Part shown: positions 1 to 64,000 of the stretch, piece after piece
Numbering within the stretch: position 1 is the first letter of the stretch
How the letters are laid out: each line of letters starts with the position of its first letter
Source: Henricia sp. BOLD:AAB3569
Lineage: Eukaryota; Echinodermata; Asteroidea; Spinulosida; Echinasteridae
Direction: 5' to 3'
DNA length: 64,000 nt
Assembly (NCBI GenBank): GCA_037783545.1
Contig: JBBELK010000164.1
Coordinates: forward strand, 1,860,001 to 1,924,000
Translations under genes and position numbers: made by a program
The notes under the pieces: generated by a model
The model's database searches: none
What the model saw: only the letters and a program-made list of their open reading frames with translations
Told to the model about the DNA's origin: nothing

Positions 1-84
1 GGCTTCAATTCTCGTATAGCTAACTGCTATTGCATATTTCTTCCAGTGTATATATATCGATGGTCTACATGCACTAAAACCAGT

Positions 85-182
85 GAAATGTTTCCCTGCG
101 CTTTAGCGATGGATGCTTAAGATTACCAGCGAATGTTTAGAACCAGTTACCCTTGACAAGTGACGTCACACTAGGCGCCACC
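85..182 (+). repeat. MITE family A, partial copy
   Basis: Carries ACCAGCGAATGTTTAGAACC and TGACGTCACACT, matching 22112-22212 and both arms of the complete palindrome at 44355-44622. Only one arm is present. The embedded TGACGTCAC means that CRE-like sites here are transposon-borne. Confidence 0.6.
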
Positions 183-189
183 GAGCGCC

Positions 190-1030
190 ATCGTCGGCTG
201 CCACTGCGCAACTCACATGTACGAACATTGTCAAAATAAATTAAAATATTAGGTTTAGAAACTCATGGCCACAATTTTTCCTGCAGATTTCTCTCTTAAA
301 TTTGAAAAAAATAGTGGAGCAAATTTCTCAAAGGAGTCTCAAATTTCCGAAAAAAGGGGTCCCAAAAATCGACCATACAAGACCCCTTTATATAGAAAAG
401 CATGGCCCCGCTAGATCCCCACTAACTCTAATTGGCAATATGATGTTACGAGCTAACCGGTTTTAATTACCGCAAATGGTTTACAATCCCCCAAAATAGC
501 CTCATTACAATTCGGATTTTATAACAAACAACCCCCTCCGGAACTACTTTACCATTAATACATTGAAGAATATAAATAGAACGACTTGAAATGAGACACT
601 GAACTAATCCCCCTTATATACCGAATTACTTATACCCGGAATCCAATTGGATGAAATGGGATGACAACCCAAAAAAATAAAATAAAAATGTCCGGATTTG
701 ACTTTTCTGTCTTTTCCCTCTGTGCGGATGTTGAGCAGGCGAAAGTGCTTTTGTACAAATTGAAAAGTCTAATTACTATTATAGGCAGGTGTAGGTTTCG
801 CGTATAGTTTTTATTTTTTTCTTTGTAGGACTTTGAGTTGAAATGATTGAAAAGGTTGTAGCTAAATATGGATAGAAAGTGAAAGAGGTTGGTCATCATT
901 TGTTTTGTGTAAAGATTGTGGTTAGAGTTTGGTGGTTGGGGTTGAGCTTCTAAACGCATGCACGAGAACATGGAATAACATTCGCCATCGCATGCTGAAT
1001 AATAATTATGCATACTCCCTGCATCATGTA
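190..1030. other. No gene recognised
   Basis: AT-rich single-copy-looking DNA. A 135-codon open frame on the minus strand (630-1037) has no recognisable domain and low-complexity composition, so it is not called. Confidence 0.5.
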
Positions 1031-1049
1031 CATGCAATGCAGGGTTTTA

Positions 1050-1415
1050 CTGATGAAATATTCATGAAATATTCATGAAATATTCATACTACCGATTTAA
1101 TATTCATGAAATGTTCATAAAAATATAGCCTATGGAATATATGATATTTATGAAATAGGCCTATTCACAATACTGACTAGATATTCATAAAATATTCGTA
1201 TCACGGATTAAATATTCATGAAATATTCATCAAATATATTAGGTATTCATGAACTATTCACATTACGATTAAATATTCATGTAATATTCGAATCACGGAT
1301 TAAATATTCATGAAATATTCATAAAATATATAACATATTCATGAAATATATCAAATATTCACGATAATATTCATATTACTGATTACATATTGGTGAAATA
1401 TTTATGAGATAAGGT
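1050..1415 (+). repeat. AT-rich minisatellite built on ATATTCATGAA
   Basis: About twenty irregular repeats of ATATTCATGAAAT, with occasional insertions such as TACCGATTTA and CACGGATTA, across about 365 bases. The motif TTCATGAA is itself palindromic, so the block is rich in short inverted repeats. Confidence 0.75.
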
Positions 1416-1514
1416 TTTGAACAAAACATTACTTTAGGGTGACGTATATAGTTTTGGACACAAATTGGCATCCATTGACCACGTGACAAAATACAAGAAC
1501 CAAACCAAGCTTTT

Positions 1515-1548
1515 TGGGGGGCGGGGGTTGGGGGGGGGGGGGGGGGGT
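1515..1548 (+). repeat. Poly-G tract
   Basis: An interrupted G run ends in an uninterrupted run of 18 G (1530-1547). One of three long G homopolymers in the window; G-quadruplex formation is plausible and its length may be a sequencing artefact. Confidence 0.8.
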
Positions 1549-2180
1549 GATCCCACTAAATACGTATTACATTACTTTAAGGCCACATTATATAGGTCAG
1601 TGAGTGGTCACAATGGCTTTCGCACAAAAATCTGGTCCATTAGACACGTGCCAAAAAGCTGGACCAAAATCGTAACTTTTTATGTAAGGGCGAGGGTCGT
1701 ATATGATGCCAAGTGAATTGTAGGCCTGAGCATTCCGGAAAGTAAGTTAAGCGAGACGATGTTAACTCCTCCGTCCCCCGGGCCAGCTCGGCCGGCTACC
1801 TGGTCGTTTCACGCTTGCACGCCTCGATTGGCCGTACGAGGGAAAAACAAGATAATTAACAGCTGTAAACATTTAAACTTGACGACCGTCCGACACTCGC
1901 CGCTAAAGAAAATTAATCAACGTAAAAAACCGATCGGAGTGTTTGTGCAATACACATGGGTATTGGGACAACAGGTGCGGGCAAGGGGTGCGGGGCGCCG
2001 GGGGTTCAAGTTGGAAACTTTGGGAAGAATTGTCACGAAAGAGATCACCTGGCATTTGGGTCGTGATGAAAATGGCGCTTCCTGAGGCTGATGGGCGTTA
2101 TAATACGAACTTCGTAGTATCAGATTCCAAATAAAGGAAAACAAAGACTTGGGATCTTAACACTTACTTGTTACAACCAG

Positions 2181-2306
2181 TTGGCACTCACCGTGCATTG
2201 GCACTCACCGTGCATTGGCACTCACCATGCATTGTCACTCACAGTGCACTGTCACTCACAGTGCATTGCCACTCACCGTGCATTGGCACTCACCGTGCAT
2301 TGTCAC
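2181..2306 (+). repeat. 17-bp minisatellite
   Basis: Seven or so head-to-tail copies of TTGGCACTCACCGTGCA with substitutions (ACCATG, ACAGTG). Each unit contains a short hairpin-capable CACCGTG. Confidence 0.85.
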
Positions 2307-2309
2307 CCG

Positions 2310-3240
2310 AAATTTAGGAGCACATTTTGTCCGGTTAAAAACCAAAAGATCGAGGCCGCTGAGAGATGTAACATAATAACGAGAACGCTCGCCTCTTGTG
2401 GCAAGGTTGACTGCACCAGTCTAAACAAGAGCCGCTGAGGCAGTTGGCGCCACTTTGCTCGAAGTGCCCCCATGAACCCCTGCACTTCGATAGGGCAGTT
2501 TGAGAGACGTGTGGCTCCAGAGGTCAGTTCATTCCACGCAGATTTAATCGGGTTAAAAACCAAACAAAATGGAGAACCCAAGTTGACTCGAGTTAATGAC
2601 CTGTTAAAACTTACAACCCAATTTGAGCAATTTGTGAAAATATTTCCGTTACCCGATTAAACGTAAAACCTGCACATTGTTAATCCGTATACTCAGCACA
2701 CACTAACAGCGCGGCGGTAGGGGTACAAAAGGGACCCGGAAAGGCTAAAAATCCGCAAATCGCACAAGCCCTCATAAAAATTTACAATTATACAACTTGG
2801 GGGATGAAGTTCTTAAGCACTTCAACATGGGACAACTCGCCACTTAAGTCCCGAGCGGCTGCAGCGTGTTCATCCCGCGCGGCTGGGCCGGCTAACAGGG
2901 CCAAATCCCCCGCCTCGGGGGAAGGAAATTCCCGCTGGTGGTACGCGGTGCGTCTACATGCGTGCGACTAGTGTGTCAGCGACCGGCATGTGTGTGTTAA
3001 AGGCCCGGCTTTGCACCCCTGTGTCCGCTAATCACCGGTCCACGTTTCGGTGTTGCGGGGCAGATTTGCCGTTGACACATAAGCTAAATTGTCCTAATGA
3101 ATTTAAATTCACTCGTACTGTCTTTCTTTATACGATTATTGTCGGCGAAACTTGTGTGGTAAACTTTTCTAGCGGTGGCAGCGAAAATTCTATTCAAAGC
3201 AGTGAAACTTTTTCGCCTTTAAAGACAGATGAAATGATCT
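2310..3240. other. No gene recognised; CpG-rich patch at 2830-2960
   Basis: Contains two direct near-copies of GGTTAAAAACCAAA (near 2334 and 2549), about 215 bases apart. I could not extend them into a terminal repeat. A GC/CpG-rich patch precedes 2960. Small open frames show no domains. Confidence 0.4.
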
Positions 3241-3930
3241 GTTACAAATGACGTTATCTCCATGTGTGATTGAGGATGATGATAAAAACCAACCTGTGTA
3301 TAAGTCAGCTCAGTACCTCATCTATGTTAGATAGATTACAGGATTGGAAAACTGTTACAAACGGCGTTATCTCCATGTGTGATTGAGGATGTGTATGATA
3401 AAAACCAACCTGTGTATAAGTCAGCTCAGTACCTCATCTATGTTAGATAGATTACAGGATTGGAAAACTGTTATAAATGGCGTTATCTCCATGTGTGATT
3501 GAGGATGTGTATGATAAAAACCAACCTGTGTATAAGTCAGCTCAGTACTTCATCTATGTTAGATGGATTACAGGATTGGTAAACTGTTACAAATGGCGTT
3601 ATCTCCATGTGTGATTGAGGATGTGTATGATAAAAACCAACCTGTGTATAAGTCAGCCCAGTACGTCATCTATGTTAGATGGATTACAGGATTGGTAAAC
3701 TGTTACAAACAGCGTTATCTCCATGTGTGATTGAGGATGTGTATGATAAAAACCAACCTGTGTATAAGTCAGCTCAGTACCTCAGCTACATTAGATAGAT
3801 TACAGGATTGGTAAACTGTTACAAACAGCGTTATCTCCATGTCTGATTGAGGATGTGTATGATAAAAACTAACCTGTGTATAAGTCAGCTCAGTACTTCA
3901 TCTACGTTCCGAGAAAACAATGTAAAACTG
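3241..3930 (+). repeat. Tandem array of six 116-bp units (foldback family F)
   Basis: Units begin at 3241, 3354, 3470, 3586, 3702 and 3818. Each runs from GTTACAAA through CGTTATCTCCATGTGTGATT and AACCAACCTGTGTATAAG to TTACAGGATTGG. Identity between copies is high. The unit equals the outermost part of the terminal inverted repeat of the foldback element at 39141-40393, so this is a terminal-repeat segment amplified in tandem. Confidence 0.9.
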
Positions 3931-4240
3931 TATCCATGATTTCAAGAAATCGTGCGAAGCCACTGTCCTATTTAGACTGGTTCCCGGTTATACTGCACGG
4001 AAAATGGAGTCATACAAAGTTTCGTTCACGTGAGGGCGCACTTATGCGTAAAATTAATCTTTAAATTATCGTTTGGTCACGAAAATATCATCTGGAGCGG
4101 AATCATTGCAATGAAAAGTCTGTGTTGGACCCTGCACTTCTATCTACTTCTCAAGTGAGGTTTTCTGGTCAAATGTTTGATTAAAATGTTGGGACATTTG
4201 AAATTCTGTATAGGCCTGCGGACTTTAATAACACGAGATT
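3890..4240 (+). mobile_element. Inner part of a solo arm of foldback element F
   Basis: Follows the tandem array in the order seen in the full element: GAGAAAACAATG, the CTGTCCTATTTAG / TGGTTCCC block, GAGGGCGCAC, AATCATTGCA, then ACTTCTATCT and GGTCAAATG. The opposite arm is absent nearby. The 62-codon frame at 3876-4064 is repeat sequence. Confidence 0.75.
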
Positions 4241-4244
4241 CGCA

Positions 4245-5075
4245 GAAAACGATCCCGCCAAAAATAGAAAAAAGGCCTGATCGGACGAGAAGAATGCCTG
4301 GAATTTCCTTCATCGACCCAAATTAATGTACTCGAGTTTAAAGGCGCGTAACGAAGAATTGATTGACAGACGGCAAAAAAGAGGGCCGCTTCGGCTTCAA
4401 ATTCGCGCCCTCCAAAAAAAGATACAGCGATAGAGCCGAAAACGGGTCAATCATGTTTTGAGTGTAACGCAACCCAGCATGGATTACCTACACGCGCGGA
4501 TTGGAAGGACGGGGAAAAGTATCTATAGAAGAAAAAAAACTAGAAAAGGTAACTAGAGTTGGTGACAAGTCTCATTGACAAGGGTTTAATTCCAGGGCGT
4601 TTTGGTTGCGACATACGGCGACCTCTGCAGCTTTTTTGGAGCAAAGGTTGAAAAAGCGCGGTAAACGATAATTTCGCGCCTTTGCGTAACAAGCTGGGGA
4701 TTAATCAAGATTTTAGCGGGTGTTACACTGCCAAGACGATAATGGTTTTAGTTATACAGATACAGTGTACCCTAAATTTGCCGATTTAGGGGATAAAAAT
4801 CGCCTGAAAGTGATACAAGATAACAAAAAGACGTTCCCAAAATATCGAAATGAGTCATTTGTTTACCCTAAGAAAAGGGTGGCTATAGCGAATTGGCGCA
4901 AGCGCGAGTGTAACTTCGAAAAAGCTATAGAAAACATTACAAATCCAAGTGGGATTGTGGCAAACTGCAGTTTCCATCCCTGATTTTCTTGAATGAAAAC
5001 GGGGAAGGTTCAATGCAAGGATAATATCAAAGGTTCAACGTAAAACTGAAGAAAACAAGGGGTTTTGTGCGCGAA
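4245..5075. other. No gene recognised
   Basis: Mixed composition. An 87-codon open frame at 4720-4983 is lysine- and asparagine-rich with no recognised domain. An A-rich stretch with AAAAAAACTAG lies near 4540; the same short motif recurs at five other places in the window. Confidence 0.4.
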
Positions 5076-5080
5076 CCAAT

Positions 5081-5200
5081 GAAAACATTTCCTGTGAGTG
5101 CCTAATGTGACGTCACAACTTTGTTCATGAATATGGAAATTGAATTAGCATAAAAACCCAAGAGGGTGTATTTACACCTTTCAAACGGGTTTCAAAGATG
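5081..5200 (+). mobile_element. MITE family B, plus-strand copy
   Basis: ACCAATGAAAACATTTCC, GAGTGCCTAATGTGACGTC, ATGAATATGGAAATT and AACGGGTTTCAAA occur in the same order, inverted, at 48031-48155. A looser copy is at 33665-33755. Probably one arm of a palindromic element. Confidence 0.65.
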
Positions 5201-6036
5201 ACTGTAACTGAGAGAAACATTACATATATTTAATGTAGATACGAAGGCCGCGAATAGGGTATATAAACAAAGATTTCTGATTAGGCCGACACGCGTATTA
5301 ACCCTGGGGACGACTTGGATACTCGGCCCCTACTGATGTAATCTGTATGATACATGGGGGTGTAACAAATTGCAGATTATTGTTATTGTAAGGTGGACTT
5401 TGGGAAAGAAAAAAAAAGTAGGTGTTGAGGTTTTCCTCACCGAATTTCCGCCCCGTGTTGACACCCCATTAAGAAGATGAAGTCTCCGCGTACTCCTGAG
5501 AGAATAGGGGACTCTGGACCCGGGGCAGGTTTTGTTTAAAACCGTTGGTTTTTACGATAATAACGACGATGATGATGATTACGGCTAACGAGAATTACAC
5601 GAGTATCGCACGGGGCGAAATGGACTTTTCCCCGGTAGGGACAGGGCGTGAGACGTCCGCTCGCACGGTGTGAAATTAATGATTTCTCCGGACAGGCAGG
5701 CTTGCCTCGGGGCCTATCCGGAACATTTTCGTTTTGGCTTTTTTGTGTGTTTAATTCATTCCGTTGAGATTGTATCAAGTAATGACCATATTGACGTTAT
5801 CTCGTCTGGTGTCGCCTGTGTACATAAACTGTTAGGGGCGAGGGTGTGGGGGATATATCCGGGAAATGAAGGTAATTACTTAGCGACCGGTGTAATGTGG
5901 GTGTCAAATTGGTTAGATGGGGCAGTTGGGACGGGGAGGGGAGTAACGAATAATAACGCATCAACTCTAGGAAAATGGAAAGAAATAAGAGTTTCTTTAG
6001 CATCCGGCGTTGGCAACAATCGTTTGTTTTAAAAAG
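5200..6036. other. No gene recognised
   Basis: Contains a GAT-rich simple stretch near 5565. Overlapping 80-120 codon frames on both strands have no domain or splice signal that I can support. Confidence 0.35.
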
Positions 6037-6245
6037 AGGTAGGCCTATAGGCCTACCTAAGAAACAGAATACATTAACACATGCAACTTCTACATTATAG
6101 TTATAAAAGAACAAGAAATACGACCCACTTGAAAGCGGATACGAACTTCACAAAGAATGGCAATTGCGCCATTGCTTTTTTGTATGGGGGCCGCCATCTT
6201 GTCCGGAAACTAGGCAAAGAATGACCTTGGACGAAGGAAAACACA
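6037..6245 (+). mobile_element. Truncated left arm of foldback MITE family G, preceded by a 22-bp perfect palindrome
   Basis: A perfect palindrome of AGGTAGGCCTA and its complement fills 6037-6058. From 6059 the sequence follows the left arm of the element at 41576-42154: AAGAAACA, GACCCACTTGAAAGC, GATACGAACTTCACAAAG, GCCGCCAT(C/G)TTGTCCG and AAAGAATGAC. The right arm is missing. Confidence 0.7.
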
Positions 6246-6249
6246 ACAT

Positions 6250-8384
6250 GACTAATCTCTGCCAAAAATTGTACCTTTTTGTAGAAAATGTTCAACTGAA
6301 TGTGTTTTTTTAGACGTTCATATTATCTGGCACAATTTGCTTACCAAAGTATGGGTTTTAAAGGTTTTTTTCTTAAATTGCTGCATCTATCTTGTATTTA
6401 ACATTTTTACTTTAGATAAGTAATGCTGTTGTTCCAGTAATTCATAAAGTTTCATTTGCAAAAGATACATTGGGTCTTTAGCCTATAACAAGGAATCTGT
6501 CAGTTAGTAATTCATTTTCCAAGAGCGTGTATACTCCTTTAAGCACATTCCAATCAATGGCAGCAGCCGGCTGAACGATGATCGACACACACGTCGACGC
6601 GTCATTGGCTGGGCCAGGAATTGGGACTTGATTAAAGCGACTAATTCGCCAGCTTCTGTTATTAATAAATACAAATAAGGTGCGAATAAAAATTGCCAGA
6701 GATAGTAATTGGTTTTTCGCCTCGGAATTTGGGGGAGTTCGCACCGCTGTTTAGAGGGGAGGCGTGTTGATAGCTGTTTTCGTTTACCGGGGACTGTTTA
6801 TAATCGTTAAAAAAATGAGGCAAATTGTGGGGACATGATTACGGTTCTCCGTGCTGAGCGCAATACGGGCGGAGCGCGGAAAACAACCAATGCGCCCTTT
6901 GCACCCTTTTTACTCGGCGGATTTCAATTAATGTCCGGCCAGTTCTCCACGCGCATTTGCCCATTTTGATGGAGCGAAACTGCAGGAAATATCATCGGTA
7001 ATTTCTTTTTGATGACGAGTGATTTATCTCAGACGAATTGCCGTGCGCCGCCCGGCCAAGTTTATTGCGTCTTTCGCCTTCAAACAAAATACGCACACGC
7101 GCACTAATCTATGAAATCCTTTGTGAAAAGCCAGAGGTGTAAAATACGGACAGCGAAAAAAGACGAACGTCGACCTTAAGCCGTGTCCGCATTGGACTTG
7201 TTTTTCGGGAGGTTTTACCGAGACGATGGTAAACCAAAAAAAAGCTAAATTTTACTGCTGTCCGCATTTGGAATTTTTTGACACGGGAAAATGTTACCGA
7301 GACCGTGGGAGAGCAAGCGCAGTGTCCCTTCGCAGTTTAACCTTCACGGCCCAGACGTACGCTACCAGAGCGCTTTTACCGACTCGTTGTGTCCGCATTG
7401 GACTTTTCGTCCCCTGTTCAATTCAGTTCCCTGGTCAATTTTCCTGGACAGCAGTTGGCCAGGAAAAGTAACGGTCACTGCAGGCATACCACTTCTCTTC
7501 CATTACGAATACAGTGAGGTGTGGTGTAGTTTTCATAGGATATGAACAATTGTGGTAAACTGTCTCGCTTAAGGGCACAAGCTCGTCTTACTCAGGAATA
7601 TGGTTGAATGGTTGAATGGTTTATTCATCTCTTCGACCCCACAAAAGGGGGTATGAGAGCCAATAAATTACAGACAGATAAGAAAAATAAACTAAAGTGT
7701 GTTGAATGCAAGTACATGTACAGTGTTCTATAGGCCTACTATAGTTCCTCGCATTGTCATTGATTTTCTATATGATAATGTTTTTTGTCAGAATTATTTT
7801 TTAACTTTTGATTAAATGCATTGTTCCGCTTATATCTTACTTGGGTAATTTTGTGGATTCCAAAGAAATACATCTAAACAAGCAAGGAAACCACTCTTAA
7901 AAATGAGAACAAAAACATCCGCGCGTCTGTCTTCGCGATTTGACGGCGCATAGCATCCAATCCCTAAATAATTACGGTAGAAATACAAAGATGACCAAAA
8001 AATTACCCGACAAAGAAAAAAGACAGAAAAAAAAGACACGAAGAAGATAAATTATGGTCTGGTAGTTCGTTTATTACCCTGATTAGATGTGGTCCAAGTC
8101 TGATATATACCCTCTTGCCCGCAGATTAATCAAGTTGCGAGATGAGTTTTTTACGACCGTAAATTTGGCCGCGACTCGCGCGGGGCCAGCGCGCCGCGGA
8201 GCCCCGTAACACGCCGAGTCCTATAGCAATGGTAAAACCATTAAATAACAAACACGGAAACTCTAGACTTCCCAACCCACTGATTAAAAATAACGACATT
8301 GACACTAGTAGTAGCTTTCTTGCTAATTAAATACCGGAGCAAGACAATAATCAAAGTGATTTGCTAACGTATTCCAATTCCCAG
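6250..8384. other. Upstream region of the Drgx-like gene, no gene recognised
   Basis: CpG-rich around 6560-7460 and AT-rich after 7600. It could hold 5' exons and regulatory sites of the homeobox gene, but I cannot define any. Two overlapping frames at 7226-7545 lack recognisable domains. Confidence 0.35.
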
Positions 8385-8410
8385 ATGTGTTTTGTGATAT
8401 GCCCGACGAC
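8385..8410 (+). CDS. Possible short first coding exon of the Drgx-like gene
   Basis: An ATG at 8385 opens a 26-base exon encoding MCFVICPT plus two bases, followed by GTACGAG as a possible donor. If spliced to an acceptor at 9238 the frame continues into exon A. The cysteine-containing start resembles the short N-terminus of vertebrate Drgx (MFYFHCPP, from memory). The donor is a poor match to consensus and the exon is very short, so this is tentative. Confidence 0.18.
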
Positions 8411-9251
8411 GTACGAGCTGTCTTGTGAAAAATTAAAATATTAGGCCCACTGGTACATCTTTTGGCGTTATCACCTAGAATTGACTGTGGGCAGAAAATG
8501 ACTACTGCATCTCTGGATGTATATAGGGGTGTCTATTTACGTTTGGTAATACGAGATAATCCATATTAAAGACATTCACATGACAAGTAAAACTGAAGGA
8601 CACATAAGGCAGATTAGACTTTATGTGTGATTACTTTCCAGGAAAGTACACATTAATTACAAAACTGCTGGCTCGCCGGGTTTGAAGTAATATACATTAT
8701 TGACTGTTTGTGCAATTATTTAAGATTTAATGGGATAGTAAAAGTGCAAAGTAAATCCTACTGAAGTAGCCGCGAGGCGTTTTATCTTACGTGAACTATC
8801 CCGCATATGATTGATAATCGATATTTGTGCAAAATGTATGCGAATATGTATTTAAAAATGTATTTTAACAATCTTTTATTCTCAATTGTCCACTCGTCTC
8901 AGGTTCAATTTTGTTCAATGTCAGATCTGAACACAACACAGCTTGAAATAGTTTGAATCTGTGCTCAGCAAAATATTTACCTCTTAAAACTCATAAAAAT
9001 ACGCTGAATTGCGCCGATTGTTGAATTTTGTTTTTCATTTTCTGAAATATAACTGTTTTCTTGGGCCCATTTTGCTAAAACTAAATTAAAATCGGAACTT
9101 TTTTGTCCGAATGCAAAACAATTTATCGAATACTATGGTATCGATTCCTGGAGTAAAACTTCTGATAATCAGCTTGGAATCGATTATAATTAACATAAAT
9201 TTCCTTTTTCTTTTGTTATCGATACCAGTATCGGCCAGCGGCGCACACGGC

Positions 9252-9332
9252 ATGATCACGCCCTCTAACATCACTTCGGCGCTAGGCGAAGAGTTGCTGA
9301 TGGACGAGCTGATGTACAATCGGCGGCGCCAG
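9252..9332 (+). CDS. Drgx: Drgx-like exon A (N-terminus to start of homeodomain)
   Basis: Encodes 27 residues from the ATG at 9252 to RRRQ, whose Gln is homeodomain residue 1. The donor CAG|GTACAT lies at 9332/9333. A pyrimidine-rich stretch at 9200-9216 followed by AG at 9227-9228 and 9237-9238 suggests this may be an internal exon starting at 9229 or 9239. In that case the ATG is either the true start or an internal methionine. The frame is also open upstream to 9111, which cannot decide the matter. Confidence 0.7.
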
Positions 9333-11565
9333 GTACATGCAGTAAGCATCACACGGTTTTAGTAATTTTTCGTTTTCTTAAAAAAAAATCAATAAAAATT
9401 AACATAAATGAAAACAGTTAGAAGGTGCATTTCGATTCACTTTACACACGCCGCAGAGTCGCCACCACTGATCTACATACACTGGAGTGGACACAAGCGA
9501 CTTTCTGTGTACAGCAACTGTCAGCCACAATACCTTGTCTTGACTGATATACTTTCACCAGACTACGTGTGCAAGCGATCATCAGATTTCATACTTTGGA
9601 AAATATCTTAGCTGCACATATGAATTCCTATACATTTTTCACACGAGCCTATCCTACAACAAATTTTATTAGTAAACTGATTTTTTAAACAAATATTTAT
9701 TTTAATTCTGGTGTGTGAAACTTCTTTTTATTTTCAGCGCCGAAACCGCACTACATTCACCCCGCAACAACTCAGCGAGCTGGAGACGCTTTTCTCCAAG
9801 ACGCATTACCCCGATGTGTTCGTCCGCGAGGATTTGGCCTTGCGTATTAATCTCACAGAGGCAAGAGTACAGGTAAAATAAATAAATAAAAATCTACTTC
9901 GTTTTTTGTTTCATCAATTATGTTTAACTATGCGATTTGTGATTTCATAGATTTCATATACGGCCGTCCTTTTTACCGTTTCAGAAAGAACACATTCTAA
10001 GCTTAAAATTGCTATTATACATGTATTGATGCTTGTTTCAAGTTCATACGATATTCAGAAGTGGAGTTAATGTTCACTGAATCTGGCCATGTCTCCATAT
10101 ATATACAAATGCGAGAAATGTGGATTTAAAGTCGGAGGTCCCAAAATTAAGCCTATATTTAAAATGTTAGGATATGAAAATCCATAGCAACCACCATGTT
10201 GCAAATAAGCTACACCCATCAAATTTCACATAAACAACGTTTAGACCTCGTTAAAGCTAAAACGAGTGGACTTCTTTCAGTTTTGGAGCGATTTTATCAG
10301 CTAGAAAGGCGAAAGTTCATAATAGCAGTTTTATTCGATTTGTTTCAGGTTTGGTTCCAGAATCGACGCGCCAAATGGCGTAAGATGGCCCGCCAGCGAC
10401 TAGGCATCGACCCCTGGCGGTCCCGCCAGATCACCGCCAGCCCGTACACCGGTGGCAGCGGGGCTTCGGCGGCAGCAGCCGCCAACATGGGGTTTGCCAC
10501 AGGGAATCCATGGCTAGCCGCAGCGGCGGCAGCGGCAGCGGCCGGGGCAGCGGTACGGCCGCCCGCTCTGAGTCAAGCTTCGGCGGGATTCTTGTACAAC
10601 GAGTCAATGGCACGGGCAGCGCACAACTCGCTCAGAGAAAGGTATGGGTTTCCCCGGAACAGTCGATATTTTAATTATCAACAAATCAAAAAAAATGTCT
10701 ACGAGTTTGGATGGAGAATGTGGATGGAGTGAAAAACTTAGCTCTACGTGCAGACGTCCTACCAATTGAGCTATGAAGCCAACTGGTGGTCTCGAATCAC
10801 GGTAGTGCAGTTGTTCGTCGCTGATTGGGATTGGCTATCACGTGAGCTTAGCAAGCCCTACAGAGTGAAAGACCCTCCAATGCGATAACCACCCCTCCCA
10901 GAGCTAGATCATTTAAAACACGGCCCAAACAAAGGTCTTGGAATTAAGTCCCGGGTTCGATTCCTGGGCATGTATGTGGATTGGGGTCGCAGTCCTTATA
11001 CTTTACTGCGTGGGTTTCCTCCAAGAGATTTCTCTGGGGTTTTCCTCCCACTTCTAAAACTGCAACTCCTTCTTCGTCCTCCTCCCAAGTCGATAATAGA
11101 TTATAGTTAAAGCTAATACCGTATAGTTGGTGGCATAAAGGGCCTTAGTTACGGAAGATGCCATAAAATTAACCACAACAACACAAACTTACGATGCAAT
11201 AAATCTAACTAACTGTATCATAATGAAGTAAATTTTCAAACTTTCACTCACCAATTTGCAGCATGCTGGCGGTTGCAGCTCTTCGCGAAGGAGCAGGCAT
11301 CTCGCATCTCCACCACCACCCAGGGCTCCCTCTACCGGCTTGTGGCTGCCACATGACGTCAGCAGTGGCCACGGCAAAGGACGCCGCCAAGGACGAGGTC
11401 GTGATGGCGGGCGCCCCAAACGGTGACCTTCCGCCAGGTACCTTCAGTTCCTGCAGTGACGACAGCGTGAGCAGCTCCAGTGTGGCGGCACTGCGACTTA
11501 AAGCCAAGGAACACGCCGATTTGGTGCACAGGGAGTCGTCTGCAAAAACTCGGGAAAATGTTTAA
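9252..11565 (+). CDS. Drgx: Paired-class homeobox transcription factor, Drgx/Prrxl1-like, four exons
   Basis: Nuclear DNA-binding transcription factor assembled from exons 9252-9332, 9738-9872, 10349-10641 and 11262-11565, about 270 residues. All introns are GT-AG, with phases 0, 0 and 2, and the frame stays open throughout. The homeodomain covers about residues 27-86: it opens [13 protein letters not shown], contains THYPDVF and INLTEARVQ, and ends [12 protein letters not shown], with Gln at position 50 (paired-like, no paired domain). The intron at homeodomain position 46/47 is typical of the class. An alanine-rich stretch lies at residues 113-140 and an OAR motif ([17 protein letters not shown]) at about 241-258. 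Drgx proteins, as I recall them, carry a short acidic/basic N-terminus ending RRKQ just before an intron and then RRNRTTFT; here RRRQ precedes an intron at the same place. In vertebrates Drgx acts in sensory neurons. Alternatives are other OAR-bearing families such as Alx, Arx or Prrx. The N-terminus may extend into an upstream exon. Confidence 0.82.
9333..9737 (+). other. Intron 1 of the Drgx-like gene
   Basis: 405-base GT-AG intron, AT-rich, with a long T-rich tract before the acceptor. I see no repeat or second gene in it. Confidence 0.8.
9738..9872 (+). CDS. Drgx: Drgx-like exon B (homeodomain helices 1 and 2)
   Basis: 135 bases, exactly 45 codons, from RRNRTTFT to EARVQ. The acceptor is TTTTCAG|CGC at 9737/9738 and the donor ACAG|GTAAAA at 9872/9873. 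It carries the N-terminal arm and helices 1-2 of the homeodomain. Both bounding introns are phase 0. Confidence 0.92.
9873..10348 (+). other. Intron 2 of the Drgx-like gene (within the homeodomain)
   Basis: 476-base GT-AG intron at homeodomain position 46/47. AT-rich, with no recognisable element. Confidence 0.8.
10349..10641 (+). CDS. Drgx: Drgx-like exon C (recognition helix, alanine-rich linker)
   Basis: Starts at TTTCAG|GTTTGG with [12 protein letters not shown], the recognition helix. It continues as a basic stretch ([13 protein letters not shown]) and two polyalanine tracts broken by Gly, Asn and Trp. It ends AGAAAG|GTATGG at 10641/10642, leaving two bases for the next codon (phase 2). 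The open frame running past 10641 to about 10730 is intron read-through, and its 5' part before 10349 is intron as well. Confidence 0.88.
10738..10786 (-). repeat. tRNA-derived SINE head fragment
   Basis: Read on the minus strand, this gives CATAGCTCAATTGGTAGGACG, the 5' half of a tRNA with the polymerase III A box. No matching T arm follows, so it is a truncated SINE or tRNA relic. It lies in intron 3 of the homeobox gene. Confidence 0.55.
10925..11180 (+). repeat. SINE-like insertion in intron 3 of the Drgx-like gene
   Basis: Contains a polymerase III B-box sequence (GGGTTCGATTCCT) near 10952. A 3' body with GGGTTTCCTCC and GGGGTTTTCCTCCCAC follows, of a kind seen in deuterostome SINEs. 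It ends before the exon D acceptor. The A-box half is not clear. Confidence 0.5.
11262..11565 (+). CDS. Drgx: Drgx-like exon D (C-terminus with OAR motif)
   Basis: The acceptor TTTGCAG|C at 11261/11262 supplies the third base of the split serine codon, and the frame then runs 100 codons to TAA at 11563-11565. It contains a His/Pro-rich stretch, CGCH, an acid- and Ser-rich segment and the OAR motif near the C-terminus, followed by about twelve residues. The exact match of the phase to exon C is strong support for the model. Confidence 0.87.
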
Positions 11566-11634
11566 TTTGATTTCTGATTATTTTCGAAACGAGTAGCTTA
11601 GGCTTGGTATTGGTTTCAGACAGTCCTGAAAGGC

Positions 11635-11885
11635 AATGGGAACAATGTCACAGCACTGCTAAGCACAGAAATTTACTTAGCATACTAAGCACACAATTCA
11701 TTTGGTCCACTTTGAAAATATTGGTTGTCAGCGCCAAACTTGTGATGTGCATTTACAGGTATTATGCTAATGTTTCAAAGAGCACGAATTGATATACAAT
11801 TTTGACTGGTAACCCATTTTCAGAAAGCCAATAATTTCTGTGCTAAGCACATTTTTGTGCTTACCAGTACCATGAAATTGGTCTC
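11635..11885 (+). mobile_element. MITE with TGCTAAGCACAGAAATT inverted ends
   Basis: GCTAAGCACAGAAATTT near 11657 and its inverted partner AATTTCTGTGCTAAGCAC near 11833 face each other, about 170 bases apart. The arms also contain further CTAAGCAC copies. It lies just downstream of the Drgx-like stop codon and could be part of its 3' UTR. Confidence 0.6.
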
Positions 11886-12071
11886 TGGTTTCAGCTTCGA
11901 TCAAGTGAAATGGCTTCAAGGATAGACTGTGAAAACAACGCCGAAATAAGAACTAATATACGTGTAGGTCTACCCGTTTTTGAGTTACGAGTGCGTACGC
12001 ATATAACTACTTCATGGAGGCCGCCATGTTTCGCCATGGTTATGCAAATACGTGTAGGTGTATAGACCCTT

Positions 12072-12187
12072 TACACAGCGGCCATATGAGGGGCCAAGCG
12101 ATTTGTCCCCACGTGTAAGGCATGATTAGGCACTTTGTGGTTTCATTGTTGCATCATTTTAAAAATAAAACCTGCCCATATACGTGG
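12072..12187 (+). mobile_element. MITE family H copy
   Basis: GCGGCCATATGAGGGG ... GGCACTTTGTGGTTTCATTGTT ... AAACCTGCCCATATACGTGGC parallels the palindromic insert at 41699-41829. An AATAAA at 12164-12169 lies inside this repeat; it could serve as a poly(A) signal for the upstream homeobox gene, but this is not demonstrable here. Confidence 0.55.
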
Positions 12188-12325
12188 CTGTTGATGCAAA
12201 TGGTCGTTTCGAAAACGACTGCCTCTCTAAAATCTCTTGGTGGCAGCAGACACGTTTATGCACTCCCGTTGATCAGTGATTATAACAGATCTCGCCAGTT
12301 AGTACAAAATTGTTGACTAACCACT

Positions 12326-12425
12326 GAGACTTGGGATCAATTTCACAAAAGTTAAGATGAGTACGTCCTAATTCCCATACCAACGTTCCAAGATAAGAAG
12401 AGTGACCCTTCCTAACACGATTCCA
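12326..12425 (+). mobile_element. MITE family E, left part
   Basis: GGGATCAATTTCACAAAAGTTAAGA, then CCAAGATAAGAAGAGTGACCC, as at 16489-16601 and 16668-16793. The right inverted end GCGTCTTA..CTTTGTGAAATC is missing. The DNA upstream (12271-12325) also matches 16610-16667, so a larger duplicated unit is present. Confidence 0.65.
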
Positions 12426-12894
12426 GCAAAAACGATTCCAGCAATTGTTCCCGTTGACATAAATTGCTCTGTTTTTAGAGCTAGCTCGATTTCGAGCCAA
12501 TTAATAAAAAAATATATTTCTATTCCAAAGCGTACATTCCATTTAGTTTATTAAGTGCTTCTGACACAGAGACGGTACTTTGTAACAGTGTCGCCTGGTC
12601 TAACTTTACATTAACTATCGTTAGCTTAAATAATGTTTTGGCAGATATACCAGTCCCAATGGAAACGTGTAAATTTGATTCGTTTAACAGCCGTCTTCTG
12701 TTTTCTAACTGTTTTTAAATGTCTGGAAGCATTTAGAAGCATTTAGACATTCAGTATGTTATGTACAATATTTCAGATTTTTAAAAATGAAAAATAGGTT
12801 TTTACGGATGTAATAGAGGATTACCACATCTTAATTCTTAATTGTGCCACTTTTCTGACAATATTCCCAAACTTGTATCTTAATGTTCTTGTAA

Positions 12895-13171
12895 TGCACC
12901 TATCAATTGTCCCACCCCCCTCTGCCCGCGCTGCCCCACCCCCTAGGTGGGGGTTTAGTCACGTTTTTCATGCATTTGATCCTTTGAAATAAAATTTTCT
13001 GTGCATTTGTAGACAAGATGCGCATGTTTTGCACCCGAGGGTGGGGATTTTTGTCACCTAAATGTTGCCCCAGGGATGGGGATTTTGTCACGCAAAAAGT
13101 GACAATCCCCACCTTTTAGGTGGGGTAGCCCGGGGGTGGGGGAGGGGTGGGGGAAACAATTGATAGGTGCA
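12895..13171 (+). mobile_element. C/G-rich MITE with long terminal inverted repeats
   Basis: TGCACCTATCAATTGT at 12895-12910 pairs exactly with ACAATTGATAGGTGCA at 13156-13171. The arms continue as C-rich versus G-rich strands (CCCCACCCCCTAGGTGGGGG against CCCACCTTTTAGGTGGGG). Total length 277 bases. Confidence 0.8.
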
Positions 13172-13179
13172 TAACATTT

Positions 13180-14015
13180 TAGGCAATATCAAGTAAAAGT
13201 AAAAGACATTTTCACTTCTTGTGACCTAATTTGTAAGTGCAGAACAAAGTGTACGCGTCGTTGCGGTCCCGCCAAAGTTGTAAGCCACACGCCTAATAAA
13301 AATTGGGTTCAATAGAGGGCGCTATTGTAAATTTACGGTCAATGCTCTCTGTTGTCTCAGTTGTATGCCTCCGTTCCATGAATTTTGTTTTCTTTTCATT
13401 TTTCCGCTAATGCATAATGATAATGCATTATATAATGATACAGTGACCTTTAAGCACAATCTCTTATTTTGGGGGCACTGTATTATCTAAGCGTTTTCGT
13501 ATTATTTATGTCATTTCCCTAATATGTGCAATATTAAAATATTATTTATGTACTTCCCATTATTTATAAAGTAAGTGTAGCGTCCATATATTAGAACAGC
13601 TGTTTTTTACTGTCCAAATTTATGACAACAATATATTTTATCTCTTTTTTTTTTGGCAAATGTAAATATTAAACAACCTAATATATTTGGTGACAGATAC
13701 ATGTAGTTACTTTAGTTGCGTTTATACTTTGTTCTCTCTTTCTCATGTGATGAAATATAAATAAAGTTTCGATTGTATAATACAGTAAAATCGGTACAAG
13801 TTTCATTTATTCTGAAGGATGTTATTCTCTCGGAAGCAAACACGAAATGAGTGTGTTCATTGTTACAGAGAGCAGAATATGTGACGTCATTTGTCATGGT
13901 GAAAGAAGCAAACACTGAGCTGTAGGCTACGTTATTTGCAAAAGCACACTAATTTATAGTGAATTCAATGCCCTATACAATGGACTGGTTGTACAACTGC
14001 AGATGGCTGTACTGT
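13180..14015. other. No gene recognised
   Basis: AT-rich DNA with short repeats of ATTATTTATG near 13500-13560. No coding or RNA signal seen. Confidence 0.5.
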
Positions 14016-14019
14016 GCCA

Positions 14020-14192
14020 GAATTGAAACAACGCGCCAGCCATCTTGCTTCAGATAAAACAATGCTTTGTCTAGACTGCTCCTCGGCCCATACGATCGCT
14101 TGCATTCCAGTATTGAGAGTTGTTTACCAGTCCAGACAAGGAATTTGTTTTCTGGAGTAAGATGGCGGTATTTGCTTCATTTCGGAAGCCGC
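14020..14192 (+). mobile_element. MITE family C, copy 1
   Basis: Palindromic: GCCATCTTGCTTCAG...AATGCTTTGTCTAGACTG faces CCAGTCCAGACAAGGAATTTG...GAGTAAGATGGC. Homologous to 27568-27811 and 31962-32152. This is the most diverged of the three copies. Confidence 0.75.
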
Positions 14193-14311
14193 TGACACCC
14201 CCATTGCATTGTATTGCTCAGTGCAACAGACGATCTAGTGTGAAGAGCGCCCTCTTGTCTCACTAATGTGAATGTTAGACAGCGCCCCCATTCTAGCCGT
14301 ACGGCATTTGC

Positions 14312-14528
14312 AATGATTACAATGGTCAACTCTACACGAGCATTATGGAGCAAGTTCGGGAGGGGTGACTATAGACCCGCGGGGCTTGGTTCCTCAAGCC
14401 AGACTAGCTAGTCAAACCACGCAGCGTTCGGGTGACATCTAGATCGACTACGGTTAGTCTAGTTAACTATAGCGCCTGCCCGAACTTGCTCAGTAATGAT
14501 TACAATGGTCAACTCTACACGAGCATTA
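14312..14528 (+). mobile_element. Palindromic insert flanked by a perfect 34-bp direct repeat
   Basis: The same 34 bases (from AATGATTACAATGG to ACACGAGCATTA) occur at 14312-14345 and 14495-14528. Between them lie 149 bases bounded by inverted GAGCAAGTTCGGG / CCCGAACTTGCTC. It is either an insertion with a very long target duplication or a template-switch product. Confidence 0.7.
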
Positions 14529-14944
14529 AACATGTTAAATGCACAATAATTGTTATGAGATGGCTGCCAGTGAAATGTCAGCCGATGAACCTTCTTTTGT
14601 TTTTCGCCTGGAAACATAGAACACTGGGTAAGTAATCTGTGCTTATGAACCATCCACTCTTAAGTTAATCAAGCTATGACACAAGAGGAGTAATATTAGA
14701 AGAAATCCCGGATTTCTGAGACCATCCAAAACATATTTATTTCCCAAGTGTAAACAATCAGAGTAAACGACCAGTATTTTGTAAGTTTCACATTTTCATC
14801 GCTTGCGTTATTACTGCTAGGTTTGTAAGTATTTAAAGTATTTAATACACATGATTGGTATCTCGAAGAATCAGAAATGTTCACAGATTTACACATAACT
14901 TACACGATATATACATGATGACGGCAGAAAACTTCCCCTAAAAT

Positions 14945-15180
14945 GGTTTTGTCTGAAGTGCTATAGTCTTTGAGAAATGAGCAAAACAATTATTTTTCGT
15001 CTCGCGAGACGTAAATTCAATTTGCCCCAAAACCATTTCGCCCCCGAACCACTTCGCCCAAGTGCAATTTCGCTCTAAATCACTTCGTCCAAACACTACC
15101 TCGACCAAATGCCACTTCGCCCCAAAACCACTTCGTGCACAGGCCATGGTTCAGGGCGAAGTGGTTTTGGGGCGAAACGA
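14945..15180 (-). repeat. Irregular 15-17-bp minisatellite, CACTTCGCCC units
   Basis: About ten units of the type AA(C/T)CACTTCGCCCCAA between 15015 and 15150. A unit in reversed orientation (GGGCGAAGTGGTTTTGGGGC) follows at about 15154-15174, so the end can fold back on the array. Confidence 0.7.
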
Positions 15181-15224
15181 CTGCAAACCCTTTTTGACTG
15201 TTAACCCTTTTTCAAAAGTTAGAT

Positions 15225-15330
15225 GGTGGTTTTTGCTCAGGTTGGTTTTAATCATGCATATCTTCAATCACACAGGGGGATAAAACTAATTGTAACAGTT
15301 TACCAATCATGTATACTATCTTTAAGTCAC
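15225..15330 (-). mobile_element. Solo end of foldback element F, inverted
   Basis: CAGGTTGGTTTT, CTTCAATCACACA, GTAACAGTTTACCAATC match the reverse complement of the 116-bp unit at 3241-3930. Only the outer unit is present. Confidence 0.65.
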
Positions 15331-16080
15331 TGCTTTGTATAAGAAGTCAATTTGACTGAAAATGCAAGGCGCATCGGTGCCATCCTCGTCCAGACGTTGT
15401 AAAGTGCGCCCTCTCATTTTCCTCCGAGCTTAAAAACACCGATCTCTATCCAATGGATGCAGTAGACGATCACGCGAGAAATAAAACAAAGTCGGCCATC
15501 GTACTCGTATTTATTCTTGATCGTATTTATTCTTGATAAACTCGCTATAACTCTATGTACTCCGAGAATCATTTAATACTTCCCTTAGTTGCTTCCAGGA
15601 AAAAAATGTTGGGACCTACAATTCTCTTTGTTAGCAGAATGGTGTAATAACTGCTTATAGGCATTTATTTCGAGCGTATTTTTGTGACCATCAGCATAAT
15701 AACCAGCGCCATGCACGCAAAAGATGTACAGCGCCCTCTTCTGATTAAAATTGCTCTCCACAGAGAACAGGTAGTTCTCATACGGGCATGCAGTTTACAG
15801 AAAGTGAAGAGAAGATATGGCAATTCATCCGTTTTTAATATATTAACAATTTTAAATTTAGAATTTAACTTTTATTAATTAGCTTCTATTTTACACTTAT
15901 TTAGAATTTAGTTTTCACTTCTCCGAGTTAATAATGTTGAATAGGTTGAAAAAAAATGTATCGACAACCTAAGAAACGATGTTTAGAGGGCACCGAAGAC
16001 TTCATACGTTTCTCATAATTTCGCTGATCAAGTCCTCGAGTCGTGTTTATTTTGCTCGAATTACTGCCCTTCACGCGCGC

Positions 16081-16095
16081 GTTGCCCGGGGCAAC
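16081..16095. promoter_or_regulatory. Candidate RFX X-box palindrome
   Basis: GTTGCCCGGGGCAAC fits the RFX X-box form of inverted GTTGCC half-sites with a three-base spacer. RFX factors drive ciliary and some other genes. No downstream gene is evident, so function is inference from the motif only. Confidence 0.3.
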
Positions 16096-16488
16096 CGCGA
16101 GCTATCGGTGCCCTCTTCAAGCAAATCATCCGAATTGAAAAAGGAAAAAGAAGAAAGAGAAAACTAGAAGAGAAAGAGGGAAGAAATCTTGGCGCCACTT
16201 TTCTCTCTCTTAGCGTTCCCGCGTTCAGTTGCTGATCAGCCTGGGGCAACTAACGATTCAGATTCACTCGGAGAAGAAGGAAAAAAACTAGACTACAAAA
16301 AAAAAGACGAGAAGAATAAAAAAAAAACACTAGAAATGTAAGACACTGGCTTTAAAAATGCACCCAGTTTGATAAGAGATGCTAAGTATATCACCGTACG
16401 AGCGAGAAATGATTTTCAGTGATTCTTCTTCGGACAGAAGTGTTCTTTTTTTGTCAGAAGAGAGTTCGTGTGTATTGAGGGTCTTGGG

Positions 16489-16601
16489 GTCGATTTCACC
16501 AAATTTAAGACAATGCGTCCTAATTCTCATAATAACGTACCAAGATAAGAAGAGTGACCCTTCCCAAGACGCGTCTTAACGCTTTGTGAAATCGGCCCCT
16601 G
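16489..16601 (+). mobile_element. MITE family E, copy 2
   Basis: Full-length palindromic copy: GGGTCGATTTCACCAAATTTAAGAC faces GCGTCTTAACGCTTTGTGAAATCGGCCCC, with GATAAGAAGAGTGACCCTTCC between. Confidence 0.75.
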
Positions 16602-16667
16602 ATTATGTATTTAAATCAAGTAACAGGTCTCGACAGTTATTACAAATTATCAACTAAACACTGAGAC

Positions 16668-16793
16668 CTGGGATTGATTTCACAAAAGTTAAGACAAGTT
16701 CAATTCATCCTAATTTCCATACCAACATCCCAAGATAAGAAGAATTACCCTTCCTATAAGATGCGTCTTAGCACTTTGTGAAATCGGCCCCGG
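16668..16793 (+). mobile_element. MITE family E, copy 3
   Basis: GGGATTGATTTCACAAAAGTTAAGAC faces GCGTCTTAGCACTTTGTGAAATCGGCCCC. It lies only 66 bases from copy 2, in the same orientation. Confidence 0.75.
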
Positions 16794-16951
16794 TTTTTTT
16801 ATAAGGAAACACAATTAGCATTCTTGAACTTAGGGGAACAAACCTGGAGGGTGCAATCAATTTGTGTATACTGTTTTTAAATGTGTTTCTTTCTAAACAG
16901 CCGATTTACCTGTTGTGATTATGTTACAGACACATGATTATGAATCGAATA

Positions 16952-17185
16952 CAGTTGTAGTCAGAAGTTTACATACAACTGTGTTAAAACTGGTGTGCTT
17001 AAACTTGCGTTGTCACCATTTTTGTAACAGTCTTTACTAAAGTCGTGATTTTGTGGAATTCCTCGCGTGCTTGCAGTACTTAAAACATAGCTTGCACACC
17101 TTGCAATGGTTCGGGTAGTCCTGTTTACCATTTTGGGTGATGATGGTGGTTGTGTACATGTATGTAAACCTTCTGACTTCAACTG
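16952..17185 (+). mobile_element. Tc1/mariner-type MITE with TA target duplication
   Basis: 234-base element with ends CAGTTGTAGTCAGAAGTTTACATAC and the inverted GTATGTAAACCTTCTGACTTCAACTG, flanked by TA at 16950-16951 and 17186-17187. The terminal sequence is very close to known vertebrate Tc1-like transposon ends (CAGTTGAAGTCGGAAGTTTACATAC, from memory). No transposase is present. Confidence 0.85.
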
Positions 17186-17261
17186 TAAGTGCAAAGTGAA
17201 AAAAATGCAGTTGGAATTTATACCTAGATCAAAGTGCGCACTCTTATTTTGTCCGCCACAC

Positions 17262-18030
17262 TTGTGTACATGGGAATATGTCTTCACATGATTGTGTACA
17301 TGGGAATATGTCTTCACATGATTGTGTACATGGGAATATGTCTTCACATGATTGTGTACATGGGAATATGTCTTCACATGATTGTGTACATGGGAATATG
17401 TCTTCACATGATTGTGTACATGGGAATATGTCTAAATGTGTAAATTATGTCTTCACATGTGTACATTATGTCTTCACATGTGTACATGTGAATATGTCTT
17501 CACATGTGTACATGGGAATATGTCTTCACATGTGTACATTATGTCTTCACATGTGTACATTATGTCTTCACATGTGTACATTATGTCTTCACATGTGTAC
17601 ATTATGTCTTCACATGTGTACATTATGTCTTCACATGTGTACATTATGTCTTCACATGTGTACATTATGTCTTCACATGTGTACATGGGAATATGTCTTC
17701 ACATGTGTACATTATGTCTTCACATGAGTACATTATGTCTTCACATGTGTACATTATGTCTTCACATGTGTACATTATGTCTTCACATGAGTACATTATG
17801 TCTTCACATGTGTACATGGGAATATGTCTTCACATGTGTACATTATGTCTTCACATGAGTACATTATGTCTTCACATGTGTACATTATGTCTTCACATGT
17901 GTACATTATGTCTTCACATGTGTACATTATGTCTTCACATGTGTACATTATGTCTTCACATGTGTACATTATGTCTTAACATGTGTACATGGGTATAGTT
18001 GTCTTCACATGTGTACATGAGAATAAGTCT
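17262..18030 (+). repeat. Minisatellite with 30-bp and 21-bp units around TGTGTACAT
   Basis: Six or so copies of a 30-bp unit (TGTGTACATGGGAATATG then TCTTCACATGAT) are followed by about 25 copies of a 21-bp unit (ACATGTGTACATTATGTCTTC). A 26-bp GGGAATATG variant is interspersed at irregular spacing. Because 30 and 21 are multiples of three, several frames on both strands stay open for 70-164 codons; these are artefacts. Confidence 0.95.
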
Positions 18031-18440
18031 TCGCGTAAGCCCTAATTCACGAAAATGCATTCACAAACTTAAAACAGGTCTAGGTCTATAGTCTGAGTTT
18101 TCAATGGTTGTACTGCGTCCAGCGAATATTTCATTCCCTGACCGTAAATGATATTCAGACGCGCTCGGGCGGGCGCCTAGATCCCGGGGCACAAAGCGAG
18201 CCAAGCTTGGACTAACTCCCCAAGCCTCGCATCGATTTTTGTTTTGGAAAAAAACAATCGTTTACGGCAACATGTTAAGGGTTGCTTAATAATACAGCCC
18301 CAGGCCGTTTTTCAGAGAAATGTCCTGCCCAGGCTTATGAGACGGTAACTGTGAAGGGCGCCGCCAGCGGCGACAGGGCGAAAGTCGTGACGAGAAGGTT
18401 TCGAAACGATGGGTATCATCTGTGCATGGCTTTATACTTA

Positions 18441-18625
18441 GGGGCCGTCTATATAAAGTACGTACGCACAAAATGCAGACCTTTTAGACCTCCCCTCCAC
18501 CCACTCCCTTGTACGCATATTTCGTGACGTCACCCATATGCTTTAACGTTGGGTGTACGCATTGGCTCCAACCCTCCCCCTTCCCCCCTGGCCCTCCGTG
18601 CGTACGTACTTTATGGATTCCCCCT
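18441..18625 (+). mobile_element. MITE with GGGGCCGTCTATATAAAGTACG ends
   Basis: GGGGCCGTCTATATAAAGTACGTACG at the left faces CGTACGTACTTTATGGATTCCCCC at the right. The interior is C-rich. The overall length of 185 bases is typical of a non-autonomous DNA transposon. Confidence 0.75.
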
Positions 18626-20005
18626 TATGTTGTTTAAAATTGTGGATAGCACAAAATGCTCAGTCGCCGTTTGAGTTGAAAATCTGGCTAGGGTGCGACG
18701 CTTGAGGGCAGCACACATGCACACTCCCTTCTTAAAATCCGCACGGACGACATATCTCAGTTCTATCGCAGCCGATCAAAAAACAAATCCCGCACAGTCA
18801 GCAAAATAAACCGCGCGGTGATCGAATTTCCCCTTCATTTTGTCTTCCGCGAACGGCAATTTTCAGCGTGCCTCGGCGGGGGCAACGCGCTGTTGACTGA
18901 TCCAATCACCCCCTCACTTCATCACGAACAATGCCAGCGATTGAGCGCCTTTTGATCGGTCCAAATCGCGAAGGCAACGACCGGCTCTGGCGGTAAGTGT
19001 GCCAGCCAAGTGAAACGAAAGATCCATCCCCCGAAAGCCACTGTCTACATTAACTCTCAGATCTCTAAGTGGCGTCATTCACCCATCCTCCTGTTTTTGG
19101 CGCGATAATTGGCCCAAACTGAGTGAAAACCCCGCTCTTAGAGTGGCGGGAAAACACGAAGTGGCGGGGAAACTCCCTGATTCGGCAAACGATCGAGACT
19201 GCTCAATCAGCAGATTTTGTCCCGCCCTCGATTGAGAGAACGTCAATTTTCCCTTCGCCTTCTCCGATCCAACTTTTAATCAATTTTGCCGGTTTGTTTG
19301 ACGTGATTTCAAGCGTCTAAACCGTACAGGCGTAATTCCATTCCAATGTCCTGTTCCCCTCCCCTCTTTTTCGTCAATTTTTCCGGTCCAGTATTTGTTT
19401 TTCCCGGCCTCTCACTCGTCCCTAATTAACAGGACCAGCTTTCGTATTCGTAACAAGATCAGTGTACGTACATTGCCTCTCTTAAGCAAGATGGCCGACG
19501 AATTCTCGCATGGCCACCCTACATCCGTCCAATACATAGATGGTCAGTGTGTAGTTCCAAGACCATTTCAAGACCTTCCCATTTTACCTTTTACATGAAA
19601 ACCCTTAATAGCTCTTGTCTACATGCACCACAAGGTGGTGACGTAACCTTGTCATCACACGTTGGGTTAGTGCGGTCGGCTGAACCAACTTACACTCGAT
19701 GGAGTTTTGACCATTAATGAACTCTGTCATTCGTAACAGCTGCAGCAAAGCTCCAAGATTTCGCACGATACACCAATTTTCCTCCCGATCTCGAGTCACA
19801 TATTGCCGTTTTCACGCTTGTCATATCATTTAGCCTGAGACGCAAGTTAACCTCAAACTGAAAAATTGGTCGAAGGACTTTGCATTTGTGCGCATTGCCC
19901 TTGGATACTTGTTACTTTTCGTAGCTTTTAGCTCAAACTGACAAGTAAAAAGCAATTGCAGAACACTCTTGTACACGTACTATATGTTGACCAGTCGACA
20001 ATGTT
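18626..20005. other. No gene recognised
   Basis: CpG-moderate DNA around 18780-19260, then mixed sequence. Several 60-67 codon frames without domains. Confidence 0.4.
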
Positions 20006-20007
20006 AT

Positions 20008-20215
20008 GGTTGACCGATCTACATTTAAACGGTTAACCGATCAACATTTGACCGACTGACTGAGTGGACTGACGAAACCGATCAACGTACCAGCCGGCAC
20101 CCGAACGGAAACCGACCGACGTGCCGAACGGAAACCGACCACCCTACCGAACGCAAACCGATCAATCTACCGAACGAAAACTGGCCAGTGTCCCAAACGA
20201 AAGCCAGCTCTCAGC
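20008..20215 (+). repeat. Degenerate ACCGAACGGAAACCGAC minisatellite
   Basis: Repeated CCGAACGGAAACCGACC / CCGATCAACGTACC units of about 24-27 bases, diverging towards both ends. Confidence 0.65.
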
Positions 20216-21050
20216 GAAAACAAAAACGTGGGCGGTTCAGTGCCCACGTGAATAAATTTACGCCTGCATGTATGAAACTTGAAAAACGTACGGTATTCGG
20301 TTTCCGCAATTTTTACCCCACTCTCCAAATCTTCAACTATGAAAAAAATGGAGTTTATCTCGAAAACGGGAAGATTTGTCGATGACAGGAATTGTTAAGG
20401 GTACCATCTGTTCCAGGTGCCCGTTTCTCTGCAATATCAAACCACCTAAAGCAGACGGTAAATACTCGCCAAACACGGGCGGAAAAGGCGGGAAAAGAAA
20501 AACATATCATCTATTTTTTTGTCTAGTTTTTTCTTCTTCCCTCTACTTATTCTTCACAATTCGATTTGCAGCAACGCCGCTTTCACTTGACGCGTGAATT
20601 GAAGGCAGTGACGGTAGTGGGTCACACAACAGCCAAAACCTCGCGGCCTGGGTTTTTTTCGCGCCACTGAAACCATAATGAAGCAAGCATCCCGGGAAAG
20701 TGACAGCCAGATTTCGCGGAGTGCCCGATTATTAAAAGTGGTTTCGATGCGCTGGCGTGCCATAATCCGGAGCTGTGATATTTGGAGCTGTTTAAAGTGA
20801 CAGCTACAATGTGCGCGCTCTCGCCTCTTCGGTACTATGAACCTTCGAATTTCATTTTGCGAAACTTGGCTAGCCCCATGTACATGTATAATTCATTGCC
20901 GACACCTGTAAATTTGAGAATTTATAAGACGCCGACGGACAACATCGCTAATTAGAATGAGGGCAGCCGTGCCGAATATTGCATTAGATGATATTGTTTA
21001 TTTTTAAAAATCTGACAAATTGACGAAATGTCTATAAAATTTACTTTTGG
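20216..21050. other. No gene recognised
   Basis: Mixed DNA with short open frames only (20188-20385, 20376-20597) that show no domain. Confidence 0.4.
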
Positions 21051-21052
21051 GT

Positions 21053-21145
21053 GGAGAGAGGCAACTTATATGGTAAAGTGCCTTGCCCAAGAGCACACGC
21101 ACCGTAGACGCAACCGAGCTACTTCAATGCCGCAGCAAAGACTTT
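21053..21145 (-). repeat. SINE body fragment
   Basis: GAGGCAACTT...AAAGTGCCTTGCCCAAG is the inverted counterpart of CTGGGCAAGGCACTTAATCCCAGTTGCCTC in the SINE at 29082-29421. The tRNA head and tail are not present. Confidence 0.5.
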
Positions 21146-21359
21146 CAGAAGAACAACACAAGTTTTAGCAAGTCCATCCTTTCCAAATCGTGACCAAACT
21201 CGCTGAAAATGTATGGCCCGTGATTTGCGTCCGCCATTTTTATCACCTTATTTAAATCACAAACCTATTTTTCAAAGCTGCGCCCTAGTTCGCTTCATTT
21301 GTGCCGCTGACGCCCACGATGTATTACCATGCTAAGCTAATACGTCATACGATCATAAA

Positions 21360-21462
21360 AGCCACAGGGAGAAAAAAGAAGAACAAGAATAAAAGCATAG
21401 AAAAAGCATATGAATAAGCATAGGGAAAAAAAACAGAAAAAGAAGAAAAAACTAGAGTACAA
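21360..21462 (+). repeat. A-rich/purine-rich tract with CTAGA motif
   Basis: Long AGAAAAA-type purine tract ending GAAGAAAAAACTAGAGTAC. The same end motif occurs at about 4541, 16157, 16284, 32336 and 56178. Confidence 0.5.
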
Positions 21463-22107
21463 TTATGTTGGTGAAACGTTCCCGCCTTGGGCTGTGTATA
21501 CAAACCTCCTACAGAATGTTGTCTTTTTGCTTTTTCTGCCGTAAGTTGTCAAGAGGAAGGGAAAATACACACCGGTTCGAAATACAGAGGGGCCAATATG
21601 CCAAGAAAACCCCGGGCGAAAGTGAAGACTGCCCGGGCATATTGGTTGATACATGAATATTCCCGGGCAATATATCCGAGCCCACACCTGCATCCTATGG
21701 GGTACCAAGTGGTACTTGGGGATATAAGTAACAGAAAAGAGGTCTACGCGGGAATGTATTCGGTTTCTTGAAGATTCTAGGGCATTTGGTAAAGAATATG
21801 TGAGCGTCTGCTTCGGGGAGGAGTGCGGGGGGAGGAGGAGCAGCGGGGGGCTGTGTAACGTTCCACCGTCGTCCCCCCGAAGGTTGATAGAGGTTAATTA
21901 AGAAATGATCTGTCTTCCCATGATGCATCGGACCGGAAATTACCCGTCGTTGGGTTACACCTCGCGTACTGATGGGACTCCGGGCTTATGTCAACAGCAG
22001 AGATGGGGGCTGACTGATAAGTCACTTGGATTCGTATAGTGGCGAAACGTGTGTGTATATGAATGGGAGTTTTCTGACACTAAAGTGAAAACGTCACCCT
22101 ATGTGTG

Positions 22108-22215
22108 TTGCCAAACCAGTGAACTGTTTCACTGCGCTTCAGCATTGGACGTTTCAGATTACCCAGCGATGTTTAAACCCAGATGCCCTGGCAACTGACG
22201 TCACACTGAGTAGTC
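22108..22215 (+). mobile_element. MITE family A, single-arm copy
   Basis: CAAACCAGTGAACTGTTTCACTGCG ... GATTACCCAGCGATGTTTAAACCCAG ... GGCAACTGACGTCACACTGAGTAG, co-linear with one arm of 44355-44622. Confidence 0.65.
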
Positions 22216-23020
22216 TATAATGGTTAGGTTGCCATCTTATATTTTTTGATTTTTAACCAATCAGATTGCGTTGAAAGCAGCAGTTCTCTGCGAGCTGAAT
22301 TTTCATTAGCCTGTTGACAAACGTATTTTTTTTCGCGGGAAAGTGGTCTGGTATAGTTTCGTGACGAGATAGCGTCTGTCTACTCATCGGCGCGAACGCT
22401 TTTTTTTCCATCACGCACGCGGGAATATTAATAGATAGTATTCGAACACGTGCGAATACGCCATTTTGTAAGTCAAATAATTGTGGAAGTGATGTGCGTG
22501 CGCGTTGCGTGTGTCTCTAGTGGGCGTAGCGCGGTTTAGTTCACAACGGGAGCCTTCGTACAGAGCGTTACGCGTGCTATGGACACACGCGGCACGCGCG
22601 CGCATTGCTTCCGCAGTGGCGCGGCGTTGTTTGACACACAACATGACGTCATGAGAAAGCTATCAATACGAAATGAAGTAGAAACGTTAATTTCCTTTGC
22701 ATGAATCTTGGAATCGATTTGCGAGTTGAAGGCCAGCTGTCCTTCTAAACTACAACCCAACACTTTCTTTTTATATCCCAAGAAATATAATAAATAAGTT
22801 TCCATTGCATTGGTGGAGGGACGAGGAATCTTTTGTCTTTTTCTCTTTTGAAAATTCCTCTCGAGTAGGGTTAAAATGCATTACCAGATGTTTTGGTGAA
22901 TGGATTTTTTTTCCACATTGAATGCATTTGATGACCCATTTCTCTTTTTAACATTTCAGGTGATTTCCTTCGTTATATCACGTGGTTTAAGTTTGTAAAA
23001 GTACTTAAAGTTCAACGTAC
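22216..23020. other. No gene recognised; CpG-rich patch with a CRE-like site
   Basis: CpG dinucleotides are frequent at 22380-22660, and TGACGTCA occurs near 22645. This could be a promoter-like island, but no adjoining exon is visible. Confidence 0.35.
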
Positions 23021-23304
23021 TTAACACCTGTTTCATACTGGCGCACCAGAGTTCCCAGAAATTTGAATTAAGTTCGACGTATGAAATAATTTTGAGCGAT
23101 TTGGTTCGCTAGAAGTCGAAAGATCGACTTTTCCAGTCGGTCAGAACGACTGAAGAGCGACCTGGTTTTAGTCGATCTTTAATGTGCGTGCGGCTCGCAT
23201 TAAGAACGCCTGTCTGAAACAAAATTTTAATCTGAGCGACTCGAGTCGCTCTTAATACAATTAGTTCGGCGCGACTCTGGTGCGCCTATATGAAACGGGT
23301 GTAA
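23021..23304 (+). mobile_element. MITE with TTAACACCTGTTTCAT ends
   Basis: TTAACACCTGTTTCATACTGGCGCACCAGAGT faces ACTCTGGTGCGCCTATATGAAACGGGTGTAA, total 284 bases. Inner arms contain further inverted segments built on GAGCGA/TCGCTC. Confidence 0.8.
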
Positions 23305-24270
23305 CAATCTTTGGTGATTTGTAGACGACAGTGTTTGCTAGTTTGACTTTCATACCTGACACATGTTTTCGTGGCCATCACCACAAATATGTCCCTGACG
23401 CAATCACTGGTCAACCAATGATAAGTTTAGGTTGTCGTGGACCGAAGGTGATCATTGGTTAAATATACGCGATAAACATGTTTTTGGTTAAGACCGCGAA
23501 AACACGCCTCTGAGTTTAACCTCTCAAAGGTTTCGTTTGTCAAGTGGAACTTGTCACGTGGTGAATTTCTGACGTCATTGGTACAGTCGTTTTGAAGGCA
23601 TTGTCTTTTAAACTTAGGCCTACGTATAAGCCGTGATTTTTAAAAAGTAAAACTGCGCTATTTGCTCTAATTTGTATAGTCTTGTTTTTTAAAAATGTTA
23701 TTCTTTATGGCTGACACAACAAATGCGTGTATGTTGCAAGAAAATTTTGAAAGGTAAACTTTTTCTGAATAAAAAAAAAATTCAGACCCTTAAATGTGTT
23801 TTCAATAAAACAATCTTTCATCATAGGCCCTACGCGTTATTCTAAATGAAATCGCCATTTTGGTAGACCCTCAAACATCCCCCTTAATTAGAAATCACCC
23901 GTAGAGACAATCGAAAAAGGGAAATGTTCACGGTCACCCAACGGTCCACTGCCTTATCGCGGCTTAATTAAGCCGGGAGATTGGGGACTTTTCCCCGCCG
24001 GACGACCAAGGCAAATCACGGTGGCTCGGCCCCAGACTCCGGAAGATGGGTCTAATCTGCCATAGAACCTAATGAAGCGTGAATACGGCACTGCCTCGTG
24101 TTTAGGTTGTGGAAGCCAAAAGCCAATTTGAAGATTAAAAATTAATGTGCGATCGACGAGTTCAGATTTGTTTAATACAGTCCCGATAGGGGTTGGCGCG
24201 AAAGTTGTATATGAAATGAATTTTAATTGGAGAAAAGGCCTAACTTTGGCACGGTGCAATCCCCCGAAGA
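23305..24270. other. No gene recognised
   Basis: Mixed to AT-rich sequence. The 101-codon minus-strand frame at 23954-24259 shows no domain. Confidence 0.4.
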
Positions 24271-24350
24271 ATAAGCTTCTGATGGGATTCGAACCAATGA
24301 CCCCTTACATTCGAAGGCACGCGCCTCTACCTTAAACCACTGAAGCAGCC
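24271..24350 (-). repeat. tRNA-like sequence or tRNA-derived SINE head
   Basis: On the minus strand: GCTTCAGTGGTTTAAGGTAGAGGC (A box), then GGTTCGAATCCC (B box), ending ATCAGAAGC. GCTTC can pair with GAAGC as an acceptor stem, but the anticodon arm is imperfect and lacks U33. I favour a tRNA-derived SINE or pseudogene over a working tRNA. Confidence 0.55.
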
Positions 24351-24492
24351 GTTGGTGAGGAAATGGGACCCGATTTACAAGGCTTTATTCTCGGATTAAT
24401 TAAGAGCATACGAAAAATTGACGAGCTTGGCGCAAGGATCTGGCCGTTATTTTAAGAGCGGTGCACCCTGGGCCCTACACGCGCAGCGCGGT

Positions 24493-24507
24493 GTGACCTC
24501 AGGTCAC
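24493..24507. promoter_or_regulatory. Candidate nuclear-receptor element (everted AGGTCA half-sites)
   Basis: GTGACCTCAGGTCAC is a perfect 15-base palindrome with two AGGTCA half-sites facing outwards around one base. A short hairpin (TTGGCATAC / GTATGCCAA with AACGCCAGAGGGCGTT inside) follows at 24511-24579. Confidence 0.3.
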
Positions 24508-24579
24508 ATATTGGCATACATCAAACGCCAGAGGGCGTTCGTAACGTGAGAACCACACGGCGTCTGCACCGTATGCCAA

Positions 24580-27560
24580 ACTTGTATGTTGCTTTTCTTT
24601 ATCGTATTTCGCCTCAAGACGCAAAAACAATCGACCAGCACGTGGTTTCTTTTTCCAATTTGTCTGAGAGCTCTGTAATCAACTTAATATTCCCTTCTTG
24701 CCGATTGTTGTAGATCAAATGTTCACGCTGCATTGATTTCTTTCTACGCCCACGCATCGGCAAGAACACGTACAATGTTAGTCAGTTAATGGGAAAACAC
24801 GACGCTCAAAATGCAATTACATCGAAATTACAAGATAGTGAAAATGGATATCAGTATCGAGTTATTGATAAATTCCTCAGACACAATTTTTGGAAACTGA
24901 TACTTTTCGTCGGGATTTTAACCGACATTAAACTGCCGATTTGGTCAAAATAATTATTTGAAACAGCCCGAAATTATGGCAAAATACAACATAATTGCAA
25001 ATTGTTGTGCCTAGTAAGCCTTTACCACTGCAAACAGTGTGAAAAAGAAGAGAAAACAACTTTGAAACTAAACTTTGACCCTAAACTTTGAAAATCTTGT
25101 TTTAAAAAATCACACACAATTTGCTTATTTGTGTAATATTTTATCAGAAAATTATATCACAAGACACAAAGCATCACAGCTTGGCTACTTTACCAACTCG
25201 AAATATCCCAGAAAACCTTCAAACAAACACAACAAACACCGCCCCCAAATAGAGTCAAATACAAAAACAAACAGGATTGCAGAATCTCACCTGCGTTACT
25301 GCATGTGGACATTTTTGGCGGGAAAACATTTGTCACATTTCAGTCTCCGTATCTAGATCACGAATCTCGTCTGCCACAAAGAAATAAAAAAAAAGAATTT
25401 CTGTTAAATTTAATTACCTTATTAACCTCGTTTTTTAAAAAGAAGAGAGACCCATTGGGCCGTGTATTATTTGCGCGGTTTCTCGTTACCTTCCCCTGTG
25501 AGCGAGAAAGTCAATGCTTTCTCTGACGTAACAGAATCCTGATCATTTTCGTCATAATTACATTTTGTCGACTTAACCGCTCTATGATACGCATATGATC
25601 TCCTAATACGCCACCATTTGAGAACTCCATTAGACGGGTATTTTATTTCCAATCACTATACCCAAGTCTATTTTACCATCAAATTTGGTAACTGACACCG
25701 TTTTTGTGTTTTTGGGGATCGTACCCAAAACGACAAAAACACAAGTGATGTGTTAATCAGATAAACACGTACCTTTTACGTAAACGGTTACATTTTATCC
25801 AACGGCCATTGTGTTAAAAGTCATCAAGTAATTGCTTTGGCTAAATTGCTTCTTAAGATCAAGTTTTATCTGTCCCTTCTAGACCCTAATTCTCCACCCC
25901 AAATTTGATTCCATGATGGCGAGCTGGTCTTAGGGTTTCACGAAATAAGTGCAATACATATCAAGTTGACGCGGGACAGTGTTGAACATTACCCCATGAA
26001 AAGTACGGAATTGTTTCTTTAAACTCATGCGGGGAGTGGGGGTGCAGTGTACATGCCATATCAGAAAAATACGACAGTTTTGGGGTATTATTTTAACAAA
26101 ATCTGATTAGTTCAGGAAAAATTACCACGTGTCTCCTTTTGACAATTCTGACATTTCATGAGAAAATTTCCCAATCACACCGGATCATACGATTATTTTT
26201 ACACCGTGAACTGCCGAGCGTTTTCCCCTAACATGCGGTGAAGACCAGCTAAAGATGTCATATATAAATATATTCACGCGGGATTTTAAAAATAGAAGCG
26301 TGGAACGTTTGACAAAGAAATTACTGTCAATTTCCCGCTACAAATTAGATAAAAACCTTAAGCCCGACGAGAAAGTGTCTGTCACTGAACGGTCACAATG
26401 ACCACAAAAACGCGGGTGTTTTCGTCAAATGTGAAGAAAATGGTCACTCGAGTTTGCGCGCGAAGACGCAGACGAATCTATGCACAATATGGAATTTTCA
26501 TATGCAAATTCCATGCAAAAGATTCACCTATTTTAGTATATATTACATTTATTCACATCCAAAATAGAATATTAGAAATTGAATCGTTCCACACCATACT
26601 CGCTTCACAGGCTGCGCTAACGTTTGTGTCATAATTTAATAAAGTCTGCCAGGTACACGCGTTAAGAAGCGGTTAATTTTTAAAATGTATTCGCGCCATT
26701 ATGTATTCACTGGTCCTAGAGATATAGAAACCATCACATCGTGACAAGAATCTATCTAAAAACAAGAGCTGTGGCTGCCGATGAAGCCCATTATTGCACC
26801 TTCAGTGGATAATTCTTGCTTGGGGCGATGGAATATTAGCGCGCGCGGGACGAGAAAAGCGCGTCATAAAACACAAGTCCACAAGAAGAAGAAAAAGCGC
26901 GCCAATGCATTGATTTTATGCAGCGAAGGAGGACATTATGCCGAAATGGTTGGTCCGAGTTTCGGATGCGACAACTGTATATTTTGTCATCATTTGTGTG
27001 TGTTTTTGCCTCGCGGCTCTAGCTCTGCGTGGTCAGGTGCACATGCATGCGTACTATTCGGTATAATTTTGTTAGAGCCCAGCTTTTAAAAATGCATACA
27101 TGTATTACTGTAGAAATTTTCTATTAAGCCGGGGCTCCAAAATGAACAGTTGATTCAGGCTAAATCTGTACATTATGCGAAATTTTATAATCACTTTCAA
27201 ATGAAATCGTCTCGAGCCCATTCAATCCCATGCATTTAAAATGTGCTTTCAAGTATAGGTCTCCTTTTTACGTTTTCTTGTGGGCAGCATAATTTGAATC
27301 CTTGGATACCGAGCCCACGAGTCGAGTGTGATGTTGTAAAGGGCAAATAGATGCATCGTTACCAGGATATACGCCCACTCAAGCCTCTATTACTGGGCTC
27401 TTTCCGTGAATTTTGCGTTCGTTTAATTCCCGCGTGTTCCTTGTAATCTACGGAACGACTGAGCAAATAATATTTTGGCGCTGAACTTTTTTTAAATGTA
27501 GGGTGCGGACGTCGTAGAAAAACGTGGACTCTCTGTGCTTATACAATGGACGGTGTAGCA
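24580..27560. other. Long stretch with no gene recognised
   Basis: AT-rich. Open frames at 25075-25356 and 26781-27089 show no domains or splice context. No repeat family of this window was recognised here. Confidence 0.4.
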
Positions 27561-27567
27561 GCAGAAA

Positions 27568-27811
27568 TGAGAATAGAAGCAAAGCGTCCGATACTCCAGC
27601 GGGCAAGACATTGCTTTGCCTAGACTGGTCCGCGGTCCATATACGATTGCTTGTATTCCACTAATAACACGCGTACTCTGGTCTTCATCTTCACGATGTT
27701 AAATGAACCAAGAATTAAGAATTCCGTGACGCCGTGGAAGTATAATCAGTCTAGGCAAGGCATTGTCTTTCCTGGAGCAAGATGGCGGGCGGTTGCTTCG
27801 TTCTTAGAGTG
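27568..27811 (+). mobile_element. MITE family C, copy 2
   Basis: AGAAGCAAAGCGTCCG...GGGCAAGACATTGCTTTGCCTAGACTGG faces CAGTCTAGGCAAGGCATTGTC...GAGCAAGATGGCGGGCGGTTGCTTC. The two inner arms are nearly perfect complements. Confidence 0.8.
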
Positions 27812-27960
27812 GCTTACTAATCCATTGTATATGGGTCGGTGGTTTCGAGGGTTGTAGAAAAGGCTTAAATCGTCTGTTGACACAGTCGGAACCTACGTCA
27901 GTGCGCGCTGTGTTCTCAATTTAAGAACCTACCAGCCGCTTAATCAAGGACTATGAGAAT

Positions 27961-27999
27961 ATTGGGAGGGGAGGGGGGGGGGGGGGGGGGGGGGGGGAA
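27961..27999 (+). repeat. Poly-G tract, 25 consecutive G
   Basis: An uninterrupted G run at 27973-27997 is preceded by GGGAGGGGA. The longest homopolymer in the window. Confidence 0.85.
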
Positions 28000-28734
28000 G
28001 ATTAAAATCGCCTTGGCTCGCAACCGTCGCCTTCATTATTGCAATCGTGATCGCTAATCGGAGCAAAGAAAAAAAAGCTGCTTCAAGGTATAATACGGGG
28101 TCTTAGAAATATAAACCATCCGCTGAGCGGGGAGAGGGGGAAACGTGAAGGGGAAGACGGAGCCTTTTACTTGCCGTGGCTTAGCTTAGCTCCTGGTGTG
28201 CCATCGGCAGTGGTCGTGAATTTCAGCAATTCATCTGAGCTCGATCACGCCGACCAAGTCCCGGCGGTGCCCCCTTGAGGGATTTCTAGAGCCGACTGGA
28301 GACTAATGAAGCGAGTTGGGGCATGTGTAAGGCCGGCTCCGTCCGTCGGTACGAAGTACTATAGGGAGACATGAACGGAAGAGTGGCTTCCAATGTAGGT
28401 TATGTTGATTAGAATGGCACCGAACGGACTCATTAAGATTGGAGGTTGGTTGTGTTGGTTTTAAGCCAGGGAAAAACAAAAAATTATGATTTAAGGAAAG
28501 GAGATTTATTTAATTTCTTTGTGGTATAGCGCGTCGAACTTTTAGGCAAAAGGTCCATGGTTGGAGCGCCGGTCGCGATATTTTTTTCCGTACCGCAGTT
28601 TAGCGAACATTGCTTCTGATTGGTTTTACCCCCATGCATATGTTGCATACTGATGTTTTGTCGATAACTACCTCAACATAACCCCACACCATACCACACT
28701 CTTTCCTCAATTAATAGTGAAAAAAATTAATACG
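28000..28734. other. No gene recognised
   Basis: Mixed DNA without repeats of the named families. The phrase ATATTTTTTTCCGTACC near 28578 recurs inverted near 28941 (GGTACGGAAAAAAATAT). Confidence 0.4.
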
Positions 28735-28960
28735 ACTCAAAGGAGATTCGAACCTGCAATCTCTCGATTGATAGTACTACGTCTTAACCACTGGACTACC
28801 AAACGACTCGACAAACCCTTACATTTTCTTCCCTATATCCTTTCATTTAATAACTCTTGAAGGCGCTATATAGAAAATATGAATATTCATTTACAATGCA
28901 CCAATCAGACACCTCGATGAAGCCCCCATAGCGAATATGTGGTACGGAAAAAAATATCGC
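28578..28960 (+). mobile_element. Segment between inverted ATATTTTTTTCCGTACC copies, possible MITE
   Basis: GGTCGCGATATTTTTTTCCGTACC (about 28570-28593) faces GGTACGGAAAAAAATATCGCGACC (about 28941-28964), a 24-base match. The tRNA-like sequence 28741-28800 lies inside. It may be a palindromic element carrying a SINE. Confidence 0.6.
28738..28803 (-). repeat. tRNA-like sequence or tRNA-derived SINE head
   Basis: On the minus strand: GGTAGTCCAGTGGTTAAGACG (A box) and GCAGGTTCGAATCTCC (B box). The anticodon arm does not fold cleanly, so it is not called a functional tRNA. Confidence 0.55.
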
Positions 28961-29081
28961 GACCCGGTCACCGCTATCGCGTTATGTCCGTGGGCCTGCA
29001 CGGGCAGGCCAATTTACTCCATCGCCTTTCTCCACTGCTGGCCACCCAGGTGTGGGTACCAGCAAATACTGGTTGGGAAAC

Positions 29082-29421
29082 TGGTTGGAGCGCGTGTGGT
29101 CTAGTGGGTATGAAGCGGGACTCCCAGTCAGAGGTTGGGGGTTCGAGCCCCACTTCGACCAACGTGTCTGTCCCTGGGCAAGGCACTTAATCCCAGTTGC
29201 CTCGTCAACCCAAGCGATATATGGGAAGCTGTTATGGGGAATGCTACAATCTAACTGCTGATAGGGTTGTGCGCCTGACCAGCAGCCACCTAGTTGAAGC
29301 GAAATTGTTCTGGCGATTCCCTGATGGCAGCGGTAATAATGGTAACAGCGCCTTGAACACCCTGCAGGGTGGATATGTGCGCTATACAAATCTAATCATT
29401 ATTATCATTATTATTATTAAC
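29082..29421 (+). mobile_element. tRNA-derived SINE with L2-type tail
   Basis: The head has a polymerase III A box (TGGTCTAGTGGG) and B box (GGGGTTCGAGCCCC). The body contains GGGCAAGGCACTTAATCCC. The 3' tail ACAGCGCCTTGAACACC, CTGCAGGGTGGATATGTGCG leads into (ATT)n repeats at 29394-29420. This tail is nearly identical to the 3' end of the LINE remnant at 47831-47893, implying that L2-type reverse transcriptase mobilised the SINE. The open frames across it are not genes. Confidence 0.88.
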
Positions 29422-29424
29422 TAA

Positions 29425-29510
29425 CTGCTGGGGGTAAACCTGCGATAGACTGGCATCCAGGGGGAGTATACAATGCTCCTAGTCACTGCCATGGAAACTA
29501 ACAACCTGTT
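29425..29510 (+). repeat. Second SINE-like fragment
   Basis: GGGTAAACCTGCGATAGACTGGCATCCAGGGGGAGT followed by CTCCTAGTCACTGCCATGGAAAC resembles a body segment found in many deuterostome SINEs. It directly abuts the SINE upstream. Confidence 0.45.
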
Positions 29511-29519
29511 GGGGAAACC

Positions 29520-31955
29520 CAACTAACTTAGTTAGTTTTACAAAGTAAAACTAAACCGACTTAGTTCGCGTCCGTCGACACTTGACACATTTTGAACCCA
29601 AGAGGGTAATCATTCGGCCAAATAACTTTCTATCCGCTAAACATTTAGCCCCTATAATTTGTTCAATTGTTTCCGAATCAAACCCCACATGACCCTAACT
29701 CCCTCTCCCGAGTTTCCCAAAAGCCCTTACCGTCATCTGCCGACATTTTCCCCGTGAGAGACGCTTGTGCGCGTGGCGAGGCTTTCCGCAAACAGAATCT
29801 TAAGCTAAAAACCGCTTTACCCTCTCGATGATTGGTCGCCTTAAGGTGGGTCATTAGCGGATCCGAAATAGGATTAAATTTTCATCACTCCCTAAAACAC
29901 GGACTCCATTACCGAAATAAGAAAAGTGGAGAGACGCGGAAGCGACTGTTTTTGGCCAGGAGGCTGGGCGGAATGGAACGAACAAGCAGAGGCGTAGAAA
30001 AGAGACTTAAGACCCCGTATACGACATTTTAAAATGTTTGACTTGTTTTAAAATGGATCTCGGCTAACAAAAAAAGATGCGAAACCGTGCCAACCTCGAA
30101 AGCAACACGCTGGGTACAAAAAGGGATACATAATGGATAAGCGAAGCGAATTCTTGCGCATGTATAAGAAGCAAGGTCCTCCAAGATCTCGATGTTGAAA
30201 TCGTCCCGAGAAGTGCGGACCTTTTGGGCGCGAAAAAAGCCTCCATGTCCACTTAGAGTTTGCGCTCACCGTATTTATGTATCGACCGGTGCTACTCCGA
30301 AGTGCTTTTCTTTTTACCCAACTCACAAATAACCTTGTTTATCCATTTGCGTTTGTCCCGGCTACTTCCTTTCTCTGTTTTTAATTTTAGCCCCTTTTGG
30401 GGAGTCAAAGAATTATTTATCAACTAAAGTGGTCATAGAGTACGGGTTGTCTGCGAGCAGTTGTCTTTGTAATGGTGTGCGTTTTGCCTTGCAAATTTCG
30501 GTGCACGGATCAGTGAAAATGGAGTATTCAATGCCTAGCGTGCGGCCTTTAAATTAAAGGTATATTTTTGCCAGTGTTTAGTAGATCTTGCAGCCAGATA
30601 AGGCATTTCATAAATATCTAGCACAGCTTTATTTTGTGATATTTGCAAATGTATACGGGTGTAGATGTAGCACTCCCACTTGTCAGACGCAACCTTCTTG
30701 GTAATTCACCATCCCAATATAGGCCTAAAGGGAGCAATTTCAGCGGTTCGAACCACACAACAGAGTAGCGCACTTCACCGATCTGCCTCTACACAACCAA
30801 AACACCCACCGTTTGTGTAAGATTCGCTTCGACAGCTCGTAATTGGTGCAAATGGCCGCGCGTTGTCTACAACAACCCAAACCATCCCTCTCCCTTCCTC
30901 AGGCGTCCAAACATACGTCTTATACGGAGACTTGAGACACGAGAAAGAGGGCCTCTCTCTTTCTTTTAGACCCTGAAGAGATCTGTCTTAATTGGTGCGT
31001 ATGTCGGCCCACAGATCCCCCTTTTTCCTTTGCCTAGGGCACAAACGTACCGAAAAGAGACACAAAAACACGGGTATACCTGCAGAACCGCGCGGTGTTC
31101 TTCACTCGAGATGCAAGTGTCATCCCCAACTGTCCGTACACCCATCATCTCAAGACACATACGACGAATTTAAGAATCTATACCCCCTTTAGCTTATTAC
31201 TGAGATGTATTTACTCAAGAAGGGTCCGTTAACCCTTGCGTGTTTGTCTTAGCTTGTCTTATAAGGAAAAGGAGCACATACGTCACTTATAAAGCGACCG
31301 GCCACAGAGACTCGTATTATAAGGTTCACGCATCAATATTATTCTGTACATTGTCCGGTTGAATCGCTCGATTTTCGGAGATAATCTTTTAATGACAATT
31401 AAATCGTTAATGGAAAGTGGAGCCAGGAGTAATTTCTGCGAAACGTAAATGCAGACGGTTGTTACAAAGTATGTGCTGTAGCTGATGTCTTTTTAAGACT
31501 TTTTATGACATTAAAGTGTAATATAAGAGTTCAACACCCACGTTGTCTTGTGTTTTATTCCGCACTTTAAGCAAACTTCCAAAATAGCTACCTTATGCGC
31601 TTTGCAACAACCTGTACAAATCTGCTTGAGTGAAAAAGAGATCAGTGGACTAGTACCGGGTATCGCTCTTTGAAGTGAACCGTTCTTTATTTTTTGTTAA
31701 CTCTATATTTTCTTCATAACCAGCTAAACAAAGATGAACAGCGCCCTCACGTGTCAATAAATTTTTAAATGATAAAAGGTAATTTATTTGTGGAATAAAA
31801 TAAAATTTGAGTTTGCCATTTTATTTATATACATATAGAAGCTTTTTTGATTTATGTACAAAAATGTTTAGAGTAAATATTTATTTCAGCAAACCTTGAA
31901 AATCTTGACCCGGATTCGTACAATTGACCTCTATACAATGAATACAACAACAGGT
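29520..31955. other. Long stretch with no gene recognised
   Basis: Mixed composition. Frames at 29832-30032, 30048-30326 and 30966-31192 lack domains. No repeat family of the window is obvious. Confidence 0.4.
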
Positions 31956-31961
31956 GGCTAT

Positions 31962-32152
31962 GCCAGAATTGAAGCAAAGCGTGAGCCATCTTGCACCAGG
32001 CAAGACAATGCTTTGCCTAGACTGCTCACCGGTCCATAAGATTACTTTCATTCCACTTAAACACACATACTCTAGTGAAAGTAGTATAACCAGTCTAGGC
32101 AAGGCATTGTCTTTCCTGGAGCAAGATGGCGGACGGTTGTTTCACTCAGGGA
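31962..32152 (+). mobile_element. MITE family C, copy 3
   Basis: CCAGAATTGAAGCAAAGCG, GCCATCTTGCACCAGGCAAGACAATGCTTTGCCTAGACTG faces CCAGTCTAGGCAAGGCATTGTC...GGAGCAAGATGGCGGACGGTTG. Best-preserved palindrome of the family. Confidence 0.82.
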
Positions 32153-32159
32153 GTCTCTT

Positions 32160-33660
32160 ACCACTCCACTGTAAATAGGTCAGTGAAACAACCTCGAGTG
32201 TGTTGCTGTAGTGTGCGGCTACCCCGATGAAATCACGGGGGAGGCTTTTGTATAATCAGATCAACCGGGTATTGTCAAGCATTATCGTTGATTAACGCAC
32301 AGAAAAAGGGAAAAAAGTAGAAAAAAAAGAAAGCAAGAAAAAACTAGAGTGAATTGATCAGCCACTGGGGCATTGTACAATACATGGTCTTGGTTTACTG
32401 TCCCGGGGTCTGTGAGGGTGTGTGGCACGGTGTCCGTCAGAGAGTGGGGAATTGATGAAGCTACTAGGTTAACCCAATCTTGTCTATTTTTTTTTTATGG
32501 AGATTGTTCCAATAAGCCGGACATCGTTCCAATTAAGGTTTGGCATACTTCAAAAACGGGAAAGAGGGTGGAGGGGAAACCACGCACGACTGAATCGTAA
32601 TCAAGTTATGGCGGGAAGCTCATCCGTTTAATGCCTTAAATCTCGCAAAATCTCACGACCCAAAAGAGATTACCGGATGGCGGAGATATCATAAAAACAA
32701 AACAAAAAGCAGACATTAAAATTGTGTTTCTGGAATTTTTTTAAAACGTTCATTTTGCAAATAGAGTAAGACCATTAAATGTGTCAGTGTAAGTAAAATC
32801 TACGGGAAGATCAACATTTCAAAATGGCGTAGCGCGACAATGAAAGTTTACATACAGAAACCAAGTCGCGTGCATGTAGTCCGAAAGACACCGATGCATG
32901 TTTTTGACGGGAATACGGGTGCACGGCCGCCGATTTTCACACCTCTCGACCCCGTGTTGTATAGTTGAACGAAGAAACGGACACTGGGTGCGAAATGCCA
33001 ACTCCCGCCGTCCCTATTTAAATGAAGTAGCTGCATTTCGATTAATAATGGAATTAAGCGGGGTTGAGAGTTGGAGATGGAAAAACCGAGGGTGGTACGG
33101 ACGACGTAGGACGCGACCAAACCGCAACTCTGAAAGATCAACCTCATGCATATTACCGGTCGCGTTCGCTAAAACGTCCGTGTATACAGCGATACCATGA
33201 GTGGTTGAGCAGGCCGAAAATCGAGACCCGTCCTGTATATGTATACGGCCAGCATGTTACCAACTGCGGTCTAAAATGTCCTCGAAGTGTATCGGTGTCT
33301 TTTAAGTGAATATCGAGCTGTGAGTTGCGAAGGTCGAACGGTAAGACGGGCGCTGAAAACGAACACGTCCAACGTTTAACAAGTCGGTTGATTATGCACT
33401 CTGTACCCTCTACAGAGTGGCCCCATTACATGACATGCATCTGATTAGTGTAATATGGCGTTCAAACCCTTTTACGGACAAGTGGTGTTAAATAATAGGT
33501 TTTATGTATGATATGTAAATTGCTTGTCATTTTTCTCTGTTGGACAGGACTGCAGGCGTTGAAAATAATCGGCAGCACGGCATGGTTTCTGTGTATATTT
33601 CGCAATTAAACGATGTTTTTATTCAGAAAAATGCGAAATTACAACGCGTCTATCTAAAGT
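32160..33660. other. No gene recognised
   Basis: A purine-rich tract with GAAAAAACTAGAG ends near 32350. Overlapping 60-100 codon frames at 32819-33309 occur on both strands without domains. Confidence 0.4.
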
Positions 33661-33664
33661 TACT

Positions 33665-33755
33665 AAATGGTGTGACGTCACAAGGTCATCTATGAATACT
33701 TAAATAAAGGTATACATCCATTTGAAAACAGTTTTGTTTGTTTCAAACGGTTCAG
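33665..33755 (+). mobile_element. MITE family B, diverged copy
   Basis: GTGTGACGTCACAA, TATGAATAC, ATACATCC and GTTTCAAACGG follow the order of 5105-5195. Similarity is patchy. Confidence 0.4.
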
Positions 33756-34552
33756 ATCTGCAGACTTGGATTCGGGTCTGCAAAGAAACAAGTTTTATCG
33801 GCCTTTTTTTTTTAAACAAAGGCTTTATCTTAGCTTGTTTTAAAAATGGCGAGACCTTTCCCTTATACAATATGAACAATTTATATTAACCAAATGTGGA
33901 CAATATGAAATAGTGTCATAAATTATGCCAAGGAAATCTTGTGAACAATGAATGTACTCAAAATTAGGTTAGGAAGAAAAAAACATCGAATTTCCTAATG
34001 CACAGCACTGACAAAAACGGACGCCGCATTTCGCATTTCGCAGAAACCCCCACGGGACGCTATCATTTTATTTATATCTTCCAAGCAATTAATGTTAAAA
34101 CAAGACACTCATGTATAATGTTATGCCCGGAATCTTGCATTCTACGAGTAGAAAAACCACAATTCCCCTGGGAACCTGAACAGAAAACGAATTTTATCAA
34201 ACCGAGCAGACCCGAATGTGTTTCCCGAAAAACCCCGTGAGATGTAAATTAAAAACAACATCGCAGAAAGTGTGCGCGGGTTTTTATAATTATTCTCCAA
34301 AGTGGAGGGGAATTGGAGCGCTTGTGCCGAGTGCGTTCCTGGCAATTTAATTTGCGCGATGTCTTTCATCGTGCCTAAACCTGGTCCGCGGGAAATAGAG
34401 CCGTGCATGTATTATGCGTGGCTGTCGGAGATCTGGTATTTAATAACATTTTCAGCATGACCTATCGCGGGACAAATTTTTCGCATGGCTGTCAAAGTCG
34501 AAAACAAGTTTCAGTCGTGTCTCTTGACTCAGTTCTACAAAATGTAATCTGC

Positions 34553-34690
34553 TGCGTTCGATGGTGCCAGCCTATCTGTGCCGTCCAAGCCTCGTATTCG
34601 CAACGAGGCTTAGAACGCAGGCGTAGTCTGGTACCTTTCCAATCAGCAGTACACATTTTATAGAATTGATTCAGGGAACACCGTTGAAAT
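34553..34690 (+). repeat. Repeat family D, copy 1
   Basis: A perfect hairpin AAGCCTCGT...ACGAGGCTT at about 34587-34611 is followed by GTAGTCTGGTACC, AATCAGCAGT and GAATTGATTCAGGG. The same order occurs at 48186-48300. Confidence 0.6.
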
Positions 34691-34699
34691 TTATTGAAA

Positions 34700-35765
34700 T
34701 TGCTTCTCCAATGTTCTATTATTTTGTTTGATTAACCATAATTATCAAACTACGTATTCTATGTTGGCAGTATGTTTTCCCAATGAGTAACTGCTTCGTG
34801 CCGCCATGTTTTCCGTCACTTTTGGAAATATGGAGAGTTCTATTGAATCACTCGACGAACACTTCCCCTTCCAGTTGATCAAAATGTCCGAGACTTTGGG
34901 TTTTGATAAATACATGTACTGCAGCAACCACATTATAAGAGTCTGTTCTTTAATATACACCATCAAAGTACATTATCGCTGCAGTCAATGTGTGCACCGC
35001 CCTCAACGGTTGCATTTAACGAACCGTAGAATTGGGTCAAAAATGAACAAGAACATCGGCACAAGGAGTAGTGTCAAGATTTTCTGATTTATTTTCGGCA
35101 AAAAATTAACTCAATTTGCTTCAAATCATCGGACGCTTGAGAGCATTCCTTTACTCGGCTGCAATAATGCATTAACCGCGATGCATATTGCAAATAAAGG
35201 GCGAAATCCCGCGCTCACGCTACCGTGTGATGGAACGGTCTACGCCCGATGGACACTCGGTGTGTTTACCGAACGCGCGTTGGATGTGATCTTAGATAAT
35301 ATTAGTTCTCTTCCATCATGTTTCTCCGGGATTTTTAGACAGCGTGAACAGCGGGGCCCATTATTATAGATCGTCTCGCTTCGCGTCCAACTGTGCGATA
35401 TTGCGGCATCATATGAAAACAGCATTATGAAAAACCTGTCCGTTCTTTCAGTTGAATTGAGATTTTGACAGTGTCTAAGATTTTGACAGCGTTTTATGAC
35501 AATTCAAGATGGCGAGGCAATGTTTTCGTAACCTCGACGTTTTCATTTGTCCCTTAAATTCCTGCTTCTTTTAAAGACCAAATACAGCCATGCTGTCATC
35601 CACAAGACAATATACATCTTAATTATGGTGTATCAAAAGAATAATCACTTTTGTGTAAAATTTACAAAGGAAATCTCGCGAAAAGTATTCACGAGGCCTT
35701 GACGTTTTCAACCTCTGTCGTTGGGGGCGCTTCAAAGTTCCGTGACGTCATGGAATGTATTTGAG
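34700..35765. other. No gene recognised
   Basis: The 93-codon plus-strand frame at 34806-35087 is the longest here. It has no domain that I recognise and is opposed by a minus-strand frame of similar length. Confidence 0.35.
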
Positions 35766-35769
35766 TCGC

Positions 35770-36052
35770 ATTACAAGGGCGCGTTCATGTGAACGAAACT
35801 AACTCCCTGACTATCGTAGTATTATGACTCTATTTTCCGTGTAGTATATCAAGGGAACCAGCCTAAAAACAGGACATGTGTGGCTTCCCACAATTTCTTG
35901 AAAGCATGGACACAGTTTTTCATTGTATTTTCAGAACGTAGATTAAGTGTTGAGCTGACTTATACACAGGTTGGTTTTCATCACACACATCCTCAATCAC
36001 ACATGGAGATAACACCATTACAGTTTTCCAACCGTGTAATATATCTTTAAAA
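35770..36052 (-). mobile_element. Solo arm of foldback element F, inverted
   Basis: GGGCGCGTTCATGTGAACG, GGGAACCAGCCTAAAAACAGG, AGTTTTTCATTGTATTTTCAG, GAGCTGACTTATACACAGG, ATGGAGATAACACC occur in the order of the right arm of 39141-40393. Confidence 0.75.
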
Positions 36053-36566
36053 CCACTGTATATTGTAATTCATTTCATAAAAACGAAATATATCGGCCAA
36101 CGACACGTGAATTTGAGGGCGAATCCTCCAATGTTGACTCAACGGCAAAAAACTACACACTCCATAAATATTAGTATACGCCCAGTATGCAGGCAAAACG
36201 CATTGTTTGTTTTAGCGGGACAAGCATGTAATTGGGTTGTAGAAATTACTCGTAAGCCCGAGGACTGGCGAGACACTAAATTATACTGCAAATATCGGCT
36301 TAGTGGTCAAATTCTCATTAAAGAGTCTTCATTGTTTTTGAATTTATAGCACGTCTGAAACAAAATTATTAACAAAACCACTCTTTTGATCATCTTTGTT
36401 CAAGTATGATGTATGATGAAACACTGACGCATATACCCCAAAAATGTAAGCAAAATGCCTAAAATGGATTTCAATTTCACGTATCGAACACAACATCTGA
36501 TGGTATGGTGCCTGATTATACCATTGATATGAAACAACCAAACTTGGGATGAGAGAAAAATCGTAA

Positions 36567-36652
36567 AGGCCTCATCGGGATTCGAACTCGAGACCTCTGA
36601 CTCACTGGCAACTAGGCAGATGCTCTACCAGCTGAGCTATAAGGCACAGTTG
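36567..36652 (-). repeat. tRNA-like sequence with elongated anticodon arm
   Basis: On the minus strand: TGCCTTATAGCTCAGCTGGTAGAGC (A box), GAGTTCGAATCCCG (B box) and GATGAGGC, which pairs with GCCTTA. The D arm, T arm and acceptor stem nearly fold. The anticodon arm is about eight bases too long and imperfect, so a SINE head or tRNA pseudogene is likelier than an intron-bearing tRNA gene. Its head matches the units at 52263-52520. Confidence 0.6.
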
Positions 36653-36654
36653 GT

Positions 36655-37915
36655 ATACTACCTGATGCGTTTTTAGAACATTCGTTATTTTACGAGACAG
36701 GCCACATTTTAGTTACATAATTTTGTGGATTATGATGTTCTATACTTTGGATAATATCAGAAATATTTTGTTTTACACAACAATACGAACCAAAATACAA
36801 CACAATTAACGTTTTTAAACACCGCACAGGATACCAAGTGCACAACGGCATTGCGTGACGCCGACTAAATGCCTCAGACGTCCATTTACGACATTATAAT
36901 GCACACACATCGTCTATTGAATTACATCAGCCCCGCAATTTACATATTGAATTAGAGTAAACTTAGTAAGCGATATTAATGTCCACGTCTCTAGTTTTTT
37001 TCTTTCTTTTTCATTTTTTTTCCTTCAGATGCCTGGCTGAGTGTTAGCTGGCCTGCGGTAAATTCATTTAGGAGCGTTTGGCGTAAGTGCGTATATATAG
37101 TCACTTGCCCTGATTTCGTTTACACTATACAGGCATGCGGACGTTTTCATTTTGTTTTTAATTTTCGTCTCCTTAATAAAATTGCAAGAGGAAAATTCTA
37201 GTCCAATGCACTGTTTCGCTATTTTGAGCATCTCCGAGAACAAAATTAACACACTTCTATATAAACACATTTTTTTTGTAGCCAGATTGGAAATGTGTTC
37301 AAATTTCAATGTTCAAAATGTTAAATTTTAAACACTATGAAATGTGTTAGAGGGAAATGGGTTAATTTTTTTTGTAAAGCGTACAAATGAACATCATGTG
37401 GATTTAAACACACGGCGTGTAAACAAATGCTCGTAATCATTTTTGCATTAAACATTTAAGACAAGTGTTTAAAAAATCTCATTATTTGACTAAACTTGTA
37501 AAAAAAAGGCAGTAAAACACACAAAATGTTTAAATTCAATGCGAATTTTTACCGTACTTTGTACTTTAAACGTTTCACAATTACGCCATTTTTTTTAAAA
37601 CATTGATTACGAAAATCCCCTGTTGGCTTTATCAGTAAAAATAAGTTTTATAAGGTTTAAAAACTGTTACTATGCCCTTACGGTAACTTTAATAGAAGTC
37701 CAACGACCTGTCTTTCTAATTTATCACACAGCTCTTAAACTAAGAGCAAATTTCAAGAACTCCTGTATATTTGAGATTGCGCAAACCGAAGTCAAAACAA
37801 TCTCAGAACCACCATCTCCTCGGAAAACCCAGAGAGAAAAATCAATCTTGGACCACAAACGTAAACCTCGTTTTTTATGAATCTGGCGAGAGACGTATTG
37901 AGTTTGGGGAGAGGA
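36655..37915. other. No gene recognised
   Basis: Very AT-rich DNA with poly-T tracts. The 85- and 81-codon frames at 37064-37309 and 37623-37880 have no domains. Confidence 0.4.
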
Positions 37916-37968
37916 GGAGAGGGGCGGGGGGAGGGGGAAGGGGGGGGGGGGGGGGGGGGGGAGGGGGG
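37916..37968 (+). repeat. G-rich tract with 22 consecutive G
   Basis: GGAGAGGGGCGGGGGGAGGG leads into an uninterrupted G run at 37940-37961. The glycine-rich frame over it is an artefact. Confidence 0.85.
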
Positions 37969-38387
37969 TTGAGCTCCCGGGCTAGTCCGGCAATTTCAGG
38001 AGATCGTAAAGGAACAATATCCGCCGAGCTCACACCGTTGGGCAATCGAGAAAAGACGGCAGGTTCAGTTTTTAATAATGCCGGACTTTTTGAAGTAGGT
38101 TTATGAAAACGGCCACCGATATTAAGGGAAGATTCCCCCTTAAAACGAAGGGCACAAGAAATAAAAAAAATGTTAAGGATAGAGTGGGTTTATATATATA
38201 GGCCTATCAAGTTTGAACATTTTAAAACACACATGATTAGCATAATAATATACACAGAATTAACCAATTAGATCTGCAAGAATAATCCTGCAGAAAACTG
38301 CTTTATTTCAGTGGTTTGACTTGTGTTTTGCTTATTACCGTTTTCTTAAAAGCAGGTTTTTATTTTAAAAATGAATATTTTAGATTT

Positions 38388-38640
38388 TACAGATATTACA
38401 GGATTCAAAAATCCTTACAAATTAACGGCGTGTTCCAATTGAGAATGATGTGCATGACAAAAAGTCAGCTCAGTACCTCATACGTTTCGAGAAAATAAAG
38501 TCCATCTAATTCCTTTCAGGAAATTGTGCGAAGCCAATGTCCTATTTAGGCTGGTTTCCTGTTTATACTTATCACGGAAAACATGCATTTGTCCCATGGT
38601 AAACTTCTTCACATAATGCGCGGTGCTGGCTGCTCAAGTA
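38388..38640 (+). mobile_element. Solo arm of foldback element F, diverged
   Basis: ATTACAGGATTC, TTAACGGCGTGTTCC, AAAGTCAGCTCAGTACCTCAT, GTGCGAAGCCAATGTCCTATT, TAGGCTGGTTTCCTG follow the left arm order. About 25 bases of the outer unit are missing. Confidence 0.65.
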
Positions 38641-39140
38641 ACATAATGCGTCCGGTACGGCACGCGTCTGTATGCAGCTATGATGTATTGAGATTTTAAT
38701 ATTTTATTAAATAGCTCACCAGGATTTCAAAACCTTGCAAATTATAGATGTCCTTTAAAAACTTATGTAAAATTTATGTGAATTGTTTGTGAGTGTTGAA
38801 ACTAAATAAATACAAAACAGGGTCGACGTTCTATGAAGCGCGGACTCCGGCTTCTTTCGCCACCCTTCCCCCGTGTATTTGTTCAATGCCTCGTATATTC
38901 TGATGCCCTGCCCGGCCATGGATCTTATTAATTAAGCACAATCTCTTAAATTTATCCCTATCGATGGTCCCGCGGGCCTGAAAGAACACTCATCAGTATA
39001 AGCGAGCGCAGCGCGTGGCTGTTCGATCATGGAGCGGGGGAAAAGGGAATTTGTCCGGACGCGAGGTTAGGAGATTTTTTTTGCGGGAAGCTTGAGTCAC
39101 GCGTGCAAGATGGCCGCTATGGTCACAGACTTTCAAATCA

Positions 39141-40393
39141 GATTACAGGATTAGGAAACTGTTAAAAACGGCGTTATTCCCACGTGTGATTGATGATGTG
39201 TATGATAAAAACCAACCTGTGTATAGGTCAGCTCAGCATCTCATCTACGTTCAGAGAAAACAATGAAAAACTGTGTCCATGCTTTCAAGAAACTGTGCAA
39301 AACCGCTGTCCTATTATAGGCTGGTTCCCTGGCTGTAGTGCACGGATAACAGAGTAATACCAAAGTATTCAGAGGCCTAGTTTCTGTCACATGAGGGCGC
39401 GCTTGTAAATAAATGTGTGTGCACACATATTTATATAAATTCATTTTCAATTATCGGTTTCTTATAAAAAGATGGAATCATTGCATTGGACAGTTAGAAC
39501 CACTTCTATCTTCCATTTGAATAAGGTTTTTCCCGGTCAAATGCTTGAATAAAATTTTAGGACATTGCAAATGCGGGCTTTAAAAAGCAAAGCAATTGCA
39601 GCCGACACGAAACAGTCGTCGAGGACTAGTGACGCATTTTCCACCGGTCCTAAACGCTCGAAGGGTAAAATCAGAGACTGCGGTAAATCCAATATTGCGC
39701 TAGCTTGTGGAGCTGATCTTATCTACACGGATGCCAGAAGGGGTGATACTAACCCGATGCCTAAGCAGCCCCAGGGTAGGGGTGTGAGTGCGCCGGGATG
39801 GGGAGAGATGGGAGAAAACCCGCCGCGAAATGAACGAGCGCTCTGGTTTTTATTAGAACAGGACTGTGGAAACTTATCGTATTCAAAATATGGTGGTCTA
39901 TCCGAAAGAGGTTATGTAAGCCCGTATACAGGATTACAATGTCCACAATGTTAATAATTTGACTGGTAGAACCTTACTCAAATGGAAGATAGAAGTGGTT
40001 CCAACTGTCCAATGATTACGCCCGATATAATAATTTTGTATTTATTTTGTTTATTTTTTTTGTTTAAAGAAAACGACAATTGAAGATGAATTTTCTATAA
40101 ATGTGTGCGCGCGCACATTTTGTACAAGAGCGCCCTCATGTGAACGAAGGTACGCCCTGACTATACCGTGGTATGGCTCAGTTCTTCATGCAGTATAGCT
40201 AGGGTACCAGACTAAATAGAACGGTGGCTTTGCTAAACATTTGAAAAACATGGATACATGCAGTTTTTCATTGTTTTCTCGGAACGTAGATGAGGTACTG
40301 AGCTGACTTATACACAGGTTGGTTTTTATGATACACATCTTCAATCACACATGGAGATAACGCCATTTGTAACAGTTTTCCAATCCTGTAATC
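39141..40393. mobile_element. Full-length foldback element F (about 1.25 kb)
   Basis: A giant palindrome. The left arm (about 39141-39583) begins GATTACAGGATTAGGAAACTG, and the right arm (about 39918-40393) ends CAGTTTTCCAATCCTGTAATC. Markers along the arms occur in mirrored order: the ATGTGTGATTGA block, AAAACCAACCTGTGTATA, GAGAAAACAATGAAAAACTG, the GAGGGCGC / GCGCCCTC pair, and ACTTCTATCTTCCATTTGA. Arms of about 450 bases enclose roughly 335 bases. No transposase is encoded; the 129-codon frame at 39565-39954 has no known domain. The arm's outer unit is the one amplified at 3241-3930. Confidence 0.85.
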
Positions 40394-40399
40394 TATCTT

Positions 40400-41380
40400 T
40401 AACTCAAATGGATTTTACGCGCAATGTGACTGCATGGCTTGGTTTGTCTTGAACAACTCGAAATAAACTCATCTTATTCCCTAAAACAATTCCTGGCCTG
40501 GCCTAATCGATTGATTCGCCGCCCACCCTCGATAATATTAGTATTGATAAGTTTCCGAAACCGTGTTTACTCGGGGCAACGAAAACCGGTTTTCCCTAAA
40601 CATTAGAAATGCAAATGAACGCTCATATTATTTCAGTCACGGCTAGTCCGAGTTGGGTCGGCGTACGTAAGATCGATCGCTCGGACTAATTGTGAAGTTT
40701 CCTCACGTATTCGCTAAACCACTCGCTTGCACGAAATAGTTGGCACTTCACTCGTACCAGAAGCATCATCAACTATCGCACGGGGAAACAAAGCCTCCAG
40801 GGCCCTCCACAAAAAATCACATCTTATATTTTTACAACAAATTTCCCCTAAAAAAAGCTGGGAAAAATTCAACCCACGACACTTCCTGTTCCCGAGGGGG
40901 TGTTTGGGGCGCGTGAGGCTCCGGTGGTGGCCCCTCCGGGAATGTAATAGCTCGCAGGGCAGCCACACGCTTCTTATGCAACTCATGGTCTTGTTTTTGC
41001 GCGGGAAAAAAGAATGCCTCATTTCTTAGTTTGGAAGATTTTATTTTTGCAGTTGTCGTCTGCTCTTGTTGGCCACTTGGCAACGGCCTGGCCGATCTGA
41101 GATAAAATACGCGCGGGAATGAATGTCCTGTGGGGATACACGTCACCGGCGCACTGCTGTAGTTACGTTGAAGTCAAGTGTTCTCCTCAGTGCTCCACTT
41201 AAATAAAATTACACATGGAAGGGGAAATGAAACTAATCATGGTTTGCCGTTCAACCAGCTGCATCCTAGGAGCTTCGGTTTTTCTTGAATACTTGAACAG
41301 ATCATACGAAAAAAATGGCGACAAAATTCGAGAACACAGAGCAAATTCACGCAATACAGTTCTGTTAAAGAAGACTTGGT
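40400..41380. other. No gene recognised
   Basis: Opposing frames of about 100 codons at 40714-41146 show no domain. CpG content is moderate near 40640-40950. Confidence 0.35.
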
Positions 41381-41387
41381 ATTGGTA

Positions 41388-41567
41388 CAGTGAAACTTGT
41401 CTACAGTGGCCACCCTCGGGACCGTAAAAAACTGGCCACTATAAAGAGGTGGCCTCTTTAGAGAGGTTTCTTAAGCATTATACACATGGCATTTGGGACC
41501 AAAGGTGGGTGGCCACTATATGCAGATGGCCTGTTTATCAAGGTGGCCTTAATAGCATGTTTCACTG
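41388..41567 (+). mobile_element. 180-bp MITE with CAGTGAAAC ends and TA duplication
   Basis: CAGTGAAAC at 41388 faces GTTTCACTG ending 41567, flanked by TA at 41386-41387 and 41568-41569. The interior repeats GTGGCCAC and GGTGGCCT blocks (TAGAGAGG, TATAAAGAGGTGGCC). Such ends occur in widespread invertebrate MITEs. Confidence 0.8.
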
Positions 41568-41575
41568 TATATCTA

Positions 41576-42154
41576 AGAAACAAAAGACACTGTGCTAAAT
41601 AAGTGCAACTCGTACATTATTGTTATACAAAGATACAAGAAATAGGCTATATGACCCACTGAAAGCAGATACAAACTTCACAAAGAATAGCAATAGAGCC
41701 TTTGCACGGCGGCCATGACAGGGGGCAGTCACATTGTCACCGTGTGCGATGCATGAGTATAGGTACTTTGTGGTTCAATTGTTACATCATTTACGTAAAA
41801 AAACCTGCCCCTGTCATGGCCGCCGGTGCAGAAGCTCTATCACAGCGATGCCTTGCAATCACAGATTTGCTTGCAATATGGGCGCCGCCATGTTGTCCGC
41901 AAACTGGGCCAAGAATGACGTTTCTGTGCACAACTCCTTCGTATATTGCTATGGCAATACACGAAAAAGTTGTACACGCAAAAATGTCATTCTTTGCCCA
42001 GTTTTCGGACAACATGGCGGCGCCCATATTGCAAGGCATTGCTGGAATTCCATTCTTTGTTAGGTTCGTATCTGCTTTTCAGTGGGTCATATGTTCTTTG
42101 TGTAACACTCATGAACGAGTTGCACCTGTGTAGCACAGTATCTTTTGTTTCTTG
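41576..42154. mobile_element. Nested foldback element G (about 579 bp) carrying a family H MITE
   Basis: The outer arms AAGAAACAAAAGACACTGTGCTA... and ...TAGCACAGTATCTTTTGTTTCTT pair over about 120 bases (marker GACCCACTGAAAGCAGATAC / GTATCTGCTTTTCAGTGGGTC). The inner hairpin 41868-42045 has near-perfect arms (ATTGCAATATGGGCGCCGCC...GGCGGCGCCCATATTGCAA). A separate palindrome of family H (41699-41829, GGCGGCCATGACAGG / CCTGTCATGGCCGCC) interrupts the left arm. The 143-codon frame across it is repeat-derived. Confidence 0.85.
41699..41829 (+). mobile_element. MITE family H inserted in element G
   Basis: GCACGGCGGCCATGACAGGGGGCAG faces CTGCCCCTGTCATGGCCGCCGGTGC. The interior GGTACTTTGTGGTTCAATTGTTACATCAT matches 12130-12160. 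Confidence 0.8.
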
Positions 42155-42159
42155 GGTGA

Positions 42160-44350
42160 CCTACTTTAAGACAGCGAAGCTTGAAAACTTAGCCCCCTTT
42201 TGGTGTCTTCAGGTGCCATGCTGTACTACAAAAAATCGGTAAATAGTAAGCGTTGTGGTACCAATGGAGCACCATATAGGCATCGATCGTCCATAGACGT
42301 ATCGTGCTCATTCATTATTTGTACAGCCGTGAGCCAGATCATCCCGGTCACTGCTCTCATGTAAATTCAAAGATATGAATTGCTTGGGGGATTAAACCAA
42401 GGCGTAAGAGATGAAGAATTTACCCTTTCGTGCGTGCAGTGGCATTTTTTTCCTTTTTACTTGAGGAGTTTAAAGCCAGTCCCAATCGGCCTAAGAAAAA
42501 CAAATAAACATGATTATGCATGGGGTTTGCGCCAATATACGAGGCCCTGTGCCCTAAGTAAGACAAACGATTGGAATTTATCGAACTGGTTTCGTTAGAT
42601 TTCTTTTGGGCAATTCTTTGATTATTTCTGTCCGGTTGGCTTTGGGCGAGATAGTTGCTGTCCCAACTGAGATCAATTTGCCTTTTTTCTTTAACAAGCC
42701 ACGGGCATGCATTAATGTTTATGCTGACGTAATTTATTTGCCCCAGAAAAGGGGACCGAGGGAGTCCTCTCTTTGAATATTTGCAAGGGATTTCTTGCCT
42801 TGTTGTGTCTGATTTAAGAGTGATTACGTGAACGTCGTGGAAGAGGTGGCGCAAAGGGGTGTACTTAAACTGCCAAAGAAGGTGGAAATTGGGGAAAAAA
42901 ATAGGAGAAAGAAGATGATTGAAGACGACAATTGCACGTATTCTTAAAAACGGAAACAGGACATAATTCTAATATTTGCTTCAAACATTGTTGTCCGATC
43001 GAAAAAGAAGAAAAATATGAAACATTTTAAGTTCTACATAGCATGTGTATTTACTTTAATTTGTTATTACAGACAATCGATACAATAATACACACAAGGG
43101 TCGCCTGGATGTTTTCAAAGAATACGACGAAAAATAATATTTAGGAGCTTTGATTTTGCTGTTAAAAAAGCAACGCGGTGCGGATGTTCCGTTCTGGATT
43201 TTTGTAACCAAACAAAACTCACTTCCAACATAATGTTTCCAACTTCCTTTGCAATCTTTCCGAACACAAAAACCACTCCACGTTCCCTCTTTTCCTCACG
43301 ATTACTTTATCGACATTTTCATTTATGTTTTGTGGAAATGGAAAATATAGAACCAAAATCTTTATTTGTTTCTTCTTTCAAGTTTCGATCCTGGCTTGCG
43401 GGCGGCAGACCCGCTGGCACCCGGTTTCCTGCGCGCACAGTACACTTAAAACTCTGTGCTATCTCCAGTAGATAGCAAAATGGACGTTATGGTAAGAAAT
43501 ACACGGACATGTAAACTAGGCGTTGCGAGTGGTGATGCGTTTTGTATCCAATGTCCTTGAAGGTTTGATGCGTGTGTTTCTGCCTCGATTGTCCGCCTAA
43601 GACAATTTAATAAGACGATGGTGCAGGGTCGATGGCGCGTTGTTGTAAGGGAGGATTCACATGAGGCTTTTCGTGCGTTAATTTCACGCGGGTCGCTTTG
43701 TGAAAAAGCGGTCTGGAAGGATTTTGGGGTCAAAATATACACTGAAAATCACAGAATAATCTTGGGAAGAAAATGGGGATTCTGTGGTTTTCAGTACGCG
43801 TACGTCATTTCACTCAAAATTCAACCCACACCGCTTTTTCTCAAAGGGACGCCTGTAAAAATTACGCGCGACAATGCTCAGTGTGAATTCACCCTAACAC
43901 CCACCGTACCTCAGGCCCCGTATCGGCTCGTCTTTGTACCCCACGGCCCTGGCATCGTATGTACGGGCTCCGGACGGAAGGAAACGCTATTTGGAGAGAT
44001 GTTTTGACAACTGGCCTCCCGATTCGATTACGCTCGATCCTGAACAGAGGATCCACCACTTAGGACTTAGCTTTCCATTCAAGAGGACAACTCTCAAGTA
44101 GGGTTGGCTAGCTTAGATTCAAGTTATAAGGGTCGACACCACACGATACGGCCACTCGGACGCCAAAAGATGTCAACATGGGACAGAAAACGGTCAACAA
44201 CTTGTATCGAGTGGTATTAAGAATAGCGAGCATCTCCCCTGCCCTCAATGCAGATGCGTGTGTGTCGAATAAGTGACATAATGACACTGGCATGCATGGG
44301 CCTCCGTACGTCCTTTGGGACTCGTTGTGTATCTAACGTTCACTAGCTCA
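42160..44350. other. Long stretch with no gene recognised
   Basis: The 144-codon minus frame (42420-42854) and the 129-codon plus frame (43618-44007) are the longest. Neither has a domain or usable splice context that I recognise. Confidence 0.35.
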
Positions 44351-44354
44351 AATG

Positions 44355-44622
44355 TACTACTAAAGTGTGACGTTTGTTGCCAGGTAACTGGGTCTAAACA
44401 ATCGCTGGTAATATGAAACATGTATTGCTAAATGGCAGGGAAACAGTTTACTGGTAGGCCTAAGTGTAGAGTACTGTAGACCCATTTAGCCAGACATAAA
44501 CTGTGTCTACACTGTACTAACACCCGTGAAACAGTTTGATTGAGAATTAGCAATGGGCGTTTCAGTTTACCAGCGAATGTTTAGACCCAGTTATCCTGGC
44601 AAATGACGCAACACTTTAGTAG
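44355..44622. mobile_element. MITE family A, complete palindromic copy
   Basis: ACTACTAAAGTGTGACG at the left faces TGACGCAACACTTTAGTAGT at the right. The arms share TTGCCAGGTAACTGGGTCTAAACAATCGCTGGTAA with its inverted partner. This copy defines the family whose single arms lie at 85-182 and 22108-22215. Confidence 0.82.
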
Positions 44623-44624
44623 TT

Positions 44625-45960
44625 TATGCACCAGATTTATGGAAATTCGTGTAGGATCTTTAAAGATGAGCCTTGTATTTCCTTTAAAAAACGTCAAACG
44701 CATTAAGTTTTACGTATTATTTTGTTTTAAATCAGCTCATAAAATTGAGTCTTTTTTTGGGGGCGATAAGTTGATTTCAGCATAAGCCAAATCAAATTGA
44801 ACTCGGTTTTTTGTTATTCCGTTCTGAAACAATTGAATCCCATTTGACGAATTCCCCCCTTATCACGATCCAAATATTGTTGACCGCAGCAATCGGGGTG
44901 AAAAAAAGTTGATTACGCGGCTCGCTTGGAGGGTTTTGGTTTTGCGCGGGAAACGAACGTGATCGGGACACTGTGGGCCCGACGACCGTTGTATGCGTGG
45001 TAAAAACACAATTTTCTATCTTCACGGTCCAGCGACTATGGGGCTTTTCCCATTAGGCCCGCAACGGGGCCGGACACTATATACCGCGCGAAAAGCGCAA
45101 AGCCGTTCGGCCTTCGCCTAACTCGTTCTGAATAAATTATGATGTCATAATTAAATATCACAGGCGCTTAATAAAATTCTTATGATTTTGTTTCCTCTTT
45201 TGCCCTCCTACTTGGACGGACAATGATGAAAATCTCATTGGCGTATTTCAATTATTCATCTTGTATCATCTACTGTTCCGTGACGCGAAAAGTTCACCCC
45301 CGCACAAAAATGAAGGTATGTTTTAAAATCCAGGGCAATTTTTGATAAAAAAAACAGCCGCTATCTTCCTTCTAAAATCAATTTTAAACACCAGAAAAGT
45401 AGAAGACGCATCTAAATTAAATGGAACTGGAAGTTTCATTCAACTCAACCCCCTCATTTAATCATGGAACGTTCCGTCTTTCAATTCATGAAAATATTAA
45501 ACTCATAAACATTAATTATCTGCATGATATTTTTGACAGATTTTTTCTTCACAACATAATATTTATAATTATATCAATAGTTTCAGGAAAACTTATGAGG
45601 AGACAGTGCATGGTAAACTCATTACAGTCTATCATACCACACTACTACAAAACACACATTTATTGCTACTCTCCAAAATTCAAGCGCACTTCAAGATATT
45701 GTCAAAATATCACGCGCTTCAAATTCTGCTAAAAATTATGCAGTCCCGCCAAAATTATGAATGGAGATGCCGGCACAAATTGCGCATGGCCCGAGGCATG
45801 GCAGCGCCCGTTAAGTCCCTGGCTGCAGAGTTAATTTAATACAGGAAAGTGTGCTTGGCGCCAATTGCTGTGATTGGCCGAACTCGAGTGTCGTGATTGT
45901 CGTCTGCTCGTGTGTATTAGTTGCGGTGTTCGGGGTCAAATGATGATGCACGGTGCGCAA
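44625..45960. other. No gene recognised
   Basis: AT-rich; the 103-codon frame at 45421-45732 is low-complexity and Ile/Asn-rich. Confidence 0.4.
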
Positions 45961-45974
45961 AATGTGTGCGGTTT

Positions 45975-46205
45975 AATGCCACGGAGGGAGGGGAGGGTGG
46001 GGTGTGGATGGTGGGGTGGGGGATGGGAGGGAGGGGGAGGGTGGGGTGGGGGAGGGCTGGGCGGGGTGGGGGTGGTCGGGGAGGTGGGGGAGGGGATGCA
46101 GAAATCAGTACAGTGATAGCACTATTGTGGATCTGTGCTTAAAGGAGCGTGACCAGGTTACTTTTTTGACTCCCCCTCCTGCCCCCTCCCCCACCCCCCC
46201 TCCCC
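45975..46205 (+). repeat. G-rich block followed by a short C-rich block
   Basis: Dense GGGTGGGG/GGGAGGG runs at 45983-46096 are followed by CCCCCTCCTGCCCCCTCCCC at about 46171-46205. The two could form a hairpin, or the G-rich strand a quadruplex. Glycine-rich frames here are artefacts. Confidence 0.7.
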
Positions 46206-46209
46206 ACTA

Positions 46210-47165
46210 ACCTCATATGTGGTGGGATTTCATATCATATCATGTGTCATGTTTTTCTCATTACCATCCTGAAATTTCGAGTTCTAAATCTGTTTATTTT
46301 CACAGATGTTTTGTGAACTAATTTTCCCGGTTACATAAAGCAGTGCAGTGATTACACCAACCTTTTTGCTTTCACATCCAAATTGGAGATTACAAATTTC
46401 GTTTCACTTGCAACACCACAATAATATTCAAAGAATTATGTTCATGGCTCAAAACAAAGGTTTTTTTTATATAAAAGGTTATAAGTTCCCTTATAGAGAG
46501 ATTGATAAATGACAATTAACAATTTGAAAATCCTTTTTTAATTCTAGTTTCCATTTAATATAGATTCTTTCAAAAAAAATCCCCTAAAACTGCTTTAAGA
46601 TATTAGGTGTCATATAGCTAAGATTGAGTTGTTTTTGTGTCGAGAAAATTTGATAACTTAATCAAATATCTTAGACACAAAATGTTAGTGTCATTTGTCT
46701 TTTAGAAAACACTCCATTTCCTTCTTCAGTTTGATAAATACCAATTTTTGACGCGTCGAACTGAGAAAATTTGTCAAAATTACGTGCACGAAATGACGAA
46801 AGGTATTGATGTTGCTAACCGCATGTACCGTGATCTGAAACGCATGTCCCGTGTATGACGACATCGCGCCGCTGGCAAAAGAAAGAAAATTGCTGAAATC
46901 TTCCGAAACCATGGCAACTAAATTGTAATGCACAGATTAAGCGGCAAGTGCGGGATTCCTTTTTGTTCTCACATGCCGTAGGATGAAATGTAGCTCTTGA
47001 GTCAGCGAAAAAAACATTCCAGGAGAAAGCATTATGGCATTATCTGCTGCGTTGCCGTAAGTAATGCGCGCACGCCACACGGATGTGCATGATTTATGCT
47101 TGTAAAAGTGAAGGGTTTTTATTTAATCGCGGGTTAAAACTCAAATTTAGCCTTTCGGGAAAAAC
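46210..47165. other. No gene recognised
   Basis: AT-rich DNA. A pair of inverted short segments (ATTAGGTGTCATA near 46601 and TTAGTGTCATTTG near 46684) is too weak to call. Confidence 0.4.
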
Positions 47166-47189
47166 TGATTGATTACATTTTTGGCCCGG

Positions 47190-47893
47190 AACTTAGGGGT
47201 GGCCCGGAACGTGGGGGTTATACATGTATTTGATTCAGCAATGACATTTACAACTCACGTCGCTAACACTGTCCGTTTGGCATCATTCCAAATAAGAAAC
47301 ATCGGTCGTATACGCAAGTATTTGAATAGATGTGCTACCGAGCACATCATCCATGCATTGACTTCACGACTAGACAACGGCAATTCACTACTCTATACGG
47401 ACTCCCTCAGAATCAAATATACCGTCTTCAACGTCTTCAGAATACCGCTGCCCGCATCATCACATTATCCATGAGAAACTGTCACATCACCCCCATTTTG
47501 AAGGAACTACACTGGCTTCCTGTCTCCCAAAGGATTGTCTTCAAACTCATGCTTCTGGTCCACAAAGCTCTCAACAACAAGGCTCCCTACTACATTAAAG
47601 AACTACTACATTAATATTCTCCAGCAAGAACTCTTAGATCAAGTAACCAGCAACTTCTCAAGGAACCAAATTCTAAGCAAACATGGGCCGCCAGATCTTT
47701 TTCTGTTGCAGCTCCTTGACTTTGGAATTCATTGCCACTTGAACTCAAATCATGCCACTGTACAACTAGGTTCAAATCACTTCTTAAGACTTACTTGATG
47801 TCGCAAAGAATTAATTACTTGTTGTTGTTTACAGCGCCTTGAGCACCCTGCAGGGTGGATATGTGCGCTTTACAAATCTCATTATTATTATTA
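47190..47893 (+). pseudogene. L2/CR1-type LINE 3' end, broken reverse-transcriptase ORF
   Basis: The C-terminal part of a non-LTR retrotransposon reverse transcriptase spread over three frames, so at least two frameshifts. Segments include FQIRNIGRIRKYL, LQRLQNTAARIITL, ITPILKELHWLPVSQRI and VHKALNNKAPYYIKELL, the usual end of CR1/L2 polyproteins. The 3' UTR ends ACAGCGCCTTGAGCACC / CTGCAGGGTGGATATGTGCG at 47831-47880 followed by ATT repeats. 5'-truncated and inactive. Confidence 0.88.
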
Positions 47894-48030
47894 ATTCATG
47901 GAGTTAATATTTTGATAAATTTACAAAATTAAAAGGAATGTGAAATAGGATTTTTATCACGGTGCCTTAAATTTGCCATCGTGCTAGGTAATTGTTTCTC
48001 CCTTTTAAAGTCATCAAAACTAATTTTGAA

Positions 48031-48155
48031 ACCCGTTTTGAAGGTGTAAATTACACGTTTTTGGATGTTATGCTAAATATAATTTCCATATTCATGACCG
48101 AAGTTGTAACGTCACATTAGGCACTCAAGGAAATTTGTTATTGGTTTGTGCACAC
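48031..48155 (-). mobile_element. MITE family B, minus-strand copy
   Basis: GAAACCCGTTTTGAAGGTGTAAA, TTCCATATTCATGACC, AACGTCACATTAGGCACTC, AAATTTGTTATTGGTTTGTGC form the reverse complement of 5081-5200. Confidence 0.7.
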
Positions 48156-48185
48156 TTAATATTTTAAGGTTGTTACCGAACCGCC

Positions 48186-48300
48186 GTTCTAAACTTAGGC
48201 CTCGTCTTTACTACGAGGCTTGGGCCGCATATGTAGTCTGGCACCTCCCAAATTAGCAGTTTGAATTGTACAGAACTGATTCAGGGGACGCGACTGAAAT
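48186..48300 (+). repeat. Repeat family D, copy 2
   Basis: TTAGGCCTCGT...ACGAGGCTTGGG hairpin, then GTAGTCTGGCACC, AATTAGCAGT and GAACTGATTCAGGGG, as in 34553-34690. Confidence 0.6.
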
Positions 48301-48810
48301 AACCTTCCACGCGCGCGAGAAGGTATAGACTCCCCTCGTCCAGTTTTCATACTGTGTTTAATTTTAGTAAGTCACAATTCTACTACAGGAACCAATAATC
48401 ACAATTAAAATCCACATATTTTAACCTAAAGAAAAATCCAGGTAAATAATAAATGAATAAAAGGATTTCTGGGTTAATTTACATAAATGAAAACTCAAAA
48501 TCCGAGAATAGTACCATTCCAGGATTATTAAAGAGAGCTAAATCCGGTTTGCGAATGCGCTTGACCTAAATTCCTCCGCCGAGAATTGGACAATTTAACT
48601 GCGAACATTTTAAGGACACTTGCTATACGTCTTTAATGCTTCTTAAGTCGTTGTGCTCTGACAAAGCTTTCGTATTTAGTTCAAATGTAATGTCGAGGTT
48701 GCCATTGAACACGTGGCACGACTATATATAGTGGACCCTAAATACATACAATGTTTTTAGCGATCAGCAATCAAAAGAGGGCGCACCTCTTAAAAACAAA
48801 CAATGTGGGG

Positions 48811-49036
48811 ATCATAGAGTTAGATATATAAAACTAGAGTGTGCACTGGCTATTCAAGTCACGTGTGTGGACTGTGCCGATGTGGGCGGCGCCATGTTTG
48901 CTTATAACGCTATGAGTACAAAGTGGGCAACACCCCTTTGCACACCGTGCACCCATAGCGTTAAGCCAAAATGGCGGCGTCCATATCGGCACATCAAGTA
49001 TTGGGAGTGGATACTCTAGTTTTCTAACTCTATGGT
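48811..49036. mobile_element. Palindromic MITE with ATAGAGTTAGA ends
   Basis: ATCATAGAGTTAGATATATAAAACTAGAGT faces ACTCTAGTTTTCTAACTCTATGG. Inner arms pair GTGCCGATGTGGGCGGCGCCAT... with ...ATGGCGGCGTCCATATCGGCAC, and AACGCTATGAGT with CCCATAGCGTT. Confidence 0.75.
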
Positions 49037-49040
49037 GGGG

Positions 49041-49092
49041 GTGTAGGCGCACTTCCGCATTGAAACCGAGGCTCTTCGTGTCAAGTCGGCAG
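49041..49092 (+). repeat. 52-base repeat R, plus copy
   Basis: GTGTAGGCGCACTTCCGC then ATTGAAACCGAGGCTCTTCG, inverted at 52063-52114 with only two differences. It abuts the palindromic MITE upstream. Confidence 0.7.
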
Positions 49093-49099
49093 TTAATTT

Positions 49100-50040
49100 G
49101 GGATTCTTCTATTCGATGGTATACGGTAAAACTAAAAAGGACATTATATTTCAAAATATTTTGCTGCAGTGTGGTTTTTTTAAACAATATTTAGCAGATT
49201 TTCAATTTAAAAAAAACAATACAATGATTTGAACTTAAAAAAAAAAATCAAAATTTAACAATCTGTTTAACATTTAGATCCCAATGGGTCGAAACGTCAG
49301 TGGGAATAGCTAAAATTCTGCAGATTTGCAGTACCTTTGGCAGCTGAGTGGATTCATGCTTTGAGCTAATAGGATTATTCAGTAAGCAGATTTGGACTTA
49401 TCGAGATTTTAAGCTATCCAGAAACTAGCAGGATTTTCGGTGATATTTCGGATTTCTTAAGATCACAGTGATTCATATTTTCGCTTAGGCCTACATAATG
49501 CATTATCTCCAAGCGGTGCAAAAGACGATGCAAATCCAGCCGAGACTGCAAAATGACAAACATTAGGTTGGGAGAATTTACCGTGCTACGCTTTCGCAAA
49601 TAAATTGAGAGAATTTGTACTAAATGTAAGCTTTCAAGTTAAAAACAGCTGCGCTGTGCAGTTGTTCTTATGACAGCTGATAACACACGCTATATAAGTT
49701 CATAGCATGTTGTTTCTCATCCCTGCACGATGTGCAATATTCTGCGTGTGCTCACCGCACTATGAGCGTTTTCATAATTATCCCATATGCCCTTGCGCGC
49801 AGAGCGGTAATTATAATATGACACGCCATAGATTCTTAATTATTTCTTTGCTCCCGATTTTTGTATGCATGCATGCGAGTGTCACACCACAGCACACGGG
49901 ACAAAAAAGAAATGTTGCCCCGTCCGTCTGTCCCGTTCATTCGCTAGTCGCACCTGATCACACGATAGTGACTGACCAGCCTGCAATCTAATTTAGTGTC
50001 CCCGGCCCCCTTCCTTTTATTTCTATTATTAGTGGCCCTG
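49100..50040. other. No gene recognised
   Basis: AT-rich until about 49700, becoming CpG-richer towards 50 kb. A 94-codon frame at 49707-49991 includes a hydrophobic stretch near residues 44-54, but nothing else supports it. Confidence 0.35.
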
Positions 50041-50132
50041 ACGTGCACGCATGCGCGGGGAGGGGACTTGAATATTAATGAGCGAAATCATAATACAGTG
50101 GCGCGTGTGAGTGAGGTTTGCCGAGGATAAAA
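50040..50132 (+). promoter_or_regulatory. Candidate core promoter
   Basis: CGCATGCGCGGG at about 50048 resembles an NRF-1 site, and GATAAAAG at about 50124-50131 a TATA variant. Both precede a CpG-rich block and the candidate exon ending 50531. Inference from motifs only. Confidence 0.3.
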
Positions 50133-50515
50133 GCTGCGCTGCGCCAGCGTGGGCGATAGCTAACGTCCCGCTTGCGAGATCGGGCCGGTTGCGCCATTCG
50201 CACACGAGATGGACTTGTGAATCGGACGCAGATGTTCTCCACGGAAACCGAAATGATGATTTTCATGATGAAATGACGATCGAGAAAGTTAAGGACAATC
50301 ACCGGTACGTGTCCTGCCACAGCGGAGTCGTCCTGGCCGCAATTTTCAGCGAACCTCCGCGGAGCCAGCACCATTTTTTCGCTGCTCCTCCCGTGCGCAA
50401 CGAAGACGACTTTTCTTGGACACTTCACAATTTCTCCGCAAACCTTCCGTCTCCTTGCACCAACAAACGACAACAGAACACCTTAAAAGTCACTGTTCAC
50501 TCCAGCCCAACGTCC

Positions 50516-50531
50516 ATGGACATCTACTGTG
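50516..50531 (+). CDS. Candidate first coding exon of an unidentified gene
   Basis: ATG GAC ATC TAC TGT G (MDIYC plus one base) is followed by a good donor, GTAAGC, at 50532. It sits at the end of a CpG-rich block that could be its 5' UTR. The frame is also open upstream, with an earlier in-frame ATG at 50273 that would add 81 residues. Joined to 60528-60586 the frame continues. No family recognised. Confidence 0.35.
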
Positions 50532-50671
50532 GTAAGCTTCGAATCTTTATCATTCACTGTGCCTTATTCTATCTTGTCACATTATCGTCTTATTTTTATT
50601 GGAAAATCACGAAATGCTTTTGCTCTGAAATTACTGCGCGCGTGATTCATCGAAGGCTGCGCACATGTTAA

Positions 50672-52055
50672 AACAACGCTCGTGTGCAATCAGTTTGATC
50701 GACTAAGTGTTTTGTTTTACCACGCAGAAATTATAATCCATTTATGCTAAGTCCTCTCTTAGTTTCTGCAGTAACAGGAAAACGGTAACGTTCCCTGAAA
50801 AACGGACATAATGGAGTACCACACGGTCCCCGCTTAAGCTGAAGGAAAATTATGAATGGAAAAAGAACCACTGTGTTCTTTGTTCGCTGATTGCAAAACC
50901 ACATCGCCATATGCGCCCAAATCTCACCAGAGTAGGCCTACCAATTAATCCTTAATGAACGTCATTTTTGTATTATCGGCAGGCTTAGTGCGTAGATCGC
51001 CAAAGCTTCATGCGTATATTTAGCCGGAAGACTTATTCAAATCTAGACTTGTCCCAGTGCCATGTTTTCATTGTTTTCACACATTTTTAGTGCGTGTACC
51101 ACCGTTCGGCCTTTGTGCCTCTTTATTAAAATTCAACCGTGCGCGTATAGGACCCCCGTGTTGTGCGGTTTTTGTGGATTACGTTTGGCACGTGCCAGAC
51201 AGTGTGACAGAAGGCGAATTATAATTGTGAATGGACGAACCTCGCCTAAAAATAAAAGTAATTTAACGATGGGGAAACATAGGGTCCGTAATGACATGGG
51301 CACATGGTCAATTTTTTTCAGAACGAACAGCGATGGAATATAATTTGTATGCCCACTGGTCGAGTAAATCCACTGACGTACGAGCAATGGAGTTTGGTTA
51401 ACTGCTACATTTTAGCTTTTATTAAAACACAAATAGATTACCATTGCTTCAGATCTTTTATACAAAGCACCTGACAATTTTAAGTCTTTTTTCCCCTCAA
51501 ATCTGCACTTGATAGGACATTTTAAGGGGAAAATATGACCAACTTCTCAATTCTGGTAAAGATTCAGTAGTTACAATATACAGTTACAATATACAGCTTA
51601 TGTGTATATGGTATTGTGGTTAATTTGGAGTATTTTGTTGTATATGTCTCTTTCGTGATTTTTGTGAATTTACCAATTCATCACTTGTTCATTTTTGTTC
51701 GCGACTGTTAAAAGTGTTTCAAGAGTCGACTTTTCCTTTTCGACAAAGCTGAACCAAATTAGAAAGCCAGACTCTTGAATACATTTTAAAAAATCCGGAA
51801 ATTTGGAAGTTCTTTTGTTCCAAAGTATAAAAAGGGTTTAAGGGGTCGTGTTTTGAGCGTGGTTCGTTAATCGGACAGCTGGTGTTGTGCCGTGTGCTGG
51901 AGCGACGTTTGGGGCCTGATTAGAGCGGGGCTGATCGGGCCTAGCGCCCCGTGCTGTCACCTGCTCCGTGCGGTAAAACTGGGGCTGTGTGTTCCTCAGG
52001 AGAATGAAAAGAAAAAGGATTGGGGTTTTTGACATCACAGACTTTTAAAATTGGT
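50672..52055. other. No gene recognised
   Basis: Would be intron if the candidate exons at 50.5 and 60.5 kb are real. GTTACAATATACA is duplicated in tandem near 51570-51597. Frames at 51062-51387 show no domains. Confidence 0.35.
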
Positions 52056-52062
52056 TCCACAA

Positions 52063-52114
52063 CCGCCGACTTGACACGAAGAGCCTCGGTTTCAATGCGG
52101 AAGTGCGTCTACAC
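52063..52114 (-). repeat. 52-base repeat R, inverted copy
   Basis: Reverse complement of 49041-49092 with two differences. Similarity stops shortly on both sides. Confidence 0.7.
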
Positions 52115-52262
52115 TCCCAGTTTTCAAGCAATTTTATTACAATTCTATTTTATTTTATTTTTTATTTAAATCTTATTTTATTTCAATTTTACACTGCATG
52201 ACATTTGGTATGGCACCTAACACCACAAAAATGAAACAATGAGAGAAAACCTAAAGTATATC

Positions 52263-52540
52263 GAGATTTGAAGCCGAGACCACTGACATTCTGGGCAGAT
52301 GCTCTACCAGCTGAGCTACAAGGCACAATGGCACATTCCTTCGGGTTTCCCCAAGACCTCTGACACACCAGACAGATGCTCTACCAGCTGAGCTATAAGG
52401 CACAATGGTACACTCCTTCAGGTTTCCCCTAAGACCTATGACACACCAGACAGATGCTCTACCAGCTGAGCTATGAGGCACAATGGTACACTCCTTCAGG
52501 TTTCCCCCAAGACCTATGACATACCGAGCAGATGTTATTA
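52263..52540 (-). repeat. Tandem tRNA-derived array, minus strand, about 3 units of 78-80 bp
   Basis: Each minus-strand unit starts TGCCTTATAGCTCAGCTGG (A box) and runs through TAGAGCATCTGTCTGGTGTGTC to GGTCTTAGGGGAAACC, with no B box. A more diverged unit is at the 52263 end. The 108-codon minus frame here is an artefact. Confidence 0.85.
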
Positions 52541-52559
52541 AAACACAAGTGCACGGTTT

Positions 52560-53485
52560 ATTAACCAAAAATCTCAAATCTAATCAAATCTTTTCTTAAA
52601 CCTCAGTTTTCATTTCTTCCCAATAGCCGTACTTTAGGATCTTCGAATTTAAATTTTCATTTCATTTCGTTTAACCACCGTGCCTCATTATTTTTTCCCG
52701 AGTTATGCAGATGGCATATATTTTGTTTCTCGGGTCTAAAAAGCATAATCGCTGCACGGGGCACAGCGGGCAATCTGCCGCGTGGAACTTCATTAAGGCA
52801 TACTGTACTAATACGCTATGGGTATATGAGTTTGACAGATGCGTTCCATGCATTATACACAAACAACGAAATTAGACTCGTGGTGTGCTTGAATATTTAA
52901 TCACTCAACTATCGCATTCAGTCGGGTGTTACTTTATGCTTTTCACTAGCGATGTTATAAACCTCCAATGTGATATTTTAAGCTTATTCCAAACATTCGT
53001 CTAAGTTATAAACCTCCACAATGGTATTCTCAGTGTAAATCTTCATTACGGTATCAAAAGTATTTTTGTCGATTCCGAATATTCTTCTTTTTTGTTTCAT
53101 ATTCGATTATCCATAAGTATTTTGAGAACATAGTCCAAAATATATTGGGTTCAATGTTGAAGTCAAATTAGGCATGTGAACTGGCCCAATTTCGCACAAA
53201 CTTCAGTCGAGACGAATACCGATATCTGTCGAAGAATCATTAATCGATTCCGACAAATGTCAAACATCAAAGTCCATGAGCAGAATAAATAATCTTCGAT
53301 CACTCGACTCACGTAATAGTTTATCCGCAAATACCGAGTATCGAAATGATTAAAGGCAGAGTCATGCCCCTCGATTACGTCACTGTGATAAATTCCCTTT
53401 ATATATAATCTTTTCCGGATACGCAAAGACTATAGTTCACTATATTAATAACTATAAGAGAATGATCAGGGGAATATCAACATAA
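52560..53485. other. No gene recognised
   Basis: AT-rich spacer between two tRNA-derived arrays. GTTATAAACCTCCA occurs twice near 52955 and 53008. Confidence 0.45.
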
Positions 53486-53487
53486 GA

Positions 53488-55048
53488 CTGGAAAGCTCAG
53501 TTGGTATGAGCGCTGGTACGGCAAAACAGAGGTTTCACTATTCAGGGGAATGCCATCATAGGGCTGGATAGCTCAGTTGGTAGAGCGCTGGTACGGCAAA
53601 CCAGAGGTTTCACTATTCAGGGGAATGCCAACATGGTCTGGATAGCTCAGTTGGTAGAGCGCTGGTACGGCAAACCAGAGGTTTCACTATTCAGGGGAAT
53701 GCCAACATGGTCTGGATAGCTCAGTTGGTAGAGCGCTGGTACGGCAAACCAGAGGTTTCACTATTCAGGGGAATGCCAACATGGTCTGGATAGCTCAGTT
53801 GGTATATATAGAGTGCTGGTACGGCAAACCAGAGGTTTCACTATTCAGGGGAATGCCATCATAGGGCTGGATAGCTCAGTTGGTAGAGCGCTGGTACGGC
53901 AAACCAGAGGTCTCACTATTCAGGGGAATGCCATCATAGGGCTGGATAGCTCAGTTGGTAGAGCGCTGGTACGGCAAACCAGAGGTCTCACTATTCAGGG
54001 GAATGCCAACATAGGGCTGGATAGCTCAGTTGGTAGAGCGCTGGTACGGCAAACCAGAGGTCTCACTATTCAGGGGAATGCCATCATAGGGCTGGATAGC
54101 TCAGTTGGTAGAGCGCTGGTACGGCAAACCAGAGGTTTCACTATTCAGGGAATGCCAACACAGAGCTGGATAGCTTAGTTGGTAGAGCGATGGTACGGCA
54201 AACCAGAGGTCTCACTATTCAGGGGAATGCCAACATGGTCTGGATAGCTCAGTTGGTATGAGCGCTGGTACGGCAAACCAGAGGTTTCACTATTCAGAGG
54301 AATGCCAACATAGGGCTGGATAGCTCACAGTTGGTAGAGCGCTGGTACGGCAAACCAGAGGTTTCACTATTCAGGGGAATGCCAACATAGGGCTGGATAG
54401 CTCAGTTGGTAGAGCGCTGGTACGGCAAACCAGAGGTTTCACTATTCAGGGGAATGCCAACATGGTCTGGATAGCTCAGTTGGTATATATAGAGTGCTGG
54501 TACGGCAAACCAGAGGTTTCACTATTCAGGGGAATGCCATCATAGGGCTGGATAGCTCAGTTGGTAGAGCGCTGGTACGGCAAACCAGAGGTCTCACTAT
54601 TCAGGGGAATGCCAACATAGGGCTGGATAGCTCAGTTGGTAGAGCGCTGGTACGGCAAACCAGAGGTCTCACTATTCAGGGGAATGCCAACATAGGGCTG
54701 GATAGCTCAGTTGGTAGAGCGCTGGTACGGCAAACCAGAGGTCTCACTATTCAGGGGAATGCCAACATAGGGCTGGATAGCTCAGTTGGTAGAGTGCTGG
54801 TACGACAAACCAGAGGTCTCACTATTCAGGGGAATGCCAACATAGGGCTGGATAGCTCAGTTGGTAGAGCGCTGGTATACGGCAAACCAGAGGTCTTACT
54901 ATTCAGGGGAATGCCAACATAGAGTTTGATAGCTCAATTGGTAGAGTGCTGGTACGACAAACCGGAGGTCTCACTATTCAGGGGATGCCAACATAGGGCT
55001 GGATAGCTCAGTTGGTAGAGCGCTGGTACAGCAAACCAGAGGTCTCGT
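53488..55048 (+). repeat. Tandem tRNA-derived satellite, about 21 units of 73-75 bp
   Basis: Unit: GGCTGGATAGCTCAGTTGG, TAGAGCGCTGGTACGGC, AAACCAGAGGTCTCACTATT, CAGGGGAATGCCAACATA. The A box, D arm and an anticodon stem CTGGT/ACCAG with loop ACGGCAA are kept; the T arm and B box are absent. Variants: ATATATAGAG insertion at 53805 and 54488, CAACATGGT versus CATCATAGGG ends, one AGCTTAG and one AGCTCACAG. Since 75 is 25 codons, repetitive open frames (LDSSVGRALVRQTRG) arise by chance. Confidence 0.95.
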
Positions 55049-55049
55049 T

Positions 55050-58000
55050 CGTTATTTTAGCAAAATGTGACATGAAAATTACAAAATCTCTCTTTTCATC
55101 ACAAATTTTAATTCAATTCAATGGCTACGTGATTGCAGTTTCACAAGTTACACGTATCAACTGGGGTTATAGGAGCGATATTTACACAGGTATAGCAAAG
55201 ATCAAGAAAAATACAGCCCTTTGGAGCAATTTAAACAGTGCTTGTCATAAAATATTTCTTTGGTTTCAAAAACGTCTGGGATCGAGAAATATGAATTCCA
55301 TAATCAATGTGCACCTCATAACAACAAAAGGTCTGGACTGAAATTCGATAGGACAGAGAGAATGACTGGCGGACCCCACGAGAGAATTATATTTAATCTT
55401 GGATGACGTTGCCAGGAGCCGAATTGGAAGACATTAAAAAGCCCGAGCGAGGGAGACAAAAGAACGTACCACGGGGAGAAGAGGCGAGCGGGGAAGTGCG
55501 CGGTCCCAGGCCGACCAAACGTCGCTTTTCACCCGGCCTTGATTTGCTAGATTGTCCACTAACAATCCAGCGCCAAATTATGCTCCGTTTCAATTTCAAA
55601 CCGCCTGCATTTCTTTATGTATATAGCTTGACAGGCCTCGCCTGTCTGCTCCATTTTTTCCCTCGAATGTTTTCGGCAAATTATGGGGAAATTTGATACG
55701 ACGGGATGTAGTGTTCAGTCGTAAAAGCATCGGGGCAAAGATACGAAGGGCATGTGTAACAGATACTGTCATCCATACAGAAATAGAAAAGTACGAATTC
55801 ATTAAGGTCCCAGTGTATGGGTGCACTATAGTGTGATATCGCTACGACCTAAACAATGGACATCGAATGCCTCATACCTCGCTCCTCAAACTCACGTGAC
55901 CTGGGGCGCATGAGTGTGTCAAATTTTCACAGAAAAAAGAGGTTCTTTATTATACATGTAGTTCAAAGTACGGACCTCAAAATGTACGCTTATTTTAAGT
56001 ATGCAGTTACATCAGAAATAGGTTTTTGGTTCTATAGTCGTTAAAACGGGCCACAGTGAACCAAACCATTGGCATAATTACAATTAAGAGCACAATTTCA
56101 TTGGGTTAACTGAGTGGATTTTGTTCCTTGGGTATGCATATGTGTGCACAAAACACATGGGGGAAAAGAAGAAGAGGAAAAAAACTAGAAGAAAAAAACT
56201 AGAAGTATTTCCCAGCAGGGATGGCATGCACGTCGTCATTATATCATGTTATAGACCTCACATGGCTACAGTCTGTGTTAATTTAACACTATGCGGGTTA
56301 TTATTCAAGGGTGAGTGAGTTCTGATCGGCGGTATGGGAGGCCATATGGTCAGTTAATTTAGCCGACGCAGTAATGCCACGCCTATAGCACTTTAATTAT
56401 ACATGCACAAACGGAAATTCTTTTTAAATAATGACTGGAGCGAAAGACGGCGCAATCTGTTTACGTTATTTCCGATTTTGCCAGTCGTTGAACCCCGTAA
56501 AATGGCCATATGGTGTGCAGGATTTAACAAAACACTAACTTTTGCGCTAACGAAGTTTATACAAAGAAAGAAACCGAACGAATTGTTACGAAATTAATTA
56601 CCAAAATTAATATGAAACAGTGTAATTTAAGACGAATAATTGCAACTAATGAATTCAGACACGTTCAATATTTTGTCAGGCTCTTTTTTAGCTTCTTTTT
56701 AACATAAATTGTCGAATATGTTAGTGTTTTGAATGTAATCTTTTCAACATCAACAGACTGTAATCGGAAATTTTTCTAAAAATACTATAGACCTTGTCCA
56801 AAGTAGTTAAAATATAGCTCCTAATGAAAAATCAACAAAACTAAGTGCATTACGTATGAGCGAGACACGTTTTCCATGTTTCTCGCAAACAAAGGGGGTG
56901 ATGGTCCCTGTTCGGTATGAAATGAAATTTCAGTTGAACTTTGAATGGGGTCATGAGGGGTGTAGGGGCCGGGTGTTTTTTTGGCAATAAAGTGGGTACG
57001 ATCATCACCGCGACAGGGGCAGATGGGCGGGCGAGCACCCGGGGGAGAACGTCGTGGGGCTACGGCGGTGCACCATGCAGGCCGGCACGCGTTTTGTCCT
57101 CTGGCACTGCTATAGAGATGTGCTTTGTGGTGTGCGGGTCCCACGATTCAGTATTGCTGCGAGCCTCGTTAATAATCTTTGGGATTTTGCAGATTAACTT
57201 ATTACAACAGGAGAATTGTATTATCAGGAATGAATACAATGAAGAATAAAGAATAGTAAAACTATTTCCTTGTTATAAGCAGAATGTTGTATTATTTTTA
57301 CGAATGAGATTTTTTTATATACGAAACACAAATGATTCCACAGCCCTGGGAAACAAATATATTCATGAAACAGTCGTATGAAATGTTCTTTAAAATCGGT
57401 TACCCGAAATTCGGTTGTATATCTTAGCAACATCTACGATTCCAAAATTATCGGCCTTGGTTTCTGGTTAATGTACAAACTGGGAGTGTAATTGTAACAT
57501 TAAGAACAAATGAAACGGTCAACACGGGGCACCGTAATTATCTACTTATGCCACGAAACAAGCAACATTAAAATGATATTCAACACCGCGCGAGCACCGA
57601 TCGAGGAAAACCCCTCAGTTTCCTTTGCCGATTAATCTTGTTATTCCCCGGCCTGATCGGGAACGACTAGGAACAAATTCTGCTCACCGAAACAAACTCT
57701 CGTCCCTAGCTCATTTGTCACGTGCCCGTGTTTACAATCTGCCGTTTTGGCGGGCTGAACTTTGCTCGGAACCCACATTATAACGTGCGTGCGTTAACTC
57801 GCAGACGATCACTCTGTATACCTTTTTTCCGCCTTCGCCACTTTTCTCCCATTTCGTCCTTAGCAACGGCTCGTGTTTGCTTAACGCTGGCAAAGACATG
57901 GGTAACGATATTACAATGTCAAGTCTTCGCTGTTATGCAGTTTTGGCCAGATACTGACGCTGTTTTGGTCAAATCCGGCTGCGAAATTTATTCAGAGCGC

Positions 58001-58690
58001 ATACTTTGATAAATTTCACTCGTTTTCTATAGCAGAGAATCCCTAATGTCCACAGTCAATAAAATTGTCTTCTGCATCATTTCAATAATTTCATTAAACT
58101 TCACAAAAACATGAATTCTTGTCTTCTGCTTTTTTCCCTTTCTTCCTATTTTCTTACTGCGCCGTTGTCATGGCGATCTGTAACGTACGCATGCATTGCC
58201 AGTCTCGGTGTGTATATATCATTTTGTGTATTTTTGACAGATGCATCTTATTAATACCAAATGTGTATCGGAGCAGATTGCAATTTGCAACTACATTTCG
58301 AGACGTGAATTGTAAAAGAAATCCTATTGGCTCTTAACCGCATCACGTGGTTCCTCACGTCCATTGCGGTGAACGCTTTCATAATGCACCATTTGTCAAA
58401 AAAGCTTTTCAATTAGGCTCGTTCAAGGCCGGTCACTGCAGTGCGTATAAGTGCTAGTAATTATTCGTCCCAAAGAAACTACACTGAAATGAAATAATGC
58501 ATACAGCAACTGACAAAAGATTTTTACTTGAATGCACGACAGAGTGTGCAAAAATCCTTTGTTGTGTATCGCCATATGTAATGTACATCTATGCAAACTA
58601 AATATGATTGTGACATAACAGTCAGCTCAGTAATATTATTAGCTAATTTTCAAGCAGAAGTTTTCATGTCACCCTATAAATAGTCAAAGT
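55050..58690. other. Long stretch with no gene recognised
   Basis: CpG-moderate patch at 55400-55680. A purine tract with two AAAAAAACTAGAAG copies lies at about 56165-56202. Frames at 55403-55696, 56821-57249 and 57722-58009 have no recognisable domains. Confidence 0.4.
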
Positions 58691-58694
58691 GAGA

Positions 58695-58780
58695 ATTAAA
58701 GGCACATGGTCGTCAATGCGCGCGTGAGGCCAAATTCGTGCCACGAAATACGCAGCGCATTGACGAGCCTTGCCTTTAAT
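58695..58780. repeat. 86-base hairpin
   Basis: ATTAAAGGCACATGGTCGTCAATGCGC faces GCGCATTGACGAGCCTTGCCTTTAAT, and the loop contains the palindrome TTCGTGCCACGAA. It may be a small MITE; precursor-RNA folding is possible but unsupported. Confidence 0.65.
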
Positions 58781-58789
58781 CAGTTTTTT

Positions 58790-60520
58790 TAACTTATTGT
58801 CAAATACGTTCCACGGTAACCTCAATATTGCAATTTGAAATTTATTGACAAAATCTGAAATGTGACCCGCTGTATAAATAAGGGGGGAAAGTAGATATAA
58901 CAACGCAGGAAAAAGGGACCTATTTTGCTGCTTAAAAAGGTTTGCATTATAATTGAAGGAGGAGTAAATGTACAGAATCGCGAATACATTATTTTTGCAA
59001 GTTGATTAAACGTAACCAGGGCGCGTTTAAAAATAGAATGTTCACTTACGTACACCCTCTCGAAACTATGACAACGTTTTGCTATATACATGTACAAAGG
59101 GAATATACCGTCCGGCCGAAATCCAGAGAATTACGAAACGGCTGAAGGAGAATTTTCCGCCCGTAAATGCCAAAGCTGCAAGTTTGTCAAATAAACACAG
59201 CTGAATAGGAGACGTGTCGTAGAATCTGATTGGTTGATTGCGAAGAATGTGACAGCGCGTATGATTCGCCAATGAGCTTGCGTCCATTGACGCGCAAAAA
59301 TGGCAATGTCATTTTCTACCATACGGCTGTTTTATGCGTCTACTTTTCTTACTAAACTATAGAAACAAAGTGTTTCATAATTTGTTTTGTCAAAATGGAG
59401 GAAGCTTATGTACAATAGAAATGGTTTAATCATGACCTGCATTATTTGCGCATGAATATATCAACGGAGCTAAGCTAAGAGCATGCAATTGCTACCAGGG
59501 AAAATCAACAAATTCTGCATGGTTAAATTCATGTCCTGTTTTTCTGATTTTTAGAAAACCGAGAAATCATTCACTTCGACGGAAAACCAATTAATTAAAC
59601 CTTACGCCCCGCAAATAAGATACAATATCTTCTTCAATTGTCGGATTGTGAGTCGCTGGATTAAAGCCTGGAGTCGACTCCCCGATAATCCGATTTTTGC
59701 GGAACGGTTAACGGATTATCGATAATCCCATATCAGTTTTTTTTTTAAATACAGCACTGCAAAATACAAGATTACAGATCCCGCACTTTCGGACCGCGAC
59801 GCGTCCTTCGCGCTTTCTTTAATTCTAACCTCAAAGACTTTGTTTTATTCTGAAAGGATTTCATTCCTTGGAAAACATTATTCCTTTTTCTAATTTCGGC
59901 CGTGAAGGTCGGATCTATCTCGGGGTTTTGTCAGCTTAATCTTCTCGTTGCATTTTGAGAGGAACAATTCTCGATCGTCAGGGAATGATCTTTATATGGT
60001 TGATTTAGTATATCAATTGGAAAGGTGAAGGATGGAATCTCAAAGATAGGACAAGTATAAGTTGGAGCGATAGAACGGACAAAATGGCTTCAAATGTACG
60101 ATCAATTTTTGAAATGTTCAAATAAATCAGACAGTTTGCTCATCATGAACAGATATTGCCAATTTTCACACCACTCACAATATTCCGACATTCTGCGCGT
60201 TTGATGAGTATTAAAGGACTCATATTTCGGCACAAAAGACACTCGAAAAAGAACGCCGAATGTCAAAATGAGATAAAAATTATTAAAAAACTGACAATCA
60301 TTTCTGTTAGCCAATCACAAACGTTTGAAGTCCGAAACAGGTTGTCGGATATTTCTTGATTTTGAACCACTCAAGTTGAGGGACGTGGTATTAAATTGCT
60401 CCGACTGAATATCGGGTATATTGGTATAATGACTTTGAATGTTCCTCACAGAATTCTGTCAGGAGGATTTTTAACCTATTCAACAATGACATAATGATGG
60501 TGTTTTTTCTTAATCTTTCT
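58790..60520. other. No gene recognised
   Basis: AT-rich; frames of 60-91 codons without domains. Confidence 0.4.
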
Positions 60521-60527
60521 TGTTTAG

Positions 60528-60586
60528 TTGAACGGGAGAACAGTTTCGACATGTCCAAGTTTTGCGATAAGCATTCTTCGTACAAG
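60528..60586 (+). CDS. Candidate internal exon, 59 bases, unidentified gene
   Basis: A pyrimidine-rich tract ending TTGTTTAG precedes it and the strong donor AAG|GTACGT follows at 60586/60587. Entered in phase 1 it reads (V)ERENSFDMSKFCDKHSSYK and leaves in phase 0. That entry phase matches the donor at 50531. It could equally be a chance splice-site pair; the next exon would lie beyond this window or in unrecognised DNA. Confidence 0.35.
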
Positions 60587-60589
60587 GTA

Positions 60590-63500
60590 CGTAAAATATT
60601 TTCTTTCTTTTCAACTTTCTTTCATTAAGCCCACAACGCACGATCGCTTCTATCCCGATTATGTTTTCCTCAAATAACTCAGATGAGGTTTAATGAACAC
60701 CACTGATCAACTGTACAAACCCTGGATAAATACATTTGGAGAGCAAATCATGGCATAAACAAACAAAGAACCTGCGAGGGATTGAAGTCCACGCCTGCCG
60801 AATTTTGGCGCCAATCAATAATTCTAGTTAATTTGAAAATCCCCAACCCAGCGACTAGCACTTAACGCGGTAATTTTTCTTACCGGCGCGCGCTTGCATA
60901 GACAGTGATAAATGGTACTTGGGTTATAAATTAGGCAAATAGACGTGACAACTAGGCACTTGATATCTTTCTATTTTTTCAATCGTTTTGATTTGGAAAA
61001 CTGGTGGCGTGAAACCGAGTTCAAAAGGTCTCCCTGAGGTGTTAAATGATGACACTTTCCATTTGCACGTGCATGTATTCCGATCCAGCTCACTTTGTGA
61101 ATATGATGTGTTGCAATTCGTATTGTATTTTACGACTGTTTTATCGCTGTCAAAACAGCAATATAAACTAGTGTTGGGAAAAACCGGATATCTCGAAATC
61201 CGACTAATGTTCCGATGATTAAAAACCCAATATTCGAACAACCGATTTTGCAAATATTATCATCAACTTATCATTTTTTTCAATTGAAAACGAAGTATCG
61301 ATTTGTTATCGTTCGGTTTTGAAAATTTGGTTTTCAGACCCAGTACCGTTTTTGTATACGTATGCTCTAAACGATTTGTAAATTCTGCACATCTAAACAT
61401 GCTTTTAGACTATCTTTATACTGCAAATAGTCTGTTTAGAAGAGAGTTTAAAAGTTAAATGCTTAATTACTATACACTACAAATTATGCATGACTTGGGC
61501 TAAACGTGTGATAAAAAGTGGACACAAATATCAGTCTAGAATTCTAAACGCATTTTAAAGTAATGTTCCATTATATTTTAGTTTGCAGATAATAATGACA
61601 GGTTGATATATCTACGACACGAATACCTGAATATTCCAACACGTTATGTGAGATATGCAAACATGATCTCGTAGAGTGCCCCACACTTCACGAGTGGAGC
61701 CCCATTCATTCAAACACCGGTGACACTTATGTGCATAAATTATCATAATCAGTCGTCTGAGGTTTCCCCGCGCCTCGTATGCAAATTAGAACTTAAAACC
61801 CCAACGGGTTCTACTCGGCAAATAAAAGATGCCCCTATCCTGAGGTATATATTCTTTGAAGCTGCCGATATATAACCACCAAGGAACGGGGAGCCAGCGA
61901 CATCCATTTATCAAGCTTAGCCCTCCGGCCAAGTAATTCCATGATGGACCATAATAAGTTTACAATCCACGCCTCAACCCCTTCCACGACACCACATTGT
62001 CAACATCCGAGAAACGAGGACAAACAAATAGACCTTTAGAACTGCCAATATTTTACAGTCCGCCAATCTTGCTCCAGCCTTGCACACGGCTTACTACGAT
62101 CCAATATTTTCCTTCTCCATAACAAGATTTCTTCCCCCGCGCAGACCAAAACCTTATACCCATCCGCAGCCCCTCCCAAAATAATTTGATTTTGGTAGGG
62201 CATTATCCTCTGAGCAAATAGGCCTTCGAAGAAGACCATATCTTAAAACTAAGGGGGAAAAACGAAGCAATATGCAACTATGTGACTCAATTCGTGCGGA
62301 CAACATTCAGGTATAAGCTGTATTTTCATTTTAAAAACGGGTCGGGCTTTTTAATAAACCGCGCACTGCAGAGGCCCTCTGGCCATGCAGGCGTCGATTT
62401 CGTAGGCAGATTTTCCAAAATTGCATTTTCTCGAATTGAGCACTGCACAAGAGCCCCTTCAGGGAAGTTTTTACACTGCCAAAATCTTTGCATCTCGCCT
62501 TTTATTTCAGCTAGCCCGGGCTGCAACGGGCCCGCCTTCCCTTATTCTATTTCTATAGCTCTAAGTGATATTCTCCACTTTGCGAGAGAAGAGCACGAGG
62601 CGAAATTTGAGCGGCCTGGCCAGTTGTTTGCGGCAAATTAGTCCTTTTTTAGTTGCTCGGGCTTCTGTCTAGAATTGCTAGGAGTCTTAACAGGATGGTG
62701 TGGCCTGTTCGCTAGTCCTATAGGAGTTTTGAGACAAAGAAGCCGCTGCGTAGCAAGCCAGCGGGGCTATACGCGTTGTGAATACAGCTCTACAGTAGAC
62801 GGCTGATGAAGGAGACACCAGAAGTATATTCGTTCAGTGCAGCAGAAAATGTATAAAAGGGATGTTTCAAAGTAACATTAAAATTCAAATTCATGCCCTG
62901 TAACAGACTGCCACCCAGCAATAACTATCAGTTATGTCATGCACATGTTTCATGAAATGTTTTGTGTTTTGGACATTACCAAGCTTATGTACACCCACAG
63001 ATTTCATTCTGGAATGGTCGTTTCAGATGTACGTGTGTGTCCAATGCGTATAATGGTTTCCCCCAATTTTGCGTCAACTAAAATAAGGTGTCCCATGCGT
63101 AACGCCAATTTGCTAATTTGTCACGTATCTATTAACTGAAACAATTAATGACTCTGCTGAAAAGTATACTTTATAACACTGCCATTTTTTAAAAGGTATG
63201 TGTACACTGGTTCAAAATCTGTAGAGATATGGTTATTTCAGGTCACTTGAAATTTTGAACCGCAGCAGCATTGACATAGAGCAGTTTCAAATACCACGTA
63301 AACAAACATGACGTTTAACATGCAACGATGTTTGCGAGCATTGATGGATCAGGCGTAAAATTAAGGAAATGCAACATGAATTATTATATGATTTGGTGTA
63401 TAGAAGACTATATATGGATACATTAGCTACATGATTTATACCCGTAAACTACTGAGTTGACGCTTACTTTAGTGTGCCCCACGCAGGCGCTGCAACTGTC

Positions 63501-63650
63501 CATTAGCACTTAAACAATAATATTATAAGCCTTCAAAAAACAGTCTATATCGGAATAGGGTGCCCCATGGGAATTTTGCCTTTTATGGAAAGAAACAAGG
63601 GGGCTAATTGTCGAAGAGAACGAGAATAACAGAGGCTACGGGTGCGGTAA
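60590..63650. other. No gene recognised
   Basis: An octamer ATGCAAAT at 61779-61786 is a POU-factor motif but may be chance. The 119-codon frame at 62282-62641 has no domain that I recognise. Confidence 0.4.
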
Positions 63651-63654
63651 ATGA

Positions 63655-63673
63655 TGACGTCATCGTGACGTCA
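63655..63673. promoter_or_regulatory. Two tandem CRE sites
   Basis: TGACGTCA occurs at 63655-63662 and again at 63666-63673, start-to-start 11 bases, about one helical turn. The perfect octamer binds CREB/ATF factors. No associated exon is seen within the remaining 330 bases. Confidence 0.45.
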
Positions 63674-64000
63674 CTTGGTAAATCGTGTTGGTGAGATTAT
63701 GTCTATTTTAGGTACAGCAAAATGCACCAACGTGCGCTCGACGTTCTGAAAGTTACAGCATATGTGTAAGGCGTATACCATTTTATGTGCCCACAAGTCC
63801 ATCTGCATGGCGATTTAATAATTGTTGATTTTTAAAACCAAGATTATTGTTTTCACTTTTTCAAAACAATATAATAGAGACATTTATAACGCGCACATAT
63901 CCATCTCAATGATGCTCAAGTCGCTTTCACACTTATTACCCCTGGTCATTGGGCCCAATTACATTCCTAATCCTTCTCAACTCCCCGCTGACAAGTATAC

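Follow-up and report, generated by a model that had tools for sequence, protein, structure and literature searches.

The window, a stretch of DNA of 64,000 nucleotides, contains a tandem array whose units resemble part of a tRNA, raising the question of what these units are, from which kind of element they arose and whether they are likely to serve a regulatory purpose. Tandem Repeats Finder delimited this array, referred to here as the major array, with a period of 75 bp, 20.9 copies, 93% matches and 2% indels (Table 1), and cutting it at the D-arm motif yielded 21 heads, in agreement with the initial annotation, which had described about 21 tandem tRNA-derived units. The limits given there, 53488 to 55048, were right to within 2 nt at the end, while the start lay 22 nt inside the true edge at 53466. 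The 20 complete units measured 74 bp (seven units), 75 bp (seven), 76 bp (two), 77 bp (two) or 81 bp (two), and their consensus reads GGCTGGATAGCTCAGTTGGTAGAGCGCTGGTACGGCAAACCAGAGGTCTC followed by ACTATTCAGGGGAATGCCAACATA. Each unit harbors the 5' half of a tRNA, namely, the 5' strand of the acceptor, the D arm with the A box and the anticodon arm, the last of which forms a 5-bp stem and a 7-nt loop in the consensus. This anatomy bears out the proposal that a 5' tRNA half recurs every 75 bp with the T arm and B box exchanged for a non-tRNA segment. An 18-nt motif of the head, TAGCTCAGTTGGTAGAGC, allowing up to three mismatches, matched 23 times in the window compared to 0.02 matches expected from shuffles; 18 of these lie in the major array, three in a smaller array nearby (the minor array) and two elsewhere.

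Table 1. Positions of the major array, the minor array, their edges and the single-copy relative within the window
Feature	Position	Strand	Description	Evidence
Major array	53466..55046	+	75-bp units, each a 5' tRNA half (~47-50 nt) and a linker (~24-28 nt)	Tandem Repeats Finder, unit split, unit alignment
5' edge of major array	53466..53485	+	TCAGGGGAATATCAACATA, right part of the linker, directly before head 1	17/19 bases match the linker
Last (21st) major head	54997..55054	+	GGTCTC, then GTTCG (55047-55051) in place of the linker	
First TTTT after major array	55055..55058	+	Pol III terminator-like	
Candidate target-site duplication, major array	53457..53465, partner 55357-55365	+	AGAGAATGA, abuts the 5' edge of the array	
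Minor array	52296..52534	-	Period 78, 3.1 copies of another tRNA-derived head	Tandem Repeats Finder
Last minor unit	52180..52327	-	With T-arm sequence GCTTCAAATC, running into a SINE-like body	Local alignment with the 36567 element
A-rich stretch	52127..52180	-	Past the body, taken to be the minor element's tail	By eye
Candidate target-site duplication, minor element	52604..52612, partner 52118-52126	-	TGAAAACTG, partner just past the A-rich stretch	
Single-copy relative	36468..36648	-	Not tandem; complete tRNA-like head and body	Rfam tRNA 38.4 bits, alignment, BLAST

Since 75 bp correspond to 25 codons, the array could in principle be a coding minisatellite, and stop-to-stop frames are indeed found at 53732-54178 (148 codons) and 54413-54922 (169 codons). 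However, the unit length is a multiple of 3 in only 9 of the 20 complete units, and the 169-residue frame showed no Pfam family above the cut-off (one frame of two searched). On the basis of these unit lengths and of the Pfam result for the 169-residue frame, we rejected a coding origin, the likelihood of which appears negligible.

We examined the array for complete tRNAs. ARAGORN called none in the major array, and an Rfam scan of the whole window returned none there at the gathering score. When 3 kb were scanned with Rfam, 16 of the 18 rows fell in the major array, and a single one of these 16 (53710-53792) reached the gathering score, with 32.0 versus 29 bits, its 3' acceptor strand being taken from the next unit. 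The covariance check upheld the description of the units as half-tRNAs. Among the 10 Rfam alignments shown, the T arm was skipped almost entirely in six and the acceptor of the next unit was borrowed in three, while one was that of the last unit. Neither ARAGORN nor Rfam showed the major units to form a whole cloverleaf that includes a T arm and a B box, and on this basis we rejected their identity as full tRNAs.

The initial annotation had further suggested that the array could act as a Pol III or TFIIIC-related element or as a boundary. For its binding to DNA, TFIIIC depends chiefly on the B box. While all eight defined positions of the A-box consensus are present in 19 of the 21 major units, only units 1 and 12 failing, no B box above chance was found on the plus strand of any of the 21 units, where the best match covered 5 to 6 of the 10 consensus positions; unit shuffles gave a mean of 5.5, with 46% of them reaching 6. 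Neither was a B box found on the minus strand of the units, the best match there being 6/10 positions, with 7 in unit 20. For comparison, two single-copy tRNA-like elements of the window, at 36567 and 24274, scored 9/10 and 10/10, respectively. On these scores, the major array was rejected as a member of the class of TFIIIC sites or ETC-like boundaries. Lacking a B box, its units should recruit TFIIIC poorly, and the array is probably silent, without Pol III transcription starting from its own units.

Variation among the units likewise bears on the idea that the repeated A boxes form a functional Pol III/TFIIIC element or a chromatin boundary. The mean difference between units is 5.5 alignment columns, and the tRNA half is no better conserved than the linker: counting substitutions but not indels in 20 units, 12 of 47 positions are substituted in the former and 5 of 28 in the latter (Fisher p 0.57). 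Moreover, insertions interrupt the D or the anticodon arm in 6 of the 21 units (units 1, 5, 11, 12, 14 and 19). Stem pairing is high, with 98.4% of the stem cells paired (14 distinct rows of the 21 units), and the absence of TTTT inside the array, where the first such run comes only after the last head, would also suit a transcribed element. Nevertheless, of the nine stem pairs of the major units, four are invariant, three vary on one side only and two depart only by mispairs, so that none of the nine shows a compensatory change on both sides. With so little variation, common descent explains the high pairing, which is mostly inherited. The RNA fold of the units was not unusual either: two cuts of the major unit gave z values of -1.25 and 0.25, and the minor unit gave 0.85. 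The suggestion of a Pol III element or boundary was thus not sustained, given the missing B box, the lack of excess conservation in the tRNA half, the insertions in the arms and the absence of compensatory pairs, and we regard such a function as very improbable despite the wealth of A boxes. As judged from its sequence, the major array most likely arose as an inert side product when DNA was copied and is not a regulatory device, and presumably it has no selected function. More generally, arrays rich in A boxes need not be regulatory.

Traces of the copying are visible inside the array. Units 5 and 14 are identical, including a 6-nt insertion that both carry, which points to segmental copying within the major array. 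A higher-order period of nine units had a nominal p of 0.027 and was not significant after correction over 12 lags (p 0.21).

We next turn to the origin of the units, for which the minor array is the most informative neighbor. Overlooked in the initial annotation, along with its SINE-like body, it lies 0.9 kb from the major array, on the opposite strand, and its last unit, together with about 100 bp of body, aligns with the single-copy relative over 181 homologous columns. The head-plus-body alignment scored 135, compared to a maximum of 125 in 2,000 shuffles of the body, whereas the likeness of the two bodies without the head reached only p 0.012. The single-copy relative, the head of which lies at 36567, has a full A box (8/8) beside its B box of 9/10. 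A clear A-rich tail was not found on it, and its sole candidate target-site duplication is an 8-mer that does not abut the element. The 9-bp duplication proposed for the minor element has a chance expectation of about 0.03, its upstream copy being 69 bp away from the edge of the array. These 69 bp are not alike to the sequence upstream of the single-copy element (p 0.96), nor are the upstream flanks of the minor and major arrays alike (p 0.98). The best B-box match of the last minor unit scores 7/10, a value reached by 9% of shuffles, and that of the last major unit scores 5/10, which is chance level. As the scores of both terminal units are modest, the proposed retention of a T arm rests on sequence continuity and, in the minor array, also on homology to the 36567 element. 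Taken together, the terminal unit with its T arm, the body common to the single-copy element, the A-rich stretch and the candidate duplication point to a SINE whose heads were duplicated in tandem as the best reading of the minor array. A further tRNA-like element on the minus strand (24274-24346) combines the B box of 10/10 mentioned above with a poor A box (6/8), and it scores 25.4 bits against the Rfam tRNA model, below the gathering score.

The linkers could alternatively be what remains of T arms, in which case tandem pseudogenes of whole tRNA length, and not half-tRNAs with a foreign linker attached, would make up the array. The period of 75 to 78 bp is indeed near tRNA length, and reading the minor linkers as T arms that lost 3 nt of the loop gave p 0.0105 to 0.036 in anchored tests of the three linkers. 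In anchored tests, degenerate T arm and captured 5' flank are both acceptable readings of the minor linker (p 0.0055 to 0.04), while the unanchored test gave p 0.135 for the 5' flank. The major linker, however, does not resemble the T arm that the element at 36567 carries (p 0.60), and six of the 10 Rfam alignments described above pass over the T arm almost entirely. In addition, the last units have T-arm-like sequence that the internal ones lack or carry in altered form, although in the major array it amounts only to GTTCG. We consider an array of whole tRNAs with decayed T arms to be unlikely. The linkers of the major and minor arrays show no likeness to each other (p 0.26).

Half-tRNAs joined to a linker being the preferred description, the edges of the major array indicate how such units may have formed. 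At the 5' edge, the array opens with the right part of a linker, and a further 8-nt linker match upstream was not significant (p 0.086). The 9-bp direct repeat AGAGAATGA has a chance expectation of about 0.008, but it was noted post hoc and is weak. At the 3' edge, the last head gives way to GTTCG, possibly a remnant of a T arm; the pattern G(NN)TTCG, with NN optional, has a frequency of 0.0014 of positions. This switch from linker to GTTCG is what would be expected if the last unit ran on into the T arm of the founder. Beyond GTTCG, the 3' flank is unrelated sequence with TTTT at 55055, in which neither a SINE body nor an A-rich tail could be recognised. Compared to the flanks of the other elements, this 3' flank showed no significant likeness to that of the single-copy element (p 0.26) or of the minor array (p 0.09), while the comparison with the 24274 flank gave p 0.03, one of five comparisons. 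By eye, the 12-nt word TTCGTTATTTTA was seen at 36681-36692, where it lies shortly before the single tRNA-headed element and in inverse orientation to it, and again at 55048-55059, on the 3' border of the major array; this may be due to chance.

The head of the major units is related to the tRNA-like head of the minor and single-copy elements, since none of 2,000 shuffles aligned as well. Most simply, the major array would be the same kind of thing as the minor array, with the difference that no parent was found behind it. Because the minor array still has its body attached, it shows the likely origin of such arrays, and because no body stands behind the major array, its SINE founder is inferred. 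On the basis of this single locus, we think it probable that a tRNA head, most likely one belonging to a SINE, gave rise to the major array, a small satellite, the founder being tandemly duplicated without its B box and the array then enlarged. The duplicated portion would have run from the leader or 5' flank of the founder across the A box and the anticodon arm and ended where the T arm begins, so that the linker would correspond to this leader or flank. One breakpoint would have fallen at the border between the variable loop and the T arm, leaving the B box outside the repeating unit, and growth to about 21 units may have proceeded by unequal crossing-over or by replication slippage. The pair of arrays would then clearly illustrate the birth of a satellite, the minor array with its SINE-like parent attached and its larger neighbor with most of the parent lost.

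Other repeats of the window include a 116-bp tandem array of 5.8 copies at 3239-3908 and 3793-4020, the unit of which is part of a dispersed repeat and the last copy of which continues into a longer element. Relatives of this unit are found at 35771-36050, 39140-39570, 39934-40402 and 15238-15329, and 39140-39570 forms a long inverted repeat with 39934-40394. The 116-bp array is perhaps a third case in the window in which part of a dispersed repeat was tandemly amplified. A large minisatellite at 17262-17990 comprises 30-bp units (17262-17532, 9.0 copies) and 21-bp units (17436-17990, 25.5 copies), and self-complementary stretches resembling inverted-repeat mobile elements lie at 41870-42035, 43644-43899, 44356-44623 and 48873-48993. 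A probable paired-like homeobox gene occupies 10178-10732 and 11227-11565 on the plus strand; the end of a putative homeodomain near 10.2 kb scored 15.8 bits, below the Pfam cut-off of 22.9, while the OAR motif at 11.2 to 11.6 kb was above the cut-off and indicates animal DNA.

Tandem tRNA heads were also searched for in other collections. Two head patterns matched no stretch in IMG/VR and a third matched none in GTDB contigs, while a pair of heads separated by a gap of 50 to 64 nt was found in at least 120 stretches of IMG/VR. Among the 123 such pairs that the 120 listed loci contain, both heads fell inside complete ARAGORN tRNA calls in 121, one head did so in 2 and neither in 0. The IMG/VR pairs among the matches listed are thus tRNA clusters and not half-tRNA arrays. 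At the two loci with one head outside any ARAGORN call, L092 (period 69 nt) and L109, these heads could be truncated tRNAs.

The closest published counterparts are the SINE-derived satellites of squamates (sSats). In the passages of PMC10702118 on which this comparison draws, sSats are tandemly repeated portions of a tRNA-headed SINE, derived from any part of it, with units of ~70 to 290 nt, shorter than the SINE, and few to hundreds of copies. Most of them end in a longer terminal monomer that reaches the end of the SINE, and they form locus-specific subvariants (PMC10702118). One of them, sSat3Gja2, has a unit of ~150 nt composed of the 5' part of the SINE and ~30 nt of unknown origin (PMC10702118). 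Where PMC12692304 discusses sources of satellites, it names SINEs among them and cites the squamate work. By analogy with these descriptions, the arrays of the window appear to fit the sSat kind. Their units of 75 and 78 bp lie within the same size range and are shorter than a SINE; the major array, with 20.9 copies, attains the copy number of a satellite, while the minor array, with 3.1, remains under the mark of four monomers. As to the parent SINE, the minor array has head and body in common with the 36468-36648 element and an A-rich stretch behind it, whereas none was found for the major array; similarly, a longer terminal monomer is present in the minor array and reduced to the GTTCG remnant in the major one. 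In contrast to the main unit of the snake sSat, which measures 67 nt and includes box B (PMC10702118), the unit described here has an A box without a B box. The likeness drawn here is one of kind, with no claim of descent from Squam1-3.

If the pattern of the two arrays held genome-wide, breaks during tandem duplication might fall preferentially right before the B box, and tRNA-derived elements would then seed satellites devoid of it through a specific mechanism. This idea stems from the finding of two arrays on opposite strands within 3 kb that have different heads and whose tRNA likeness in both cases ends or weakens where the T arm begins, the last unit of each preserving T-arm-like sequence best. 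Such a bias might arise if replication forks stalled at TFIIIC bound to the B box and switched template upstream of it, or if selection acted against arrays of complete Pol III promoters. The box B of the main snake unit in PMC10702118 argues against a general bias, and so does the degenerate T arm that may persist in the minor units, and we consider the bias a decidedly long shot.

The passages of PMC10702118 considered here also describe amphibian repeats with tRNA-related sequence that are likewise satellite-like, namely, Xenopus OAX, Cynops PolIII/TAN, Rana/polIII and Hydromantes Hy/polIII, of which Hy/polIII resembles the units of the window in that box B is absent. The amphibian units are longer, at ~200, 250 and 360 nt, and are described there as having no confirmed SINE parent, with OAX judged too long to count as a proper satellite (PMC10702118). 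Dimeric and multimeric SINEs, as well as SINEs with internal duplications, resemble the minor array in that parts are repeated within one element (PMC10702118), but the repeated heads described here have no good B box, and no body could be recognised behind the major array. In the same passages, the authors leave open the question of whether sSats occur outside squamates (PMC10702118), and if the host of the window is not a squamate, its two arrays bear on this question.
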